In this document: piece by piece, positions 1 to 64,000 of the stretch
How the letters are laid out: each line of letters opens with the position of its first letter
Position numbering within the stretch: the stretch's first letter is position 1
DNA from: Natronosalvus amylolyticus
GTDB taxonomy: Archaea > Halobacteriota > Halobacteria > Halobacteriales > Natrialbaceae
DNA: 64,000 nucleotides
Assembly (NCBI RefSeq): GCF_024298845.1
Contig: NZ_CP101156.1
Coordinates: 62,001-126,000, forward strand
Direction: 5' to 3'
Made by a program: the position numbers and the translations under genes
The notes under the pieces: generated by a model
The model's database searches: none
Told to the model about the DNA's origin: nothing
The model's input: only the letters and a program-made list of their open reading frames with translations

Positions 1-1
1 G

Positions 2-904
2 CCGGATCACAAGACGCGTATTCTCCAGATGCTGCAAGCCAAAGGTCACACGGTGGCGATGACGGGCGACGGCGTCAACGACGCCCCGGCGGTCAAGAAC
101 GCGGACGTGGGTGTGGCGATGGGGATTCGAGGGACCGACGTAACCGAGCAGGCGTCCGACATCGTCCTACTCGATGATAACTTTGCGACGATTCGAGACG
201 CGGTCAAAGGTGGTCGGCGAATCTTCGATAACGTCCGTAAGTTCGTCAACTACCTCCTGTCGGGCAACGGCGGGGAGGTTACCATGATATTCACTGGCAC
301 GCTGGCCGGTCTCGGACTGGTCATCACGCCGATTCAGGTGCTCTGGATCAACGTCGTCACTGATGGGATTCCAGCGCTGTCGATGGGCGTCGACCCACCT
401 GCAGAAGACATCATGGAACGCGAACCACGTCCCCCGGACGAAGGCGTCATCACGACACGAATCGTCACCTCGGTGATCGGCATTGCCGCGTTCATGACGA
501 TCTGTCTGCTACCGATATTTACGCTCAACTACTACGGTGACGTCATTCCAGGGTACGACGTGACTGGGTCACTGCTCGGTTGGCGCCCCGGATACGAACC
601 GAGTCGCGAACTTGCCCAGACGATGGTCTTTACCGGGTTCGTCGTCTTCGAAATCGTTCGTATTCAGGCGATTCGATTCCGATACGGACTCGGCCTCCTC
701 TCTAACCTTTGGCTGGTCGGTGCGGTAGCACTCGCTGGCGTCCTCCAACTACTCGTGCTTTATACACCGACGGGACAACTGCTGTTCGACGTCGAACCGC
801 TGTCGCTCGTTCACTGGCTCCAGATCGGCGTTGCTGCAACCGTCTTTGCCTCGCTGATGGCCCTGTTCGTGGTCGTTCAGGATCGGTATTTCGACCGCTA
901 CTGA
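2..904 (+). CDS. Cation-transporting P-type ATPase, C-terminal part (gene cut by window start)
   Basis: The frame is open from base 2 and gives 300 residues. It begins just before the hinge motif GDGVNDAPA of the P domain, which binds the phosphorylated Asp and Mg2+. The rest is the C-terminal membrane region. It has the type IIA (Ca2+ pump) pattern: NGGE in the fifth and WINVVTDG in the sixth core helix match the Ca2+-binding N, E, N and D of SERCA, followed by the usual GVDPPAEDIM segment and four more helices. It should move Ca2+ or a similar cation out of the cell at the cost of ATP. Phosphorylation and nucleotide domains lie outside the window, so the substrate is inferred from the M5/M6 residues only. 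A similar pump (CtpF type) sits in bacterial dormancy regulons, which fits the stress genes downstream. Confidence 0.95.
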   Translation, partial: PDHKTRILQMLQAKGHTVAMTGDGVNDAPAVKNADVGVAMGIRGTDVTEQASDIVLLDDNFATIRDAVKGGRRIFDNVRKFVNYLLSGNGGEVTMIFTGTLAGLGLVITPIQVLWINVVTDGIPALSMGVDPPAEDIMEREPRPPDEGVITTRIVTSVIGIAAFMTICLLPIFTLNYYGDVIPGYDVTGSLLGWRPGYEPSRELAQTMVFTGFVVFEIVRIQAIRFRYGLGLLSNLWLVGAVALAGVLQLLVLYTPTGQLLFDVEPLSLVHWLQIGVAATVFASLMALFVVVQDRYFDRY

Positions 905-1064
905 TGGATTGTGTTGCCACCCAGCGACACCGGCGGCGTTTTCGTCGCCTGAGGAGCGACGCTTGGTGGTACCATCCTGATCGGGTGGCTGCTCGAGGAA
1001 AACGTCTACCATCGGTTTCGACGGCGGGTGCGAATTTTATACTCCTCCACGAGGTCGTGAGTCT

Positions 1065-2039
1065 ATGGAAGCAGTCGTCCTTGCCGGCGGGTATGCCACG
1101 CGTCTGTGGCCGATCACCAGACATCGACCGAAGATGTTTCTCCCGCTGGGAGAGACCACGGTTATCGATCGCATCTACGCTGAGTTGGAGTCGATCGATC
1201 GGATCGGCGAGGTGTACGTCAGTACGAACGAACGGTTCGGCGATGTCTTTGCCACACACCTCGCCGAGAGCGAATACGAGAAGCCACAACTGTCGATCGA
1301 GCAAACGGAGAGCGAAGACGAGAAATTGGGCGTCGTTGGCGGGCTTGGACAACTGATCGAGCGGGAAAATATCGACGATGATTTACTGGTTATCGCCGGC
1401 GACAACATCTTCGATTTCGAGCTACGATCCTTTCTCGAGTCCTTCGATGCGAACGCCGCACCGACGATAGCTGCATACGACGTCGAGTCGACAGACCGGG
1501 CCACCGCTTACGGGGTGGTCGATCTCGACGGCGATCGCGTCGCCGGTTTCCAGGAAAAGCCAGAAGACCCCCCGGGAACCCTCGTCTCGATCGGTTGCTA
1601 CGCGTTTCCTCGAGAGGTGCTGTCGCTGATTTCGACCTATCTCGATGCGGGAAACGATCCGGATGAACCGGGGTGGTTCATCGAGTGGCTCCAGTCTCGG
1701 AAACCGACATACGCGTACTCGTTCGACGGCTCCTGGTTCGATATCGGCACCCTGGAAAGTTATCTCGACGCCGTCGCCTGGTCCCTCGATGGCGAATCAC
1801 GGGTTGCCGATGGCGCGTCCGTGGTGGAGTCCACGATTGGCCCGAACGTACACGTAATGGACAACGCGACCGTCGTCGACTCCGTTGTCGAGCGGGCGGT
1901 CATCTTTCCAGAAGTGACCCTCGAGGCGGTCACCGTTTACGGTTCGATCGTCGACGAAGGGGCCACTGTCGGCGGCATCTCTCTGGAAGATGCAATGGTT
2001 GGCGCGTATACCCGAGTTCCGGACCGCTCCTCGAGGTGA
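1065..2039 (+). CDS. Sugar-phosphate nucleotidyltransferase (copy 1)
   Basis: 324 residues. The N-terminus has the nucleotidyltransferase signature AGGYATRLWP followed by the PKMFLPLG lysine region, the fold that joins a nucleoside triphosphate with a sugar-1-phosphate to give an NDP-sugar. A DN pair (AGDNIFDF) marks the metal-binding site near residue 110. The last 80 residues (VADGASVVESTIGPNVHVMD and on) look like left-handed beta-helix hexapeptide turns. The start has a TATA-like GAATTTTAT at 1031-1039, about 26-34 bases in front of the ATG, so a leaderless message is likely. A close paralogue of equal length lies at 21140-22114. The sugar and nucleotide cannot be read from the sequence; dTDP- or UDP-glucose are the usual guesses. 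It may supply the NDP-glucose used by the nearby TreT-like enzyme (inference). Confidence 0.9.
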   Translation: MEAVVLAGGYATRLWPITRHRPKMFLPLGETTVIDRIYAELESIDRIGEVYVSTNERFGDVFATHLAESEYEKPQLSIEQTESEDEKLGVVGGLGQLIERENIDDDLLVIAGDNIFDFELRSFLESFDANAAPTIAAYDVESTDRATAYGVVDLDGDRVAGFQEKPEDPPGTLVSIGCYAFPREVLSLISTYLDAGNDPDEPGWFIEWLQSRKPTYAYSFDGSWFDIGTLESYLDAVAWSLDGESRVADGASVVESTIGPNVHVMDNATVVDSVVERAVIFPEVTLEAVTVYGSIVDEGATVGGISLEDAMVGAYTRVPDRSSR

Positions 2040-2256
2040 GAGCTCTATTTTCCATCGAGACGTTGACCGGAGAGCAGTGAGCAGTATTGGATCGAAACTG
2101 TACACCTGGACGTGGCCCGTTCGTCATCACTGTGGACAGACCGGGGTATTGGAGGGTGTCCGTGTCCCTCTCGGGCACCTGTGTTGAGTGATCGATGGCC
2201 GGGTGTATATGGCGACTGTCGTGGCAGATGGGTGGGTCGTTGTCGAAACGTTGTTT

Positions 2257-3159
2257 CTAACTGCTGCGGGGGGATTCGGCGCTGACGGGTACGCAAAACA
2301 CTGGAACGTCTGCCTGTCGAACGACGTTCTCGGTGACGCTCCCGAGAAACCACTGGCCGACTCCCGTTTGACCGTGGGTCCCCATGACGATCATGTCGAC
2401 GTCACTATCGGAGACGTACGTGAGAATAACGTTCGATGGCGATCCGGTGGCGATCGTCCCTGAACTGCTGACACCTGCGTCTGTCGCTCGATCTCGGACG
2501 GTGTCGATCGCTTCCTCCCCGCGGCGTTCGAGCATGTCGAACATCTCCTCCTGGTTTCTGGTCCTGGAGAACAGGCTCGTATCGACGGAGAACAGCGAGT
2601 GAATCGTCGCGGTTAGTGTCACGGCCAGTGCGATACCCCATTCGGCCGCAATTTCTGCGCCGTCGCTGCCGTCCGTCGGCAACAGAAACTGTTCGAACGG
2701 TATTTCCTCGATTGTCGGCCGAGCGGCATCCGGGGGTACCGCGAGGACCGGCATTCGGGCGGTTCGGAGGACGTTCTCCGTAACGCTACCGAGCAGAACG
2801 CGCTCGAGTCCCGTTCGTCCTTTCGTCCCCATGGCGATGACGTCTATCTCTCGCCGGTGGGCATACTCCCGAATCGTCTGGAAGGGTGTCCCGCGTTTAA
2901 CCGTTGTCGTAACCTGGAGTTCGTCGTCGTAAGAGTGGGCCATGTCCGCGACGGTCTCGACTGCCTGGTCCGCCCTTTCTTCGAGTCGTGGAAACACCAG
3001 TTCCTCGGAATCTTCGGGTCCAGGCGTTACCTCGACGACAGAGATGACGGACACATCGGCATTCGTACGGGAGGCAAGTGCGATGCCGTATTTCGCCCCG
3101 GCTATCGCCCCGTCGCTCCCATCTGTCGGTATGAGAATCGAGTCGATAAGTTCACTCAT
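2257..3159 (-). CDS. Universal stress protein, two UspA domains
   Basis: 300 residues made of two tandem UspA domains. Each begins with the strand-P-x-DGSD pattern (ILIPTDGSDGA near residue 9; FLLPTDGSDGA near 158) and each ends with the ATP-binding loop G-2x-G-9x-G-S (MGTKGRTG...LLGSVTEN near 116; MGTHGQTG...FLGSVTEN near 269). Both nucleotide loops are intact, so both halves may bind ATP. It is a cytoplasmic protein expected to respond to stress or energy state. Two further Usp genes follow at 7370 and 8410. The gene stands alone on its strand, with TreT convergent in position but also on the minus strand upstream. Confidence 0.95.
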   Translation of the reverse strand: MSELIDSILIPTDGSDGAIAGAKYGIALASRTNADVSVISVVEVTPGPEDSEELVFPRLEERADQAVETVADMAHSYDDELQVTTTVKRGTPFQTIREYAHRREIDVIAMGTKGRTGLERVLLGSVTENVLRTARMPVLAVPPDAARPTIEEIPFEQFLLPTDGSDGAEIAAEWGIALAVTLTATIHSLFSVDTSLFSRTRNQEEMFDMLERRGEEAIDTVRDRATDAGVSSSGTIATGSPSNVILTYVSDSDVDMIVMGTHGQTGVGQWFLGSVTENVVRQADVPVFCVPVSAESPRSS

Positions 3160-3304
3160 TTGGGTGGGATGTCACCGTCTCACCCGATAATGGTGTGGGG
3201 TCAGTGTACCAGATTGTGGTTGGGTTGTGAGAGTGATCCGGGGCCCTCGTGACACTCGAGTGGACTGGGCCGGCGTGCCCGTCCTCGGACTTCCAAAATC
3301 GATA

Positions 3305-4549
3305 TCAAGTCTCGAGATCCAGTGCGTCAACGAAGACCGAAAGGAGATCCTCGAGTTGTCTGGGAAGTAAAAAGTGTTCGCGAACGTGCTCTCGCCCGTT
3401 CGAACCGAACGTTGCTCGGCGTTCGTCATCCTCGAACAACGTCACGAGCCGGTCGGCGGCGCGTTTCGTATCGTCCGGTTCGACGAGATACCCGTTGTAC
3501 CCATCCTCGATCTGTAATGGGATCCCTCCGACGTTCGACCCGACGACCGGCGTGCGCTTCCAGAGCGCTTCCGAGACGACCAGGCCGAACCCCTCGCGGA
3601 GGGACTTCTGGACGACGACGTCCGATCGACGTTGCAGCAGGTTTACCGTCAGATCAGGGAGATCCGTCAACACGTGTACGTCGGGATCGTCGGCCGCTTC
3701 CGCGGCGACGCGCTCGTACAGTTCCAGCCCCTCGGGATCGTCTCCGGCCATACCGCCGACGAGCGCGAGCTGGAGGTCCGATATCGTTTCGCGGGCACGG
3801 CGGTAGGCGTCCAGGGTGCCGAACTGGTCTTTCCACGGGTCGAAGCGAGACACCTGCGTCACGATCGGCGCGTCGAACGAGAGCGGATCCAGGTGGTCAC
3901 ACTCGGCGGCCGCGGTCTCCTCGTCGAGGGATCGATTTTTCGCGGTCACTGGATCGATCGAAGGATGAATAATTCGCTTGGTCGGGACGTCGATCGCCTC
4001 TCCGTACACTCCTCGGCTGAAAATCGCGTGATCGGTCCGTTCGGCGTAGTCGGCCACGAACGACAGGTACTCCTCGACAGGATCGGTCAGGTCGATGTGA
4101 CAGCGCCAGATGATGGGGGCATCCGGCATCGCCTCCCGAATCGACTCGAGCATACCCATGGGTTGCGGGTCGTGCAAGACGACGATATCGTAAGTGGCGT
4201 CGATATCGGCCGCGTTTCGCTGGTTCACTTCGCGGTAGATCGCCTGCATCTCCGCCGTCAGTGGTGACTCCTCTCCCTGCAGACCGTTGTGCATGGCCTT
4301 GGTCACCTCGAAAAAGTCGTCGGTGGCGTCCATGACGAGCCAGTTGTCGTCGATCCCAAGGTCGCGACAAACTGGGACGATAGACCGGAGCAATTCCGCG
4401 ACGCCGCCACCAGTCGCAGTCGAGTTGACGTGGAGGATGCTGACATCCTCGAGCGTGTCCGCGAGCGAGTGCAGGCGTCGAATCCGATCGTCGTCCGTTA
4501 CGGACTCGTAGGCTTCGATCGTTTGACCTGGTAGCGATGGAGCGTGCAT
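3305..4549 (-). CDS. treT: Trehalose synthase-type glycosyltransferase (GT4, TreT-like)
   Basis: 414 residues with the two Rossmann halves of a GT-B enzyme. The N-terminal motif HVNSTATGGGVAELL near residue 40 and the WRCHIDLTDP segment near 168 are characteristic of trehalose glycosyltransferring synthase, which forms trehalose from an NDP-glucose and glucose. The C-terminal half has VSRFDPWKD and the GT4 donor-site motif EGFGLVVSEALW with both conserved Glu residues. Trehalose is a compatible solute and stress protectant. The neighbouring nucleotidyltransferase and Usp genes fit that role. Substrate assignment rests on family resemblance; a different NDP-sugar acceptor cannot be excluded. 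Confidence 0.85.
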   Translation of the reverse strand: MHAPSLPGQTIEAYESVTDDDRIRRLHSLADTLEDVSILHVNSTATGGGVAELLRSIVPVCRDLGIDDNWLVMDATDDFFEVTKAMHNGLQGEESPLTAEMQAIYREVNQRNAADIDATYDIVVLHDPQPMGMLESIREAMPDAPIIWRCHIDLTDPVEEYLSFVADYAERTDHAIFSRGVYGEAIDVPTKRIIHPSIDPVTAKNRSLDEETAAAECDHLDPLSFDAPIVTQVSRFDPWKDQFGTLDAYRRARETISDLQLALVGGMAGDDPEGLELYERVAAEAADDPDVHVLTDLPDLTVNLLQRRSDVVVQKSLREGFGLVVSEALWKRTPVVGSNVGGIPLQIEDGYNGYLVEPDDTKRAADRLVTLFEDDERRATFGSNGREHVREHFLLPRQLEDLLSVFVDALDLET

Positions 4550-4948
4550 CGTCGATGGCCTTCGCTACCACGACGGTGTAGGTATCTGTTGGGGGCCACC
4601 GTCCGATGAACTGACGACACTCGTCTCGAGTCATCGGTGATGCTGTCCACTGCTTCCACGGCCAAAGCCCAAACACACAGACCGATAGTGGTCAGGTGGT
4701 CTTTCGTTCCAATTGCTCTGGGTTTCGACAGACGCATTCGGTTGCTCGCCCGTCGGGGACTCGAGTGCCACGCCGTTTGGGATTCGGTGTTGTCCCCTCC
4801 GGATCAGCATCGAACCCCGGTATCGATAGCCAAAGACACCAACCGGCTCTGATTGATCTCTCAAAGGATGATACAAGCGACGGCCTGCGGAGAGGGGGCG
4901 ACGGAGGAACGAGCGAAACGTCCAGCGAGTGAGGCGCAGTGGTCGCTT

Positions 4949-4969
4949 AGTACTCCGTCACGCGTCGAC
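4949..4969 (+). repeat. Dispersed 21-bp repeat, copy A
   Basis: The sequence starting AGTACTCCGTCACGCG and ending TCGAC matches 46139-46159 at 20 of 21 positions. Both copies lie in non-coding DNA on the same strand. Function is unknown; the flanks are not clearly alike beyond the core. Confidence 0.6.
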
Positions 4970-4975
4970 CGGTGA

Positions 4976-5005
4976 GCCGAACCCGACAACCGGTATCGGT
5001 TCGGC
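4976..5005. repeat. Inverted repeat (hairpin)
   Basis: Arms GCCGAACCCGA (4976-4986) and TCGGTTCGGC (4996-5005) pair over ten positions with one bulged C, around a nine-base loop. It lies six bases after the dispersed 21-mer. There is no T-run, so a classical terminator is not indicated. Confidence 0.5.
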
Positions 5006-5117
5006 CCACACATTCAGGCGTGACGAACCACTTCGTACAGCGCACGAGTACACCATCGAACTCGAGCAGGTGGCTGCGTGCTGGCTCGCTCTTGCAACAG
5101 CCCCTCGTCAGTACACC

Positions 5118-6167
5118 TTACTTCCAGGATAACCCGCGCGGGTCGGCAGGGGGTGTGAGTGGGGTCGAGGGGAGGTCGCCGCTGGGCTCGGGATCGTTGT
5201 ACGCCTTCGGCGCGATGTCGTTCGGGGCGTTCGGGTAGAACAGCGAGGCGATCGCGTGGAGGTGTTCGCGACCGACGTCGAGTTCGAACTGTCCGCCGCC
5301 GAATAGCTGTATCTCGTGTTCCCTACAGTAATCGATCGTCTCGAAGAGCGACTGCACCGAGCCGAAACGGGACGGCTTGATATTGAGCCACGCCGGTTCC
5401 CAGGGGAGGTTTTCGACTGTTTCGACGCTCCGGATCGGGTAATCCCAGGTCACGCGCGTTTCGTGGCCCTCGAACAGCGGCCGCGTCTCGTCGTTCAGTT
5501 CCGGATCTTCGATGAGTGCTTCGGGAAACCCTTCGATAACCCGCTCGTACAGCTCCGGGTCGGCGGGTTGATCGACCGTTGTGCCGTGATACTGGCCCTT
5601 GAGGTCGAGTATCTGTACCGCGTCCGTCGCCGCCAGCCACTGGACGACATCGTCGGACCACTCGGATGTCGGGTCGAGTTTGAACTCCAGGTCGGGGTCG
5701 CGGTCGAGCCAGTCGAGCACCCGATCGCCGGTCGGTGGCTCTTCCAGGCGGGTGCTCACGACGAACCGGACGCGCTCGTAGGTCCGCTCGAGGCGGTCGG
5801 CGAGGTTCGTGTCGGCCTGTTTCAACGCGAGGTCGAGCGCCGCGCTCTCGAAGGCCCACTGTCGATAGTTACGAAAGATCGATTGATTCGGTTCGTTGCC
5901 GAGAAAGAAGTCGATCTCAGAGAGTTGGTCCGACAACGTCTCGAGCGTGTACCGGCCTGTGACGGGAAACTCTACTGTGGTACCGCGGAGGGTTTCGTGT
6001 GCGTCGTTGTCGTATGTTACGTCCTCACCGCGCCCGGTTTCGCCGTCGCCGTGTAACGAGACGATGGTCGTCGCTCGAGTGAAGCCACTCGATGTGTCCC
6101 GCTCGCGCTGTGTGAGGTCGTAGTCTTCTATCTCGAGTTCGAGATCGGAGAGCCGTTCGTATAACAT
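5118..6167 (-). CDS. Enolase-superfamily protein (mandelate racemase/MenC-like), copy 1
   Basis: 349 residues. I read an enolase-superfamily barrel: first Lys motif LEFKLDP, first metal Asp in QILDLKGQY, metal Glu in ALIEDPEL, a third acidic residue in VTWDYPIR, a second Lys in LNIKPSRFG, and a late GGGQFELDVGR loop. All these elements recur in the paralogue at 59260-60366, and the two proteins are clearly homologous along their length. Known members isomerise, dehydrate or epimerise carboxylate substrates by abstracting an alpha proton. The actual substrate is unknown. The N-terminal capping domain is short and acidic. The gene is single, on the same strand as TreT. Confidence 0.75.
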   Translation of the reverse strand: MLYERLSDLELEIEDYDLTQRERDTSSGFTRATTIVSLHGDGETGRGEDVTYDNDAHETLRGTTVEFPVTGRYTLETLSDQLSEIDFFLGNEPNQSIFRNYRQWAFESAALDLALKQADTNLADRLERTYERVRFVVSTRLEEPPTGDRVLDWLDRDPDLEFKLDPTSEWSDDVVQWLAATDAVQILDLKGQYHGTTVDQPADPELYERVIEGFPEALIEDPELNDETRPLFEGHETRVTWDYPIRSVETVENLPWEPAWLNIKPSRFGSVQSLFETIDYCREHEIQLFGGGQFELDVGREHLHAIASLFYPNAPNDIAPKAYNDPEPSGDLPSTPLTPPADPRGLSWK

Positions 6168-6277
6168 CGTGACTCCTCCTTTGTCCCGGCGCCATTAATA
6201 CGTGAGAGTGACGAGTATCGAACCAGGTAACACTGTTTCAGCGGAATACTGATTTCTCTCGTCCCTGTATTCCGTGT

Positions 6278-6700
6278 ATGCCGATAGAAGAACCCGAAGA
6301 ACTCCGTCGGATTCTCAAATACGATCGAGTTGCGGTGGTGGGGGCATCGACAGCCTACGAAAAGGCTGCACATATCGTACCGGCCTACCTCCAGCGCCAT
6401 GGCTACGAGATACGGCCAGTCAATCCGACTGCGAGTGAGATATTCGGCGAACGAGCTTTCGAATCACTCACTGACGTCGAGACACCCATTGACATCGTCG
6501 AAATCTTTCGGCCGAGCGGGGAGGTTCCGGAAATCGTGGAGGAAGCGCTGGATCGTGATGATGTTGAGGTGATATGGATGCAACCCGGGACTGGGAACGA
6601 CGAAGCAGCACGAGCGGCCGAATCCGGTGGCCTCGATGTCGTTCAGGGCCGCTGTATGAAGGTCGAGCACGGCCAGCTAATCCGCAACCCAATGGACTGA
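6278..6700 (+). CDS. CoA-binding domain protein (CoA_binding_2)
   Basis: 140 residues. The Rossmann-type nucleotide-binding start VAVVGAST is followed by the family features PVNPTASEIFG and VEIFRPSGEVPEIVEEAL, then the IWMQPGTGNDEAARAAESGG segment and the terminal RCMKVEH. This matches the single-domain CoA-binding family (YccU-like) related to the CoA-binding part of acyl-CoA synthetases (NDP-forming). Its role is not defined; it probably binds CoA or acyl-CoA in the cytoplasm. It stands between the enolase-like gene, divergently placed, and a long non-coding stretch. Confidence 0.9.
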   Translation: MPIEEPEELRRILKYDRVAVVGASTAYEKAAHIVPAYLQRHGYEIRPVNPTASEIFGERAFESLTDVETPIDIVEIFRPSGEVPEIVEEALDRDDVEVIWMQPGTGNDEAARAAESGGLDVVQGRCMKVEHGQLIRNPMD

Positions 6701-7369
6701 CTCGGGATACAGACCGACTGCCTCCATTTCCGACAATTTGGTTACAGTTCTGCCTCTGAGAGTGACGGTATCAAGTGTGTAGCTACGACCGGCCTTCGTT
6801 TCCCATTCTATCGTTCCGATAGACCGTTCGGTGTTCCGCCGGCGAACTTCGTTATCTCCCCACTGCAAGACAGTGCACACCTATGACCAGACGTATCGGC
6901 TCTGTTGAACCCCCCCACTACCTGATAAGAGGAGCCTGCTGCATACAGAGCATGTATGTATCACTGGTCTCCGCGCGAGCGAAGCGAGCGCGGTTCCCGG
7001 GCAGCGAGGCCGAAGGCCGAGCTGTCCGCCTTTTTCATCGAAGTTTTTGCACCGAGTGGTTCGCCTGTGGCGAACCCGAGGTGGAAAAAGTTCGCGCTGT
7101 GTATACAGCACGGTTGCTGAAACCTATCACTGATTGAAGGTTTCTACAGAAAAAGCAGACCGAGTGCCTTGGGATCGTTCGGAAGATCTTCCGTGACTGA
7201 GCGAAACAAAGCTTCGCCATGTCCGCGAAACCGGTGGTTTCGCTCGATGACGAAAGGCCTCGGTCCTTTCAAACCACTTGACTCCGAGGCGGTTCACAGA
7301 CCGACAATCTCTGTCAGATTTCGTGATGGTGTGAACGGAGTTGATAGGGCTCCGCGACGAAGATCCAGT
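6701..7369. other. Intergenic stretch of 669 bases with haloarchaeal low-complexity sequence
   Basis: No gene can be supported. A 67-codon minus-strand frame (6677-6880) has protein-like character (MCTVLQWGDNEV..., LDTVTLRGRTVTKL) and would overlap the 3' end of the CoA-binding gene, but no family is recognised. At 6978-7095 lies the GCGAGCGAAGCGAGCGCG / GAGGCCGAAGGCCGAG / TTTTTCATCGAAGTTTTT / TTCGCCTGTGGCGAAC series, four short palindromes in a row, a type of sequence often seen between haloarchaeal genes. GGCTCTGTTGAACC at 6898-6911 resembles ends of some haloarchaeal IS elements, but no transposase or partner end is visible. Confidence 0.5.
6978..7095. repeat. Cluster of short palindromes (dispersed haloarchaeal intergenic sequence)
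   Basis: Four successive self-complementary pieces: CGCGAGCGAAGCGAGCGCG, CGAGGCCGAAGGCCGAG, a TTTTTCATCGAAGTTTTT box, and GGTTCGCCTGTGGCGAACC. A similar arrangement without sequence identity occurs at 48140-48240. Probably a structured 3' region or mobile-element relic; function unknown. Confidence 0.5.
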
Positions 7370-8245
7370 ATGTTCAGCACGGTTCTCGTTCCAACCGATG
7401 GCAGCGCCGGTGCCGAAGCGACAATCGGTCACGCACTCTCACTTGCCGAGGCAGCTGATGGCAACGTCCATGCGCTGTACGTCCTCGAGCCGAGTCACGA
7501 ACCGGTTCGCCTCGAGGCGGCCGATCGGGAAGCGGTGGCTGGCCCGTCCGAGAGTCGGGGTCGGCAGGCGACGATTCGGATAACTGACCAGGCTGAAGCC
7601 GCTGGCGTTTCGGCCGCTCGAGCCGTCTGGGAGGGGGTTCCGTATCGCGAAATCCTCGCGTACGTCGACGAACACGACGTCGATCTGATCGTGATGGGGA
7701 CACACGGGCGAACGGGTGCCGACCGCGTTCGATTGGGGAGTACGACCGAGCGAGTCATTACGCGGGCCGAGATACCCGTCCTATCGGTTCGCCTCGAGGC
7801 AGAAGCGAAGCCAGATAGCGGCGACGGCGGGTACGAACGGATCGTCGTCCCCACCGATGGAAGCGACGCGGCCGAACGGGCGGCGGAGACGGCACTTGAT
7901 TTCGCAGCCCTCCACGACGCGACGGTCCATACGGTCTACGTCATCGATTCGACGACTTACGACCTCGAAGACGCACCGCGCTCGATCATTGGATTGCTCG
8001 ATGAGGGTGGGCAACAGGCCACCGAGGCGGTGGCAGGAATGGCTCGAGAGCGGGACCTCGAGGTCAAGACGAGCGTTCGCCGTGGTGTCCCAGCGGAAGT
8101 CCTCCTCGAGTACGCCCAGTCCGTTGACGGCGACTTGCTCGCGATGGGCACTCGGGGGCAGACGGTTGGAGAAGGCCGGTTGCTCGGAAGTACGACGGCT
8201 CGCGTCGTTCGACGGTCGGACATTCCCGTACTGACGGTCACCTGA
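7370..8245 (+). CDS. Universal stress protein, two UspA domains
   Basis: 291 residues from the ATG at 7370, which directly precedes the conserved FSTVLVPTDGS start; the frame stays open upstream but that part does not look coding. Two UspA domains are present: VLVPTDGSAGA near residue 5 and IVVPTDGSDAA near 159. The first ATP loop is standard (MGTHGRTG...RLGSTTER). The second is altered, MGTRGQTVGEGRLLGSTTAR, with the glycine after QT replaced and shifted. The first domain may therefore bind ATP better than the second (inference). Cytoplasmic stress protein; next gene is another Usp. Confidence 0.95.
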   Translation: MFSTVLVPTDGSAGAEATIGHALSLAEAADGNVHALYVLEPSHEPVRLEAADREAVAGPSESRGRQATIRITDQAEAAGVSAARAVWEGVPYREILAYVDEHDVDLIVMGTHGRTGADRVRLGSTTERVITRAEIPVLSVRLEAEAKPDSGDGGYERIVVPTDGSDAAERAAETALDFAALHDATVHTVYVIDSTTYDLEDAPRSIIGLLDEGGQQATEAVAGMARERDLEVKTSVRRGVPAEVLLEYAQSVDGDLLAMGTRGQTVGEGRLLGSTTARVVRRSDIPVLTVT

Positions 8246-8377
8246 CCGAAGTTGTGATCTCACGTCTGTGGTGGTCAAGGGTGGAACCGTGGGGCGGGAC
8301 CGATTCGGTCTGTGGCTCGCAGTAGCAGTGTCTCGAGCAACTCGAAAGCAGAACCAACTGGTACAACGACACCCCTG

Positions 8378-8383
8378 TTTTAT
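8378..8383 (+). promoter_or_regulatory. TATA box of the 8410 Usp gene
   Basis: TTTTAT lies 27-32 bases in front of the ATG at 8410, the spacing expected for a leaderless haloarchaeal transcript. Confidence 0.6.
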
Positions 8384-8409
8384 CATCGCATTCGCCGTAG
8401 GGGCTGGCG

Positions 8410-8868
8410 ATGTACGATCGAATCCTCCTTCCCACGGATATGAGTCCCGGTGTCGACCACGCCACCGAGCACGCTATCGACGCCGCCACGCGGTATGACG
8501 CGTCGTTGCACGTTCTGTACGTGGTCGACGCCGATGCCTACAGCTCCTACCCCGGCGACGAGTACGTTCACGAGTTCGAAGGCCTCGAGCGCGCGCTCGA
8601 GCAGGCGGGCACTGAGGAAGTCGAAGCGGTTGCCGAGCAGGCTGGCGACGCCGGGGTATCGACGGTAACCGAGATTCGACACGGCGTTCCCCACGAAGCG
8701 ATCCTCGAGTACGCCGATGAGGCCGACATCGGGCTGCTCGTGCTGGGTTCGAAAAACCGATCCGGGGAGTACCGGCGTCTGCTCGGAAGCGTCGCCGAAC
8801 GCGTCGTCAGAATGAGCGAGCGGCCGGTGACGGTCGTCAAAACGCCGCTCGAGTCACCGTCGACGTGA
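8410..8868 (+). CDS. Universal stress protein, single UspA domain
   Basis: 152 residues, one UspA domain starting MYDRILLPTDMSPGVDHA. The nucleotide loop reads LGSKNRSGEYRRLLGSVAER: the second glycine of the usual G-2x-G is replaced by Asn, while the G-9x-GS tail is kept, so nucleotide binding may be changed. The usual DGS is DMS. It forms a tandem with the two-domain Usp gene just upstream but has its own TATA box, so it may be transcribed separately. Confidence 0.93.
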   Translation: MYDRILLPTDMSPGVDHATEHAIDAATRYDASLHVLYVVDADAYSSYPGDEYVHEFEGLERALEQAGTEEVEAVAEQAGDAGVSTVTEIRHGVPHEAILEYADEADIGLLVLGSKNRSGEYRRLLGSVAERVVRMSERPVTVVKTPLESPST

Positions 8869-8943
8869 ATTGAAGCCCCGCCGCTCTGACTCTGGGCAGA
8901 ATCGTTGTCACTGTGTACCGGTCAGCGAGGAACTGGTGGTCGA

Positions 8944-9420
8944 TCACTCGCTTGCAAATTTGAACCCTGGTGGAAGCCCCTGGTGTTTGATGCCGGTTCG
9001 TTCGTCGATGTGGTACGCATAGACCGTAACCGTCGCTTCGAGGGATGCTCTGCGAAAGAGGTCTGGCCGCCACGCGTCAGCCAACGTTTCCTCGAGTTCG
9101 TCCCATCTGGATTCGGGGACTGTGCTGAGCGTGCCGGTCAGGAGGACGCTTTCCCAACTGTACATGGTATCGACCGTATAGACGAGAAAGCTCGCGGCAT
9201 CTGCTATGTCGCTCAGTCTCGCCTTCCGACTACTGGAGCCGCGAAGATAGGTAAAATACAGCCGCTGGCCTCCATCGTAGCCGTACGAAAGCGGGATGAG
9301 GTATGGTGTATCCTGTCCTGGCAACCCGAGCACTCCCACCTTCTGTGTAGACAGGAACCGTCGAATTTCGTCGTCGGTCATCTCGGCCAACCCGAACTCC
9401 TGTAGTTCTTCGACTGACAT
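8944..9420 (-). CDS. Pyridoxamine 5'-phosphate oxidase-fold flavin/F420-binding protein
   Basis: 158 residues from the ATG at 9420 (MSVEELQEFGLAEMTDDEI). The order of elements fits the split-barrel PNPOx-like family: FLSTQKVGVLGLPGQD, then PYLIPLSYGYDGGQRLYFTY, the phosphate-contact SSRKARLSDI, and WESVLLTGTLSTV. Members bind FMN, F420 or haem and reduce small molecules; which one is not visible. An AT-rich tract at 9556-9594 (TTAACTATTAAATCTATACT) is the probable promoter, implying a leader of around 120 bases. An in-frame ATG at 9465 would add 15 residues without family similarity. Confidence 0.85.
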   Translation of the reverse strand: MSVEELQEFGLAEMTDDEIRRFLSTQKVGVLGLPGQDTPYLIPLSYGYDGGQRLYFTYLRGSSSRKARLSDIADAASFLVYTVDTMYSWESVLLTGTLSTVPESRWDELEETLADAWRPDLFRRASLEATVTVYAYHIDERTGIKHQGLPPGFKFASE

Positions 9421-9614
9421 GGCTAGCGGTTCCCCGCCTTCGATGAAAAAGTCCACACGCACCACTCACCAGACGAGAACGGATTGTCTGGCGGCATCCG
9501 AGCGGTGGTAACTGCGCGTCACCCGCCTCGAGGTCGAGCCCCGTGACATCCGACTTACCTTAACTATTAAATCTATACTAAATTTCTTCAGAGATCGTAT
9601 TTACTATTCGGTCA

Positions 9615-10466
9615 CTACAGATACTCCCCAGCCAGCAACTCGACGCGTTCGAGCGTGTCGTCCGGAATCGACTCCGTTGGCGTGTTGATCGTGCCCTCGA
9701 GTGCCGACCAGGCGTGGCTCTCGAAGTCCTCGGGCATCGTTTCGATGGCGTGTTCGATCACCTGATTGATCGATTCCTGGTTGGCCGCGGCGTTCTCGAG
9801 CACTTCTTCGAGGGTGACCTCGCTGTCGGCTTTCCAGACGTCGTAATCGGTGACGCCGGCAACGGTGGCGTAACTGAGTTCGGCTTCTCGAGCGAGTTTG
9901 GCTTCGGGTATCGCGGTCATGCCGACGATGTCGTACCCCTGTGCGCGGTAGAACTCGCTTTCGGCTTTCGTGGAGTACTGTGGCCCTTCGATGCAGACGT
10001 AGGTTCCGTCTTTCGAGACCGTCGCATCCGTCGCTTCCGTGGCTGCTGTCGCGAGGTGGTCGACCATCGCCGGACAGTACGGCTGGGCAAAGCCCATGTG
10101 AACGACCATACCGTCGCCGAAAAACGTCGGCGTGCGGTGTTTCGTCCGGTCGAAAATCTGGTCGGGAATGACGAGCGTCTGTGGCGGCAACTCCTCCCGA
10201 AGACTGCCCACGGCGTTGGTCGCGATAACGCGGTCGACGCCGGCCTGTTTCAACGCGTAGATGTTCGCGTGATACGGGGCGTCGGTCGGCGTGTGGCGGT
10301 GGTCTTCGCCGTGACGTGGGAGAAAGACGACCTCGTTCCCGGCGAGGGTCCCTTTCGTCAGGTCGTCGCTTGGGTCGCCGTACGGGGTCGTCACCGTCTC
10401 TTTCGTGACGTTCTCGAGTGGCAATGCGTCGTAAATCCCGCTGCCCCCAATAACACCGATTGTCAT
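9615..10466 (-). CDS. mtnP: S-methyl-5'-thioadenosine phosphorylase
   Basis: 283 residues from ATG 10466 (MTIGVIGGSGIYD). The phosphate loop GGSGIY, FLPRHGEDH, ATNAVGSLRE, IEGPQYSTKAES and GMTAIPEAKLAREAE are all in family order. The TDYDVWK segment with two Asp residues is the MTAP-type base-recognition loop that prefers 6-aminopurines, as opposed to the Asn of inosine/guanosine phosphorylases. The enzyme cleaves methylthioadenosine with phosphate to adenine and methylthioribose-1-phosphate, clearing a by-product of S-adenosylmethionine use. An upstream in-frame extension to 10511 is not conserved in character. Confidence 0.93.
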   Translation of the reverse strand: MTIGVIGGSGIYDALPLENVTKETVTTPYGDPSDDLTKGTLAGNEVVFLPRHGEDHRHTPTDAPYHANIYALKQAGVDRVIATNAVGSLREELPPQTLVIPDQIFDRTKHRTPTFFGDGMVVHMGFAQPYCPAMVDHLATAATEATDATVSKDGTYVCIEGPQYSTKAESEFYRAQGYDIVGMTAIPEAKLAREAELSYATVAGVTDYDVWKADSEVTLEEVLENAAANQESINQVIEHAIETMPEDFESHAWSALEGTINTPTESIPDDTLERVELLAGEYL

Positions 10467-10596
10467 ACCGCTACGTGTGTCTGGCAAGAACGTAAACGGT
10501 GTGGGTCCCAACCTGTCGACATTCGAGCGTCGGCGATGAGATTTGTTAACACCTCCTACGAGTGTTCAAGTAGGACGGGTTCTATTTCGGTTCGTA

Positions 10597-12306
10597 ATGC
10601 CTCCGGAGGACGACCGACAGCCGCCAGCCCGTGATGAGCAGGCGGTGTCGAGCGGGTCGAATCCGGAGAAATCGGATGGTATGGGCCTCGAGGACGAGGA
10701 TTCGGCCGAACCATCAGAGATTGATACGATGACTACTCGCTCGAGCGCGGGCGGGGAGGCATCGGTAGACGGGGGACCGGCTCCTGCCTCGAGCGACGAG
10801 CCCGATGGGGCTGACGACGTGACCTACGGCGATGGTGACGACGACCTCACAGACGGGACGCTGCTCCGGCCGATGTTTCGGCTGGCCTGGCCGCTGGTCG
10901 TTATCCAGCTCTTGCAGGTCACCTACAACGTGGGCGATACCTTCTGGCTGGGAGCGCTTTCCCCCGAATCCGTGGGTGCGCTGAGTCTGGCGTTTCCGCT
11001 GATCTTCTTCCTGATTTCTATCGGTGGCGGGTTTACGGCGGCCGGCGCAATTCTCATCGCCCAGCACACGGGTGCCGGGAGCGACAAGGGCGGCCTGATC
11101 GCCGGTCAGACGCTTTCGTTTATTACGCTGGTTGCGATCGCCGTCGGCCTTCTCGGCTACTACGTCACCGACCCGATGCTCGCCCTGTTACCAGCCGATG
11201 CTGAAACGCAGGCGACGGTGATTCCGCTGGCTGCCGACTACATGCGCATTTTCTTCCTCGGATCGCCGTTCCTGTTCGGCTTTTTCATCTTCGTCTCGCT
11301 GATGCGCGGCTACGGCAACACCCGGGCCCCGATGCGTGTCATGTTCATCAGCGTCGTCATCAACCTCGTGATCGATCCGTTGCTCATCTTCGGCGTCGGC
11401 CCGTTCCCCCGACTCGAGATCCAGGGCGCTGCAGTCGCGACGGTGATCTCACGCGGGGTCGCAACGGCTATCGGCTTCTATATCCTGTTTTACACCGACG
11501 TCGGGCCGGACATCCGCCTCGAGCACTTGCGACCACGCTTCGAGTACGTCTCGGAGATTACACGATTGGGCGTCCCGACAGCGCTCGAGCAGTCGATGAG
11601 TTCGCTCGCGATGATCGCGATGACGGCGATGGTCGCGACGTTCCCACCGGCTGTCGTCGCTGCCTATGGGCTCGGGAATCGACTCATTTCGCTTGCCTTC
11701 CTGCCGGCGATGGGGATGGGACAGGCGACGGACACCATCGTCGGCCAGAATCTGGGGGCCGGAAAGCCCGAACGGGCGGAAAAAGCCACTTGGGTCGCCT
11801 CCGGCGTCGTCGCCGTTATCATGCTCGGTGCCGGGTTGATCGCCTTTGCGTTCCCGGAACCCATCGTCGGCGTGTTCATGACCTCCGGGGAGGCGGGAAC
11901 GGCCGAAACGATCCACTACGGGAGTATCTATCTTCAGATTGCGGCGGCGATGTTCGTCTTTATGGGCGTTTTGCAGGTCGTCCTCGGGGCTTTTCGCGGG
12001 GCCGGGAACACGAAAACGGCACTCGTGTTCTCGGTCGTGACACTCTGGATCGCCCGCGTTCCGGTCAGCTACTATCTCATCTTCGTCGCCGATTGGGGCA
12101 CCACTGGCATCTGGATCGGTGTCGTCGCAGGTGACGTCGTCGGTGCCATCGCCGCCATCGCCTACTTCACTCGAGGGACGTGGAAGGAGGCGATCATCGA
12201 CGAGGACGACTCGGAGACGGAAGGGGGCGCAGTGAGCCGACCGGAACAGGCGACGGCTGACTCGAGCGACGGAGAAACACCGGCCGCCGCTGCAGCCGAA
12301 AAGTAG
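10597..12306 (+). CDS. MATE-family multidrug/Na+ antiporter
   Basis: 569 residues from ATG 10597. The first 80 residues are a soluble, acidic, low-complexity extension rich in D, E, S and G. The membrane part begins at LLRPMFRLAWPLVVIQLLQ and shows the MATE pattern: VTYNVGDTFWLGALSPESVG, the SMSSLAMIAMTAM start of the second half, and GLGNRLISLAFLPAMGMGQA with IVGQNLGAG. About twelve helices are predicted by eye. Members export drugs or dyes in exchange for Na+ or H+. The C-terminal tail is again acidic. The start is uncertain; a start at 10543 would add 18 residues of low plausibility. Confidence 0.9.
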   Translation: MPPEDDRQPPARDEQAVSSGSNPEKSDGMGLEDEDSAEPSEIDTMTTRSSAGGEASVDGGPAPASSDEPDGADDVTYGDGDDDLTDGTLLRPMFRLAWPLVVIQLLQVTYNVGDTFWLGALSPESVGALSLAFPLIFFLISIGGGFTAAGAILIAQHTGAGSDKGGLIAGQTLSFITLVAIAVGLLGYYVTDPMLALLPADAETQATVIPLAADYMRIFFLGSPFLFGFFIFVSLMRGYGNTRAPMRVMFISVVINLVIDPLLIFGVGPFPRLEIQGAAVATVISRGVATAIGFYILFYTDVGPDIRLEHLRPRFEYVSEITRLGVPTALEQSMSSLAMIAMTAMVATFPPAVVAAYGLGNRLISLAFLPAMGMGQATDTIVGQNLGAGKPERAEKATWVASGVVAVIMLGAGLIAFAFPEPIVGVFMTSGEAGTAETIHYGSIYLQIAAAMFVFMGVLQVVLGAFRGAGNTKTALVFSVVTLWIARVPVSYYLIFVADWGTTGIWIGVVAGDVVGAIAAIAYFTRGTWKEAIIDEDDSETEGGAVSRPEQATADSSDGETPAAAAAEK

Positions 12307-12442
12307 TGTGCCCAGCCAGCTAGACAGTAGCGCCACGGCCGAAAAACGACTCCATCCGGCAGTTCCATCGGGTGCACAGTCGTCTGATACTCGAGTCAGT
12401 CAGCGTGGCCCGGTTCGTCTTCTATAGGCGGTGCAGGACGAG

Positions 12443-12468
12443 AACCCCCGACCCTTGAGGTCGGGGTT
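12443..12468. terminator. Hairpin between convergent genes
   Basis: Arms AACCCCCGACC (12443-12453) and GGTCGGGGTT (12459-12468) pair over ten positions with one bulged C around the loop CTTGA. It lies between the ends of the MATE gene and the phosphoribosyltransferase, so it could shape the 3' ends of both transcripts. Such GC-rich stems also occur at ends of IS200/IS605-type elements, but no other trace of one is present. Confidence 0.45.
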
Positions 12469-12511
12469 GTTGACCACTCGAGAGTCGACACTTGCTGGGT
12501 GATTACCGGGC

Positions 12512-13207
12512 TCACTCCTGTAGCGCCCACTCGCCGGGTGCGGTCATCTCGACGACGTCTCGGCGTTCCATCTCGGTCAGCACCTCGGTCAGCCGGTTTG
12601 GCTGGGCGATTTCCATCTCGATGCGGTCGACGTCGTGATACTCGTTCAGATAGTGTCGGATATCGGCTTTGGCGAACGAATCCTCGTCCGCCGTCTCCAT
12701 CACGCCTGAAATGAGGTCGATCATATCCTCGATGAAGTTCCAGGGATAGACGACCCAGGCCCACTCCTCGAGCTGTTCGCCGACGTAATCGGGTTCGAAC
12801 TCGCTGGTCTGGAGTAACTGAAGGGTCGCGGTTCGAACGGTACCGGCATTGCGCTGTTCGACGTACTCCTGTGCGCGTTTGATCGAGCCGCCAGTGTCGG
12901 CGATATCGTCGATGATCAGGACGTCTTTGCCCTCGACGCTACCTTCGGGCATCGGGTACCTGATGGTTGGCTCGCCCGATTTCTCGGCAGTACCGACGTA
13001 GTGTTCCATCTTCAGACTCGTCAGGTCGTCGAGTCCGAGGAAGTCACAGATACATCGGCCCGCGAACCAGCCACCTCGAGCGAGTGCGACGATGACGTCG
13101 GGTTCGAACTCGTCGCTCCGGACGTCGTCGCTGACGTCCCGGCACAGGCTGTAGATGTACTCCCAGTTCGTGATCGTGCAGTTGAAATCGTCCGGCAACT
13201 CGGACAT
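12512..13207 (-). CDS. Phosphoribosyltransferase with C-terminal helical (wHTH-like) extension
   Basis: 231 residues from ATG 13207. The PRPP-binding loop VLIIDDIADTGGS near residue 102 is textbook, and the early VALARGGWFAGRCICDFLG segment is the second conserved block of type I phosphoribosyltransferases. It should transfer the ribose phosphate of PRPP to a purine-type base. After WVVYPWNFIEDMIDLI, the usual family end, about 60 more residues (KADIRHYLNEYHDVD...VLTEMERRDVVEM...GEWAL) look like a small winged helix. That extra part may regulate the enzyme or bind nucleic acid (inference). A CTCTTAAG box at 13243-13250 is the likely promoter. Confidence 0.88.
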   Translation of the reverse strand: MSELPDDFNCTITNWEYIYSLCRDVSDDVRSDEFEPDVIVALARGGWFAGRCICDFLGLDDLTSLKMEHYVGTAEKSGEPTIRYPMPEGSVEGKDVLIIDDIADTGGSIKRAQEYVEQRNAGTVRTATLQLLQTSEFEPDYVGEQLEEWAWVVYPWNFIEDMIDLISGVMETADEDSFAKADIRHYLNEYHDVDRIEMEIAQPNRLTEVLTEMERRDVVEMTAPGEWALQE

Positions 13208-13277
13208 GATATGGTCTCCTGGTCGAACGGATGATGGCATCCCTCTTAAGTCGGCTGATACAGTCTGCTGTACCCGT

Positions 13278-13454
13278 CTATCGGAGTCGGGTTTCGTCCG
13301 TCACGGTGACCGTGATTGCGCCGCAGGAACACTCGTACACGCGACGGGTACCGCCTGCGGTCGTCATCGTCAACTGGGCTTGATCGTCGGCCAGTGGCCG
13401 TTCACATCGGTCACAGGCACAGGATACGTTCTCGAGCATCGGTTCGTTTGTCAC
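13278..13454 (-). CDS. Small zinc-ribbon protein
   Basis: 58 residues from GTG 13454 or 53 from ATG 13439; too short for a usual length cut-off. The protein reads VTNEPMLENVSCACDRCERP and ends VYECSCGAITVTVTDETRLR. Two Cys pairs, CACDRC and CSCG, separated by about 25 residues, are the typical spacing of a zinc ribbon. CCTTAAGG at 13469-13476 lies 15-22 bases in front of the GTG, and 30-37 bases in front of the ATG, so the ATG also fits a leaderless transcript. It sits head-to-tail behind nothing obvious and just upstream of the phosphoribosyltransferase on the same strand. Function unknown. Confidence 0.75.
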   Translation of the reverse strand: MTNEPMLENVSCACDRCERPLADDQAQLTMTTAGGTRRVYECSCGAITVTVTDETRLR

Positions 13455-13638
13455 TCACCGCGACCCACCCTTAAGGTACGCCAACAGGAGAGTGAAAGTG
13501 AAAGTGGTCGGTCTCGAGTTGGCAGCCTTCGCCTTCGGCGTTTCGTTCCGACCAGATCATGCTATCGGGTCACCGCCAGAGGAGCATCCCGTGTAGTGGC
13601 ACAACACCTATTTGGTCCCCGTTCAGTGGTGTGTGATA

Positions 13639-15558
13639 ATGGCTGGCAAGTGGATGGCTGGAGTTGCGGATTCGAGTTCCGGGTCGGAACCGCCGAGCGC
13701 CGAGCGGTGGGTGCCCGTATCAGTTCCGGGACGACCTCTCGAGCTTCTCGAAGAGGGGTACGACATCGACAACCTCCTCGAGAATCCGATATGCTATCGA
13801 ACCACTATCGGCGCTCCTCGCGTCAACGCGACTGACCGAACGCAGTTTGCGTTCCACGGGGCACACGGACTCACTCGAGCGTGGATCAACGGCACGGAAC
13901 ACGACCTCGAGGAATCTACCTATTTCGACCCGACACGTCTCGAGTTCGACGCTGATGATGCGCTCGAACACGGTGACGGCGAAATCGAACTCCTGCTTGC
14001 ATTCGATCCGACCCGTTCTCCCGGCGGTCTGTTCGGGCGCGAACAGGTTCCAGCGTCGCACTCGCTGCCCGGCCTCTGGTGGGGCGCTGACCTCGAGGTT
14101 CGTCCGGCAACGTTCGTTCGCCGGGTGCGGGCGAACCCGCGAGTCGACCTGGACGCTGGAACCGCCGAAATCGACGTCGAACTCGAGATCGATATCGGAT
14201 CCGATGACCCGCTCGACGATTCGATAACGCTTTCGCTGCGACCGGAGGGATTCCGCGGCGGTGGGTCGATGGACCGCGTGGCCGTCAGTGGCGCCCCCGG
14301 CACGACACAGACCATGTCGACGACCCTCGAGGTACGGGACCCGAAGCTGTGGTGGCCACACGGCTACGGCCCTCAACATCGTTACACGGTGCGTGTGAAA
14401 CTTGGCGCCGATTCGACCGAGCAAACGGTCGGACTCCGCCAGGTCGATTGGGTCGACGACGAACTCCGCGTGAACGGCGAGCAGGTTCGTGCGCGGGGAC
14501 TCACTCGCCTTCCCGGCGCTGCCCCGGCTGCCGACGTCGACCTGGCGCTCGAGGCGAATGCCAACCTCCTGCGCGTTCGAGGACACGTCCCCCGTCCGGA
14601 TCTGTACCGCGCGTGTGACGAAGCGGGCATCCTGCTCTGGCAGGAACTCCCGATATCGGGGGTCACGTTCGAAGCCGATCGAGCGCGCCCGCTCCTCGAG
14701 TCGATACTCACACACTACGGGAGCCATCCGAGCCTGGGATTAATCGGCGTCCAGACCGAACCCAGCGACCCGTTCGAAAAACCGCTGGGAAGCGGTCGAC
14801 TGGCTCGAGCAGGTTTCCGCTGGCGTGCGTGGCGAGCGAGGTGTGACGACCACGACGCACAGACGGTCAGTGCAAATGTGCCTGCGGACCTCGTCGCAAT
14901 TCCGGTCACGGGGGCTCCCGGTCTCGGTGCCATGGCGAGCACACTGTCTCCGGGGTGGCAGTACCTGGAGGCGGCCGACATCGACTGGTTACTCGAGCGA
15001 TATCCGCACCTCGGAACGCTCGTCGGTGGGTTCGGTGCCGCCTCGATTAGCGACGACGTCGACCCTGCGTCGGTTTCCGGTATCGATTCGACCGTGTTCA
15101 ATCACCGCATCTCCGAAGGAGACTCCTCACAGGCACTGCAAGCACGGATACTCGAGACGGTTGCCGATGGGCTTCGACGCCGCTCGGCCGGCGTTCTCGT
15201 CGCCTCGAGCCTCCGAGACGTCGAACCGGGGGGTGGCCCGGGTATCGTCGCCAAGGATGGCGAGCCGAAACCGGCCTTCGAGGCGCTCAGAACGGTTTAC
15301 GAACCCGTCACCGTTCTTTTCGAATCGGAACCGACAGCGGGCACGACGGTCTCGCTCGTCGTGGCTAACGATACCGATAATCCACTCGAGATACCCGTCC
15401 GCTGGGAGGCTGGCACCGCTACCGGCGAGGTGACGGTTGCGGTCGATTCCCACGGTCGAGCGACGGCGGGAGATGCGGCAATACCTGCCGACGCGGAGGC
15501 GATGTCGGTCACATTGGAGACGCCGGATGCCCCCCTCGAACGGAAGATCTATTTATAA
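13639..15558 (+). CDS. Glycoside hydrolase family 2-like protein with altered active site
   Basis: 639 residues from ATG 13639. Domain order follows GH2 beta-mannosidase/galactosidase proteins: a jelly-roll sugar-binding domain (WVPVSVPG..., FHGAHGLTRAWING, PGLWWGADLEV), an immunoglobulin-like domain (LEVRDPKLWWPHGYGPQHRY, near residue 235), then a TIM-barrel-like part (RVNGEQVRARG..., DLYRACDEAGILLWQELP). The acid/base position reads GVQTEPSD: the Glu (about 374) is kept but the usual preceding Asn is Thr. The nucleophile segment, normally SEFG or EFGAQ, reads VGGFGAAS near 462, without Glu. The protein may be a non-catalytic sugar binder or use other chemistry. No signal peptide is seen, so it is cytoplasmic. 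CTATTTGG at 13605-13612 may be its TATA box. Confidence 0.75.
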   Translation: MAGKWMAGVADSSSGSEPPSAERWVPVSVPGRPLELLEEGYDIDNLLENPICYRTTIGAPRVNATDRTQFAFHGAHGLTRAWINGTEHDLEESTYFDPTRLEFDADDALEHGDGEIELLLAFDPTRSPGGLFGREQVPASHSLPGLWWGADLEVRPATFVRRVRANPRVDLDAGTAEIDVELEIDIGSDDPLDDSITLSLRPEGFRGGGSMDRVAVSGAPGTTQTMSTTLEVRDPKLWWPHGYGPQHRYTVRVKLGADSTEQTVGLRQVDWVDDELRVNGEQVRARGLTRLPGAAPAADVDLALEANANLLRVRGHVPRPDLYRACDEAGILLWQELPISGVTFEADRARPLLESILTHYGSHPSLGLIGVQTEPSDPFEKPLGSGRLARAGFRWRAWRARCDDHDAQTVSANVPADLVAIPVTGAPGLGAMASTLSPGWQYLEAADIDWLLERYPHLGTLVGGFGAASISDDVDPASVSGIDSTVFNHRISEGDSSQALQARILETVADGLRRRSAGVLVASSLRDVEPGGGPGIVAKDGEPKPAFEALRTVYEPVTVLFESEPTAGTTVSLVVANDTDNPLEIPVRWEAGTATGEVTVAVDSHGRATAGDAAIPADAEAMSVTLETPDAPLERKIYL

Positions 15559-15640
15559 GCAAACCGACGTTCTGTGTGAACCTATTACACACTGTTTCGG
15601 GGCCCCTGCTAACGATTTTCACAGCTACGAACACCGGTAC

Positions 15641-15652
15641 ATTTAAATGTAG
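15641..15652 (+). promoter_or_regulatory. Palindromic TATA-like site ACATTTAAATGT
   Basis: A perfect 12-bp palindrome with a TTTAAA core stands in the intergenic region 144 bases before the coiled-coil gene. It could be a promoter for a long leader, working in either direction. Confidence 0.4.
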
Positions 15653-15795
15653 GGCAACGGTAGTACTCGTTACCAGAACGCCACCGGGGCGCGTATCGCT
15701 CGACGACCGATGACAGGAAATCTTATCACCGGGTTTTCGCCAGTCGTGAGCGGCCGTGCTGGCCGGTGCGGGTATGGCACAGAGGGTAACTACAC

Positions 15796-16677
15796 ATGGT
15801 AGACGAATCAAACAACATCGAACTTACAGACGAGCATCTCGAGAACAACTCCAAAGGACAGCTTATCAAAAAGGCCGGCCAACTTCGAGACCGGCGAAAC
15901 GAGCTGAACCAGATGGCCTCCGAGCGGGCCGGCAAACGCGACGAACTCAACGCAAAGACGCGTGAGAAAGTCGACGAAGCCCAGGAACACCGCGAAAAAC
16001 GCGACGAGCTCAACGAGCAAGTTCAAGAGCACAAAGAGAGTCGCAACGAGCTCAACGCCAAAGCCAACAAGCTCTTCGACAAGGTCGAATCCGCCAAATC
16101 CGACATGGAAATCGGCGAGGGTAAAGACCTCGAGGAGCTCGAGTCCGAGATCGAACAACTCGAGTTCAAACAGCAGACCGAAGTGCTCTCGACGGAAGAG
16201 GAGCGCGAACTCATCGAGAAAATCGAGTCCAAACGCGAAGAGTACGCCGAGCGAAAAAGCAAACTCGAGGACACTGACGGACTCGAGGACCTCGTCGAGG
16301 AAGCCGAAGAAGTTCGTTCCGAAGCCTCCCAGCACCACCAGAAAGTGACCGAGCTGGCGGACAAGGCCCAGGAACACCACAACCAGATGATCGAGGCCTA
16401 CCGCGAGGCCGACGACATCCGTGACGAAGCCGACGAGATGCACGAGTCGTTCGTCGAGGCCCAGGAAGCCGCCGACCGCCACCACGAGGACTTCGTCCGC
16501 GTCCAGAAGCGTCTGCGCGAGATGGACAAGAAAGAGGAGAAACAGCGCCAGTCCGCCCGCGACAAGAAGAAAGAGGCGGCCAAAGAGGAAGCCGAGGAGA
16601 TTTACCAGAAGTTCAAGGAGGGCGAAACGCTCGACACCGAGGACCTGATGAAACTCCAGAAGACCGGCCTGCTCTAA
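15796..16677 (+). CDS. Archaeal coiled-coil protein (COG1340 type)
   Basis: 293 residues, almost all charged and helical. From residue 15 to about 260 heptad-like patterns of E, K, R, Q and A run without a break (RDRRNELNQMASERAGKRDE..., EHREKRDELNEQVQEHKESR), which is a long coiled coil. There is no membrane segment. This matches the widespread archaeal coiled-coil family, sometimes misnamed phosphoserine phosphatase; it may bind nucleic acid or ribosomes, but no activity is known. GAGGGTAA just before the ATG may serve as ribosome-binding site. Stop codons of this gene and of a decayed minus-strand frame overlap at 16674-16677. Confidence 0.85.
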   Translation: MVDESNNIELTDEHLENNSKGQLIKKAGQLRDRRNELNQMASERAGKRDELNAKTREKVDEAQEHREKRDELNEQVQEHKESRNELNAKANKLFDKVESAKSDMEIGEGKDLEELESEIEQLEFKQQTEVLSTEEERELIEKIESKREEYAERKSKLEDTDGLEDLVEEAEEVRSEASQHHQKVTELADKAQEHHNQMIEAYREADDIRDEADEMHESFVEAQEAADRHHEDFVRVQKRLREMDKKEEKQRQSARDKKKEAAKEEAEEIYQKFKEGETLDTEDLMKLQKTGLL

Positions 16678-16838
16678 ACCCGGTACGCGGTTCCCATCTT
16701 TTTGTTCTCGATTTTGCCGTTCTTCGGCCGCTGAGCGATGTCTTCGCGTTTCTGCGTCAGTATCGAGCGTAGGCTCTGGCTCTCGAGTAGCTGCAGAGCG
16801 CTCTCGAGTCCAGCACTGATCCGCCTCGAGTGCCAACG
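16674..16838 (-). pseudogene. Possible decayed small gene (no start codon)
   Basis: A minus-strand frame of 54 codons ends with a protein-like tail: SALQLLESQSLRSILTQKR, then EDIAQRPKNGKIENKKMG and TAYRV. No ATG, GTG or TTG start is present in this frame, and a stop codon lies directly upstream, while another frame supplies an ATG at 16909. A frameshift in a small gene would explain it, but the family is unknown. It could also be chance. Confidence 0.3.
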
Positions 16839-17029
16839 CTACGCTTCGGTAACTGTGTCCGTCGCCGACAGCGAATCGTTCTTCGCCAGTGCCAACCCGG
16901 TCGGACATCTTATTTCCACAGTACCAACCCGGTCGGACTCCCCAGCCGTATCCGGCCAAACCCCGTGGGCTGGCTCAACCCTTAACATCCAGGCGAGCAC
17001 ACTCGAGAGTATGAAACGAGGTGATTTCG
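16678..17029. other. Intergenic stretch of 352 bases
   Basis: Apart from the possible decayed frame at its left, it holds a short direct repeat, ACCCGGTCGGAC at 16898-16909-type and ACCAACCCGGTCGGACTC near 16923-16940, and CCCTTAACAT near 16979-16988, a likely promoter element for sppA. Confidence 0.4.
17018..17025 (+). promoter_or_regulatory. Shine-Dalgarno sequence of sppA
   Basis: GAGGTGAT is complementary to the 3' end of archaeal 16S rRNA (AUCACCUC) over eight bases. It lies five bases in front of ATG 17030 and therefore favours that start over the in-frame GTG at 17021, which falls inside it. Confidence 0.75.
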
Positions 17030-18031
17030 ATGGGGCGTAGCCGTTCCATCTTGCGTCTACTGTTCGTCGTGGTGGGAACGCTCGTGATTGCAGCCGTGGG
17101 TGTGGGCCTGTTCGTCGTCTATCCGACGACGATCGCCGACGTGCTCGGGGTCGTCCTCGCACTCGGACTCGCTGTGTTCGGCGTCCGGGTGGCCAGTTCT
17201 ATCGCGAGGGATGTGTTTGCCGATTACAACGTTGCGGAAGTGGCCGTCGACGGGCCGATCACGCGAGATGGGGGTGGTGGACCGATGCCTGCAAGTCCGC
17301 GGTCGACGCCGGCCGACGATATCGTCGAACAGATCGACCGGGCCAACGACGACAGCAACGTCGACGCCCTGGTCGTCAAACTCAACACGCCGGGCGGTGA
17401 GGTCGTCCCGAGCGACGACATCAAACTCGCTGCCGAGCGGTTCGAGGGCCCGACGATCGCCTACGCGACGGACCTCTGTGCCAGCGGTGGCTACTGGATC
17501 GCCAGCGGCTGTGACGAACTCTGGGCGCGAGACGCCAGCATCGTCGGCTCGATCGGCGTTATCGGCTCGCGAGTCAACGCGTCGGAACTGGCCGAGAAAG
17601 TCGGACTGTCCTACGAGCAGTTCACCGCCGGCGAGTACAAAGACGCCGGCGTGCCGCTTCGAGACCTCGAGGAGGACGAACGCGAGTACCTGCAGGGCAT
17701 CGTCGACGGCTACTACGACTCGTTCGTCGAACGGGTGAGTGAAGGGCGCGGGCTCGATCCCGAGTTCGTCAAAGAAACCGAGGCGCGGGTGTACCTCGGC
17801 ACTGACGCTCACGAAAACGGATTGGTCGACACTCTCGGCACGCGAGCAGATCTCGAGGAAGCACTTGCCGAGCAACTCAACCTCGCTCCCGACGAACTCG
17901 TCATCGAATCGTTCGAACCGGAGCGGCCGCTGCTTGGTCGACTCGGGGCGGGTGCCCGCTCGGTAGCGTTCGCCTTCGGGGCTGGTGTCTCGAGTGTGGT
18001 TGCAGAACACGAATTCCGATTGCGAAGCTGA
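17030..18031 (+). CDS. sppA: Signal peptide peptidase SppA-type membrane protease (S49)
   Basis: 333 residues from ATG 17030. Two membrane helices near the N-terminus (residues 7-30 and 35-55) are followed by an S49 peptidase domain on the outer side. The catalytic Ser is in DLCASGGYWIAS (Ser152) and the general-base Lys in TAGEYKDAG (Lys204), the usual Ser-Lys dyad; VKLNTPGGEV and VGSIGVIGSR are the flanking conserved blocks. It should degrade cleaved signal peptides or other membrane-bound peptides. Length matches archaeal SppA rather than the double-domain enterobacterial form. The next gene, DUF373, follows on the same strand but has its own TATA-like box. Confidence 0.92.
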   Translation: MGRSRSILRLLFVVVGTLVIAAVGVGLFVVYPTTIADVLGVVLALGLAVFGVRVASSIARDVFADYNVAEVAVDGPITRDGGGGPMPASPRSTPADDIVEQIDRANDDSNVDALVVKLNTPGGEVVPSDDIKLAAERFEGPTIAYATDLCASGGYWIASGCDELWARDASIVGSIGVIGSRVNASELAEKVGLSYEQFTAGEYKDAGVPLRDLEEDEREYLQGIVDGYYDSFVERVSEGRGLDPEFVKETEARVYLGTDAHENGLVDTLGTRADLEEALAEQLNLAPDELVIESFEPERPLLGRLGAGARSVAFAFGAGVSSVVAEHEFRLRS

Positions 18032-18137
18032 TCGCCAGGTTACGAACGCAAACCGAAGTAAATCTTTGAGGTGAGATGGCAACGCCTCGAGATGTTTCGT
18101 TACGATTGCGCCAAACTGTGGCCGAACGAGTAAGTGG

Positions 18138-18143
18138 TTTTAT
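18138..18143 (+). promoter_or_regulatory. TATA box of the DUF373 gene
   Basis: TTTTAT lies 26-31 bases in front of GTG 18169. It falls inside the longer frame that begins at 18076, so it supports the internal GTG as the real start. Confidence 0.6.
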
Positions 18144-18168
18144 CGTCGCAGAGAATGCATCGGCAACC

Positions 18169-19464
18169 GTGACAACGCTGGTGGTCTGTCTCGACCGGAC
18201 TGATGACGTCGGTCGTCGGACCGGCTTGCGGACGCCCATCGTCGGGTGGGAAGCTGTCCGCGCGCTGGTGACCGACGTCGGCCTCGCCGATCCGGAGGAT
18301 TCGGGCGTCAATACGTTGCTCGAGTCACTGCGGGTAGCCCAGAGTCTGCGAGACGAAAACGAAGAAACCGTCGTTGCCGTCGTTTCGGGTGACCGAGAGT
18401 CGATGGTGTCCGCCGACCGAGCGGTTGCTCGCCAGATCGACGACCTGATGGCCGAGTACGAACCGGAGTCGGCCATCGTCGTCATCGATAGCGCCGAGGA
18501 CGAACGGCTCGTCCCCATCGTCGAAAGTCGCGTACAGGTCGACGCTGTCGACCGGGTCGTCGTCCGCCAGGCCAGGGATATCGAGTCGACGTACTACCTG
18601 CTCAAGCAGTTCCTGGCTGATGAGGAACTTCGACAGACGATTCTCGTCCCACTTGGAATCACGTTGCTCGTATTCCCGATTCTGGCGACGGTCTTCAGCC
18701 CGGCTATCGGGGCGGCAACGATTACCGCCGTCATCGGACTGTTCTTGCTGTACAAAGGGTTCAGCATCGACGAACTACTCACGACCTTCGCCAAACAGGC
18801 CCGGGAGTCACTTTACTCCGGACAGGTGTCGGTCGTCACCTACGTCGTCGCTATCGGATTGACGCTCGTTGGCCTCTTCGTGGGTGCCCTCGGTGTATCG
18901 AACCTCGGAGAAACGGAGGGCGCCATCGTCCCAACCATGCAGTTCGTCTTCGACAGCATTCCGTGGCTCACTGCCGCGGCACTGACTGCCAGTACCGGCC
19001 GTCTCCTCGACGAGATCATCCGCGAAGAGCCCATCCGAAGTTCGTTTCTCCATCTCCCGTTTCTCGCAGTTGCCGTCGGCCTGGTCGTGCGAGGGTTTGC
19101 CGCTTTCTTCCTCGAGCAACAGGGACAACTCGATCCACTCGTCATCGACCAACCGGGAATCGCCACCGTCGCGCTGACGCCAGGACAACGGCTCGCGGTT
19201 TTCGTCGCCGGAGGGGTACTCTTGAGCCTGATCGGGGTCCGGACGGTTTCGTCGATGGCTGGCAATCGTCTTGCCAATGGGGAATCGGACGGAAACGCCG
19301 ACGAGGCTGGGAGTAAATCCGCTAACAACTCCGAAACGAGCGCTGCGGACGCACTCGAGTCGGACTCTCCTCGAGATGGCTCGCCATCGAAGCCGTCTGG
19401 TGACGCCGAAATGACTGATGGTGGGTCGAAAGCGAACGACGGTGAGGGCGAATCCGACGGGTAA
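18169..19464 (+). CDS. DUF373 family membrane protein
   Basis: 431 residues from GTG 18169, chosen because family members begin with (M)TTLVVCLDRTDDVG and because a TATA box stands at the leaderless distance; an ATG at 18076 would add 31 unrelated residues. The N-terminal 150 residues form a soluble domain with DDVGRRTGLRTPIVGWEA and VVIDSAEDERLVPIV. Then follow about six membrane helices (TILVPLGITLLVFPILATV, VVTYVVAIGLTLVGLFVGA and others). The last 70 residues are an acidic Ser/Asp/Glu-rich tail. It is an archaeal family of unknown function. Confidence 0.88.
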   Translation: MTTLVVCLDRTDDVGRRTGLRTPIVGWEAVRALVTDVGLADPEDSGVNTLLESLRVAQSLRDENEETVVAVVSGDRESMVSADRAVARQIDDLMAEYEPESAIVVIDSAEDERLVPIVESRVQVDAVDRVVVRQARDIESTYYLLKQFLADEELRQTILVPLGITLLVFPILATVFSPAIGAATITAVIGLFLLYKGFSIDELLTTFAKQARESLYSGQVSVVTYVVAIGLTLVGLFVGALGVSNLGETEGAIVPTMQFVFDSIPWLTAAALTASTGRLLDEIIREEPIRSSFLHLPFLAVAVGLVVRGFAAFFLEQQGQLDPLVIDQPGIATVALTPGQRLAVFVAGGVLLSLIGVRTVSSMAGNRLANGESDGNADEAGSKSANNSETSAADALESDSPRDGSPSKPSGDAEMTDGGSKANDGEGESDG

Positions 19465-19534
19465 CAGCCGCTTGGTGTCGGCACCAGTGACGACGACTCG
19501 GTAGCCCTTTCACTCAGGGCCCGAAACGACTGCC

Positions 19535-20260
19535 ATGAGCGAAGCGACTGGCTCCTGGATTGGGCTCTTTTCTGGGGGTAAAGATTCGTCGTGGGCCGTC
19601 TACCAGGCTCTCGAGCGTGGGCTGTCCGTCGACCGACTGGTCACTGTCCACCCGTCGGGTGACTCCTATATGTATCACGTACCGGAGACCAGACTGGCGA
19701 CACTGGCGGCAGAAAGCATGGGTATCCCGCTGCTCGAGGTCGAACCGGACGCGTTCGACGCCGAATCGGCGAGCGACTCCGGTCGGCAGGGAGACCGGGA
19801 ACTCGAGCCGATGGAAGCGGCGCTGACCGAACTCGATGCAGCACTCGACGGCGGCATCGCTGGCGTGACGGCCGGTGCCGTCGAAAGCGAGTTCCAGACG
19901 AGTCGGATCGAAGCCATGTGTGACCGACTCGAGTGTGACCTGTACGCTCCGCTGTGGCAGGCAGACCCGCGCGAACTGGCCGACGCGATGCTCGAGGCGG
20001 GCTTCGAAATAATCATCGTGCAGGTTGCTGCGGCTGGCCTGGACGATTCGTGGCTGGGACGAACCATCGACGAGAACGCGCTCGACGAACTCGAGACACT
20101 GGGCGAGGAGTACGGTGTTCACTTACTTGGCGAGGGTGGCGAGTTCGAAACGCTGGTCGTCGATGGGCCACACATGGACCGTCGAATCTCGCTCGAGTAC
20201 GACACCGAGTGGGAGGGGACTCGCGGCCGTATTCGCGTTCGAGACGCGTTTCTCGAGTAA
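19535..20260 (+). CDS. dph6: Diphthine-ammonia ligase (Dph6-like, ATP-pyrophosphatase fold)
   Basis: 241 residues. The PP-loop SGGKDSSWA at residues 14-22 binds ATP. The family blocks AGAVESEFQTSRIEAMCDRL, PLWQADPRELADAMLEAGF, the DDSWLGRTID loop and GEGGEFETLVVDGP are in order. The enzyme amidates diphthine on elongation factor 2, the last step of diphthamide formation. It is the single-domain archaeal form. It ends 17 bases from the convergent hypothetical gene. Confidence 0.92.
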   Translation: MSEATGSWIGLFSGGKDSSWAVYQALERGLSVDRLVTVHPSGDSYMYHVPETRLATLAAESMGIPLLEVEPDAFDAESASDSGRQGDRELEPMEAALTELDAALDGGIAGVTAGAVESEFQTSRIEAMCDRLECDLYAPLWQADPRELADAMLEAGFEIIIVQVAAAGLDDSWLGRTIDENALDELETLGEEYGVHLLGEGGEFETLVVDGPHMDRRISLEYDTEWEGTRGRIRVRDAFLE

Positions 20261-20277
20261 TCTCCTTCCGGCGTCTC

Positions 20278-20985
20278 CTACGAGGTCGTGGTCAGTTCGA
20301 ACAGCTCCATCACCGCGTCTCGTTCATCGCTGTCAGTGTACGTCCACCAGGCGAGTCGATCGATCTCGAGCAGGCGATACTCGGTGGTGAGCGACAGCCA
20401 TTCTGCCGAGGCGAGTGTCCGGAGCGGTTCGTTGGTGTCAAGCAGTGCTACGACGGCTTCCGTTCGAATCGCGTCGACGAGTTGCTCGAGACTCGGGTCC
20501 GGTTTCGCGGTGTCGATACCGGCCAGTTGTCGAAGATACTGAAACGAGGACGGGCCAATGCCGGAAATTTTCCCGATCGGATCTCGCTGATAGCGGTACA
20601 CGTCGGCTTCACTCGCCCATCCCTGGAGTGCGTCGAAATCGTCGGCTTCCGGGCGGTCTGCTAGCACCTGTGCAGCCTCGAGGAGGACGTGACGTTTGCG
20701 CTCGGCACCGATGACTTCTACCAGCGTCTCATCTTCGATATCGAGGGCCGCCAGGTCGGCAAACGAGGTGAGCGAATCGTCGGCCAGAAATGACGTTTCG
20801 AACCGCTCGACTGTCGGTCGGACTCCTGATGCGTATCGCTGGCCCGTCGTCGACGCTGCGGCTTCCACGAGCAAGCCGAGTGGGTCGTCTCCAGTGGGGT
20901 GATCGAAGGTGAGATATGCCTCGGCGAGCTCGGCATACGGTGTCCCTTCGGCGTAGCCGTCGAGAACCTCCTGCGGCGTTGGCAT
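20278..20985 (-). CDS. Haloarchaeal protein with helix-hairpin-helix motif
   Basis: 235 residues from ATG 20985 (MPTPQEVLDGYAEGTPYAEL); a GTG at 21000 is also possible. No family with known function is recognised. The segment IGKISGIGPSSFQYLRQLAG near residue 150 is a clear helix-hairpin-helix of the kind used by DNA glycosylases of the HhH-GPD group, and it is followed by DTAKPDPSLEQLVDAI, a typical continuation. No catalytic Lys-Asp pair is certain. It may bind DNA without sequence preference or be a glycosylase relative. Confidence 0.7.
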   Translation of the reverse strand: MPTPQEVLDGYAEGTPYAELAEAYLTFDHPTGDDPLGLLVEAAASTTGQRYASGVRPTVERFETSFLADDSLTSFADLAALDIEDETLVEVIGAERKRHVLLEAAQVLADRPEADDFDALQGWASEADVYRYQRDPIGKISGIGPSSFQYLRQLAGIDTAKPDPSLEQLVDAIRTEAVVALLDTNEPLRTLASAEWLSLTTEYRLLEIDRLAWWTYTDSDERDAVMELFELTTTS

Positions 20986-21139
20986 GGCTCTTGTCGGCAC
21001 CTAACACAGCCGGGGGTGATAGGTGTATCGACCGCTTTACACGTTTTTGGACGACTTTCTGGAAGCGGTGACTGTCTTGGTTGTACTCTCCGAAGCGGTT
21101 CTCGATGGCTCGAATCCGGCCGATTTTTGAATATCGTCT

Positions 21140-22114
21140 TTATTCGGCGGTGCCGTTCGTAATCGTCGTATGGGCACCGATGAGCGCCCCGGCGAGGTCC
21201 ATGTTCTCCAGATGCGTGCCCTCGTCGATAATCGACTGTCGAATATCGGCGTGACGGACGACGGCGTCGGGGAAGATAACCGCGTGATCGACCGACGTAT
21301 TCTCGAGCGTTGCCCCGTCCATCACGTGGACGTTTTCGCCGATTTCCGCGCTCTCGAGCGTGGCGGACTCGGCGACGAGTGAACTGCCATTCAGGTGCCA
21401 GGCGACCGCATCGAGGTAGCTCTCGGGCGTTCCGATGTCGAACCAGGCATCTTCGAACGTGTAGGCGTAGGTCGTCTCGCGCGCTTGCAGCCACTGGATG
21501 AACCAGCCGGGTTCGTCCGGATTGTTCCCTTTCTCGAGATACGTCGACAAAAGCGAGAGGCTCGACCGCGGAAACGCATAACAGGCAATCGACACTAACG
21601 TGCTGTTGGGTTGGTCGGGTTTCTCCTGAAAGTCGACGACCTGCTCGCCGTCGAGTTCGACGAGACCGTACGATTTGGCCTTTTCGCGGGAGCCAACGTC
21701 GTACGCTGCGAGCGTCGGTGCGTCCCGTTGCTCGAAGTAATCGATGAACGATGAGACGTTGAAACTGATCAGGTTGTCGCCGGCGACCACTACCAGATCG
21801 TCGTGGATACGTTCGCGCTCGACCAGCTGGGCCAGTGCCCCGACCACGCCGAACTTTTCGTCCTCCGCGGACGTGTCCTCGACCGAGAGCTGCGGTTTTT
21901 CGAACGAGGACTCGGCAAGGTGGGCCTCGAACTCGGCTTCGAACCGTTCGTTCGTGCTGACGTACACCGTCTCGATTCGCTCATCAGCCTCGAGTTCACG
22001 AAAAATCCGGTCGATAACGGTCGATTCACCGATAGGGAGAAACATCTTGGGCCGATGTTTGGTGATTGGCCACAGTCGCGTCGCATACCCGCCAGCCAGG
22101 ACGACGGCCTTCAT
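21140..22114 (-). CDS. Sugar-phosphate nucleotidyltransferase (copy 2)
   Basis: 324 residues, the same length and layout as the copy at 1065-2039: AGGYATRLWPITKHRPKMFLP, AGDNLISF near residue 113, VDFQEKPDQPNSTLVSIACY near 180, the GWFIQWLQ segment, and a beta-helix tail (GENVHVMDGATLENTSVDHA). The two differ throughout at scattered positions, so the duplication is old, not a recent copy. It should make an NDP-sugar from a sugar-1-phosphate. Which of the two serves trehalose, exopolysaccharide or glycoprotein synthesis is open. Confidence 0.9.
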   Translation of the reverse strand: MKAVVLAGGYATRLWPITKHRPKMFLPIGESTVIDRIFRELEADERIETVYVSTNERFEAEFEAHLAESSFEKPQLSVEDTSAEDEKFGVVGALAQLVERERIHDDLVVVAGDNLISFNVSSFIDYFEQRDAPTLAAYDVGSREKAKSYGLVELDGEQVVDFQEKPDQPNSTLVSIACYAFPRSSLSLLSTYLEKGNNPDEPGWFIQWLQARETTYAYTFEDAWFDIGTPESYLDAVAWHLNGSSLVAESATLESAEIGENVHVMDGATLENTSVDHAVIFPDAVVRHADIRQSIIDEGTHLENMDLAGALIGAHTTITNGTAE

Positions 22115-22153
22115 ACCTCGGCTTTCACTGGCGGCATGTAAGTCACTTACCTT

Positions 22154-22522
22154 TCATTTCTTGTCAGGTTTCGCGGGGCTATTGTCATCCGACTCGATAG
22201 CTTCGCCGTTCGAAACCACCCGTTCGAGTACGATGCCGTCCTCGAATCTTCCCCGTTCATCGGCCTTTTCCTGGCGACGACGCTCGAGCTCCGCGACGGA
22301 CCACCCCTCGTATACACAGATTGCGTGGACGACCTCGAGTACGTCTGCCAACTCCTCAAGACTGCGATCGGTCCGAAACTCACCGAGTTCTTCTTCGAAT
22401 TTCTCGAACAGATGTCGTTCGTAGGCTTCTCCTTCGGCGACGTGGACGATAGGTCGCTCGCCGCTTTCTTCGATAATCCGTGGAATATCGTCTCGGACGA
22501 GTTTGTCGTATTCTTCGGTCAT
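22154..22522 (-). CDS. MazG-like / phosphoribosyl-ATP pyrophosphohydrolase-type protein
   Basis: 122 residues. It starts MTEEYDKLVRDDIPRIIEES and has the helical NTP-pyrophosphatase metal pattern: EKFEEELGEF (E-E-x-x-E) followed by SLEELADVLEV (E-x-x-D). This family of house-cleaning enzymes splits pyrophosphate from non-canonical nucleotides; members near this form are usually called phosphoribosyl-ATP pyrophosphohydrolase-like. The gene is alone, so a role in histidine synthesis is unlikely. The C-terminal 20 residues are hydrophilic. Confidence 0.85.
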   Translation of the reverse strand: MTEEYDKLVRDDIPRIIEESGERPIVHVAEGEAYERHLFEKFEEELGEFRTDRSLEELADVLEVVHAICVYEGWSVAELERRRQEKADERGRFEDGIVLERVVSNGEAIESDDNSPAKPDKK

Positions 22523-22638
22523 ACTGCGTCTTCTCGAAGACGCGGGCCGTCAGCGTTCCGATCCCAGTCAGGTTTCGGCCACCGGAAACGCTGCCGCCAC
22601 CACCTACACGTAAGCCACTCGAGTGAGTACAGGTCCGT

Positions 22639-22932
22639 ATGCGAGAAGCCGACGAGACCACGAGACAGCGTCTCGCCGATCACCTCCGCCGACAGCCATC
22701 GACGCCGAGTGCACTGGCGGAGGAGTTCGCTCTGTCCGTTGGCGCGATCATGCGCCACCTCGAGCACGTCTCTCGGTCGGTCGACGGAAGCGAGGACGAA
22801 CAGTTTCTGGTTGCGCCACCGACCTGTCGTGCCTGTGGCTTCGATGGGTTCGACGACCTGTTGAACATCCCCTCGAGATGTCCCTCCTGTAAGGGTGAGT
22901 CAGTCGAGGAACCGGCGTTTACGATCGAGTGA
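22639..22932 (+). CDS. HTH regulator with C-terminal zinc ribbon
   Basis: 97 residues. An N-terminal winged-helix segment (RQRLADHLRRQPSTPSALAE, ALSVGAIMRHLEHV) is followed by a zinc ribbon with two CxxC pairs, CRACGF and CPSCKG, 18 residues apart. This matches the archaeal ArsR-like regulator plus zinc-ribbon family (COG3357 type). It probably binds DNA; the regulated genes are unknown. It precedes another small HTH gene by 150 bases on the same strand. Confidence 0.85.
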   Translation: MREADETTRQRLADHLRRQPSTPSALAEEFALSVGAIMRHLEHVSRSVDGSEDEQFLVAPPTCRACGFDGFDDLLNIPSRCPSCKGESVEEPAFTIE

Positions 22933-23081
22933 TCTCAAGTCGACACGAATATCAGTCGCGAAAGCGAGAGTCCGGGTATGAATCGCCGAGAAGGAGATCA
23001 GCGGGCGGCCCGCTCCGCTCGCTGTCACCGGTCGGTGTTACAGCCGGATTTCCGTGCTTCAATTGCAGGTGGTCGCGTTCG

Positions 23082-23438
23082 ATGACGGACCCTGCTGCAT
23101 CGAACGACCATCCGAATCTGGCACACGATGCGATGGAGTGGCTCGAAAACAGATCGGAGCCGAACGAGCACATCGACGAAGTGTTCTCGGTTCTCGCCGC
23201 TCAGCGCCGACGGCTGTTGCTCGAGGTGCTGGTCGAGTACGAACGCGAGATGACGTTGCCTGACGCTGCAGAAGAGGTCGCCCAGCGAGAAACGGGCCGC
23301 TCTATCACCGACCTGTCCGCCCAGCAGGTCTCAGACATCTACATCTCGCTCTATCACGATCATCTCCCTCGACTGGTTTCAGCAGGCTTGCTCGAGTACG
23401 AACAGGAAAACGACCTGGTTGCCCTGGCAACGGCGTGA
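23082..23438 (+). CDS. DUF7344-type HTH protein
   Basis: 118 residues from ATG 23082 (MTDPAASNDHPNLAHD). The core EVFSVLAAQRRRLLLEVLVE, then the long helix and YHDHLPRLVSAGLLEYEQEN, is the winged-helix pattern common in haloarchaeal regulators of the DUF7344 group. The frame is open upstream to 22929, overlapping the previous gene, but that part has non-coding composition. Target unknown. Confidence 0.82.
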   Translation: MTDPAASNDHPNLAHDAMEWLENRSEPNEHIDEVFSVLAAQRRRLLLEVLVEYEREMTLPDAAEEVAQRETGRSITDLSAQQVSDIYISLYHDHLPRLVSAGLLEYEQENDLVALATA

Positions 23439-23488
23439 TTGGCCCGGGCGAATGCGAATTCTCCGTCTCTCGGGGGTAGAAACCGCGC

Positions 23489-23905
23489 TCAAAACTCCAC
23501 GTTCGACGTCGAAGCGAGATCGGTATCGTCGGTCTCGAGCGGTCCCGTCCCGACGAAGTCGTAGTTTTCGTCGGTGAGATACACGTCACCGTCTTCGACA
23601 GCGACGTCGACGCTATCGAGATACGCTCCCTCACACGGTCCGAACGTGCAGTATCCGCTGTCGGCTTCGAAGTATGCACCGTGGTTCTGGCAGACGAACT
23701 CACCGTTTCGCATGGCCGCGCCTTCGCCTTTGTCGATCGGGATGTGGCGGTAGTGCTGGCAGGCATTGACCCAGGCAGTGACGTCGCCGTTCTGGCGGTG
23801 GAGTATGATCTCTTTTTCCTCGTTGTCGGCCGTTTCGACCTGCACGATGGTCGTCGTCTCGGTCGGCACCGCCTCCAGTGACAGCATGGGCGAACGCTCC
23901 TCCAT
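23489..23905 (-). CDS. Rieske [2Fe-2S] domain protein
   Basis: 138 residues. The cluster ligands are Cys49 and His51 in ACQHYRH and Cys72 and His75 in VCQNHGAYFE, the C-x-H...C-x2-H spacing of Rieske proteins. After the second motif comes CTFGPCEGAYL, which closes the cluster loop. There is no membrane anchor, so it is a soluble ferredoxin-type electron carrier or a small subunit of an oxygenase. A second start at Met7 (23887) is possible. The partner enzyme is not adjacent. Confidence 0.9.
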   Translation of the reverse strand: MEERSPMLSLEAVPTETTTIVQVETADNEEKEIILHRQNGDVTAWVNACQHYRHIPIDKGEGAAMRNGEFVCQNHGAYFEADSGYCTFGPCEGAYLDSVDVAVEDGDVYLTDENYDFVGTGPLETDDTDLASTSNVEF

Positions 23906-24002
23906 CGACTCGGACTTTCGGTGGGTGGAAGGTGAACGTTTTGGGATTTGTCCCCGGCACTGGCAACGTGACCTTTAGGACGGTCCGGGCGAACGTGGCT
24001 GT

Positions 24003-25076
24003 ATGGACACCGCGCTCATCTACGGTGCCTACGGTTATACGGGTTCGTTGATCGTCGACGAGGCCGTCGCTCGTGGTGGCTCTCCGGTGGTAGCCGGGCG
24101 GGACGGAGAGCGACTTCGAGACGTTGCAACCGAGCACGAACTCGAGAGTCGCGTGTTTGACCTCGAACGTGGTCGCGCTATCGAACGCGCACTCGACGGT
24201 ATCGACGTCGTGTGCAACTGTGCGGGTCCGTTCGTCGAGACCGCAGCCCCACTGGTCGAGGCCTGCCTCGAGACCGGGACGGACTATCTGGATATCACCG
24301 GTGAGTTTCAGGTGTTCGACCGACTGGCCGACGAGGACGAACGGGCGATAGCCGCCGGCGTTACCGTCCTCCCCGGCGTCGGCTTTGACGTCGTCCCGAC
24401 GGATTGTCTCGCCGTCATGCTCGCCGACCGGGTACCCGGGGCGACCGAATTAACGCTCGCTATTGCGAGCACGAGTTCGGTGTCACGCGGGACGGCGAAA
24501 ACGATGGTCGAGTCACTTGGGTCTGGTGGCGTGGTTCGCCGACGCGGTCGACTCGTTCAGGTGCCGACAGCCTACGACGTCCGGGAGATCGATTTCGGCG
24601 AGCGCGTCGGCGTAACCCCGGCCGTTACGGTTCCCTGGGGCGACATCGTTACGGCCGCTCACAGTACCGGTATCGAAACGATTTCGGTCTATGCCGGTGT
24701 TTCGAAGCGGGCGATCCGCGCGCTCAGAGCCGGCGGCTCACTCGAGTCAATCGCCGGAACTGCTCCGGTCAAATCCACACTCGAGCGCCTGATCGACGCG
24801 ACCGTCGACGGGCCGGACGGGCGAGAACTCACCCAGGACCGTGCCGTCGTCTGGGGTGAGGTCACCGACGGTAAAACGCGTCTTCGAGGGCGTCTCGAGA
24901 CGCCAAATCCGTATGCACTGACCGTCGAAACCGCTACCAGTGCCATCGAACGGACGCTCGATGACGACGTTCCTGCGGGCTTTCAGACGCCGGCAACGGC
25001 CTTTGGCCCCGAGTTCATCCTCGAGTGTTCGGCGGTCGATCGGTGGATCGACGAGCCGATGGCCGTGCCCTCGTGA
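24003..25076 (+). CDS. Saccharopine dehydrogenase-like / trans-acting enoyl reductase family protein
   Basis: 357 residues. The N-terminus ALIYGAYGYTGSLIVDEAV is a Rossmann dinucleotide-binding motif, followed by CNCAGPFVETAAPLVEACLE and YLDITGEFQVFD, the standard blocks of the saccharopine dehydrogenase/trans-acting enoyl reductase family. GVGFDVVPTDCLAV follows near residue 128. These enzymes use NAD(P)H on varied substrates; lysine metabolism is not implied. The gene is single. Confidence 0.85.
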   Translation: MDTALIYGAYGYTGSLIVDEAVARGGSPVVAGRDGERLRDVATEHELESRVFDLERGRAIERALDGIDVVCNCAGPFVETAAPLVEACLETGTDYLDITGEFQVFDRLADEDERAIAAGVTVLPGVGFDVVPTDCLAVMLADRVPGATELTLAIASTSSVSRGTAKTMVESLGSGGVVRRRGRLVQVPTAYDVREIDFGERVGVTPAVTVPWGDIVTAAHSTGIETISVYAGVSKRAIRALRAGGSLESIAGTAPVKSTLERLIDATVDGPDGRELTQDRAVVWGEVTDGKTRLRGRLETPNPYALTVETATSAIERTLDDDVPAGFQTPATAFGPEFILECSAVDRWIDEPMAVPS

Positions 25077-25163
25077 GCAGGGAGCTGTTACAACCGGTCA
25101 GAATATTGGAGGAGCGAGCCGTCCACCCGCTCGAAGCCTTTCAACACCGTAACTGGCAACCGT

Positions 25164-26057
25164 TCACTCCCGGTAACACTGCCGTTCGACACGCTCGGCG
25201 AACAGCCGCGAGAGCAAGGCGGTAACGGGACCTGGGGCCTCACACGCGAGGCCATCGACGCGTTCGACGGGTCGAAGTTCCCACGTGGTGTTCGTCAGAA
25301 ACACCTCGTCAGCCCCCCGAACCTCCTCGAGTTCGTACCAGCCTTCGTTGACCGGGACCGACGCCTCTTCGGCCAGTTCCAGCACGATCGCTCGAGTGAT
25401 GCCCGGAAGGACCGAGCCCTCGAGCGTCGGCGTGTGTAACCCGGCGTCGTCTACGAAAAAGACGTTGCTCGTCGCCCCCTCGGCGACGTAGCCCTCGAGG
25501 TCGCGAACGATTGCTTCGTCGGCGTCGTAAAGCTCTTCTCTCGCCAGGACTCCGTTGAGATAGTTGTGTGTCTTCGCCCCCGCGGGCAGTGCGGCATCGG
25601 GGATACGCCGCGTTTTCACCGTCTGCAGCGTCGCCGGCCCCTCCCAGACGGGCGTTCCCTCGAGGCCGCCTCTGGGCAGCGGTTTGGCCCAGATCACTAC
25701 GGTCGGCTCGACGGTCGGCTGTGGTGTCAGCTTCCCCGGCTGAACGCCGCGGGTGATCGAGAGCCGAATGTAGGCGTCCTCGAGGTCGTTTGCCGCAAGC
25801 GTCTCCGATATTCGCGATGAGAGGTCCTCGCGAGTAAGCCCGTGATCGAGTCCGAGTGCTGAACAGGTTCGCTCGAGGCGGTCGAAGTGGGCTTCAGCCT
25901 CGAAAATCGATCCGCCGTATGCGCGCAGGGTTTCGAACGCGCCGTCACCGTAGCGAAAGCCCCGGTCGTCGACGCTCACCGTGGCCTCGTCAGCGGGCAC
26001 GAGCGAGCCGTTGACGTGATACAGTCGCTCTCGAGCGCCTCCATCAGCCTCACTCAT
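25164..26057 (-). CDS. pabC: Aminodeoxychorismate lyase / class IV aminotransferase
   Basis: 297 residues from ATG 26057, which overlaps the end of pabA by eight bases. The class IV PLP fold is shown by VDDRGFRYGDGAFETLRAYG, RGVQPGKLTPQP, the Schiff-base Lys in GAKTHNYLNG, and the cofactor-phosphate segment EGATSNVFFVDD with LEGSVLPGITR. Sequence alone does not separate 4-amino-4-deoxychorismate lyase from branched-chain or D-amino acid aminotransferases. The operon with pabA and pabB supports the lyase, which releases pyruvate to give 4-aminobenzoate. Confidence 0.85.
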   Translation of the reverse strand: MSEADGGARERLYHVNGSLVPADEATVSVDDRGFRYGDGAFETLRAYGGSIFEAEAHFDRLERTCSALGLDHGLTREDLSSRISETLAANDLEDAYIRLSITRGVQPGKLTPQPTVEPTVVIWAKPLPRGGLEGTPVWEGPATLQTVKTRRIPDAALPAGAKTHNYLNGVLAREELYDADEAIVRDLEGYVAEGATSNVFFVDDAGLHTPTLEGSVLPGITRAIVLELAEEASVPVNEGWYELEEVRGADEVFLTNTTWELRPVERVDGLACEAPGPVTALLSRLFAERVERQCYRE

Positions 26058-26862
26058 CGCGACCCTCGGTGGAAGAGGCACTCGAGTGTGACAACGCGTC
26101 GGCCCGACCGTGCTCGGCGGCATACGCACAGAAATTGCGAATCATTCGCTTGCCGATCTCGAGCGAGAGGTGCGTCCCGGTATCGTCTTCGTCGCCGTTC
26201 GAGACCTCCCGAGTCAGGATGCTCTCGGGGTGGAACTGGACGCCGAGATGCGGTTTGTCGCGATGGCGGACGGCCATCAACACGTCTCGCTCGTCTGCCG
26301 TACTCGCCGTCTCACACAGCGTGTCAGGGAGATCGGCGCGGTCGACCGACAGCGAGTGGTAGCGCCCGACCTGTACTGGCGAGGGGACGTCCGTGAACAG
26401 TCCCTCGCCGGTGTGGTCGATCCGTGAGGGTTTGCCGTGGACGACGGCCGGTGCGTGGCCGACTGGTGCGCCGTTTGCGGCACACAGTGCCTGGTGTCCC
26501 AGACACACACCGAGAATGGGATAGTTCGTTTCTTCGAATAGCGGTATCGAAACGCCGGCCTCGGCTGGGGTTCCGGGCCCCGGCGAGATGATGATGCCGG
26601 TCGGCTCGAGGTCGTGTACGTCCGCGATCGAAATGGCGTCATTTCGTTCGACGATTACCTCGCCGGCGACCTCCCCGACGTACTGAACGAGGTTGTAGAC
26701 GAACGAGTCGTAGTTGTCGATGACCAGGATACGCGTCCGGTTTGCCACCGGTTCCTTGGAGCTGGGTGTCTCCGACTTCTCGGACGTGGACGTCTCCGAC
26801 TTCTCGTGTGCACCGTCTGCATCCCTCGAGTCGGATCGGTCACGCACGTGGTTCACCTCCAT
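26050..26862 (-). CDS. pabA: Aminodeoxychorismate/anthranilate synthase glutaminase component
   Basis: 270 residues from ATG 26862, inside the end of pabB. A charged leader of about 40 residues precedes the glutamine amidotransferase domain: [27 protein letters not shown], the catalytic Cys in [11 protein letters not shown], and the His-Glu pair in [10 protein letters not shown]. It supplies ammonia from glutamine to PabB. The leader (ESK/TSE-rich) is not part of the usual family. The three genes overlap, which suggests translational coupling. Confidence 0.92.
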
Positions 26863-28489
26863 CGGTCTCGAGGCCACCCTCGAGTGCCATGCCCGCTCGC
26901 TCACCCAGCGCGGTGTCGATTGCGTTCAACAGCGCTCTGGCCTTCGCGAGCGTTTCGTCGTATTCGCTGGCCGGGTCCGAGTCGTGGACGATGCCCGCAC
27001 CGACCCGGAGGTGGTACGCCTCGCCGTAGCGCACCAGCGTCCGAATCACGATGTTGATGGTCGCCCGGCCGTCGAAGCCGGCGATGGCGACGCCGCCAGT
27101 GTAGGGGCCACGCTGGGTGGCCTCGAGTTCGTCGATAATCTCCATCGTCCGCGGTTTCGGTGCCCCGGTGATCGTCCCGCCGGGGAACGTTGCGGCGATG
27201 GCGTCGGCGAGCGTCGCGTCCGGGCGAAGGCTGCCGGTGACGTTCGAAACCAGATGCATGACCTCTGAGTAGCGGTCGATGCGTCGGTACTCCTCGACGT
27301 CGACGCTGCCGTATGCACAGACAGCTCCAAGGTCGTTTCGCTCGAGGTCGACCAACATAGCGTGTTCGGCTCGCTCCTTTTCGTCACCGAGTAAATCGGC
27401 CTCGAGGGCGTCGTCTTCGGTCGTCGTCTCTCCTCGTGGCCGGGTGCCGGCGATGGGTTCGGTTCGAACGAACGACCCGTCCCGCTCGAGTAAAAGCTCA
27501 GGGCTGGCACTGACGAGGTCGACCGCGCGACACTCGAGCAGACACGAGTACGGTGCCGGGTTCACGCGACGAAGGGCGTCGTACGCGTCGACCGGGTGGA
27601 CGGCCGCTGGGGCGACCAGTCGCTGGGAGATGTTGGCCTGAAAGGTGTCGCCGTCGCGGATGTAAGCTTTCACCCGTCGAACGCGGTCAGCGAAGGCGTC
27701 CCGGCCGCAGTCGCTTTCGAACGTCGCCTCCGGATCCGATACGGGGGGTTCGCCGACCGAAGGGTCTCCAGAGACGGCAGTGCGAGCCAACTCGAGAGCT
27801 CGTTCCCGGCCGCGTTCGTAGGCCGCTCGAGCGATTTCACGACGGGATTCGGCGGTGTGACTGTCTGTGGTGTCGGACGGGGCAACCGGCACAACCACTC
27901 GCGGACACGCGGTGACCCGAAGCGTCGTCGCTTCGCCTGCCTGTGTTGGACACTCCCAGGCGGCAAACCGGTCGAACAAACCCATCTCGAGGCGAGGCAG
28001 CTCACGGTCGTCGACGGCGGATTCGGACAGGTCTTCGAGTTCGCGGGCGATGTCGTACGACAGCCACCCGGCGACGCCACACGGATAGGGAACGTCACAG
28101 TCGCCCCGGACGAGCGTCGCCGTCTCGAGCAGTCCCTCGAGGGCGGCCAGTGTGGGTGCCATCTCCGAATCCGGGTTGCGACAACGGGCTGCCTGATTAA
28201 CGGTCAGTGTCTCGACCGGGTCCACGCCGAAATAGCCCCAGCCGGATTGTCCGCCGGTCGTCTCGAGAAAGACGCCGTTCGCCCCGTCCCGAACCCGTTT
28301 GTAGGCCACGAACGGATCCTCGACGGATACCCGGACTTCGACGGGAATTCGAATCGCGGCCATCATCGGTGTCTCGTCGATCTCTCCCATCCCTCGTTCG
28401 GATTGGGGATCGGCGGCACCTGCGGGATCGGCCGAGTCGACGAGGTCGACGAACGCCTGTTCGTCGGTGATGACGCGCGGGTCGTTCAT
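26840..28489 (-). CDS. pabB: Aminodeoxychorismate/anthranilate synthase component I
   Basis: 549 residues from ATG 28489. The chorismate-binding domain covers residues 260-520: [31 protein letters not shown] near residue 345, [33 protein letters not shown] and [13 protein letters not shown]-type end ([13 protein letters not shown]). The position that is a catalytic Lys in E. coli PabB (PIKGT) is Ala here, as in anthranilate synthase TrpE. Neighbouring pabC points to aminodeoxychorismate, so the enzyme could work by another mechanism or make both products. It forms the operon with pabA and pabC, preceded by a shortened adenylation-type gene 23 bases upstream. Confidence 0.88.
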
Positions 28490-28512
28490 GCCTGCCACAA
28501 GGCGACGGCCGC

Positions 28513-29331
28513 CTAACGCTTTTGCGGTTCAAGGTGGACCGAATCGACCGATACTCGTCGGCCAGCCTCGAGCGAACCGACCGCATTCGTTCGGTAATTG
28601 TCGGCGGTGGACGCCTCGGTCGTGTCCCCACCAGGTTCGGCGTCTCCATCGACGACGAGCAAGTCGACCGACTCGGTTTCCGCTCCGGGAAAGACCGTGA
28701 CTGCGTCGGCCAGGAGGGAGACGATGAGCCCAGCAGTCACCGCCCGTGGGTCACCAAGAGACGTTCCGACGCCGATTCGGTCGCCAGATCCGACCGCCCA
28801 CTGCTCGACGAGCGAGTTCGCCGCCTCGAGCACGCGCTGGTGGCTGTACACCGTGGGCTCACTTGCAGTCAGGCTGGGTGGGTCGACCAGGAGCGGCGTG
28901 TCGGGTGCGATATCGACCGGCGGGAACGAGGGGTTCTCACTCCACAGGCCGCTCTCGAGGTGTCTGGCTGCCGGCTCATCCGGATTGTCCCCGTAGCCGA
29001 TACGCTGGAGCCCCGGATACGTCGCATACGTCTCGAGGTTCGCAGTTGGGGCCACGAGCGTTCGAAGTGACTCGACCGCCTCGCCCCGGGGCGGGTCGAA
29101 ACAGGTCGTTCCCTCGAGTAGTGCCGTCCCAAAAAACGCAACCGTGGGGAGTGGCCCGTCCCCAGCGATGCCAACGGTGACGCCCTCTCGTACGCCGGTA
29201 TGGCGCAGGAAGTTCCCCGCCTTCCACGCCGTCGTCCGCAGCCAATGGGCGTCGAACTGTCGTCCAGTCGCGTCCTCGAGTGCCGGCCGGTCGGTTCGCG
29301 ACTCGCGCCCGAAGTACGCATCCAGCGTCAT
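28513..29331 (-). CDS. Shortened adenylate-forming-enzyme-like protein
   Basis: 272 residues (ATG 29331; ATG 29337 also possible). The layout recalls the N-terminal part of acyl-CoA synthetases/AMP ligases: [20 protein letters not shown] then [20 protein letters not shown] and a later [17 protein letters not shown] with [16 protein letters not shown], corresponding to the region around motif A3 and after. The Gly/Thr/Ser-rich P-loop (TSGTTG) and the C-terminal domain are absent. It is about half the normal length. It lies 23 bases upstream of pabB on the same strand. It may be a degenerate or regulatory relative; a non-catalytic role is inferred. Confidence 0.6.
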
Positions 29332-29634
29332 CTCCATGGGTGGCGATTGGGGACCGGGTCACAAAAGTGAGCCACTTTGGGTTGGACACCGTCGCTGGGC
29401 GATTGCGGGAGACGGTCGTCACACTGGACCGTCCACCACCGGCAGGCGCGAGTGTTCGACGGTGCGGGAACTCGAGCACCCCTCAGGATTGTGTAACTGT
29501 TTTTCGGCCAGCGACCATCCCGGTTTGTCGCCACCACGACACCGAACTCAATCACTCGAGCGAGTGACAGTGTTGTCAGATCAGCTGCTAATCGGAACGT
29601 CAACATTTATTGTGGTTTCCAAACAGGTCTGTGC
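29332..29634. other. Intergenic stretch of 303 bases with palindrome and promoter
   Basis: It separates the divergent adenylation-like gene and the permease. The visible elements are the palindrome TCACTCGAGCGAGTGA at 29552-29567 and the AACATTTATTG box at 29602-29612, 23-33 bases before ATG 29635, the likely permease promoter. No gene seen. Confidence 0.5.
29552..29567. promoter_or_regulatory. 16-bp palindrome upstream of permease promoter
   Basis: TCACTCGAGCGAGTGA reads as seven-base arms around AG. It lies 35 bases upstream of the TATA-like site and could be an operator. CTCGAG is frequent in this genome, so chance is possible. Confidence 0.35.
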
Positions 29635-30825
29635 ATGGACGTACGAACCGCGTTTTTCGTGTTTATGCTGGCGGTTTTCGGGTACATTGCGGCGCTGATG
29701 GTGTTACCGCTGTTTCCGTACGTCATGGCTGCGGGGTTGCTCGCGTTCGTCCTCTTTCCGGCACAGCAACGCCTCGAACGACGCCTCGAGTCGGCCCCCG
29801 TCTCGGGGAGACTCAGATCGAAAATCGTCGCGCTCGGCCTGACGGCATTTGCGCTGGTAGCCGCTGTCGTTCCGCTCGCCGTGTTTTCTATCGTAGTGTT
29901 ACAAACCGTCGTCGCGTATCTCGGTTCGTTCGACGGGCCGGAAGCGGTCGAAGAGCTGCAGGCGTTCGCTCGTGAAATCGGGCTCGACGACGACACGATC
30001 GCTTCCATCGAAGAACAGATACTCTCGGAAATCGAGACCGAAGTCCTCACCGATGTGATCGATATCATCGTCGGAGAGTCCTTGCGGCTGTTGAATCTGG
30101 GTATCGAAATGGGGATTGGCCTGCTGGTTCTGGTCTTCTTGCTGTATTACTTGCTGGTCGACGGCGACACGTTCGTTGCCTGGCTCGGCGAGATCGCCCC
30201 ACTCGAGCCGACCATCAGAGACGAACTGTTCGACGAGGTCAACACCGTCACCTGGGCCGTCATCAAGAGCCACGTGCTGGTCGCCGTCGTCGAAGGAATA
30301 CTTGGTGGGTTCGGCCTCTGGCTGGTCGGCATCTCCAACGTCGCGTTCTGGACGATGGTGATGATCATCGTCTCGTTCCTCCCGGCCATCGGCGTCTGGT
30401 TCGTCTGGGGTCCGGCAGTGGGCTATCTCGCTGCGACTGGCGAACCAACGCTCGCCCTCGTCTTGCTGTTGTACGGCATCGCCGTCCTTTCGGTCGTCGA
30501 CAACTACCTGCGGGCGATTTTCGTCGACCGGAGCTCCGGCCTCCACCCGGCTGTCGTCCTGATCGGCGTCATCGGCGGTATCTACCTGCTCGGCATCATG
30601 GGGTTGTTCCTCGGGCCCGTCCTCCTGGCTGTATTCAAAGCCGGGCTCAACGTCTTCGGTGAAGCCTACGGCAACCTCGAGGCCCGGCCAACGCTCGCCG
30701 ATGCCGACGGCGCGCACGGTGGGGGAGAGAACCAACGATACAATCGAATCAACGGCCCACCACCGAGTCCGGACACGGAACCTGACGAATCGAGTGGCGA
30801 GAACGGTACCCCCGACGAAACGTAA
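29635..30825 (+). CDS. AI-2E family membrane permease
   Basis: 396 residues. About eight membrane helices are seen: two N-terminal (AFFVFMLAVFGYIAALMVLP, PYVMAAGLLAFVLF), one near residue 70, then a soluble loop (about 100-145) before the second half with VLVFLLYYLLVDGDTF and the family blocks VVEGILGGFGLWLVGI, LPAIGVWFVWGPAVGYL and GIMGLFLGPVLLAVF. This is the AI-2E/PurR-regulated permease fold; some members export autoinducer or act as Na+/H+ antiporters, and no substrate can be given here. The tail of 50 residues is hydrophilic. Confidence 0.9.
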   Translation: MDVRTAFFVFMLAVFGYIAALMVLPLFPYVMAAGLLAFVLFPAQQRLERRLESAPVSGRLRSKIVALGLTAFALVAAVVPLAVFSIVVLQTVVAYLGSFDGPEAVEELQAFAREIGLDDDTIASIEEQILSEIETEVLTDVIDIIVGESLRLLNLGIEMGIGLLVLVFLLYYLLVDGDTFVAWLGEIAPLEPTIRDELFDEVNTVTWAVIKSHVLVAVVEGILGGFGLWLVGISNVAFWTMVMIIVSFLPAIGVWFVWGPAVGYLAATGEPTLALVLLLYGIAVLSVVDNYLRAIFVDRSSGLHPAVVLIGVIGGIYLLGIMGLFLGPVLLAVFKAGLNVFGEAYGNLEARPTLADADGAHGGGENQRYNRINGPPPSPDTEPDESSGENGTPDET

Positions 30826-31240
30826 GCAGGAGACTCGAGTCGAAGGCGGATTCGTGTCGACAGTACACCTTGCGTTCGACTTCGGTGGTCGGGCCTACCA
30901 GCCTCCAAGGGGGCATGACGAACTCATCAGGTGGGAAACGAACCAGGGTGAGACACCCGTTTTCGCCTCGAGCTCTCGAAATGAATCCCAATTGACTCTG
31001 TTGATATGTTCGGTAGACGACAAGCATTGGCTGCTGACTATAGAGAATCCATGAAAATCTCGCAGCTAAGGGTCTAGACCGTGAACGAGGCACTAGGGAC
31101 TGGCTGAGACCGCAACTCATCCGGTGCGATAAGCACGTTACTAGAGAATGGTCCGAGCCCGTGATAAGACGCGGAATCTTGTGCCATCGAGCACGTATAA
31201 GAGGATGGGTTCAGCACGATGGTACCTTTTGATCCATGGC
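30826..31240. other. Intergenic stretch of 415 bases
   Basis: No coding frame can be supported. Base composition is lower in GC than the flanks. GACTCTGTTGATATG at 30996-31010 resembles the IS-end-like GGCTCTGTTGAAC at 6898, but no element is present. It separates the permease and rhodanese genes, which face each other. Confidence 0.4.
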
Positions 31241-31699
31241 TTAGGTGCGTTCCGGGGCGTCGAACACCTGTGTTGGTCCTCCTGCGACCACCCATGCCGA
31301 GAAGCCACCCTCCAGGTGCGCGACGCGTTCGAGGCCCAATTGCTGTGCTCGCCGCGCGGCGAGCGCCGACCGTGACCCGCTGGCACAGTAGAACACGAGT
31401 CCCGCTGCATCGTCGAATTCATCCTTGTAATGGGGACTGTTGGGATCCAGATGAGTCTCCAGCCTCCCTATCGGCGCGTGAATCCCCCCGCGAACCATGC
31501 CGGCGGCCAACTCGTATCTCTCACGAACGTCGACGAAGTGGACGCCGTCTTCGTCGGTCAGCTCGACCGCCTCCTCGGGTGAGTACGCCTCGACGACGGC
31601 TTCAGCCTCCGCGACCAGTTCCTTGTACTCAGGGGTGATCGCCGTCTCTCTGCGGTGATCGGTCGGTTCTCTCTGGCTACCGGTGGCGTGACGTGACAT
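31241..31699 (-). CDS. Rhodanese-like sulfurtransferase
   Basis: 152 residues from ATG 31699. The domain begins PEEAVELTDEDGVHFVDVRE and carries the active-site Cys105 in FYCASGSRSALAA, the loop that accepts the persulfide sulfur; HLEGGFSAWVVAGG ends the fold. It is a single-domain cytoplasmic sulfur carrier, perhaps for detoxification or sulfur transfer. Upstream in-frame codons back to 31813 do not look coding. Confidence 0.92.
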   Translation of the reverse strand: MSRHATGSQREPTDHRRETAITPEYKELVAEAEAVVEAYSPEEAVELTDEDGVHFVDVRERYELAAGMVRGGIHAPIGRLETHLDPNSPHYKDEFDDAAGLVFYCASGSRSALAARRAQQLGLERVAHLEGGFSAWVVAGGPTQVFDAPERT

Positions 31700-31879
31700 C
31701 GGTACATCACTCGTATCCCTACATGGCTCAGTTACATAGCGGCAACTGGCGACGAATTTGCACGGGTTACTCGGGAGGCAATCGGTGACCGATTCGCACT
31801 GTGTGTTCATCACGACTGCCGAAACCCATCACTGGGATTGAAATTTTAACAAAGCTCACGATTTCCTTTCTGTCCGTCG

Positions 31880-34567
31880 TCACTCCTCGAGCAACCGTTT
31901 GAGTCGGTCGAGTTCGGTCAACGCTTCCACGGGCGTCAGGTGTGCCAGGTCGAGCGCTCGGAGTTCGGCGGCCACGTCAGTCGGGTCGTCGCCACCGTCC
32001 GAACTCATCCGTGCCCGTGCGGACTGGGCGTTGTTGATTCGATCCCCATCGTTTCCCCCTTCAGTCTGCTCGTCGTCTACCGCGATTTCAGCCAGTTCCC
32101 GCGAGCGCTCGAGTACCGGTTCGGGGACGCCCGCAGCCGTCGCTACCTCGACGCCGTAAGAGCCATCAGCCGTTCCTCGTTTGAGGGTGTGGTTGAAGTC
32201 TATCTCGCCGTCGACGTCCGTCGCCTCGAACTGGAACGCTTCGGCAGCCTCGAGATCGCCTGCCAGTTCTGTCAGCGGGTGATGGTGGGTTGCAAAGAGC
32301 GCAATCGCCCCGATCTCGTCGTGGATGTACTCGGTGATCGCCTGGGCGATAGCGAGGCCATCCGTCGTCGAGGTCCCACGTCCGACTTCGTCGAGGAGCA
32401 CGAGTGACCCCTCGTCGGCTTCGCGTAACACCGTCGAGAGCTCTTCCATCTCGATCATGAACGTCGAGCGACCGCCAGCGATGTCGTCGCTGGCACCGAC
32501 GCGGGTGAAAATTCGGTCGAACGGCGTCAGCCGAACGCGTTCGGCGGGGACGAAACTCCCCATCTGGGCCAGCAAGGCTATCTGGGCCACCTGGCGCATG
32601 TAGGTCGATTTCCCGGACATGTTAGGCCCCGTGATGATCGAGAGCCGCGTCTCCGAATCGAACGCCGCATCGTTGGGAACGAACGACGACTGGGTTCGTT
32701 CGACGACCGGATGGCGTCCGGCCTCGATCTCGAGGTGGCTTCCGTCGTCAGATCTATCGCGCTCGAGTATCGCCGGCTTGCAGTACTCACGCTCGGCGGC
32801 GACGGTTGCCAGCGAGCACAGCGCGTCGAGGGCGGCGAGCGCGTCCGCCAGGTCCTGCACGCGTTCGACCTCGCCTGCGACGGTTTTGCGCACGGTACAG
32901 AACAGATCGTACTCCCGTTCGTCCGCCCGGTGAGTCGCACCGACGATTTCGTCCTCTCGCGATTTGAGTTCCGGTGTGACGAAGCGCTCGGCTCGTTTGA
33001 GCGTCTGTCGGCGCTGGTACTCCTCGGGCACGGCATCGAGGTTCGGGTTCGTCACCTCGATGTAGTAGCCATGTACCGAGTTGTGGCCGACTTTGAGCGA
33101 GCTAACCCCGGTTCGCTCCCGCTCTCGGGCCTCGAGGGCGTCGATCCACTGTTTGCCGTCCCGTTTGGTCGCTCGCAGTTCGTCGAGTCTGTCGTCGTAG
33201 CCGTCGGCGATGATACCACCTTCGGTGATCTCGTGGGACGGGTCGGCCACGATCGATCGCTCGATGCACTCCCGAACGTCTTCCAGCGGGTCCAGTGCCT
33301 CGAGAATCGTCTGGAGTGCCTCGGCTTCGACACCCTCGAGTGCGTCTCGAACGTCGGGAACGACCGCGAGGGTGTCGTGTAGCGAACGCAGATCACGGGC
33401 GTTCGCTCGCTCTCGCGAGATACGCCCGATTAGCCGCTCGAGGTCGTAGACGGCACGCATCGACTCCTGTATGCTATCGCGGCGGCGCGGATCGTGGGTG
33501 AGTTCGTCGACGGCGTCGAGTCGTGCCTCGATACGGTCGGCGTCGAGCAACGGTCTGCGGAGCCAGTCTCGAAGGCGACGGCCACCGAGTGCGCTCGCGG
33601 TTTCGTCGAGAACGCCAATCAGTGTTGCTCCGCCCTGCCCGCGGACGGTTCGCGATTCGAACAACTCGAGGCTTCGAACCGCGACGGCGTCGAGCAGCAG
33701 ATACTCCCGCGGGTCGTAGCGACGCAATCGGGTCAGGTACTCGAGGCGCGTTCGCTCGCTACCGGTGTCGTTCTCGGTTTCGGTGTCGGAGTCGCTCTCT
33801 GTCACGTCGACGCCGCCCCGAACGTACTCGGCATAGGTCAACAACGCGCCGCAGGCTCGAATTTCTACGTCGCTGCTGACCAGCGATTCCGGTGACCCAA
33901 AGTACGACGTGAGCACATCAGTCGCTGTCTCGAGAGCGAAGGCACTCTCATCGAACGGCGTCACCATGCAGGAATCCGGCGGCAGTGACGACGGTGCGTC
34001 GGGGCCGAGGATGGCTTCGGTCGGTCGAAACCGGCTGATTTCGTCGGCGATTCGGTCGCGGTTGGACGCACTCGTCACGAAAAAATCGCCCGTCGAAACG
34101 TCGAGCAATGCGAGTCCGATTTGGCCATCTCCCGCCGTGAGCGCGGCCACGAAATTGTTGTCGTCGGCCGAAAGCAGTTCGTCCTCGGTGATGGTCCCAG
34201 GGGTAATCACGCGAGTAACCGCGCGTTCGACGACGCCGGCCGATTCCCCCGGCTCTTCTATCTGGTCGGCGATCGCCACGCGGAAGCCGGCCTCGAGCAA
34301 CGATTCGATGTAGGAGGCGGCGCTGTCGACAGGAATTCCCGTCATCGGGTACTCGCCGGTAGAATCCTCGCGGCTGGTGAGCGTCAACTCGAGTAATCGG
34401 GCGGTCGTTTCGGCTGCGCCACAGAAGGTCTCGTAGAAATCACCCACCTGAAAGAGCACGATGGCGTCGTCGTAGGTCGCACAGAGGTCGTGATACTGGG
34501 CCATCATCGGCGTGAGTTCGTCCCGTTTCTCAGCCATCGCCGGTGGTGGACCGAGCGCCGCATCCAT
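31880..34567 (-). CDS. mutS: DNA mismatch repair protein MutS
   Basis: 895 residues from ATG 34567. The N-terminal mismatch-reading motif F-x-E is in VGDFYETF near residue 47. The ATPase has Walker [10 protein letters not shown] (about 646), the [16 protein letters not shown] signature, Walker [14 protein letters not shown] and [11 protein letters not shown]. Connector, lever and clamp regions fill residues 120-560, and a C-terminal tail of 110 residues holds a typical helical dimer segment. A GTATTTTTG box at 34592-34600 lies about 30 bases upstream of the start. MutS1 works with MutL on replication errors; mutL is not in the window. Confidence 0.97.
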
Positions 34568-34712
34568 ACACCATACCGACGCCTGCACGCAAAAATACCT
34601 GCTGATTGCCCCACCGACTCGAGCACTGGCTGACCGACTCAGCGGGATTGGTGTCACTGTATCCGGTCAGCGATCAGCTCGGTCCGTCGCTGACGTGCGA
34701 GACGACAAAGAA

Positions 34713-35096
34713 CTAGCAGTCGATGTCGGCATCCGGCCCAGTCAGGGCGTCGAAGCCACCCGGCGGCCGCTCGAAGTATCGGTCGTAGTGGTCACGACAG
34801 CCGGGATTGAATTCGGCGTCACACTCCGGACAGACGTTCTCGGCCTCGAGATATGCGCTGGCCGTCACCGTCGAGTCACAGGCCCCGCAATAGACGGCCG
34901 GTTCGTCGAATCGCTCGAGTGGCCACGGCTCCGGATCGTGATCGGCAACGGCGTCGTGACACTGAAAACAGGGATAGAAGGCTTCACAACAGCCAAATCG
35001 AAGTGCTACGACGTCCCGTTCGCTCGCATAGTGGGCACAGCGGGTTTCGTCGTCGACTTCGAGGCCACGAACCGTGACGTTCGAACTGGGGGGCAC
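34713..35096 (-). CDS. CHY zinc-finger protein
   Basis: 127 residues. It begins with VRGLEVDDETRCAHYASERD and continues ALRFGCCEAFYPCFQCHDAV, then CGACDSTVTASAYLE and CPECDAEFNPGC. The Cys/His spacing C-H-Y...CC...CFQCH...CGAC...CPEC...CRDHY is the CHY zinc finger, which binds two or more zinc ions and in eukaryotes occurs in Pirh2-type ligases. In archaea its partner is unknown. The gene stands alone between mutS and a small zinc protein. Confidence 0.9.
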   Translation of the reverse strand: MPPSSNVTVRGLEVDDETRCAHYASERDVVALRFGCCEAFYPCFQCHDAVADHDPEPWPLERFDEPAVYCGACDSTVTASAYLEAENVCPECDAEFNPGCRDHYDRYFERPPGGFDALTGPDADIDC

Positions 35097-35228
35097 GCTC
35101 GAGTGATAGCCCGGAGGTGTGGTGAGTGTTTGGGTGCCGGTTCGGTAGTATCTGTGACGGTAGCGGTTCGCTGGTAGCTGTGACGGTAGCGGTTCTTCGG
35201 TGGTTGTGTGGCTGGTTTGTGTCGCCTG

Positions 35229-35444
35229 TCACGCGAATTTCGGTCGTTCGGTGGTCACTTCGACGTCTCCGTCGACCCGGGGTTTTTCGGATCCGTTCGA
35301 GTAGATGTACTTCCCGGTGCTATCACATAGGGTACACTGGTAGGTTTCCATAATCTCGTTGATCAGTTCGCCGTCGGCGAAGTACACACGGCTCTGGGTG
35401 ATCTGCAGGAACTGCGCCGTTTCACAGTTGGCACACTCGATCAT
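35229..35444 (-). CDS. Small zinc-ribbon protein
   Basis: 71 residues from ATG 35444 (MIECANCETAQFLQITQSRV). Two CxxC pairs, CANC at the N-terminus and CTLC near residue 38, suggest one zinc ribbon, followed by an acidic tail. The frame is open back to 35594, but the upstream part lacks coding character. Function unknown; widespread small haloarchaeal zinc proteins look like this. Confidence 0.7.
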   Translation of the reverse strand: MIECANCETAQFLQITQSRVYFADGELINEIMETYQCTLCDSTGKYIYSNGSEKPRVDGDVEVTTERPKFA

Positions 35445-35681
35445 ATCGGCCGACACACCGCTCCCCCAAGTAGTTATCCAGCGGGTACTCTCGAGACAAT
35501 GTCTCGGTATCGCGAGTAGTGAGTGACTGTCAGCGGTCGTGTGTTCAAAACTCCAGCATTCGACAGCGGCCTCGAGGGGTCGGTCAGACGGCAATAACTC
35601 GAGTGAAAGGTCCCATTTCCCGGTGGGTTCGACGAAACGATCAGCAGCGTCTTTTGTTGGAAACGCTTTGTTCCCGGGTGG

Positions 35682-36698
35682 TTACACTTCGAGGTCGACA
35701 TCGATCCGTTCACCCGTTCGAGCGGACTCGTAGGCCGCCTGGGTGAGCGCCGTTACGGTGAGGGCATCCCGGGCAGTCGCCGGTGGCTCGGTCCCCTCTC
35801 GAACGCTCTCGAGGAACGCATCGGCTCGCGTTTGCTCGTGTCGTGGGTCGATGTAAGGATGGTGTTCGCTGCTGTCGCGTTCGATTTCGAACACCCGTCT
35901 CGAACCCCACTCTTTGCCCTCGAGGTAGACCGCACCTTCGTCGTCCCAGATGTGAACGTGTTCTCTGACGGCTGGCGCGTCGCCGAGAAATGAAAACGTC
36001 CCGGTCGCACCGTTGGAAAAGCGAACGTCGAGATGGGCCCGTCTGTCGATTCGTTGTTCGTCGTCGTGAAAATCCATCGTGGCGCGGACGGATTCTGGCT
36101 CCAGGCCGGTCGTCCAGCAGACGCCATCGAGGACGTGACTGCCCGTATCGGCGAGAAAGCCGCCGCCAGATAGCGAGGGCTCGAGTCGCCAGGTCCCTGC
36201 GGAGTCAGCGATCCAGTCCTGGGTGATCGAGGCAGTCACCCACGTCGGCTCCCGGTCGCGATAGCGTTTCCTGGCGTGTCGAAACGCCGTCTGCAGGTGA
36301 CGCTGGTAGCCCACCATCAGCGTCGGTTCCTCCTCGTGTGCAGTCCGAGCGGCGAGGGCTTTCGCGTGCTCAGGGTCGACGGCCAGTGGCTTGTCGCAGT
36401 ATACAGCCAACCCGTGGTCCATGGCAGCCACCACCTGTTCGTAGTGAACGGTGTGGGGCGTCCCGACGAGAACGGCGTCGAGTGGGGCGTCCTCGAGCAT
36501 TGATTCGTACTCGCGATAGCGCTGAGTGGGCGGTATCGAAAACCGATCACCAACGAGTTCGAGCCGACCTCCATCGACGTCACAGACCGCGACGACGTCG
36601 CCATCCGGGTGCTGGACGAATCCCTCGCCGACGACGGTGCCGATGTAGCCGAGGCCAACGATGCCGACTCGAGTGGATTCGTGTGTCTGTTTTGCCAT
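35682..36698 (-). CDS. Gfo/Idh/MocA-family oxidoreductase
   Basis: 338 residues from ATG 36698 (MAKQTHESTRVGIVGLGYIG). The NAD(P)-binding motif VGLGYIG is followed by VLVGTPHTVHYEQVVAAMDH and the catalytic-Lys segment AVYCDKPLAVDP, then the C-terminal alpha/beta domain with GGGFLADTGSHVLDGVCWTT. These enzymes oxidise or reduce sugars or inositols; substrate unknown. The upstream open frame to 37085 overlaps the glutaredoxin gene on the other strand and is not used. Confidence 0.92.
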   Translation of the reverse strand: MAKQTHESTRVGIVGLGYIGTVVGEGFVQHPDGDVVAVCDVDGGRLELVGDRFSIPPTQRYREYESMLEDAPLDAVLVGTPHTVHYEQVVAAMDHGLAVYCDKPLAVDPEHAKALAARTAHEEEPTLMVGYQRHLQTAFRHARKRYRDREPTWVTASITQDWIADSAGTWRLEPSLSGGGFLADTGSHVLDGVCWTTGLEPESVRATMDFHDDEQRIDRRAHLDVRFSNGATGTFSFLGDAPAVREHVHIWDDEGAVYLEGKEWGSRRVFEIERDSSEHHPYIDPRHEQTRADAFLESVREGTEPPATARDALTVTALTQAAYESARTGERIDVDLEV

Positions 36699-36860
36699 AC
36701 CCTCGATTACGATGACCCTGTATAACCCGTTTGGCCCGTTATCCGGCCCGTACGCCAGTCGTACCTGCCGCTGTCTGGATGCGTCGACCACGGACGGAGA
36801 AAACCAGCGGGGTCCGCCGACACCGCTGTTACTTTTGTACTGGCGTGCTAACGGCGTTCT

Positions 36861-37100
36861 ATGTCCATCACGTTGTACGAACTCGAGGACTGTCCGTTTT
36901 GTATCAAAGTCGCCGAGGCGCTTCAGGAAGCCGATGTGGAGTACGAATCGGTTTGGACGGACGCCCTGCATTCCGACCGTGACGAAGTCAAACGCGTCTC
37001 CGGACAGCGTGGGGTCCCCGTCCTCGTCGACAACGAGCGTGGCGTCACGATGGCAGAATCGGACAACATCCTCGAGTACGTCCAACGCACGCTGGCCTAA
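36861..37100 (+). CDS. Glutaredoxin-like protein
   Basis: 79 residues with thioredoxin fold. The redox motif CPFC (Cys11, Cys14) follows the first strand ITLYELEDC; RGVPVLVDNE holds the cis-Pro and the end matches the GST N-terminal/glutaredoxin group (AESDNILEYVQ). ACTTTTGTA at 36830-36838 is a suitable TATA box. Reduces disulfides, probably with gamma-glutamylcysteine or thioredoxin reductase, since haloarchaea lack glutathione. Confidence 0.92.
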   Translation: MSITLYELEDCPFCIKVAEALQEADVEYESVWTDALHSDRDEVKRVSGQRGVPVLVDNERGVTMAESDNILEYVQRTLA

Positions 37101-37515
37101 CTCGACCCGGGCGTCCGGTCAGTGGCAGGGTCTTCGTTTCCCCGAGGAGTGACAGAGTCATCGTCTCCCGACCAACCAAGCGCTCGAACCCCTGGGTAGG
37201 TGGGTGCTACCTCGTGCGTATTTCCACCCTGCCAACGTTTGGTATTGGTTATCCTTCCACGAGGGAGTCCATAACAAAACTCACGGCGACCATCGGTTGA
37301 CGTGCGGGGCGTTGAACCCCCGTCGGGTGTGCGCTCGGTTCCACGACCCTGTCGAGTGCTGTGCGTTCGTGCCCGGATGTCTCGGATCGGACTCGCCCCC
37401 GTTTCGAGTACGCTCATGTCTCTCGATCAGGTGGGACCCCCGCCCCACCTGATTCACTAAAATACTTCTTTTAGCTACCGTGATTTATACCCGTTCGGCA
37501 TCACAAAGAGGGTGT
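37101..37515. other. Intergenic stretch of 415 bases with strong hairpin and promoter
   Basis: No gene seen. It contains an exact inverted repeat at 37426-37453 and the promoter TGATTTATAC at 37481-37490, 26-35 bases before the lipoprotein ATG. The middle part (37240-37400) is unremarkable. Confidence 0.5.
37426..37453. repeat. Perfect 10-bp inverted repeat
   Basis: ATCAGGTGGG (37426-37435) and CCCACCTGAT (37444-37453) are exact complements around the eight-base loop ACCCCCGC. It lies 28 bases upstream of the lipoprotein TATA box. It could be an operator, a terminator of a transcript from the left, or an RNA hairpin. Confidence 0.6.
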
Positions 37516-38223
37516 ATGAAGCAAACACGACGGCGTGTGTTGCTCGGCGTTGGAACCGGCACTGCAGCAGTACTCGCGGGCTGTCTCGGTGATAGTCCGG
37601 ACCCTGCAGCAGGTTCTGACGACGATGACGATTCCGATGACACCAACGAATCGGGGGACGATACTGGCGACGACCAGTCTGACGACGGCGATGACACTGT
37701 TGAGGAATCTACAGATGACGAGAGTGACGAAGAAGCAGACTCCGAGGATCAAGAGGCCGAGACCCAGACCGCTGGCTCCGTTGTTGATCACCACACAGCC
37801 TCATACAACGCGACGAACGGCGGGACCTCGATAGAACAGTTCCGACGACGCGACGGGGCAACGGAGTACTTCGAAGGCGTCGAGAACGAGCAGGTCGATG
37901 CACTCGTTGAAGACACCGACTTCGACGCCGACCTGCTCGTCGCCCTCGAGACCGAAGGGACCAACGGCTGCTATAAACTCCTGGTCGAGTCAATCGAAAC
38001 GGACGACGAGGGCGGCGTCGATATGGTTGCTCGAGCGACCGACACTTCGAGCGATGACGAGGCCTGCACCGACCATATCCCGAACCTTGGCTTGCTCGTC
38101 CGCGTGGTCTTCGATGGCGAACGGCCCAACCAGGGGTCGTACCGAGTCATCGACGGCTGGGGCGAAGAACACGGCTATAGCTGGGCGAGCGATAGCGCAT
38201 CAGACAGCGAAACTGACGGCTGA
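37516..38223 (+). CDS. Tat-exported lipoprotein with acidic linker
   Basis: 235 residues from ATG 37516. The leader has the twin-arginine motif TRRRVLLGVG and the lipobox LAGC (Cys22), so the protein is exported folded and lipid-anchored outside. Residues 30-85 are an almost pure D/E/S/T linker. The C-terminal 140 residues form a small domain (YFEGVENEQVDALVEDTDFD, VRVVFDGERPNQGSYRVIDGW) that I do not recognise. Such linkers are typical cell-surface spacers of haloarchaea. Its own TATA box lies at 37484-37490. Confidence 0.85.
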   Translation: MKQTRRRVLLGVGTGTAAVLAGCLGDSPDPAAGSDDDDDSDDTNESGDDTGDDQSDDGDDTVEESTDDESDEEADSEDQEAETQTAGSVVDHHTASYNATNGGTSIEQFRRRDGATEYFEGVENEQVDALVEDTDFDADLLVALETEGTNGCYKLLVESIETDDEGGVDMVARATDTSSDDEACTDHIPNLGLLVRVVFDGERPNQGSYRVIDGWGEEHGYSWASDSASDSETDG

Positions 38224-38291
38224 GGAGTGCCAAAGTCGGCAATAAGGCTCCCCAGAATCGGCGATAACGATACGCCGCAGACACCACGTTT

Positions 38292-38969
38292 TCAGCGAAC
38301 GCTTGCGCGGTCGATCCAGCCCTGTAACCGTTTGGCAGAGATATCCGTCTCTGCTGAGAGACTGTCTGCGTCTGCGGCGGCCAGATCCGCGACAGTCTTT
38401 ACGCCCGCTCCCTCGAGGCGGTCGGCGTAGGCCGGTCCAATTCCTTTGATGACGTTTACGGGTTCGCTTTGCTCCTCGCTCGAGGCCTCCGAAGGCTCGT
38501 TCGATTCGTCGTCACTCGAGGTTGTTTCTGTGTCCGCGTCCTCCTCGTCGTCACTTTCGGCATCTGCATCGGTATCTTCGTCGTCGCCGTCGGCATCTGC
38601 ATCGACATCTTCGTCGTCGACTGGACCTCCCGCATCGTCAGCCCCGTCATCCGCATCGCCTCCGTCTGCGGTTTCGCCGACTGTTTGTGCTTCTGCCGAG
38701 TCAGTCGATGATTCGTCAACGTCAGGATCGGTCGGACCCGCCGCCTCCGCGGGTTCGGCAGCCTGCTCCGGTTCGTCCGGGATGTCGGTCATCGCGCCGG
38801 TCGAACTCGAGGCGTCCGTCCCGGCCGCAGCGGCGTCATCGAGATCGACGTCAGTTTCGTCCCGTTCACGTTCGACAGTCACGCCGATGTCGCGGCCATC
38901 GCGTTGGCGAGAATCAGCGTCGCGACTGCCCAACCCGAGCAGTGATTTGAGTTTCTGCAGGAGTCCCAT
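38292..38969 (-). CDS. Helix-hairpin-helix protein with long acidic linker
   Basis: 225 residues from ATG 38969 (MGLLQKLKSLLGLGSRDADS). An N-terminal helix (1-15) is followed by 150 residues of acidic low complexity with D-A-D-D and D-E-E repeats. The last 60 residues are a helix-hairpin-helix pair: VNVIKGIGPAYADRLEGAGV and VADLAAADADSLS. The two-HhH end binds DNA non-specifically in other proteins or serves as a protein module. Similar HhH tails occur on haloarchaeal DNA-associated proteins. Function unknown. Confidence 0.8.
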   Translation of the reverse strand: MGLLQKLKSLLGLGSRDADSRQRDGRDIGVTVERERDETDVDLDDAAAAGTDASSSTGAMTDIPDEPEQAAEPAEAAGPTDPDVDESSTDSAEAQTVGETADGGDADDGADDAGGPVDDEDVDADADGDDEDTDADAESDDEEDADTETTSSDDESNEPSEASSEEQSEPVNVIKGIGPAYADRLEGAGVKTVADLAAADADSLSAETDISAKRLQGWIDRASVR

Positions 38970-39088
38970 TGGTCGGTCGTAGTTGCCAGCAATACTTAAA
39001 GCCGTCTGATACAATCAGTGGTCCGGAGTCACCATCCTGCGTGATATATTACACACTCGAGGTGCAACAAAAGAGCGTGGCTGGGGCG

Positions 39089-39895
39089 CTACAGTCGAGA
39101 GCGTAAGGCGTCGTTCATCACGTCGACCGGAGCGTCCCGTCCCGTCCATCGCTCGAGGGCTTCGATACCTTGATACAGCAACATCCAGGCGCCGTCGACG
39201 GTCGTGGCACCAGCGGCGGCGGCATCTCGAAGCAATCGGGTCTCGAGTGGACGATAGACGGCGTCCATCACCGCGAGGTCGCCGTGTAACGCCTCGGCGG
39301 GAACGGGCGTCTCGTCCGATTCCATCCCGACGCTCGTCGCGTTGACGAGGACGTCCGCTTCCTCGAGAACCTCGGGGAGAGACTCGAGACCGCCGCCGGT
39401 CGCACCGGGGATGGCGTCGGCGAGGGCTGTCGCCTTCGAGGCAGTTCGGTTACGGATTCTGACCCGTGCGCCTTCGTCGGCGAGTCCGAACGCGATGGCT
39501 CGGCCGGCACCGCCTGCACCGACGACCACGGCCGTGGCTCCCTCGAGTGTCACGTCGTGGTCGCACAAGGCACGAATTGCTCCGATAGCGTCCGTGTTGT
39601 GTCCGGTCGGCTGCTCGCCCGAAAAGTCGACGGTGTTTACCGCCCCGATCCGGGTTGCGAGGGGGTCGGCGTCGACGATGGCACAGACGTCCTGTTTGAA
39701 CGGAATCGTGACGTTGAGCCCGGCGATGCCGAGCGCGTTGGCACCGTCGAGCGCTCGCTCGAGGGTGGCCCGGTCGTTCTCGGGTTCGAACGTGACGTAG
39801 CGAGCCTCGAGGTCGAGGGCGTCGTAGGCCGCTTCGTGCATCGGTGGTGAGAGCGAGTGGCCGACGGGATTGCCGAGGAGGCCGAAGACGTACAT
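39089..39895 (-). CDS. aroE: Shikimate dehydrogenase
   Basis: 268 residues. The substrate site reads [17 protein letters not shown] near residue 8 and [10 protein letters not shown] near 61 with the catalytic Lys; the NADP-binding part is [20 protein letters not shown] near 122, followed by [27 protein letters not shown] closes the fold. It reduces dehydroshikimate in the chorismate pathway, which feeds the pab operon of this window. The promoter TTATAC is at 39923-39928 on its strand, next to a tandem repeat. Confidence 0.95.
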
Positions 39896-40214
39896 AGTAC
39901 TCGCAACCAGTCAGTCCCAACGTATAACGGATGTGTCTCCGGCAGCGACTACGGCCACCATGTCACCAGCAGCGACTACGGCCACCTTGTCGCCGGCAAC
40001 GACGGCCACCTTGTCGCCGGCAACGACGGCCACCTTGTCGCCGGCAACGACGGCCACCTTGTCGCCGGCAACGACGGCCACCATGTCACCAGCAACGACG
40101 AGGGCCAGCTCGCGCTGTCGTCTCTCACCACACTCGAGCGAATCGACAAGCAGCACGGATGAATCGGTTAATCGCTTTTCTTATACGCCAGACAGAACAA
40201 GGACTGGCTATCCT
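39896..40214. other. Divergent intergenic region aroE / CaCA exchanger
   Basis: It contains, from left to right, the aroE TATA box (minus strand, 39923-39928), the tandem repeat 39934-40106, a spacer, and the exchanger TATA box TTATAC at 40181-40186. Both genes read away from it. All six frames are largely open, but no separate gene is supported. Confidence 0.6.
39934..40106. repeat. Tandem repeat of 27- and 24-bp units
   Basis: Two 27-base units (39934-39960, 39961-39987), then four 24-base units (39988-40083; the first three identical, the last differing in its final base) of type TGTCGCCGGCAACGACGGCC + ACCT, and a degenerate unit to 40106. Unit lengths are multiples of three, so the frames stay open: one plus frame gives SPATTATL repeats and runs on into the exchanger, another VAGNDGHL, the minus strand VVAGDKVA. 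TATA boxes on both sides argue that it is non-coding, though the codon periodicity is curious. Confidence 0.9.
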
Positions 40215-41159
40215 ATGCTCGAGGGCGTCGCACTGCACCTACTGTTTTTGGCAGCGGGCATCGTCGCCCTGTTCATCGGTGCGGAGTTGCTGGTCAAGGG
40301 TGCTGGCCGACTGGCGCTCGGGCTTGGATTACGTTCGGCGACCGTCGGTGTGACAGTCGTGGCGTTCGCCACCACTTCGCCGGAACTGTTCGTTGCGATG
40401 CTCGGTGCACTGGACGTGTCGGCCGACGTCGGTCTCGGCACCATCGTTGGGTCGAACATCGCAAACATCGGCCTGGTGCTCGGCGTTGCCGCAGTGATTC
40501 ATCCCCTGACGATTAGCGAGCGAGTCATGCGACGACACGTCCCGTTCATGGTACTCGCTGCTGTTTTGTTGCCACTCGTCGCTATCGATGGGGTGATCGG
40601 TCGCCTCGAGGGGGCGTTTTTGCTCGTCGTCCTCGCCGGATTCACGGGGTACATTCTCTACTCCGTAAACGCCGACCCGGCAACGTTCGAAACGGATGTC
40701 CAAACACCCCGCGACCTCGAGTGGCGAGATGCCGGCCTCGTTATCGGTGGCCTGATTGCTCTCGTGATCGGCTCCCGGTGGCTGGTTTCGGGTGGCTCAT
40801 CGGTGTTGCTCGCGTTCGACGTCCCCGAGTTCATCGTCGGGCTAACCATCCTGGCGATCGGGACGTCGCTGCCCGAACTGGCTGCCTCGGCTGTGGGCGC
40901 CGCCCGTGGGGAAACCGGGTTCGTCATCGGCAACGTGATCGGCTCGAACATTTACAACATTCTGGCGGTGCTCGGTCTGCTTGCGCTCGTCGTGCCGATT
41001 TCGGTCTCGCCGGCCGTACTCCGCTTCGAATTACCCCTGGTCGTCGGATTCACGGTACTGCTGGTTGGGATGATGGGCTATGGTCGCCGGCTCACGCGTC
41101 TCGATGGCGCGGTTTTACTGGTCGCCTACGGCGTGTTCATGTGGTTCCTGTTCACCTGA
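40215..41159 (+). CDS. Ca2+/Na+ exchanger (CaCA family), copy 1
   Basis: 314 residues from ATG 40215, 29-34 bases downstream of TTATAC. Ten or eleven helices form two inverted halves. The alpha-repeats are VAFATTSPELFVAMLGAL and GTIVGSNIANIGLVLG in the first half and AIGTSLPELAASAVGA and GNVIGSNIYNILAVLG in the second, with the ion-binding Glu of SPELF and LPELA. It should exchange Ca2+ for Na+ or H+ at the membrane. The in-frame upstream extension through the tandem repeat is rejected because it would begin before the promoter. Confidence 0.93.
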   Translation: MLEGVALHLLFLAAGIVALFIGAELLVKGAGRLALGLGLRSATVGVTVVAFATTSPELFVAMLGALDVSADVGLGTIVGSNIANIGLVLGVAAVIHPLTISERVMRRHVPFMVLAAVLLPLVAIDGVIGRLEGAFLLVVLAGFTGYILYSVNADPATFETDVQTPRDLEWRDAGLVIGGLIALVIGSRWLVSGGSSVLLAFDVPEFIVGLTILAIGTSLPELAASAVGAARGETGFVIGNVIGSNIYNILAVLGLLALVVPISVSPAVLRFELPLVVGFTVLLVGMMGYGRRLTRLDGAVLLVAYGVFMWFLFT

Positions 41160-41233
41160 GTGGTACGTCACGTCCGAGGGCCCCTTTGCTCGAAAACGGT
41201 GCCTATTCAGTGACCCACCGCACAGTACCCACC

Positions 41234-42583
41234 GTGATAGCCATCGTCGAGAGTCGAGCAGACCGTGCCTCGAGTCACATCTGTCGGCACTTGCGCGAAC
41301 TGACCGAGTGGGAGCGACGCGTCGACGATACCCGCCCTGATGCGGATGGAGGCGGTACCTACTACGTGACGACGGGTGCCGAACTCCGGTCGTTCGACGA
41401 CCTCCATCTTCACCTCGAGTCGCCCGCTGACGCCTTCGAGGCCGATCCCGAACTGCTGGTGTTTGCCTCCCGGCACTCGGGCAACACCGGGCCGCTGTTG
41501 ACCGCCCACTCCACCGGCAACGTCGGCCCGGCCGAGTTCGGCGGGGCAGATTACGCCGTGGCCGAGGCCGCACCGAACGCGCTCAGCGCCCTCCTCGAGG
41601 CCTTCGACAGGTATGTGCCCGAGGGATACGACACCGGACTCGAGTGTACGCACCACGGCCCCACCGCTGTCGGGTGTCCGTCGCTGTTCGCCGAACTCGG
41701 TAGCGACGACGAACAGTGGGACGACCCGGCGGGTGCCCGAGCGGTCGCGAAGGCAATCCTCGAATTGCGTGGAGTTCCGGCCCACGGCCCCCGGCAGGTC
41801 GTCGGTTTCGGGGGCAATCACTACGTGCCTCGTTTCGAGCGCATCGTTCGGGAGACGCCGTGGGCCGTCGGTCACGTCGCAGCAGACTGGGCACTCGAGG
41901 CGATGGGCGACCCGGCCGACCATCCGGGTGTGCTCGAGGCACTGTTCGAGGCCAGCGACACGAACTACGCCGTCATCGACGACGAGTGGCCGAAACTCGA
42001 GACACTCCTCGAGGAGACGGGCTATTCGGTCGTGAGCGAAACCTGGCTCCGAACGGTCGGTGACAGACCGCTGGATCTCGTCGAATCAATCGAAACCCGA
42101 CTCGGACCGATCGACGACGGTGTCCGATTCGGCGAAATCGAAGCGGACGCGTTTTCGGTCGCCTCGCTGCCGAGTGAACTGTTCTCGGCGGCCGAACTCG
42201 TCGACTCGCAAGCAGTGTGGGACGCTGTTGGGGAACACGCCGTCGCCTTCGAAACCCGAAATGGGAGCAGCCGAATCGGCGAGCGTGTGGCACTGCCGGT
42301 AGCGGAGACGACTGCCGACGGCGGGACGCCCAGGTCACACCTCGAGCGACTCGTTCGAACCATCTGTTCGGTCCTCGAGCGCGAGTACGAACGGGTAACG
42401 ATGACCGAGGACACCGTCACTCTCGAGCAACGGGTGTTCGATCCGGAACTGGCTCGAGCTGCCGGCGTGCCCGAAGGTCCGGCATTCGGCCGACTTTCCA
42501 ACGGCGAAACCGTCACCGTTGACGGGACGCGGGTCGAAGCGAGCGACGTGCACCGAACCGAAACCACAATCGTTTCGTGGTGA
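41234..42583 (+). CDS. dtdA: D-aminoacyl-tRNA deacylase (DTD2/DtdA)
   Basis: 449 residues from GTG 41234, taken because family members begin (M)IAIVESRADRAS; GTG 41210 is an alternative. Family blocks: FASRHSGNTGPLLTAHSTGN, CTHHGPTAVGCPSLFAELGS and GFGGNHYVPRFERI. The His residues in these are the metal and active site of the archaeal-type deacylase, which frees D-amino acids from mischarged tRNA. After residue 280 a second region of about 170 residues follows (WAVGHVAADWAL before it), a haloarchaeal extension whose role is unclear. It precedes ftsZ1 by 190 bases. Confidence 0.9.
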   Translation: MIAIVESRADRASSHICRHLRELTEWERRVDDTRPDADGGGTYYVTTGAELRSFDDLHLHLESPADAFEADPELLVFASRHSGNTGPLLTAHSTGNVGPAEFGGADYAVAEAAPNALSALLEAFDRYVPEGYDTGLECTHHGPTAVGCPSLFAELGSDDEQWDDPAGARAVAKAILELRGVPAHGPRQVVGFGGNHYVPRFERIVRETPWAVGHVAADWALEAMGDPADHPGVLEALFEASDTNYAVIDDEWPKLETLLEETGYSVVSETWLRTVGDRPLDLVESIETRLGPIDDGVRFGEIEADAFSVASLPSELFSAAELVDSQAVWDAVGEHAVAFETRNGSSRIGERVALPVAETTADGGTPRSHLERLVRTICSVLEREYERVTMTEDTVTLEQRVFDPELARAAGVPEGPAFGRLSNGETVTVDGTRVEASDVHRTETTIVSW

Positions 42584-42627
42584 CGCGGGACGGGCCGAAC
42601 GGATACTGTGGTAACACATTCTTATCC

Positions 42628-42650
42628 CGAGGTAATCGGTTGTTACCTCG
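42628..42650. repeat. Perfect 8-bp hairpin
   Basis: CGAGGTAA (42628-42635) and TTACCTCG (42643-42650) pair around TCGGTTG. It stands 45 bases after the dtdA stop codon, so it may end that transcript, though no T-run follows. Confidence 0.5.
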
Positions 42651-42707
42651 ATGCTGCATATTGCTTCTAGTAGTACTGGTGATGTATATGTTCCTCATCC
42701 AACTTGT

Positions 42708-42725
42708 GTCTGACGCCCGTCAGAC
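42708..42725. promoter_or_regulatory. ftsZ1: 18-bp palindrome upstream of ftsZ1 promoter
   Basis: GTCTGACG-CC-CGTCAGAC is an exact inverted repeat with a two-base centre. It lies 12 bases upstream of the ftsZ1 TATA element, where a dimeric regulator would act on the basal transcription factors. Confidence 0.55.
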
Positions 42726-42737
42726 TCGTGGGGGAAA

Positions 42738-42747
42738 GATAATAATA
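42738..42747 (+). promoter_or_regulatory. ftsZ1: TATA element of ftsZ1
   Basis: GATAATAATA with the purine-rich GGGGAAA (BRE-like) in front of it stands 26-35 bases before ATG 42773. The transcript is probably leaderless. Confidence 0.65.
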
Positions 42748-42772
42748 CTCCATCTGTAAGAAACGGGCAAGA

Positions 42773-43912
42773 ATGGACTCCATTGTCGAAGATGCCATCG
42801 ACGAGGCCGAATCGGGTGATTCTGGGTCGTTCCAGGAGCCGGCCGAGTCGAACCCGGCCGAGCAAGGCGGCGGGACTGGCACGATGACAGACGAGGAACT
42901 GCTCGAGGTACTCGATGACCTCCAAACCGATATTACCGTCGTCGGCTGTGGTGGTGCCGGCGGCAACACCGTCGACCGAATGAACGAGGAGGGAATTCAT
43001 GGGGCGAAACTGGTCGCCGCAAACACGGACGTCCAGCATCTGGTCGAAATCGAGGCCGACACCAAAATCCTGATGGGTGAACAGAAGACCTCCGGCCGTG
43101 GCGCTGGCTCGCTGCCACAGGTCGGTGAGGAGGCTGCCCTCGAGAGCCAACAGGACATCTACGACGCCATCGATGGTTCGGATATGGTGTTCGTCACGGC
43201 AGGTCTGGGTGGTGGAACTGGAACCGGTTCGGCACCCGTCGTCGCGAAAGCCGCCAGAGAATCCGGCGCACTGACGATCTCTATCGTCACGACGCCGTTT
43301 ACGGCCGAGGGCGAGGTTCGCCGGACGAACGCCGAAGCCGGTCTCGAGCGGCTTCGTGACGTTTCGGATACCGTCATCGTCGTCCCCAACGATCGACTGC
43401 TCGATTCGGTCGGGAAACTGCCCGTCCGCCAGGCGTTCAAAGTCAGCGACGAAGTGCTGATGCGCTCGGTCAAAGGAATCACCGAACTCATCACGAAACC
43501 CGGCCTCGTCAATCTGGACTTCGCCGACGTTCGAACCGTTATGGAACGCGGTGGCGTCGCGATGATCGGCCTCGGGGAGTCCGACTCGGAGGCCAAAGCC
43601 GAAGACTCGGTCAAGACGGCCCTTCGAAGCCCGCTGCTCGACGTCGACATCTCGGGTGCCAGCTCCGCGCTGGTCAACGTCACCGGTGGCAACGACATGT
43701 CCATCGAGGAGGCCGAAGGCGTCGTCGAAGAGATCTACGACCGCATCGACCCCGATGCCCGCATCATCTGGGGAACTTCGATCGACGAGTCGCTCGAGGG
43801 TCGCATGCGCACGATGATCGTCGTCACGGGCGTCGAATCCCCACAGATTTACGGCCGACCCGAGGGTGAAGCCGTCCAGCCACAGGGCCAGGATATCGAC
43901 TTCATCGACTGA
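42773..43912 (+). CDS. ftsZ1: Cell division GTPase FtsZ1
   Basis: 379 residues. The N-terminus [13 protein letters not shown] and an acidic leader of 50 residues are of the haloarchaeal FtsZ1 kind. The GTP-binding part has [15 protein letters not shown], the tubulin signature GGGTGTGSA at 146-154, and the T7 loop NLDFADV at 247-253 that activates GTP hydrolysis in the next subunit. It polymerises into the ring at mid-cell and in haloarchaea works with FtsZ2 in division. The secE-nusG genes that follow ftsZ in several euryarchaea are not seen here. Confidence 0.97.
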
Positions 43913-44098
43913 GACGGGGTACAGTCGTCGGTAGAAGATCGTTATCCCGGGAATTCGGTCTCGATGATTCCAAAATCGGGCCTGAACGACCCAGAGCCGC
44001 CTCATATCGTTTCGACCTCGTTTGACTTTTCGCCGAGCAGTTCCTCGTAGAGCGCTCTCGACTCGTTACGTCGTCACGTCCGGCTGTGCACCGGCTAT
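43913..44098. other. Intergenic stretch with possible gene remnant
   Basis: On the minus strand a short frame ends RRNESRALYEELLGEKSNEV plus ETI (stop near 44009) and looks protein-like, but a TGA stands in front of it in the same frame after VHSRT. A small gene broken by a stop would fit; it is too short to prove. Confidence 0.3.
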
Positions 44099-44725
44099 TC
44101 ACGTCACCAGGTCCGACTTCCCACTCGAGAGGTCCACGAGTCCCGACACGTAAAGCAAGCTTCCGGCGAGCAACGCAACCCCGACGGGAAGCAGCCAGGG
44201 GATGACGGTCAACAGTGTGCCACTGGCCTGGATGCCGAGGACGAGCAGAATCATCGGCGCACAACAGACCGAGCCCGAAAGCAAGGCGGGTACGGAGGCG
44301 GCAACCCCAGCACCGGCTCCGATGCCGCAGGCTTTCGGTTGGACCAGTGCCAGATACGCCAGCGCGAGATTCAGTCCGACCAGGGTGGCCAGCAACGTGC
44401 CAATTGCGGCGTCGATCGGCGAGAACAGCAGGCTTCCGATGCCGAACTCGAGGAACGCGACCGGTTCGAACGAGAGGGGACCACGTCGCTCGAGCATCCG
44501 TGCGGCCGGGTCGTTCACGACCAGCCAGTCGAAGCCAGCCGTCGCTCGAAACTGCAGGTGGTCGGTGGCCCACAGATACGAGAGCAAGTAAATCCCGGCG
44601 GCGAACGTCGTGACCACAAACCCGTCCCAGCGACGGAGGGTAAAGCCGATGGCACGCATCGTTCGTCGCAGCGGGTGGACGACCCGGCGTCGGAGCCGTT
44701 TTCGATGAGGGTGTTGCGGTGACAT
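44099..44725 (-). CDS. Membrane protein with CC motif
   Basis: 208 residues with about five helices (FVVTTFAAGIYLLSYLWA, IDAAIGTLLATLVGLNLALA, SVPALLSGSV and on, TVIPWLLPVGVALLAGSLLY). A vicinal CC pair in LLSGSVCCAPMILLVLG lies at a membrane face; similar pairs bind soft metals or heme groups in some transport proteins. The N-terminus is strongly basic, so it should be inside. It follows the DUF3179 lipoprotein with a four-base gap on the same strand, suggesting co-translation. Family not recognised. Confidence 0.75.
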   Translation of the reverse strand: MSPQHPHRKRLRRRVVHPLRRTMRAIGFTLRRWDGFVVTTFAAGIYLLSYLWATDHLQFRATAGFDWLVVNDPAARMLERRGPLSFEPVAFLEFGIGSLLFSPIDAAIGTLLATLVGLNLALAYLALVQPKACGIGAGAGVAASVPALLSGSVCCAPMILLVLGIQASGTLLTVIPWLLPVGVALLAGSLLYVSGLVDLSSGKSDLVT

Positions 44726-44729
44726 CGCG

Positions 44730-45905
44730 TTAGTCTATCAGCGCCGTACTCGGATAGAAGCCGGCCCAGGCGAACCACATGGCGTCGAACGCGTAGACGG
44801 ACTCGAGTGGTAGCTCGTCCGGTTCGTACGTCGTTCCATCTGCAGTGACGACGGTACCCGTGTCGCCATCGTACTCGTAGGTGTCGCCATCGCTTCGATA
44901 CAGGTGGCCAGCGCCGATTCGGTCGTCGTAGATGGCGAGGTACGTCTCCTCACGGTCGGTGACCGATGCTGACGAGAGCACCCCCTCGTCTGCCAGCCTC
45001 TCGAGGTCGAACGCGAGCGGCCCATCCACGGGGCGGGCACCGAGAACCATTCGTTTGTTCGGCAGGCGCTCGTCGGTCGAAAGCGGGGTGAACATCGTCG
45101 GCGAGTCCTCCCAGTAGTAGCCGTCGGCCGGGTTGTACGAGCCGTAGGGGTCACTGTTGTAGTCTCTCGCGTAGCCCGTATCGGTCGTCAACACCCGCGT
45201 CTCCGGATACGCCGCTTTCCACCGCCCCCAGGTCGACCAGTGGACGGGAATTTCCTCGAGCGACGCGCCCTCGAGCGGGCCGTCGATAGCCGTGGCGAGT
45301 ATCTGTGGCCATCGGCTGTCGCCTTCCCGATCGTACATGACTAGATTGCTGTTGACGAGGGTGCCGGAAACGCCGAACTCAACGCCGTTTCTGGCGAACC
45401 CCATCGCGGTTCCGGTCAGCGGGCAGTAGGTGATGGCGACTGACTCATCACCAACGTCGTCGTTGACGATTTCGTGGTAGACGAGCACCGATTGTGGATA
45501 CGCTCGAACGTCCCCATCGATAACCAGGCCGAAGACGGGGTCGCCGTCGTCGAGCCGGTTTCCGACGTCATCGACGCCTTCGAACGTCGGGTCGTCTATC
45601 GAGGGAATGCCGTCTTTGGGAACGCCCCCGCTGATGGTCTCCTCGCGAAGGGTTTCTGGCGGGTACTCGAGCGGCAGTTGCTCGTCTGCGAGGGGAATGT
45701 CGGTTTCTTCGAGGGCCGATTCGTCGGGACCGTCCACCGCCGTCTCCCGGGTAGCCGACGCCCCGTCGCCTCCGGTGTCGGCATCGCCGGTCGTTTCGTC
45801 GCTATCGTACAGCCCATCGTCGCTGTCACCGAAACAGCCCGCCAGCCCGCCGAGGACCGTTCCGCTGGCTAGCGCAAGGATGTGCCGCCTCGAGGGGCGT
45901 GACAT
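44730..45905 (-). CDS. DUF3179 Tat lipoprotein
   Basis: 391 residues from ATG 45905. The leader RPSRRHILALASG carries the twin arginine and LAGC the lipobox, so the protein is exported and anchored at the outer face. The body has the DUF3179 blocks: DGIPSIDDPTFEG, RAYPQSVLVYHEIVND, VAITYCPLTGTAMGFAR, SNLVMYDREGDSRWPQI and AFDAMWFAWAGFYP. Function of DUF3179 is unknown; the conserved Tyr-Cys-Pro-Leu-Thr loop suggests a metal or redox site. The upstream frame to 46100 is open but not coding in character. Its downstream partner is the CC membrane protein. Confidence 0.9.
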   Translation of the reverse strand: MSRPSRRHILALASGTVLGGLAGCFGDSDDGLYDSDETTGDADTGGDGASATRETAVDGPDESALEETDIPLADEQLPLEYPPETLREETISGGVPKDGIPSIDDPTFEGVDDVGNRLDDGDPVFGLVIDGDVRAYPQSVLVYHEIVNDDVGDESVAITYCPLTGTAMGFARNGVEFGVSGTLVNSNLVMYDREGDSRWPQILATAIDGPLEGASLEEIPVHWSTWGRWKAAYPETRVLTTDTGYARDYNSDPYGSYNPADGYYWEDSPTMFTPLSTDERLPNKRMVLGARPVDGPLAFDLERLADEGVLSSASVTDREETYLAIYDDRIGAGHLYRSDGDTYEYDGDTGTVVTADGTTYEPDELPLESVYAFDAMWFAWAGFYPSTALID

Positions 45906-46217
45906 ACGACGGGATAGGTCTTTGTTGTACGAGATGATGACGCGGATATGGGTCTGGGATGCACGACCGTGTCCGTTTCCCTGCTGATCGGTTAGGGCAA
46001 TCGACAGCGATCTTTTGGGCATCCCCGAGTCGTCACTGGAAACAGAGCCACTCGGAACCCTTCCAACCGTCGATCGAACGGTGAAACCGAACAACGCCAT
46101 CCGGTTTCACTCACCGGTTCAGGTTCGGGGAGTCAGGCAGTACTCCGTCGCGCGTCGACTGATGGGTGAAAACAAACGGTAACAGACGATTTCGCCGGTG
46201 CAGGGTCGGAGACCAAT
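45906..46217. other. Intergenic stretch of 312 bases with the second dispersed 21-mer
   Basis: No gene is supported. It holds the upstream region of the DUF3179 gene and the repeat copy at 46139-46159. The inverted pair GTGAAACCG (46081) and CGGTTTCAC (46102-46110) spans 30 bases and could form a stem. Confidence 0.5.
46139..46159 (+). repeat. Dispersed 21-bp repeat, copy B
   Basis: AGTACTCCGTCGCGCGTCGA plus C differs from 4949-4969 at a single position. Both lie in intergenic DNA of more than 300 bases. Confidence 0.6.
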
Positions 46218-46553
46218 TCAGTCGTCGGCTGCTGCCGTCCCAGAGCCCGAATCGGCCTCGAGATCGCCTTCGATACTGGGGGGATACTTACCGCGTTCGA
46301 GCTTCAGGTCGCTCGTGGGGCGAGCCATACACGTCAGTGCGTACTGTTCTGCCTCGGCTTCGGTCAATCCGCGGGCTGCGGGCTGGGTGACCTCTCCCTC
46401 GAGAATTTCCGCCGAACAGGCCAGACACATTCCTACACGGCAGGAGTACTCCTGGGCGATTCCTTCCTCGAGACAGCGGCTGAGAATCGTCTCTTTGTCC
46501 GAACAGGTGATCGTCTCGCCGGTCCCCACGAATTCGACGGTGTACTCGGTCAT
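46218..46553 (-). CDS. [2Fe-2S] ferredoxin
   Basis: 111 residues. The plant-type cluster ligands are Cys38, Cys43 and Cys46 in SCRVGMCLACS and Cys75 in YALTCMARP. The acidic C-terminal tail and short N-terminus differ from the main 129-residue haloarchaeal ferredoxin, so this is a secondary one. It is an electron carrier; the adjacent divergent geranylgeranyl reductase needs reduced ferredoxin in some archaea, so a partnership is possible (inference). Confidence 0.93.
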   Translation of the reverse strand: MTEYTVEFVGTGETITCSDKETILSRCLEEGIAQEYSCRVGMCLACSAEILEGEVTQPAARGLTEAEAEQYALTCMARPTSDLKLERGKYPPSIEGDLEADSGSGTAAADD

Positions 46554-46692
46554 GCTCGCGGCTACGTCAGAGGGGTGTAAAACTCTTTATTCCCTATCTG
46601 TCCGGATCGAAAGGACACATTCCGGGCGCGACGGACGGGTCGGCGGGCGCGCAGGAAAAACGTTTTCTTGACGGGGTGACCAGAGACGAGTT

Positions 46693-48099
46693 ATGAGCAG
46701 CATGGAGCAGTCGGCGTCGACGACGGCGAATCGAAATCTGTCGCCTGACGTCGTCGTCGTCGGTGCCGGTACGGCAGGATGCTATGCGGCCGCCACCGTC
46801 GCCAATGCCGGCTACGACGTGGTCGTACTCGAGCGGAAAACGGAGGAAGAAGCGGGACACATCGCCTGCGGAGACGCCTTGAAGGGGGCTGATGCGTTCC
46901 CCGAAGCCATCCCGAAATCACGGATCCAGTCGGCGTTCACGAACACCGACGTCGACCACGGACGCTTCGAAATTCCACAGGAGGATACCGTCCTCGAGAT
47001 TCCGGTTCCCGGCGAGCTCGCCGTCATCGACCGGTGGGAGTACGGGCGCAAGATCATCGAGGGTGCCGACGACGCTGGGGCGGACTTTCATTACAACACG
47101 GTCGTCCAGGACGTCGTCCAAGCCGACGACGGCCGCGTGACGGGTGTCAAAGCCATGTCCCGTGGGACACCGCTATCCTACGAAGCCGACCTCGTTATCG
47201 ACGGTGCCGGCTCGCTGTCCGTGCTCCAGGACAAAGTCGACTTCTCGAACTCCACTTTCGACACCAACGTCAACTACTCGCAGTTCTGTTCGGCCTACCG
47301 GGAAATCGTCCACGTCGACGAACCGGTCGAGTGGTCCGACGCGCTGGTTTTCAAGCCCACCGAGCGTGCCGCAGGCTATCTCTGGTATTTCCCCCGGACC
47401 GAGACCGAGATCAACGCCGGGCTGGGCTTTCAGATGACCGAACAGCCGATGCAACTCGTCGAGGACCTCAAACGCGACCTGCGAAATCGACCGGAGTTTG
47501 CTGGCGCGCGCGTCGAAGACAAACTCGGTGCGGCTCTGCCGACGCGTCGCCCCTACGACTCCGCCGTTCACCCCGGCTTCGTTGCCGTCGGTGATGCCGC
47601 CGGCCACGTCAACCCAACCACCGGCGGCGGCATTGCCGGAGCTGCTTACGCCGGCAAGTACGCCGCCGAACAGGCTATCGAAGGTCTCGAGAACGGCTCC
47701 CTCGACGAGGCAACTCTCTGGCGGTACAACGAACGCGTCATGGACCACTACGGCGCGCGCTACGCCGCACTCGACGTCTACAACATCCTCTCGACGGCCG
47801 TCGACGTCGACGACCTCATGGGCCTGCTCGCGGCTATGCCCGGCGACAAACTCGCCGAAGCGCTCTACTCGGGCAGCACGGACATCGGTATGAAACTCAA
47901 AATCGAGGCCTTGCTCAAAAGTCGCGGCCACTGGGGGACTATCTGGAACCTCTATCAGACCAAACGTCGCGCCGACGAGATCATGGCCCACTACGAGAAC
48001 TATCCCTCGAGTCCGGCGGAGTTCGAAGGGTGGCAAACGCGGCGCGATGAACTGATGGAGACCGTCTACGAGACGACGGGTGCCGATCCGAAGTACTAA
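46693..48099 (+). CDS. Geranylgeranyl reductase family protein
   Basis: 468 residues. The FAD motif VVVVGAGTAGCYAAATVANA at residues 20-39 and the second FAD block FVAVGDAAGHVNPTTGGGIA near 300 are intact, with the family piece ACGDALKG near 60. The enzyme saturates the isoprenoid chains of archaeal membrane lipids or menaquinone side chains. The divergent ferredoxin may be its electron donor. A GTTTTCTT box near 46658 suits the ATG at 46693. A haloarchaeon usually carries several homologues, so the lipid specificity is open. Confidence 0.92.
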   Translation: MSSMEQSASTTANRNLSPDVVVVGAGTAGCYAAATVANAGYDVVVLERKTEEEAGHIACGDALKGADAFPEAIPKSRIQSAFTNTDVDHGRFEIPQEDTVLEIPVPGELAVIDRWEYGRKIIEGADDAGADFHYNTVVQDVVQADDGRVTGVKAMSRGTPLSYEADLVIDGAGSLSVLQDKVDFSNSTFDTNVNYSQFCSAYREIVHVDEPVEWSDALVFKPTERAAGYLWYFPRTETEINAGLGFQMTEQPMQLVEDLKRDLRNRPEFAGARVEDKLGAALPTRRPYDSAVHPGFVAVGDAAGHVNPTTGGGIAGAAYAGKYAAEQAIEGLENGSLDEATLWRYNERVMDHYGARYAALDVYNILSTAVDVDDLMGLLAAMPGDKLAEALYSGSTDIGMKLKIEALLKSRGHWGTIWNLYQTKRRADEIMAHYENYPSSPAEFEGWQTRRDELMETVYETTGADPKY

Positions 48100-48365
48100 G
48101 CACCTTTTTCTCGCTCGAGTCGGCCCTGCCGACCGCTCGCGACAAAAATCTGTCCGACGAGCGCAAGCGCTCGCTGACCGTTGTCTCGCTTTGCTCGACA
48201 AGCGATCAAAAAGGCCGCTGGCTCACCCTGTTCGCGCGCGGTGAGCGTCTCTTTGGGTCCCTGCCCTCCCCCGAAGCGTGCCTCTCTCGCTGTCGCTCGA
48301 GACGCACGCTTGGCCAACGAAACGAGGCGTCTGCGAAACGGTTATCGACACGGATGCGCAGACAG
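48100..48365. repeat. Intergenic low-complexity stretch between convergent genes
   Basis: It contains short self-complementary pieces: GAGCGCAAGCGCTC (48156-48169), TCTCGCTTTGCTCGACAAGC and TGATCAAAAAGG-type boxes, similar in style to 6978-7095. No gene is visible. Confidence 0.45.
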
Positions 48366-49649
48366 TTACCGGCCCGACTGCTCGAGACTTACGCGCTCGA
48401 TTGCACCGGCAAGGACGTCGATACCGTGGCGGAGACTGGCCTCGTCGACGTCGAACGTCGAGGTGTGATGGCCGCCGGGATGGTCCGTGCCGACGCCAAT
48501 GTAACACGCCAGGCCGCCGTTCTCCTGCACCCGTTGCATCAGGAACGTCGCATCTTCGCTGCCGCCCAGTTTGTCGCGCTCGAGCACGCGTTCGACCCCT
48601 GTCGTCGCCCCGGCGACATCGGCCACTATCGAGACGAGTCCCTGGTCGCTCGTCGCGCTGGGAGCTTCGGCACCGAGTTCGACCTCGAGTTCACAGTCGT
48701 GCATTTCGGCGGCCGAGTCCATTACACGCTGACTCTTCTCGCGCATGTACTCCATCAGTTCGGTCGTCTCGCCTCGAACTTCCGCGACGAGACGGGCTTC
48801 CTCCGCGATGATGTTCGCTGCAGAGCCCCCCTCGATGACGCCGGCGTTGACCCGCGTCTCCCCCGCGGAGTGGCGCGGAATCGCGTACAGGTTCTGGACC
48901 GCGGTAGCGAGCGCCTGATTTGCGTTACGTCCCTCCTCCGGTCGAGCGCCCGCGTGAGCAGGCTCGCCCGAAAACGTTGCCTCGAGGTGGGAAACAGCGA
49001 GGAAGCCGTCGATACCGGCGACGATCTCGCCCGTGGGGTGGTCGAGGCCGATGTGCATCGCGAGCAAGTACTCGACGTCCTCGATGTGTTCGCTTTCGGC
49101 CATCGACTTGGCGCCCCCGATAACCTCCTCGGCTGGCTGGAAAAAGACTTTCAGCGTCCCCGAAAAGTCGCTGTCTGCGATCGCGTCGATAACGCCGATT
49201 CCGATGGTCGCGTGGGCGTCGTGCCCGCAGGCGTGCATCGCTCCGTCGTGTTCTGAACGAAAGCCCATTTTTGCGGGTTCGTGACTCGTCTCCTCGGCTT
49301 CCGCTCGAGGGAGGCCATCGATGTCCACACGAAGCCCGACTGTGGGTCCTTCGCCCCGACGGAGGACGGCAACCGCACCGGTGTACCCTCCCTCGAGGGA
49401 CTCGAGCACGTCGGCGTCGATGTCGTACTCGCTCGCCTGCTCGTACCAGGCCTCGAGTTCGGTCTCGTCAGGAACGGCCAGGCGGTGCTCGCCGGCGATG
49501 GCATCCGGCCCGACGTACAGTTCGTCGATATCGGCCTCGAGAGACTTCAGGGCGTCCACGATGCGCGCGGTCGTGTAGAACTCCCGCCAGGCCGGTTCGG
49601 GTTTGCGGTGCAGGTCTCGGCGTAACGAAACGAGTTGGTCGTCGTCCAT
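48366..49649 (-). CDS. M20 family amidohydrolase/peptidase
   Basis: 427 residues from ATG 49649 (MDDDQLVSLRRDLHRKPEPA). Metal-site blocks of the M20 family are present: GLRVDIDGLP, MHACGHDAHATIGIG, and FFQPAEEVIGGAKSM with the catalytic Glu pair, then LAMHIGLDHPTGEI and a late GTDHPGGHHTSTFDVDE. It hydrolyses N-acyl amino acids or related amides; the closest group is aminobenzoyl-glutamate/hippurate hydrolase-like. The upstream in-frame stretch to 49868 is not used. It stands alone. Confidence 0.93.
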   Translation of the reverse strand: MDDDQLVSLRRDLHRKPEPAWREFYTTARIVDALKSLEADIDELYVGPDAIAGEHRLAVPDETELEAWYEQASEYDIDADVLESLEGGYTGAVAVLRRGEGPTVGLRVDIDGLPRAEAEETSHEPAKMGFRSEHDGAMHACGHDAHATIGIGVIDAIADSDFSGTLKVFFQPAEEVIGGAKSMAESEHIEDVEYLLAMHIGLDHPTGEIVAGIDGFLAVSHLEATFSGEPAHAGARPEEGRNANQALATAVQNLYAIPRHSAGETRVNAGVIEGGSAANIIAEEARLVAEVRGETTELMEYMREKSQRVMDSAAEMHDCELEVELGAEAPSATSDQGLVSIVADVAGATTGVERVLERDKLGGSEDATFLMQRVQENGGLACYIGVGTDHPGGHHTSTFDVDEASLRHGIDVLAGAIERVSLEQSGR

Positions 49650-49786
49650 ACGGGGGTGTTGGTGGCAGGGCTCAAAGCAGTAGTGGAGACGGAACCGACT
49701 GCAAAGTTGTGTGGTGATTCTCTGAACGATTCGGTATGGTACAGTGATCGGGTCCGCTCGAGCGACCTGGTAAACCCACTGCGCGT

Positions 49787-50797
49787 TCACAGAAGGATGT
49801 TCGTGACGCCCGTGCTTTCGAGGAGCATCCAGCCGACAAACAGCACGTAGACGCTGATCAGCAGCCACGCTTCCCGATTGGTGAGTTCAAAGTCAGTTCG
49901 GGCCGCCGCGAATACGATTATCGTGGCAACCACGAGAAAGCCCATGAGGGGTGCCGCGACGCCGAAATCGATCGGCGTCGCACCAGCCAGAAGGACGCCG
50001 ACCGGGATGGCAACGAGCAAGTCGAAGATGTTACTTCCGAAGACGTTGGCCAGACTGATCGTGGAATCGCCTGACCTCGAGGCACGAATGCTAATGATTG
50101 CGTCGGGGAGGCTGGTCGCGGCCGCGATGATGGTTATCCCCCACAGAAACGACGGTGTGTCGAAGTAAATGCCGAGATCGACGGCCGCACCGACGAGTAT
50201 CTCGACCCCGACGAGGATGGCAAGGAGAGACAGCGCCAGCGCCGCCCACTGTTTGCCCACGTTGATCTCGGGTGGGGATAGATCCGCCCGGTAGTCGGCC
50301 GCCTCCTGGTACTGAATAAAAATATACAGTCCGTACAACGCTAACGGAAACAGTGCGAGCAACCGCGTGATTTCACCGAACAGCGCCCCATCGTCGCTGG
50401 GGAAATAAATGACCGCCAGACTGAACGTCAGGAGGAGGGTCGCGACGGAGATAATGTAAAACTGCGCCTCTCGATAGACCAGCGCACGATTCGATTCCAG
50501 CGTCTCCCGATTGACGAGTGCGGCCACTGCCGGGATTACCAACACGTTGAACAGCGCTGACCCGACGATCGCGGCGACGCCGAGTTCGAACTCGCCGTAG
50601 CGAAGCGTCGCGATGACGACGCTCGCAATTTCCGGAAAACTCGAGCCAACGGCAGTGAGAATCGATCCCTGGACGATAGCCGGAAGCCCATAGTGCAGTG
50701 CCAGTCGGTCCGTGGCGGTCTCGAGGGCAATACTCCCCCACCAGATAATCGCCGTTGCTGCTCCGACGAGAACGGCAAGCCACAGCAACGTGTACAT
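49787..50797 (-). CDS. Ca2+/Na+ exchanger (CaCA family), copy 2
   Basis: 336 residues with about ten helices. The alpha-repeat blocks are TAVGSSFPEIASVVIATL and AIVGSALFNVLVIPAV in the first half and AAATSLPDAIISIRAS with NVFGSNIFDLLVAIPVG in the second. In the second repeat the usual acidic Glu of LPE is Asp (LPD), which may shift ion preference. It is not a close relative of the exchanger at 40215. CTTTTAGG near 50819-50826 is its probable TATA box. Confidence 0.92.
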   Translation of the reverse strand: MYTLLWLAVLVGAATAIIWWGSIALETATDRLALHYGLPAIVQGSILTAVGSSFPEIASVVIATLRYGEFELGVAAIVGSALFNVLVIPAVAALVNRETLESNRALVYREAQFYIISVATLLLTFSLAVIYFPSDDGALFGEITRLLALFPLALYGLYIFIQYQEAADYRADLSPPEINVGKQWAALALSLLAILVGVEILVGAAVDLGIYFDTPSFLWGITIIAAATSLPDAIISIRASRSGDSTISLANVFGSNIFDLLVAIPVGVLLAGATPIDFGVAAPLMGFLVVATIIVFAAARTDFELTNREAWLLISVYVLFVGWMLLESTGVTNILL

Positions 50798-50992
50798 ATC
50801 ACAACGACTACCGTGGACCTAAAAGAATCCCATTGTCTCCGTTTCGTCCGGCTTTCTCCGTCTCGAGTGGGTCGAATTTCGTGAGAGTACGCAGAGCAGA
50901 TTCGGGAGTGTGCGCAGAGAAAGGAACTGGACTACTCGTTGGGGTGATAGCTGGATCGGGCTGACGACTCCCCCAAGCTACACCAAACCGGC

Positions 50993-51331
50993 TCAGTTCC
51001 GTCCGCGCCCCATGTTGTGTATCTGTTCGACCTCGGCCTCGATGTGGACGGAATCGGGGAAGTTCTGGGAGGCGATGTTCCGTGCGAGGTTGTCGTGGCC
51101 GTGAATCTCGAGTTCTCGGGTGAACACGGTGTAGGTCCAGGAACCGAACTTCCGGTCGTCGTCGGCGTGCAACCGTCGGTGCTGTGGGACGGTGTGGTCC
51201 TCTGGTGGATGCGAATGTGGGCCTTTCAGCGCTGCGCCCTTCTTTTCTGCAGTCTCTTTGATGTCGTTCACGATGCTATCGAGGGCTTTTCGGTCGCCAC
51301 TCTGGAGTGTGAGGCGGGTGACGAAGGTCAT
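50993..51331 (-). CDS. uS10/mL48-like ribosomal family protein
   Basis: 112 residues. TRLTLQSGDRKALDSIVNDI, AEKKGAALKGPHSHPPEDHT and the terminal FTRELEIHGHDNLARNIASQ follow the pattern of ribosomal protein S10, but the protein is a shorter haloarchaeal homologue distinct from the normal uS10 usually coded beside elongation factor 1A. It may be a stress- or state-specific ribosome-associated protein. It is divergent from the Nudix gene. Confidence 0.85.
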   Translation of the reverse strand: MTFVTRLTLQSGDRKALDSIVNDIKETAEKKGAALKGPHSHPPEDHTVPQHRRLHADDDRKFGSWTYTVFTRELEIHGHDNLARNIASQNFPDSVHIEAEVEQIHNMGRGRN

Positions 51332-51433
51332 TGTTGGTCTATCTGTGTGCGACCGCGACAGAAAAAGCTGCTGAGATGGCTGTCGTCGAGACGGTCCGAT
51401 ATTCTCTTAACGTCCGGTCTGCTATTTGCGGTA

Positions 51434-51871
51434 ATGGCAGTCGAAGCTACGAGCGCAGGCGCAATCCTCTTTCGCGACACGCGGGGCCGGCGCGAGTATC
51501 TTCTACTCAAGAGCCGCCCGGGCGACTGGGAGTTTCCGAAGGGCGGTGTCGAAGGAGATGAAGAACTACAGCAGACGGCTATCCGCGAAATCAAGGAAGA
51601 GGCAGGTATCGACCAGTTTAGACTACTCGACGGCTTTCGCGAGGACTACAGTTACGTCTTCGAAGCGAACGGCACGACGATCCACAAAACCGTCCACCTG
51701 TTCGTCGCGAAATCCTACGAAGCGAGTGCGGAGCTCTCGAAGGAACATCGCGACCTGCAGTGGCGCGATTACGAACAGGCGGTCAACACCGTCACACAGG
51801 ATGGGCCACGCGAAATCCTCGAACAGGCCCACGATTACCTCGACGATCTCGCTGAAGCAGACGAGATCTGA
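51434..51871 (+). CDS. Nudix hydrolase, diadenosine tetraphosphatase-like
   Basis: 145 residues from ATG 51434. The Nudix box is complete: GGVEGDEELQQTAIREIKEE followed by AG, with the preceding WEFPKG. SAGAILFRDTRG and KTVHLFVAKS are the pattern of bis(5'-nucleosyl)-tetraphosphatase of archaea. It removes Ap4A-type signal nucleotides or other NDP-X substrates. CTCTTAACG at 51403-51411 is a likely promoter, giving a leaderless transcript. Confidence 0.92.
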   Translation: MAVEATSAGAILFRDTRGRREYLLLKSRPGDWEFPKGGVEGDEELQQTAIREIKEEAGIDQFRLLDGFREDYSYVFEANGTTIHKTVHLFVAKSYEASAELSKEHRDLQWRDYEQAVNTVTQDGPREILEQAHDYLDDLAEADEI

Positions 51872-52175
51872 CAGGTCAGTCCACCCCATTTTTCAGGGGT
51901 CTCGAGCGATGTCTTTACTCACGCACTGACACACTTGTCCGTAACTACTCTCTTCGTATCATAACACTATTTAAACTGGAGTATATGCAGGTACGTTCTA
52001 AGACCGACGCTGACCTCCTTCGTTCTAAAGTCGTCGCTTACACTGTTCCAGGGTTATTTTCAGTAGGTGTCAGTATCGTCCTCCACTAGTATCATCGTTT
52101 CAGGAACATCACTTCGAATATATGTCTGACGTTAAATATATATGAATAGCGTGTGTTGATACCGGTGGTTACACC
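51872..52175. other. AT-rich intergenic stretch with hairpin and promoter
   Basis: After the Nudix stop comes ACCCC-ATTTTTCA-GGGGT at 51886-51903, a short stem whose loop holds a T-run, and could be a 3' end signal. From 51950 on, base composition is far below the genome average, with GTTAAATATATATG (52130-52143) about 33-46 bases before the DUF4013 ATG as the strongest TATA candidate. No gene seen. Confidence 0.55.
51886..51903 (+). terminator. Hairpin with T-rich loop after Nudix gene
   Basis: Arms ACCCC and GGGGT flank ATTTTTCA, 15 bases after the stop codon of the Nudix gene. T-rich sequence after a stop codon is the usual archaeal end signal. Confidence 0.45.
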
Positions 52176-52865
52176 ATGTTAGAAGATGGCTTATCGTACC
52201 CGGCACGCGGTGACTGGATCGGACGAATACTCATCGGGACGGTCCTTGGGTTCCTCTCGTTCCTGTTAATTCCGGCGTTCCTGGTCGGTGGATACCTGAT
52301 GCGCGTTCTCGAGAAAACTGTTGCAGGAGATGATGAACCTCCTGAATTCGACGATTGGGGTGATCTCTTAGTAAAGGGTATCGTGGCTTCGATCATCGGC
52401 TTCGTGTATGCCCTCGTTCCGACGGTCCTGTACTCTGTCGTCGTGATGACGCTCGTCGGCGGTGGTGCACTGCTCGGCGGCGACGGCGGTGGTTTGCTCG
52501 CCGGACTGGGAATCATGACCATCCTCGCGTATATCCCGCTGATGTTCATCATCCTGTATATCGTTCCGGCGGCATTGACGAACTACGCCGTCGAAGGTTC
52601 TATCGGGGCCGCGTTCGACATCGGCACGATCAAACCCGTCGTTCTCAGCATGGAATATCTGCTGGCAATGCTCATGCCCGTGGTTGTCGCCATCGGCGTC
52701 AACATCGTTGCGAGCGTACTCGCAATCACTGTGGTGGGACTGTTGCTCGTCCCGTTCCTGTACTTCTACATGTACGTGGCCGTCTTCCGCATGTTCGGGA
52801 TCGCGTTCGCGAACACCAGCCAGACGTCGGTCAGTGGCACGAGCACCTCGGCATCTGCACTCTGA
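52176..52865 (+). CDS. DUF4013 membrane protein
   Basis: 229 residues with six hydrophobic stretches, including TVLGFLSFLLIPAFLVGGYL, GIVASIIGFVYALVPTVLYS, ILAYIPLMFIILYIVPAAL and VVAIGVNIVASVLAITVVGL. The start GLSYPARGDWIGRILIG and the DWGDLLVKG loop are the DUF4013 pattern, a family of archaeal membrane proteins with no assigned function. The AT-rich promoter and lower-GC upstream DNA stand out. The DUF5787 gene follows 50 bases later on the same strand. Confidence 0.85.
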   Translation: MLEDGLSYPARGDWIGRILIGTVLGFLSFLLIPAFLVGGYLMRVLEKTVAGDDEPPEFDDWGDLLVKGIVASIIGFVYALVPTVLYSVVVMTLVGGGALLGGDGGGLLAGLGIMTILAYIPLMFIILYIVPAALTNYAVEGSIGAAFDIGTIKPVVLSMEYLLAMLMPVVVAIGVNIVASVLAITVVGLLLVPFLYFYMYVAVFRMFGIAFANTSQTSVSGTSTSASAL

Positions 52866-52915
52866 AGCCCACTCCGTAGCAGCAACCTTTTTTCGACGCC
52901 ACACGAACCGTAGCT

Positions 52916-53950
52916 GTGCCCCTCTCAGACCGCGAATTCCTGTTCGAACTTCGCTGTTGTCGATGGGTCGAAGCGGCCTGGGAACCGGCTCGAGCCAACT
53001 CGAACGTCCTCGTCGCCCGCCAGCTTGGCACGAAACGCCGTCGCTGGGATACGATCGTCTTCGAGTGTGACTCCGACGCGCTCGCTCACCGTGCCAACTT
53101 CGGCCCGGAGCGACTCGACAGCGATCTGTTGCACGTCATCCGCAACGCACCCGCGGAGTGGGCTTACTATCGCGACGCCCTTCCAGACCCCGGCTATCCG
53201 TGGCGATACGTCCGTGAGGCGATACACGAAGCCGACGAGCGAGAGGTTCTCGAGACGCGACGGGCTGGAAACCGCATCGAAATCCGCCGGCGGTGGCCCT
53301 ATCGCGAGTGGGTCGATCGGATCATCGCCATCGAGAACAAACCCGACCTCGACGCGAGTGCGGCCCGGTCGCTGGGCCCCCAACTCGAGTACGACGTTGC
53401 CCTCGGGCTGGCCGACGAAGTCTGGGTCGCGACCAACCGGACGGACGAACGTGTCCAACCTGCCTTGCTCGAAGGGGTTCCCGTGCAGGCCGGCATTCTC
53501 TCACTCGATGCCGAGTCGCTCGAGGCCGAAACCGTCTGGCACCCGCGAACGCTCGCCGTCGACGAGCCGGGAACCCGCATCCTCGAGCGCCCCGATGGCG
53601 GATCACACGACGCGTCCGCCGCTCGTTTCGAGTACGTCTCCTCGGCGACGAAAGCCCGACGGCGACTCGAGATAGCCGAACGGGCCTACGAACGCGGCTG
53701 GCGTTCGTTCGTCGACACGATGCGACCCGACTGCCGCCACTTCGAACTCCGATCCAACAGTCAGTTTCTCCCCTACTGTCGAGCAAAAGAGCGATGTCAG
53801 ACTGGCCGCGAGTGTCGTGGCTCGTGTCCGGCGTTCGAGCCCGAGCCACCGGCCTGGCGGACCAAGGGATGGCCAATCGAAGGCGGGCCCGGAAAACGAT
53901 GTCGCCAGTTGCTCGAGGCTCGACGTGAGCGTCGACGGCCCGGTCGGTGA
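52916..53950 (+). CDS. DUF5787 protein, probable PD-(D/E)XK nuclease fold
   Basis: 344 residues from GTG 52916. The segment WVDRIIAIENKPDLD at 132-146 holds Asp134, Glu140 and Lys142 on a strand, the D-x(n)-E-x-K pattern of restriction-enzyme-like nucleases, followed by the helix GPQLEYDVALGLADEVWVAT with the expected Gln. The C-terminal 70 residues carry a cluster of Cys (PDCRHF, PYCRAKERCQTGRECRGSCP, GKRCRQ), which could hold an iron-sulfur cluster or zinc, as in Cas4/AddB nucleases. The family is haloarchaeal and uncharacterised; nuclease activity is inference from motifs only. Confidence 0.7.
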   Translation: MPLSDREFLFELRCCRWVEAAWEPARANSNVLVARQLGTKRRRWDTIVFECDSDALAHRANFGPERLDSDLLHVIRNAPAEWAYYRDALPDPGYPWRYVREAIHEADEREVLETRRAGNRIEIRRRWPYREWVDRIIAIENKPDLDASAARSLGPQLEYDVALGLADEVWVATNRTDERVQPALLEGVPVQAGILSLDAESLEAETVWHPRTLAVDEPGTRILERPDGGSHDASAARFEYVSSATKARRRLEIAERAYERGWRSFVDTMRPDCRHFELRSNSQFLPYCRAKERCQTGRECRGSCPAFEPEPPAWRTKGWPIEGGPGKRCRQLLEARRERRRPGR

Positions 53951-54002
53951 CCGCCCAGTCGCCGGGGGACTCGTCCCTCGAGTCCCTCCGCCCGTTGACG
54001 AA

Positions 54003-54500
54003 TTACGCGACGACGACCTCGAGTGCGTCCCGCTCGACGGTCAGTCGGAAGGTCGGCACGGTTCGATATTCGACCTCGACGACGTCCTTTCGTCGGAGAC
54101 TCTGTAACGCCGAGCGAACGTCCTCGGCCGAGGGGTCGATGTCGAAGGCGTCTCGCAAATCGTGGAGGACGGAGACCACGCTCTGTGAGCGCTCGTCGGG
54201 TTCGGCGAGCACCCGAACGACCTGGGCGTGTAACTCGGGCACGCGAATCTTCGACGGTGGCCCGTCTTCTTCGCTCAGCTGGACGCCCGGTTCGACGTCG
54301 ACCAGTTCGGCCGCCTCCGGCGTCGCTCGAATCAGGCTGTTATCGTCACGAAAGTAGTACTCGCTCAGTTCGTCCTCGAGAAACGAGTGGACTTCGCTGC
54401 CACTCTCGAGATCCCAGCGGTCCTGCAGTTCGGCATTTTTCGTCGGCTGTAGCTCAACCACGTCGGCCAGTCGCTTTCGGGCTACCTCAGAGAGCGTCAT
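54003..54500 (-). CDS. DUF5797 HTH-type protein
   Basis: 165 residues. An N-terminal winged-helix segment (ARKRLADVVELQPTKNAELQ, HSFLEDELSEYYFRDDN) and a second one near 100-150 (HAQVVRVLAEPDERSQSVVS, SALQSLRRKDVVEVEYRTVP) are seen; this is the haloarchaeal DUF5797 layout. It is presumably a DNA-binding regulator; the target is unknown. It is convergent with the DUF5787 gene and upstream of the agmatinase end. Confidence 0.8.
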   Translation of the reverse strand: MTLSEVARKRLADVVELQPTKNAELQDRWDLESGSEVHSFLEDELSEYYFRDDNSLIRATPEAAELVDVEPGVQLSEEDGPPSKIRVPELHAQVVRVLAEPDERSQSVVSVLHDLRDAFDIDPSAEDVRSALQSLRRKDVVEVEYRTVPTFRLTVERDALEVVVA

Positions 54501-54580
54501 CCTCGAATCGTGTGGGGATAGGACGATACGCTATTTCTGCGTTGCGTCACGGAGTCGCCAGGAGAGGGGAGGCGACGGAG

Positions 54581-55432
54581 TCAGGATTCGTTCGCACTCG
54601 CGTGAGAAAAGACGAACTCGCGAAGCAACTTTCCGGCCAGGGAGGCGGCCTGCCCGTCGTCGCGGTCGTTGACCTCCACGACGTCGAACCCGGTTGCCTG
54701 GGGTGCGACGGCTCTGACGACGTCGCGCATCTCACGAGGCTCGAGGCCGAACGGTTCCATCGTCCCCGTTCCAGGGGCGTATGCGGGGTCAGCGCCGTCG
54801 ATGTCGACGCTCAAGTAACACTCGCGCCCGTCGAGACGGTCCTCGAGCGTGGGGACGAATTCCGCGGCGTCTTCGGGCGCGACCACCGTCACGTCCGACT
54901 CGCTCGCACGATCCCACTCCGCTTGGTTGCCCGTGCGCGCACCGATGATAATGGCTTCTTCGACGTCGACCTCGAGTGACTCCTCGAACGCCTCGGGGTC
55001 GAGAATTCGGCGGGTGACACACGCGTGATTGAGCGGGTTCCCGCCGTACTCCAGTCTGCAGTCGAGGTGCGCATCGAGGCAGACGAACACGTCTGGGTCG
55101 ACGGCACCGACGCCGGCAGCCGTCACGGTGTGTTCACCACCGAGGATGATCGGCACGGCGTCGTCCCAGACGGCGTCGGTCAGCGTGCCTTCGAGAAACT
55201 CGAGATACTCTTCGACGTCGTCCCAGGCGTGGAGGTCGCCATCGTCGTACACACCCAGGTCGGTGAACTGTTGGCCCGTCCGCTGGTCGTAATCGTCGAA
55301 CGTCTCGGAAAAGTGTCGAATTCGCCGAGGCCCGAATCGGGTACCCGGCTCGAACGTCGTCGATGCGTCGAGGGGCGCACCGACGATGACGAAGTTCGCC
55401 TCCGTACGTTCGGCGGTCGCCCCAGGGAACAT
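54581..55432 (-). CDS. speB: Agmatinase (ureohydrolase)
   Basis: 283 residues. Metal-ligand blocks of the arginase/agmatinase family are all present: LGGEHTVTAAG, CLDAHLDCR, and SVDIDGADPAYAPGTGTMEP. The start PGATAERTEANFVIVGAPLD and DYDQRTGQQFTDLG are of the archaeal SpeB kind. It hydrolyses agmatine to putrescine and urea. Its ATG overlaps the stop of the aIF5A gene by one base. In haloarchaea an agmatinase-like step has been linked to formation of deoxyhypusine on aIF5A, so the coupling makes sense. Confidence 0.93.
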   Translation of the reverse strand: MFPGATAERTEANFVIVGAPLDASTTFEPGTRFGPRRIRHFSETFDDYDQRTGQQFTDLGVYDDGDLHAWDDVEEYLEFLEGTLTDAVWDDAVPIILGGEHTVTAAGVGAVDPDVFVCLDAHLDCRLEYGGNPLNHACVTRRILDPEAFEESLEVDVEEAIIIGARTGNQAEWDRASESDVTVVAPEDAAEFVPTLEDRLDGRECYLSVDIDGADPAYAPGTGTMEPFGLEPREMRDVVRAVAPQATGFDVVEVNDRDDGQAASLAGKLLREFVFSHASANES

Positions 55433-55806
55433 CAGACGATCTTGCGCTGGCCTTCCATCTCGAGGTACTCGATGTTGTCGTCAGGGGAGGCATCGACGTC
55501 CTCGGGGATGCGCATGGTGAACGTTTCGTAGGACTCGAGGTCCATCACCTGCATGTCGTCGCCGTCGGTCGAGACGACCTGGCCCTGTTTCCGGTTGATG
55601 ATGGGGACCCAGATTTTCGCGTCGACAGGCTGGGAGAGCGATCGTTTCTTGCCGTCGAAGACGCCGACGGCTTCGATACGGGCTTTGGCGCTCCCGTGTT
55701 TGCCTGGCTTTGCCGTGGAGTAGGAGTTGATCTTACAGGCCGCGTCGTCGATGACGACGTAGCCACCCTCGCCGAGGTCGCGAACTTCTTTCTGCTGTTT
55801 CGCCAT
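55432..55806 (-). CDS. eif5a: Translation factor aIF5A
   Basis: 124 residues. The modified Lys is Lys36 in [13 protein letters not shown], the exposed loop of the N-terminal SH3-like domain, which carries hypusine or deoxyhypusine. The OB-fold part follows ([20 protein letters not shown]). It promotes peptide bond formation at stalling sequences. Stop and start with agmatinase share one base (TGATG), so the two are probably translationally coupled. Confidence 0.96.
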
Positions 55807-55919
55807 GTGCCGGGATACTCAATCGAGCGCTATAAAGGGATTGAAACCGCGTAGCCGATGACTCGTTTCGAGCGACCACGAAACGACTTTCTTCTCGTCC
55901 ACCAATCGTCTCGTATTCG

Positions 55920-56525
55920 ATGTCTGAGACGCTGTTGATCGCCGGAACCTTCGTGCTGGCACTCATCGCCACCATCGCGCTGATCGTCGTTCGCCGGCGA
56001 CTGGACCGAACACACCAAACGCGAGTGGAGACGATCGAGCACCGCCTCGCCGAAACGCACTCGGTCGAACGGACGCACCTCGAGCGCCCACCCACGCTCC
56101 GGGAGCTTGCAGTCGTCGACCGTACCGACGACGATCGACCGGTGTACGTTCCCATCGTCCGTTTCGACCTCGGAATGACGGAAGCGCCCAGTATGGACCT
56201 CGTCTTCGAGTTCGTCGGGAGCACGCTCGAGACGGTCCACCCGATCCTCGTGGCCGATCCAGACGTCCGGATTCGACACTACGACGTCCAGTTCACGTTC
56301 GGACCAAGTGGGTTGTTCGTCTCGAGGCTCTGCCAACGAGTTTCGGTCCCACTCGAACTGGTCGACAGACTGTGTCGGGACGCGAAGTATCGGAAGTTCG
56401 ATCTACAACGTGACGTTCGCGACGGTGACGCTGGCGATGGAGAGACGCCGCCAGTTATGTGGGGTGATTGTCGCGAGTATCGACGAAGCGACGACTCGAG
56501 TGACGGGGCTGGGAACGTTCGTTGA
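55920..56525 (+). CDS. Membrane-anchored hypothetical protein
   Basis: 201 residues. One N-terminal helix (LLIAGTFVLALIATIALIVV, residues 5-24) is followed by basic RRRLDR, so the rest lies inside. The soluble part (VYVPIVRFDLGMTEAPSMDL, YDVQFTFGPSGLFVSRLCQR) does not resemble a known family. Its codon use is like that of its neighbours. It is divergent from aIF5A and convergent with the PCNA gene. Confidence 0.65.
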   Translation: MSETLLIAGTFVLALIATIALIVVRRRLDRTHQTRVETIEHRLAETHSVERTHLERPPTLRELAVVDRTDDDRPVYVPIVRFDLGMTEAPSMDLVFEFVGSTLETVHPILVADPDVRIRHYDVQFTFGPSGLFVSRLCQRVSVPLELVDRLCRDAKYRKFDLQRDVRDGDAGDGETPPVMWGDCREYRRSDDSSDGAGNVR

Positions 56526-56553
56526 GGGGGAGCAGGCCGCTTTCGTGTGGAGA

Positions 56554-57351
56554 TCAGTTGGCCGTGATCCGGGGAGCGACCAGATACTCGACAGCGCCCG
56601 TTCCGTCGGCGAACTCGTATCCCACCGAGAGCGGTTGTTCGGTGCCGAACTGGAGGTCGATGTCGACGCCGCTCGGCATCGCCCGATTGATCGCGCTCAG
56701 ATAATCGATCGAAAAGATCGAATGTGCGTCCCCTGGTTCGATATCGACGAGATCGTCGGCCGAAAGGGTCAGTGAGACGTTATCGGTATCACCTGCTGCG
56801 ATGACGGAAAACTGTCCATCGTCTTCGTCGAGGTCGAACTCGAGGTGGTTCGAAACCATCGCTGCTGCCCGGACCGACCGATCGAAGGTCGCCGAATCAG
56901 CGACGACCGTCCCACTGGGGGTAAACGCCTCGCGCGACTCCGCAGGTGGGCTGCGAATCGTCTCCGGGTCCAACAGCGCGAGCGTGTATTCCAGTTCGTC
57001 GAATCGAATCTGGAGCGTCCGCGTCGCAGAATCTAGCGAGAGTTGCACGGACTGTCCGCGGTTAGCGATACCCACGACGTCACGGAATCGCTCGAGATCG
57101 ACACCGATGTGATCGGACGTGGCCTCGAACGTTTCGAATGCGGACGGCTCGAGCGTGATGTCCGCCCAGACGACCGTTGCGGCGTCAATGGCGGTTACTC
57201 GGACGCCTTCCGGGTCGACGTACAGGTGGCACTCGTCGAAGAGCGTGTGGGCTAGTGCGAGCGTGGTTTGCAGCCGTTCGGCCTCGATTGTCGCCTGAAA
57301 CGTTTCCATCGAGTTCGTGTGTGCTGTCGTCTCCGTCTCGTTTTGGGTCAT
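56554..57351 (-). CDS. Sliding clamp PCNA, divergent form
   Basis: 265 residues (251 if starting at Met15). Both clamp domains are present: ALAHTLFDECHLYVDPEGVR, TAIDAATVVWADITLEPSAF, the inter-domain ELEYTLALLDPETIRSPP, then AAAMVSNHLEFDLDEDDG, GDAHSIFSIDYLSAINRAMP and EYLVAPRITAN at the end. Compared with the usual haloarchaeal PCNA as I remember it (start MFKAIVSAETLQ, DPANVGMVDL) this one is clearly different at many core positions. PCNA trimers tether polymerase to DNA. TTATAG at 57376-57381 supports Met1 as a leaderless start. It may be a second, perhaps virus-derived clamp. Confidence 0.9.
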   Translation of the reverse strand: MTQNETETTAHTNSMETFQATIEAERLQTTLALAHTLFDECHLYVDPEGVRVTAIDAATVVWADITLEPSAFETFEATSDHIGVDLERFRDVVGIANRGQSVQLSLDSATRTLQIRFDELEYTLALLDPETIRSPPAESREAFTPSGTVVADSATFDRSVRAAAMVSNHLEFDLDEDDGQFSVIAAGDTDNVSLTLSADDLVDIEPGDAHSIFSIDYLSAINRAMPSGVDIDLQFGTEQPLSVGYEFADGTGAVEYLVAPRITAN

Positions 57352-57375
57352 GGTTGACGTACCAGTTACGTATCC

Positions 57376-57381
57376 TATAAT
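57376..57381 (-). promoter_or_regulatory. TATA box of the PCNA gene
   Basis: TTATAG on the minus strand lies 25-30 bases before ATG 57351. Confidence 0.6.
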
Positions 57382-57400
57382 TGTTACTGACGGGAATTGG

Positions 57401-57425
57401 TAGATAACCTGGAATCAGTTATCTA
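57401..57425. promoter_or_regulatory. Dyad TAGATAAC-N9-GTTATCTA
   Basis: An exact eight-base inverted repeat with nine-base spacer lies between the divergent PCNA and 57464 genes, overlapping the TATA-like region of the latter (TTATCTATATATG, 57419-57431). A candidate operator. Confidence 0.55.
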
Positions 57426-57442
57426 TATATGTGCGTAATAGA

Positions 57443-57455
57443 ATAGATAATCTAT
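57443..57455. promoter_or_regulatory. Dyad ATAGAT-A-ATCTAT
   Basis: A 13-base odd palindrome repeating the TAGATAA core of the first dyad, 8-20 bases before ATG 57464, near the expected transcription start. Two such sites suggest autoregulation by one dimeric protein. Confidence 0.5.
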
Positions 57456-57463
57456 ATCAAGTT

Positions 57464-58036
57464 ATGTCTGACAACTCTCGAGATCGCGGCATACTGAGTG
57501 GCGCCGATCGAGCGTACCTGCGCGGTGACACCGAACTGGGGAGCGTGCAGTCAGAACGGAACACGCGGGCGCGGATCCGCAATCGGATCTACCAGGCGAT
57601 TCAGGACTTCGAACTGCTCGTCGAACACCTGCCAGCGGACGACAGGAAACTCGTCTTCGAGAAACGATTCGATGAAATGGACGGGACAGCAGCGTTCGAT
57701 ACGATGGTCTCCGCGATGGCGTTCCTGTACCAGGCGACCAACGATACCGAACTCACGTTCGAAACGGTGCTGAAAGAGGGAATCAACCTTGCTGAAGCGG
57801 GGAACGATCGGGCAGCGACGGTTTCCCTCGAGGTCACCTACCAGTCGCTCACCGTCGACCAGTTGCGTCGTAAACTGAAACGTGGAGAGACGCTCTCGCT
57901 CACCGAAATCGCGTTCTTACACGAAAGCGAGGCGATCCGCCGAGACGAACTTGCCCGGTACTTTACCGACGTGGAGGAGGCAACGGCTGACATCGACGAC
58001 GGGCGCATTCAGTCGAAAGTGACGAACTTCTCGTGA
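57464..58036 (+). CDS. Haloarchaeal helical protein of plasmid/provirus-associated type
   Basis: 190 residues from ATG 57464; a GTG at 57431 is also in frame but lies in the promoter. The start DRGILSGADRAYLRGDTELG and the pattern SERNTRARIRNRIYQAIQDF recall a family I have seen repeated on haloarchaeal chromosomes, plasmids and proviruses; its function is unknown. The later TVDQLRRKLKRGETLSLTEI could be a helix-turn-helix. It is divergent from the unusual PCNA, with two related dyads between, so it may be the regulator acting there (inference). Confidence 0.65.
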   Translation: MSDNSRDRGILSGADRAYLRGDTELGSVQSERNTRARIRNRIYQAIQDFELLVEHLPADDRKLVFEKRFDEMDGTAAFDTMVSAMAFLYQATNDTELTFETVLKEGINLAEAGNDRAATVSLEVTYQSLTVDQLRRKLKRGETLSLTEIAFLHESEAIRRDELARYFTDVEEATADIDDGRIQSKVTNFS

Positions 58037-58104
58037 GAATCGGTTCGTCTCCCGTCTCATTTCACTCACAGGAAGACGAACGATCGAATCGGAGCCCTCG
58101 GCCC

Positions 58105-59172
58105 TCAATCCGCGATAACGCGACCAACGCGCTCGAGGCCGTCCTCGAGTTCGTCGGTTGGCAACCCGAAGCCGATCCGAAAGTACCCGGAGAAACCGAA
58201 CAGGTCACCTGGGGCGAGAACGACGCTCTCCTCCTCGACGACGGTTCGGCAGAACTCGGTGCCGTTCTCGAATCCGTCGGGAACCGTAACGAATCCGTTG
58301 ACGCCGACCGGGTCGTACCACTCGAGGCCGTGATCGGCCACGAACGTACGCACGCGCTCACGGTGATCAGCCGCCAGGGCGCGGTTTTCCTCGAGGATCG
58401 CGGCTTCCTGCTCGCCGAGTGCCTGTTTCGCGATGTGCTGGCCGAAAATTGACGGGGAGATGGTCGTATAATCCTTCCAGACGCAGGCGTCCTCGATGAC
58501 GTCGCTGTCGCCGACCAGCCAGCCAAATCGGGTGCCAGCGAGGCCGTAGGCTTTCGTCAGGCTGGTCGTCGAGAGACCGTGTGGGCCCAGGCTGGCGACC
58601 GGCGGGAGCGGATCGTCCGCGAGCAGCCGATACACCTCATCACAGAGCAAGTAGGCGTCGTTGTCCTCGGCCAGATCGTAAAGCGCCTGCACCGTTTCCT
58701 GGGCGTGATACCGGCCAGTCGGGTTGTTCGGGTTGTTGAGAACGATGACTTCGGTCTCCGGACGGATCGCTTCCGCGACGGCGTCGACGTCCAGTTCCCA
58801 GGTCGGTGGCTCGAGGGAGACGCGTGTCACGTCGCCAATCGCTTCGGGGACGGCGTGTAACGCCTGGTAGGTCGGGGTGACCACGACGGCGTGGGAGTCG
58901 TCGTCCTCGAGCAGCGACAGAAAGGCCAGAAAGTTCGCTTCCTGCGTGCCGACGGTGAAGGCGATTTCGTCGGCGTCCCGACCGTAGCGACTCGCGACGG
59001 ATTCGCGAAATTCCGGGTCGCCGTCGGTGGGGATCACGTACCCTACGTCGCCCGGGTCGGTATCGAAACGATCGGCTGGCAGGCTACGGATTCCGCTCTC
59101 GGCGAGCATGATGTCTGCCTCGTGTTCGTACTCGTCGAACCAGCGCTCGAGGCCGAACGGTGTGATCTGCAT
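58105..59172 (-). CDS. Class I/II PLP aminotransferase
   Basis: 355 residues from ATG 59172 (MQITPFGLERWFDEYEHEAD). PLP-site blocks: VGTQEANFLAFLSLL, LNNPNNPTGRYHAQE with the conserved Asn, DEVYRLLADDP and the Schiff-base Lys in STTSLTKAYGLAGTRFGW. The C-terminal Arg that binds the substrate carboxylate lies in YFRIGFGLP. Amino-group donor and acceptor are unknown; aspartate/alanine/aromatic types are possible. It lies next to the second enolase-like gene on the same strand, separated by 87 bases. Confidence 0.92.
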   Translation of the reverse strand: MQITPFGLERWFDEYEHEADIMLAESGIRSLPADRFDTDPGDVGYVIPTDGDPEFRESVASRYGRDADEIAFTVGTQEANFLAFLSLLEDDDSHAVVVTPTYQALHAVPEAIGDVTRVSLEPPTWELDVDAVAEAIRPETEVIVLNNPNNPTGRYHAQETVQALYDLAEDNDAYLLCDEVYRLLADDPLPPVASLGPHGLSTTSLTKAYGLAGTRFGWLVGDSDVIEDACVWKDYTTISPSIFGQHIAKQALGEQEAAILEENRALAADHRERVRTFVADHGLEWYDPVGVNGFVTVPDGFENGTEFCRTVVEEESVVLAPGDLFGFSGYFRIGFGLPTDELEDGLERVGRVIAD

Positions 59173-59259
59173 GGGGAAACGACCGTTCCCGACGAGCAAA
59201 GAATCACCGACTTGCGTGCCCGCAAAGCGGGCGTTTGTGGACAGTGACAACCTCTGGCT

Positions 59260-60366
59260 TCACTCCCACCGAAAGCCGGCTGGCCCGGAACCCTCCCCTG
59301 AGAGAGCCTCTGGGACAGCGAGCGGACTCGTCGGCAGCCCGTCGCTCACGGCTGGCTCGTTGTACGCCCGAGGCGCGACGTCGTTCGGCCCGTCAGAATA
59401 AAACAGCGAGGCGAGCAACTGCAACTGCCCGCGGCCGACGCCGAGTTCGAACTGGCCGCCGCCGTACAGTCGGATGTCGTGGTCGTCCGCGTACGCTATC
59501 GTCTCGAGCAGCGACTCGAGCGAGCCGAATCGAGATGGTTTGATGTTGAGCCAGTTTGGCTCCCACAGCAACGCTCGCACGTCTTCGACGCCGTGAATCG
59601 GGGCATCCCAGGAGAGCCGTTCGCGAACGCCGGCCGCCTCAAGCACGGGTCGCGTCTCGGGCGTGACCGCCGGGTCCTCGAGGACGGCCTCCGGAAACGC
59701 CTCGGCCAGGTTTTGGTACAACTCGGGATCACCCGGCACGTCGACGTCGGTCCCCTCGTACTGGCCTTTGAGGTCGAGTATTCGAACGCCGCCGAAATCC
59801 GCGACGGCGTCGATGATCGACGAAGCCCACTCCGGCGTCGGGTCGAGTTTGAACTCGAGGTCCGGAACGACGTCTCGGAGCGCCTCCAGCCGTTCGGTCG
59901 TCGGCGGCTCGCCAAGGCGCGTACTCGTGACGAACCGAACCGGCTCACACGGGCGCTCGACGCGAGTCGCTATCGAGGTGCCAGCTTGGCGCAACGCCAG
60001 GTCGAGTCCCGCACTTTCGAACGCCCAGCGCCGATAATCGAGAAAATCCGTCCGTTCGGGATCGCCCGCTGGAAAGAGATCGACCGACTCGAGATATGCG
60101 GAGAATTCATCGAGCGTATAGGTGCCCTCGAGGTCGAACGATGTCCAGTCGGCGGCCTGGAACGCGTCCTGCTCGTCGGTGTCGTAGGTGACGTCTTCAC
60201 CGATACCGGTGACGGTTTCACGTCCCGGCCTATCCGTTTCGACCGGCCCGGTGAGCATGATTTCGGTGGTCACTCGCTCAAAGCCACTCGAGGTGTCGGC
60301 CTCGAGGCGTCGCCAGTCGACCGCGTCGATCGTTAGCTCGAGGTCGGCAAGGGCGTCGTATGCCAT
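59260..60366 (-). CDS. Enolase-superfamily protein, copy 2
   Basis: 368 residues from ATG 60366. The same key segments as in the copy at 5118-6167 occur in the same order: LEFKLDP, RILDLKGQY, AVLEDPAV, LSWDAPIHG, LNIKPSRFGS, and GGGQFELGVGR. The ends differ (last 30 residues). Lys pairs and metal acids are conserved in both, which argues that both are active enzymes with perhaps different substrates. The neighbouring aminotransferase may act in the same pathway (inference). Confidence 0.75.
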   Translation of the reverse strand: MAYDALADLELTIDAVDWRRLEADTSSGFERVTTEIMLTGPVETDRPGRETVTGIGEDVTYDTDEQDAFQAADWTSFDLEGTYTLDEFSAYLESVDLFPAGDPERTDFLDYRRWAFESAGLDLALRQAGTSIATRVERPCEPVRFVTSTRLGEPPTTERLEALRDVVPDLEFKLDPTPEWASSIIDAVADFGGVRILDLKGQYEGTDVDVPGDPELYQNLAEAFPEAVLEDPAVTPETRPVLEAAGVRERLSWDAPIHGVEDVRALLWEPNWLNIKPSRFGSLESLLETIAYADDHDIRLYGGGQFELGVGRGQLQLLASLFYSDGPNDVAPRAYNEPAVSDGLPTSPLAVPEALSGEGSGPAGFRWE

Positions 60367-60466
60367 ACTGGTTCCTCTAACGCGACACGTATGAATGGTG
60401 GTCACACGCTCGGCTCAGGGGTGGTGTCCTTGGCATCCCACAGGTCGAATACTGCAAATCCGCCAC

Positions 60467-62137
60467 TCACTCGCGTTGCCGTTTGCGCATATTCTGGCGC
60501 GTGAACTGTGGTTTCGCCATAATCGACCGACGGCTGCGGAACGAGCGATACAACAACAGGACCAAAATGGCCGAGAACACTGCGGCAACAATCGACCCTT
60601 CGGGTGCCTCGAGTGCGTAGAGGACGCCCATCGAAAACAACGACATCGTTAGCAGGAGACCGTAAATCAGGCGTTTTGCGAGTGTTGCGAACACCTGGTC
60701 CGAGTCCTCGACACCGACTCGCACGAACAGGTCGTCCCGGTCGACCCGGTCGAGTGTGCGCTCGAGTTTTGGGGGCACTCTGACAGCTGATTCGCCGGCT
60801 CGACGGAACTGGTCGACGGATTCCTCGAGGACGCGCTGGATCGACTCCTCGCGGTAGCCCTGTTCGGTCAGGTAGGTCGTCGCCGTCGAAATGAAGTCGA
60901 AGTCAGGGTCGAGCGTGACACAGACGCCTTCGACCACCGTCGCCACCCGGAGCACGAGCGCGAGATTTTTCGGAAGCCGGAACGGAAACTCGTAGATTGA
61001 ATCTTCGATCTGCCCGATAATTTGCTGAACGCGATACTGTTCGATGTCCTCGCCACGTGCGTCAGCAATAGCCAGTTCCATGACGTCGGCCATCACGGCA
61101 CGATCGGCATCCGGACTCAGGGTGCCGATTTCGATGAGTGAATCGAGAATCGCGTCGATGTCTTGGTTGGCGACGGCGATGTAGAACTCGACGATTTTGT
61201 CCTGAATGAACGAATCGACGCGCCCGCTCATCCCGAAATCGTAGAAGATGATCTGTCCCTGTTCGGTGACGGCGAGATTTCCAGGGTGCGGATCCGCGTG
61301 AAACACCCCGTCGTCGATGATCATCTGCAGGTACGCTCGCTGCAGGGTTTCGGCGACCTGATCGCGAGGGATTCCCTGTGCGTCGAGATCGTCAACCTGG
61401 TTGATCTTCGTCCCGCCGACGTACGCCATCGTCAACACTCGCTCGCTCGAGTACTCCTCGTAGACGTCCGGAATAACGATTCGTTCGTCGTCCGCGAAAT
61501 TCGACTGAATCTCGGTGAGCATGCGGGCCTCGCGACTGTAATCCATCTCCTCGCGAATCGTCTTGGCAAACTCGTCGGCCAGGTTCTCGAGTGAAAACGA
61601 CCGCGAGTCGTCGACGAAGCGCATCAAGACCGGTAACGACCAGCGGATCACTCGCAAGTCGGCCTCGACGAGCGTCTCGATGTCCGGCCGTCGGATCTTC
61701 ACCGCCACGTCGTCGCCATCGAGCGAGGCCCGATAGACCTGTCCGAGGCTGGCACCGCTGATCGCTTCCGTGTCGAACGACTCGAACTGTTCGTCGACAG
61801 GTCCGAGGTCTGCCTCGAGCACCGCCCGGGCCTCCTCCCACTCGGCTGGCGGCACCTCGTCCTGTAATGCCGAGAGGACGTCGATGTAGGCGGGCGGAAG
61901 GACGTCCGGCCGCGTCGAGAGTAACTGGCCGAGTTTGATGAACGTCGGGCCGAGAGTGAGCAGTGACTCGAGCAACACCGTTGCTCGCCGCCGATGAATC
62001 TCAGGACCGACCTGACGCGGTCGTCCGAACAGGAGCCACCGACGGCGGTCTCGAGCGTAGGCGAGCAACAGCGGGAGGAAATGCCACGCGACGACGACGA
62101 ATCGGCGGTACGCGTGAAGTGTCGACAACGATGACAC
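60467..62137 (-). CDS. ABC1/UbiB/AarF atypical kinase
   Basis: 556 residues from GTG 62137. The KxGQ motif (TFIKLGQLLSTRPDVLP), the Ala-rich loop SGASLGQVYRA, the VAIK-like VAVKIRRPD, EMDYSREARM, the catalytic HADPHPGNLAV and the metal-binding IFYDFGMSG are intact. Two C-terminal helices (LIYGLLLTMSLFSMGVLYAL and VAAVFSAILVLLLYRSF) anchor it in the membrane. In bacteria and mitochondria it supports ubiquinone synthesis; in haloarchaea it may serve menaquinone or isoprenoid lipids. The Hsp20 gene ends six bases upstream, so they may be co-transcribed. Confidence 0.93.
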   Translation of the reverse strand: MSSLSTLHAYRRFVVVAWHFLPLLLAYARDRRRWLLFGRPRQVGPEIHRRRATVLLESLLTLGPTFIKLGQLLSTRPDVLPPAYIDVLSALQDEVPPAEWEEARAVLEADLGPVDEQFESFDTEAISGASLGQVYRASLDGDDVAVKIRRPDIETLVEADLRVIRWSLPVLMRFVDDSRSFSLENLADEFAKTIREEMDYSREARMLTEIQSNFADDERIVIPDVYEEYSSERVLTMAYVGGTKINQVDDLDAQGIPRDQVAETLQRAYLQMIIDDGVFHADPHPGNLAVTEQGQIIFYDFGMSGRVDSFIQDKIVEFYIAVANQDIDAILDSLIEIGTLSPDADRAVMADVMELAIADARGEDIEQYRVQQIIGQIEDSIYEFPFRLPKNLALVLRVATVVEGVCVTLDPDFDFISTATTYLTEQGYREESIQRVLEESVDQFRRAGESAVRVPPKLERTLDRVDRDDLFVRVGVEDSDQVFATLAKRLIYGLLLTMSLFSMGVLYALEAPEGSIVAAVFSAILVLLLYRSFRSRRSIMAKPQFTRQNMRKRQRE

Positions 62138-62143
62138 CCCGGA

Positions 62144-62587
62144 TTAGCGCTCCTCGTCGGTGGGTGTCGTTTCGTCCGCCGATGCCGTCGACTCGGCGTC
62201 ACCGGTTTCGTCGTCGCGTTCTTCGGCCTCCTCCTGATCGAGGACGTCGATTCTCGTCTCTTCGGTTTCCGCTCGTTTCGGAAGTCGTAATTCGAGGACG
62301 CCCCGGTCGACCGTTGCAGCGGCCTCTGTCTCGACTGCATCTTTCGGCAGGGGCACGTCGACATCCACGAAGAGCGAACGATTCTCTTCGAGATACTTGA
62401 ACTGTCCGGGGAGCGATTTTTCGCGACGGGCTTCGATGCGGATTCGGCCCCCATCGACGGCGACATCGATGGTCTCGGGAGAGACGCCCGGCACGTCGAG
62501 AACGAGGAGGTAGGCTTCGTCGCTCTCGAGCAGATCGAAAAACGCGGCGTCGGAGAGATCCCGCAACGCGTCACGGAGCGCAGACAT
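62144..62587 (-). CDS. Hsp20/alpha-crystallin small heat-shock protein
   Basis: 147 residues from ATG 62587 (MSALRDALRDLSDAAFFDLL). The alpha-crystallin domain is seen in YLLVLDVPGVSPETIDVAVD and ends with the A-x-x-x-x-G-V-L motif VDRGVLELRLPK. The C-terminal tail of 35 residues is acidic. Small heat-shock proteins hold unfolded proteins as oligomers. In-frame codons extend to 62764 and read plausibly as protein, but the family start at Met62587 and CTTTTTCG at 62612-62619 favour the short form. Confidence 0.92.
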   Translation of the reverse strand: MSALRDALRDLSDAAFFDLLESDEAYLLVLDVPGVSPETIDVAVDGGRIRIEARREKSLPGQFKYLEENRSLFVDVDVPLPKDAVETEAAATVDRGVLELRLPKRAETEETRIDVLDQEEAEERDDETGDAESTASADETTPTDEER

Positions 62588-62924
62588 AGCTACACGTTCG
62601 AACGCCGATACGAAAAAGGCCGCGGTCGCGGATGTTTCTTCAAACGGTCTGTTGGACCTGTGTGACGGTGATTCCCACACCTGCATGGGTTCCTTTGGTA
62701 AGGACGACCCGAGATCGTCTCTGGTCTCGAGGTCTGGATGGCTGTCTCGATCCTTTTGTGCCATCGCTCCTGATGTCCACGGTGCCTACCGTTTCAATAC
62801 AGTCTTAATAGTAATTGTCTGTGTCAGGATTTTTGCAGCCTCGTTCACACAGGACGCCACCCTCGGTCCCTCCTCGTCGCTCAAACCCCCGTACGCTTTT
62901 GCGCCTGGACACCTGCTTTCAGGT
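62588..62924. other. Divergent intergenic region hsp20 / moeA
   Basis: The hsp20 promoter lies near 62610-62620 and a GCTTTT element at 62895-62900 stands 25-30 bases before the moeA ATG. An AT-rich piece at 62797-62816 (CAGTCTTAATAGTAATTG) could be another promoter, in which case the hsp20 protein would carry a 59-residue leader. Nothing else is seen. Confidence 0.45.
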
Positions 62925-64000
62925 ATGGAGGGTGCCGATCACAGTCGCAAGGAATCCGGCTTCAAACGACGAACCCGCGTCGACGATGCACTGTCGATAC
63001 TCGAGGATACTATCGAAACCCGTGTCGATGGATGCGACACCGAGCGGACCCCACTCGAGCGGGCCGATGGCCGGGTCCTCGCCGAGGCAGTCAGCGCGGC
63101 GGTAGACGTCCCACACTACGAGCGAGCGGCGATGGATGGCTACGCCGTTCGAGCCGAGGATACGTTCGGAGCCAGCGACCGATCGCCGGCAGCCCTTTCA
63201 ATCGATGTCGGAGCGAGCGACAGCAACGCCCCCCTCGAGGCGAACAGTGCCCGCCGGGTCCACACCGGCAGTGCGCTCCCGGCTGGTGCGAACGCGGTGG
63301 TGATGATCGAACACACCGAACGCCTCGAGGCGACCGACGAACTCGAGGTGCTGGGTGCCGTCGGCGAGGGACAGAACGTCGCCCCTGTCGGCGAAGACGT
63401 GACGGCTGGCCAGCACCTGTACGATTCGGGGCATCGCCTTCGGCCCTCGGATCTCGGATTGCTCCGCTCGGCCGGCATCCAACGGCCACTGGTCGCTCAC
63501 CGGCCGACGGTGGGCGTCGTGCCGACTGGCGAGGAACTGGTCAGCGGGGACCCCGAACCGGGTGAAGTCATCGAGACGAACGGGCTCACGGTATCGCGAC
63601 TGGTCGAACGCTGGGGTGGCGAAGCAACCTATCGGAACGTCGTGACCGACGACCCCGACGCGCTCAGAGTCGCCATCCAGCGTGACCTGACCAAAGACGT
63701 CGTCGTCACCAGTGGTGGCTCCTCGGTCGGGCAACGTGACCTCTTGCCCGAAGTGATAGACGACCTCGGCGAGGTCCTCGTCCACGGCGTGGGACTGAAA
63801 CCCGGACATCCCGTCTGTCTGGGTATCGTCGAGGGAACACCAGTTCTCGCTCTCCCCGGCTACCCGGTCGCGTGCATCATCAACGCCGTCCAGTTTCTCC
63901 GGCCCGTCCTGGCCTGGTTGCAGGGAACCGATCCCTCGCCGCACCCAACGACTATGGCCCGTCTCGAGCGAAAAATCCCGTCCGAACCAGGGACGCGAAC
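62925..64000 (+). CDS. moeA: Molybdopterin molybdenumtransferase MoeA, N-terminal part (cut by window end)
   Basis: 358 codons are visible from ATG 62925. Family blocks: the AAMDGYAV segment near residue 69, HTGSALPAGANAVVMIEHTE near 110, GVVPTGEELVSGD near 198, NGLTVSRLVERWGGEA near 219, DVVVTSGGSSVGQRD near 258 and PVLALPGYPVACIINAVQ near 306. MoeA inserts molybdenum (or tungsten) into molybdopterin-AMP. The remainder, probably the C-terminal domain IV, lies outside the window. Promoter as described in the region to its left. Confidence 0.95.
   Translation, partial: MEGADHSRKESGFKRRTRVDDALSILEDTIETRVDGCDTERTPLERADGRVLAEAVSAAVDVPHYERAAMDGYAVRAEDTFGASDRSPAALSIDVGASDSNAPLEANSARRVHTGSALPAGANAVVMIEHTERLEATDELEVLGAVGEGQNVAPVGEDVTAGQHLYDSGHRLRPSDLGLLRSAGIQRPLVAHRPTVGVVPTGEELVSGDPEPGEVIETNGLTVSRLVERWGGEATYRNVVTDDPDALRVAIQRDLTKDVVVTSGGSSVGQRDLLPEVIDDLGEVLVHGVGLKPGHPVCLGIVEGTPVLALPGYPVACIINAVQFLRPVLAWLQGTDPSPHPTTMARLERKIPSEPGTR

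Follow-up and report, generated by a model that had tools for sequence, protein, structure and literature searches.

We have analyzed a gene of the DUF5787 family that lies in a 64,000-nucleotide stretch of the genome of the haloarchaeon Natronosalvus amylolyticus (the window; all positions are given within it), together with its relatives in other genomes. The reading that we favour, and hold to be reasonably probable, is that the DUF5787 proteins are haloarchaea-specific DNA nucleases of the PD-(D/E)XK superfamily that contain a metal site, and that one of two paralogues, here called B, is recruited by PCNA in replication-coupled repair. The nuclease reading is supported because the catalytic set is conserved almost absolutely in two old paralogues and because the structural neighbours of the predicted model are mostly PD-(D/E)XK proteins. 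Metal binding, cleavage, PCNA binding and the pathway are features that we infer for the family. A first-pass annotation of the window had proposed a restriction-like nuclease with a cysteine cluster. This proposal gains from the near-absolute conservation of E11, D45, E140, K142 and Q156 and from one structural model, and loses at D134 and in the model of an ortholog; the nuclease idea is probably right, provided that D45 takes the place of D134 as the catalytic aspartate and that no more than a general likeness to Cas4 and AddB is claimed.

The gene (positions 52916..53950, forward strand) is one open frame with a GTG start that encodes 344 amino acids, the stop codon being included in the coordinates. 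Its product matches the Pfam family DUF5787 (PF19100) over residues 32-309 with an E-value of 3.4e-120, which confirms the family assignment made in the first pass, and nothing further in Pfam at E<=10. The NCBIfam search matched no family and the PDB sequence search with the window protein gave no match; with a DUF5787 profile, six PDB sequences were found (E 0.3 to 2.3), none of them a nuclease. The name DUF5787 does not occur in the literature searched, a scope outside which lie most subscription journals and all preprints, and topic searches brought up no paper on the family, to judge from titles and the opening lines of abstracts. The description of the family as unannotated is thus confirmed, with only the DUF family matching.

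The genome scan returned at least 550 relatives, and the best 80 of these, all A-type by identity (62-91%), were used; the nearest named relative among the matches listed is Natronosalvus hydrolyticus (91% identical). In a protein search 92 of 100 related genomes gave a match; most of them gave two, one close (A-type, as in the window) and one distant (B-type, with about 31-38% identity in a sample). The B profile matches 289 of the 292 genomes of the class, the three exceptions being G068 and G083 (family f9) and G070 (f11). By listing, one match is present in G451 and G487 and two or more in the other 287 genomes; since a match may represent just part of a gene, the number of matches is no more than a guide to copy number. 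The Haloferax volcanii genome, which served as a control, matches DUF5787. Among 294 genomes of the phylum the Pfam model matched 53, of which 52 scored above the cut-off, and all 52 belong to the window's own order, in keeping with the claim that the family is haloarchaeal. A sub-cut-off match in G308 was considered as a relative outside the haloarchaea and judged to be chance, the frame being methionyl-tRNA synthetase-like. In a midpoint-rooted tree built from 86 A-type and 56 B-type sequences the two types separate, and the duplication is therefore old. A viral or mobile origin was rejected: pattern searches of IMG/VR matched 12 and 11 stretches, none of which was confirmed as a DUF5787 relative, and the window protein had no match in PHROGs or PADLOC, in which 32 family members gave weak scattered matches only.

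Conservation was counted at 36 positions in 142 aligned sequences, 86 A-type and 56 B-type; for the B set 57 loci had been taken, one of which (L175) proved to be A-type. Invariant in all 142 are E7, E11, E19, R35, Q36, G38, R42, D45 and R59 in the N-terminal part and Y129, W132, E140, N141, P143, Q156, D160, R250, E255, R256, G261, R263 and C273 in the remainder. The usual layout of PD-(D/E)XK proteins is an acidic residue in helix 1 followed by D, E-x-K and Q. DUF5787 has these residues in this order, with E11, D45, E140 and Q156 present in 142/142 sequences and K142 in 141/142. E11 (52946-52948) lies in predicted helix 1 (residues 7-21, 52934..52978, forward strand, as are all features of this gene), the E140-N141-K142 motif at 53333..53341 (E and N in all rows, K in all but one) and Q156 at 53381..53383. 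The sole exception at K142 among the 142 sequences is the B protein of L179, which has N there and is perhaps inactive or affected by a sequencing error.

The core had been read in the first pass as D134-x5-E140-x-K142 followed by a helix with a glutamine. These letters are present, the glutamate and lysine are kept as given above, and the helix is borne out by Q156, invariant within predicted helix 147-163. The aspartate is not: position 134 holds E in 43 rows, D in 41, G in 34, R in 11, S in 4 and others in the rest of the 142, with D in 22 of 81 A-type rows, and D134 is ruled out as the catalytic residue. Position 131, examined as an alternative, has D in 64 and E in 8 of the 81 A rows and is likewise not invariant. 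In place of D134 the motif aspartate is likely D45 (53048..53050), to judge from the alignments, because in a 32-row alignment of both paralogues it is the only acidic residue that is invariant between helix 1 and E140. Variation of the D, E or K among orthologues, which the first pass regarded as telling against a nuclease, is thus seen at D134 (41/142) and not at D45, E140 or K142.

An AlphaFold model of the window protein, built from 78 A-type sequences, has a mean pLDDT of 64.2 and a pTM of 0.63; the other four of the five models were worse (54.7 to 41.2). By ten-residue blocks, pLDDT is 61-85 in the core (residues 1-60 and 131-180) and 42-61 in residues 61-130. The predicted elements are a helix (7-21), two strands (30-35 and 46-51), an insert, a strand (133-141), a helix (147-163) and a strand (168-174), and the invariant residues sit at the positions expected for the PD-(D/E)XK superfamily. 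Foldseek comparison of this model with the PDB gave no match at E 0.001, and unrelated proteins lead its ranking. A second-look structural alignment (50 rows), which only re-ranks Foldseek's own PDB list, placed 3dnx first (Z 11.5, rmsd 3.5, 141 residues aligned of 146); also found were PaqCI (Z 9.7, rmsd 3.5, 143 aligned), 2okf (Z 8.0, rmsd 3.2, 110 aligned) and 2ph7 (Z 7.8, rmsd 3.0, 107 aligned). The first four rows have Z 11.5, 9.7, 8.8 and 8.0, to be read against a tool for which Z below 8 may mean little and the best Z is typically 7 to 8 when there is no clear match. Most of the 50 rows are what we take to be restriction-like enzymes (Can2, SfsA, EcoT38I, FokI, EndoMS, Bse634I, NotI and others), and acetyl-CoA carboxylase and carbonic anhydrase chains also occur, at Z 4.6-5.1. 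In a viral library nothing passed E 0.001 with the window-protein model; the top entry is a phage Gp1.5, the next two carry the name MmcB (E 0.0050 and 0.0056), and UL24, Exo8 and RecB entries stand lower. The model of a Halalkalicoccus ortholog (308 residues, 63 sequences) is of low confidence (pLDDT 44.5, pTM 0.24); its secondary structure follows the same order, and its seven structural matches (Z 2.0-2.4) include no nuclease. The fold search that had been suggested in the first pass therefore gave a divided answer, restriction-like for the window protein (3dnx at Z 11.5) and without a nuclease match for the ortholog. A PD-(D/E)XK fold for DUF5787 is graded no higher than probable, because Foldseek gave no match at E 0.001 and the ortholog model is poor.

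The first-pass annotation had also noted six or more cysteines near the end, and these are indeed present (C273, C288, C294, C300, C304 and C329). Four of them form a cluster (53732..53827) with the spacing C273-x14-C288-x11-C300-x3-C304 in the window protein. C273 is found in 142/142 sequences, and C288, C300 and C304 in all 139 rows that have letters there, since three A rows (L082, L094 and L138) were truncated at residue 281 on extraction; C294, inside the cluster, is not conserved (39/142), and C14 is similarly variable (9/142). The four C-terminal cysteines likely make up a four-ligand metal site. C15, in helix 1 (52958-52960), is present in 139/142 sequences and replaced by S, S and A in three of the 56 B proteins, so that it is unlikely to be an obligate ligand of the cluster. 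Cas4, AddB and Dna2, the iron-staple nucleases, combine a nuclease domain with conserved C-terminal cysteines as DUF5787 does, according to the excerpt consulted of PMC3466216, in which the Cas4/AddB ligands are one N-terminal and three C-terminal cysteines. The arrangement expected in the first pass is thus not found: DUF5787 instead has four invariant C-terminal cysteines, with C15 replaced in 3/56 B proteins. The same excerpt describes a related protein with zinc instead of an iron-sulfur cluster, and therefore cysteines alone cannot separate the two. No Cas4 model appears among the Pfam matches of the 32 members, in a search whose filters may drop matches above about E 0.1, and Cas4/AddB, Dna2 and RecB chains are absent from the 50 rows of the re-ranked Foldseek list, an absence that carries no weight. 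The likeness of DUF5787 to Cas4/AddB is only general.

Between D45 and E140 lies the insert (residues 53-126, 53072..53293), a possible winged helix with weak matches in a region where model confidence is low (residues 61-130). It is predicted to contain helices and a hairpin, with the winged-helix-like pattern helix-RGxLExRRxGxRxxIR. In the PDB profile search the matches were below threshold: RecX (E 0.012, positions 6-44), an ArsR regulator (E 0.76, positions 32-71, over the helix-turn-helix and wing) and WBSCR18 (E 1.4). Pfam matches, also below threshold, were to PaaX in 6 of 32 members (best E 0.06), to MarR_2 and HTH_10 in one member each, and to unrelated families as well, such as Cytochrome_CBB3 in two members. 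Fur, PerR, SmtB, TubR and similar chains occur in the structure lists of both models. The insert may be a DNA-binding winged helix, as far as the models go.

A motif of the form Q-x-x-[LIM]-x-x-[FYW] ends all 56 B proteins, with Q-x-G-L in 52 of them; the commonest forms are QSGLDRF (19) and QAGLDRF (8). The motif is found in the last 20 residues of 0/80 A proteins and in 0.75% of shuffled B tails (n=2000). It is the PIP box, given as QXXhXXaa in the part of PMC4929162 consulted and, for H. volcanii, as QxxLxxFx in that of PMC7776575; the last aromatic residue of QXXhXXaa is mostly absent from the B tails. In the window's own genome the B copy ends in QSGLDRF, and PIP-type ends are present in 4/4 known PCNA binders checked: FEN1 (QTGLDSW), NreA (QSNLSAF), RNase HII (QTSLEGF) and the chromosomal PolB (QTGLDSF). 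None of 24 other frames of more than 150 aa at the same loci, most of them non-genes, ends with the motif. A comparison with 30 NucS frames of relatives, none of which has it in the last 25 residues, was set aside, the frames having been picked by position with at least one wrong choice (L189). The B paralogue is probably clamp-bound, and its PIP box ties DUF5787 to the replication clamp. The review in PMC4929162 treats NucS, NreA/NreB and TIP as non-core archaeal PCNA binders and, in the part consulted, does not name DUF5787. A proteins have instead a specific tail (residues 309-344, 53840..53947 in the window) that is basic at its end and carries no PIP box, and A would therefore reach DNA alone or through a partner.

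The nearest predicted fold to DUF5787 is that of MmcB-like DNA repair proteins: 3dnx (SPO1766), which is MmcB-like, leads the second look, and proteins with the name MmcB take second and third place in the viral library. DUF5787 differs from MmcB in having the insert and the cysteine cluster and is about twice the length of 3dnx; the MmcB model is absent from the Pfam matches of the 32 members. MmcB is described as a PD-(D/E)XK endonuclease in the excerpt of PMC9578287. EndoMS (NucS) chains appear in the second look of the A model at Z 5.6-5.8, and NucS has a gene of its own, which 30 of 41 relatives carry beside DUF5787. Hjc belongs to the same superfamily, PD-(D/E)XK, and is present separately from DUF5787 in 40 of the 41. 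This small archaeal nuclease is reportedly activated by PCNA, in work cited in the part of PMC7776575 consulted. In hhalign comparisons, made with shallow profiles (query Neff 2.7), DUF5787 scored a probability of 0.1 with both NucS and Hjc, and 0.1-10.5 with five decoys. DUF5797, one of the decoys, scored above both (probability 10.5, E 0.003), which we read as noise.

The neighbourhood of the A gene is well conserved in the 80 A loci. Upstream in the window is a NUDIX gene (51455..51871, forward strand), kept in 68/80 loci; the convergent DUF5797 gene (54003..54500, reverse strand) is the most conserved neighbour (74/80) and belongs to another family of unknown function. A ribosomal-S10-like gene (PF00338; 50993-51331, reverse strand) accompanies NUDIX and DUF5787 in 67/80 loci, a gene that is presumably M20-like, from a reading of its protein, in 60 and DUF4013 in 16. 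A divergent PCNA-like gene (56554-57351, reverse strand; PCNA_N E 1.4e-4, PCNA_C E 2.8e-4) lies 2.6 kb downstream and was rejected as a link to A, being present in 0/80 A loci, some of which end at contig ends. The window's genome has four PCNA_N matches (two on contig C1, one each on C3 and C4); to our knowledge several clamps in one haloarchaeon are unusual. At 16 B loci the neighbours, presumptively named from reading proteins of the own genome, are aIF2-gamma (12), an MBL-fold gene (10) and RpoE1 (10). No gene pointing to DNA repair was found among the neighbours of A (80 loci) or B (16 loci).

Under the reading that we favour, the core would consist of a helix with E11, a strand led by D45, a strand with E140-x-K142 and a helix with Q156, and would be split by the insert, possibly a DNA-binding winged helix. 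After the core, the four-cysteine metal site (C273, C288, C300, C304) would probably stabilize the fold of the C-terminal domain. The catalytic metal, Mg2+ or Mn2+, would be bound by D45 and E140, perhaps together with E11, and K142 would help in phosphodiester hydrolysis. B would probably be recruited by the sliding clamp PCNA through its C-terminal PIP box, while A would come to DNA on its own or with a partner. The most likely role would be in repair coupled to replication, where DNA that is branched or damaged would be cut. A bolder version, to which we give only a small chance, makes A and B partners in a clamp-coupled repair nuclease system found only in haloarchaea. Both would be split-core PD-(D/E)XK enzymes in which the insert is a winged helix and the cysteine cluster is redox-active, B sitting on PCNA and A supplying a second active site, a functional analogue of the paired structure-specific nucleases known from other lineages.

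That the protein has a restriction-like fold and yet is no DNA nuclease, acting instead as a DNA-binding or scaffold protein or cutting RNA, seems to us rather unlikely. Non-catalytic members of this fold exist, Tk-TIP26 (2czr) appears in the second look at Z 4.8, and the neighbours include the S10-like gene for A and, in many cases, aIF2-gamma and RpoE1 for B, all of which we take to be translation and transcription genes. Against this, the catalytic residues are all kept almost without exception, a constraint for which a scaffold would have no need, and the PIP motif in B points to DNA. We think it improbable, somewhat more so, that the model arose by chance and that the family has some other fold, one that combines a winged helix with a metal cluster. 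One of the two models did not assemble, Foldseek alone gave no significant match and winged-helix chains match the insert; this is set against residues invariant in 142 sequences that fall on superfamily positions in the model, leading Z scores at or above the 7 to 8 that are the tool's typical best, and the convergence of two libraries on MmcB-like proteins.

A nuclease linked to defence or CRISPR, of the Cas4 or restriction-enzyme kind, is very improbable. The structural matches do include restriction enzymes and the CRISPR ancillary nucleases Can2 and Card1, and Cas4 likewise has a cysteine cluster attached to its nuclease domain (PMC3466216, in the excerpt). But matches in 289/292 genomes of the class and conserved synteny give the gene the look of a core gene. 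IMG/VR yielded no confirmed relative, PADLOC had no match to the window protein and no more than weak, scattered ones to the 32 members, and the Pfam matches of these members contain no Cas4 model.

A and B are two proteins without assigned function in almost every haloarchaeon examined. A survey of 2012 listed 55 core clusters unique to haloarchaea, of which one had any predicted function, according to the portion of PMC3287961 consulted. If A and B are DNA nucleases, haloarchaeal replication and repair includes a pair of enzymes of which the reviews consulted make no mention, and because B carries a PIP box this reading is directly testable in Haloferax volcanii.

Two further observations concern copy number. 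Three or more DUF5787 matches were found in 14 of 14 genomes of the genus-level group g62 and in 5 of 7 of g146, which perhaps carry a third copy. In Natronorubrum bangense JCM 10635 (L084 and L085) a DUF5787 stretch of 16981 bases is identical in the chromosome and plasmid records, the result of either a recent duplication or an assembly effect.
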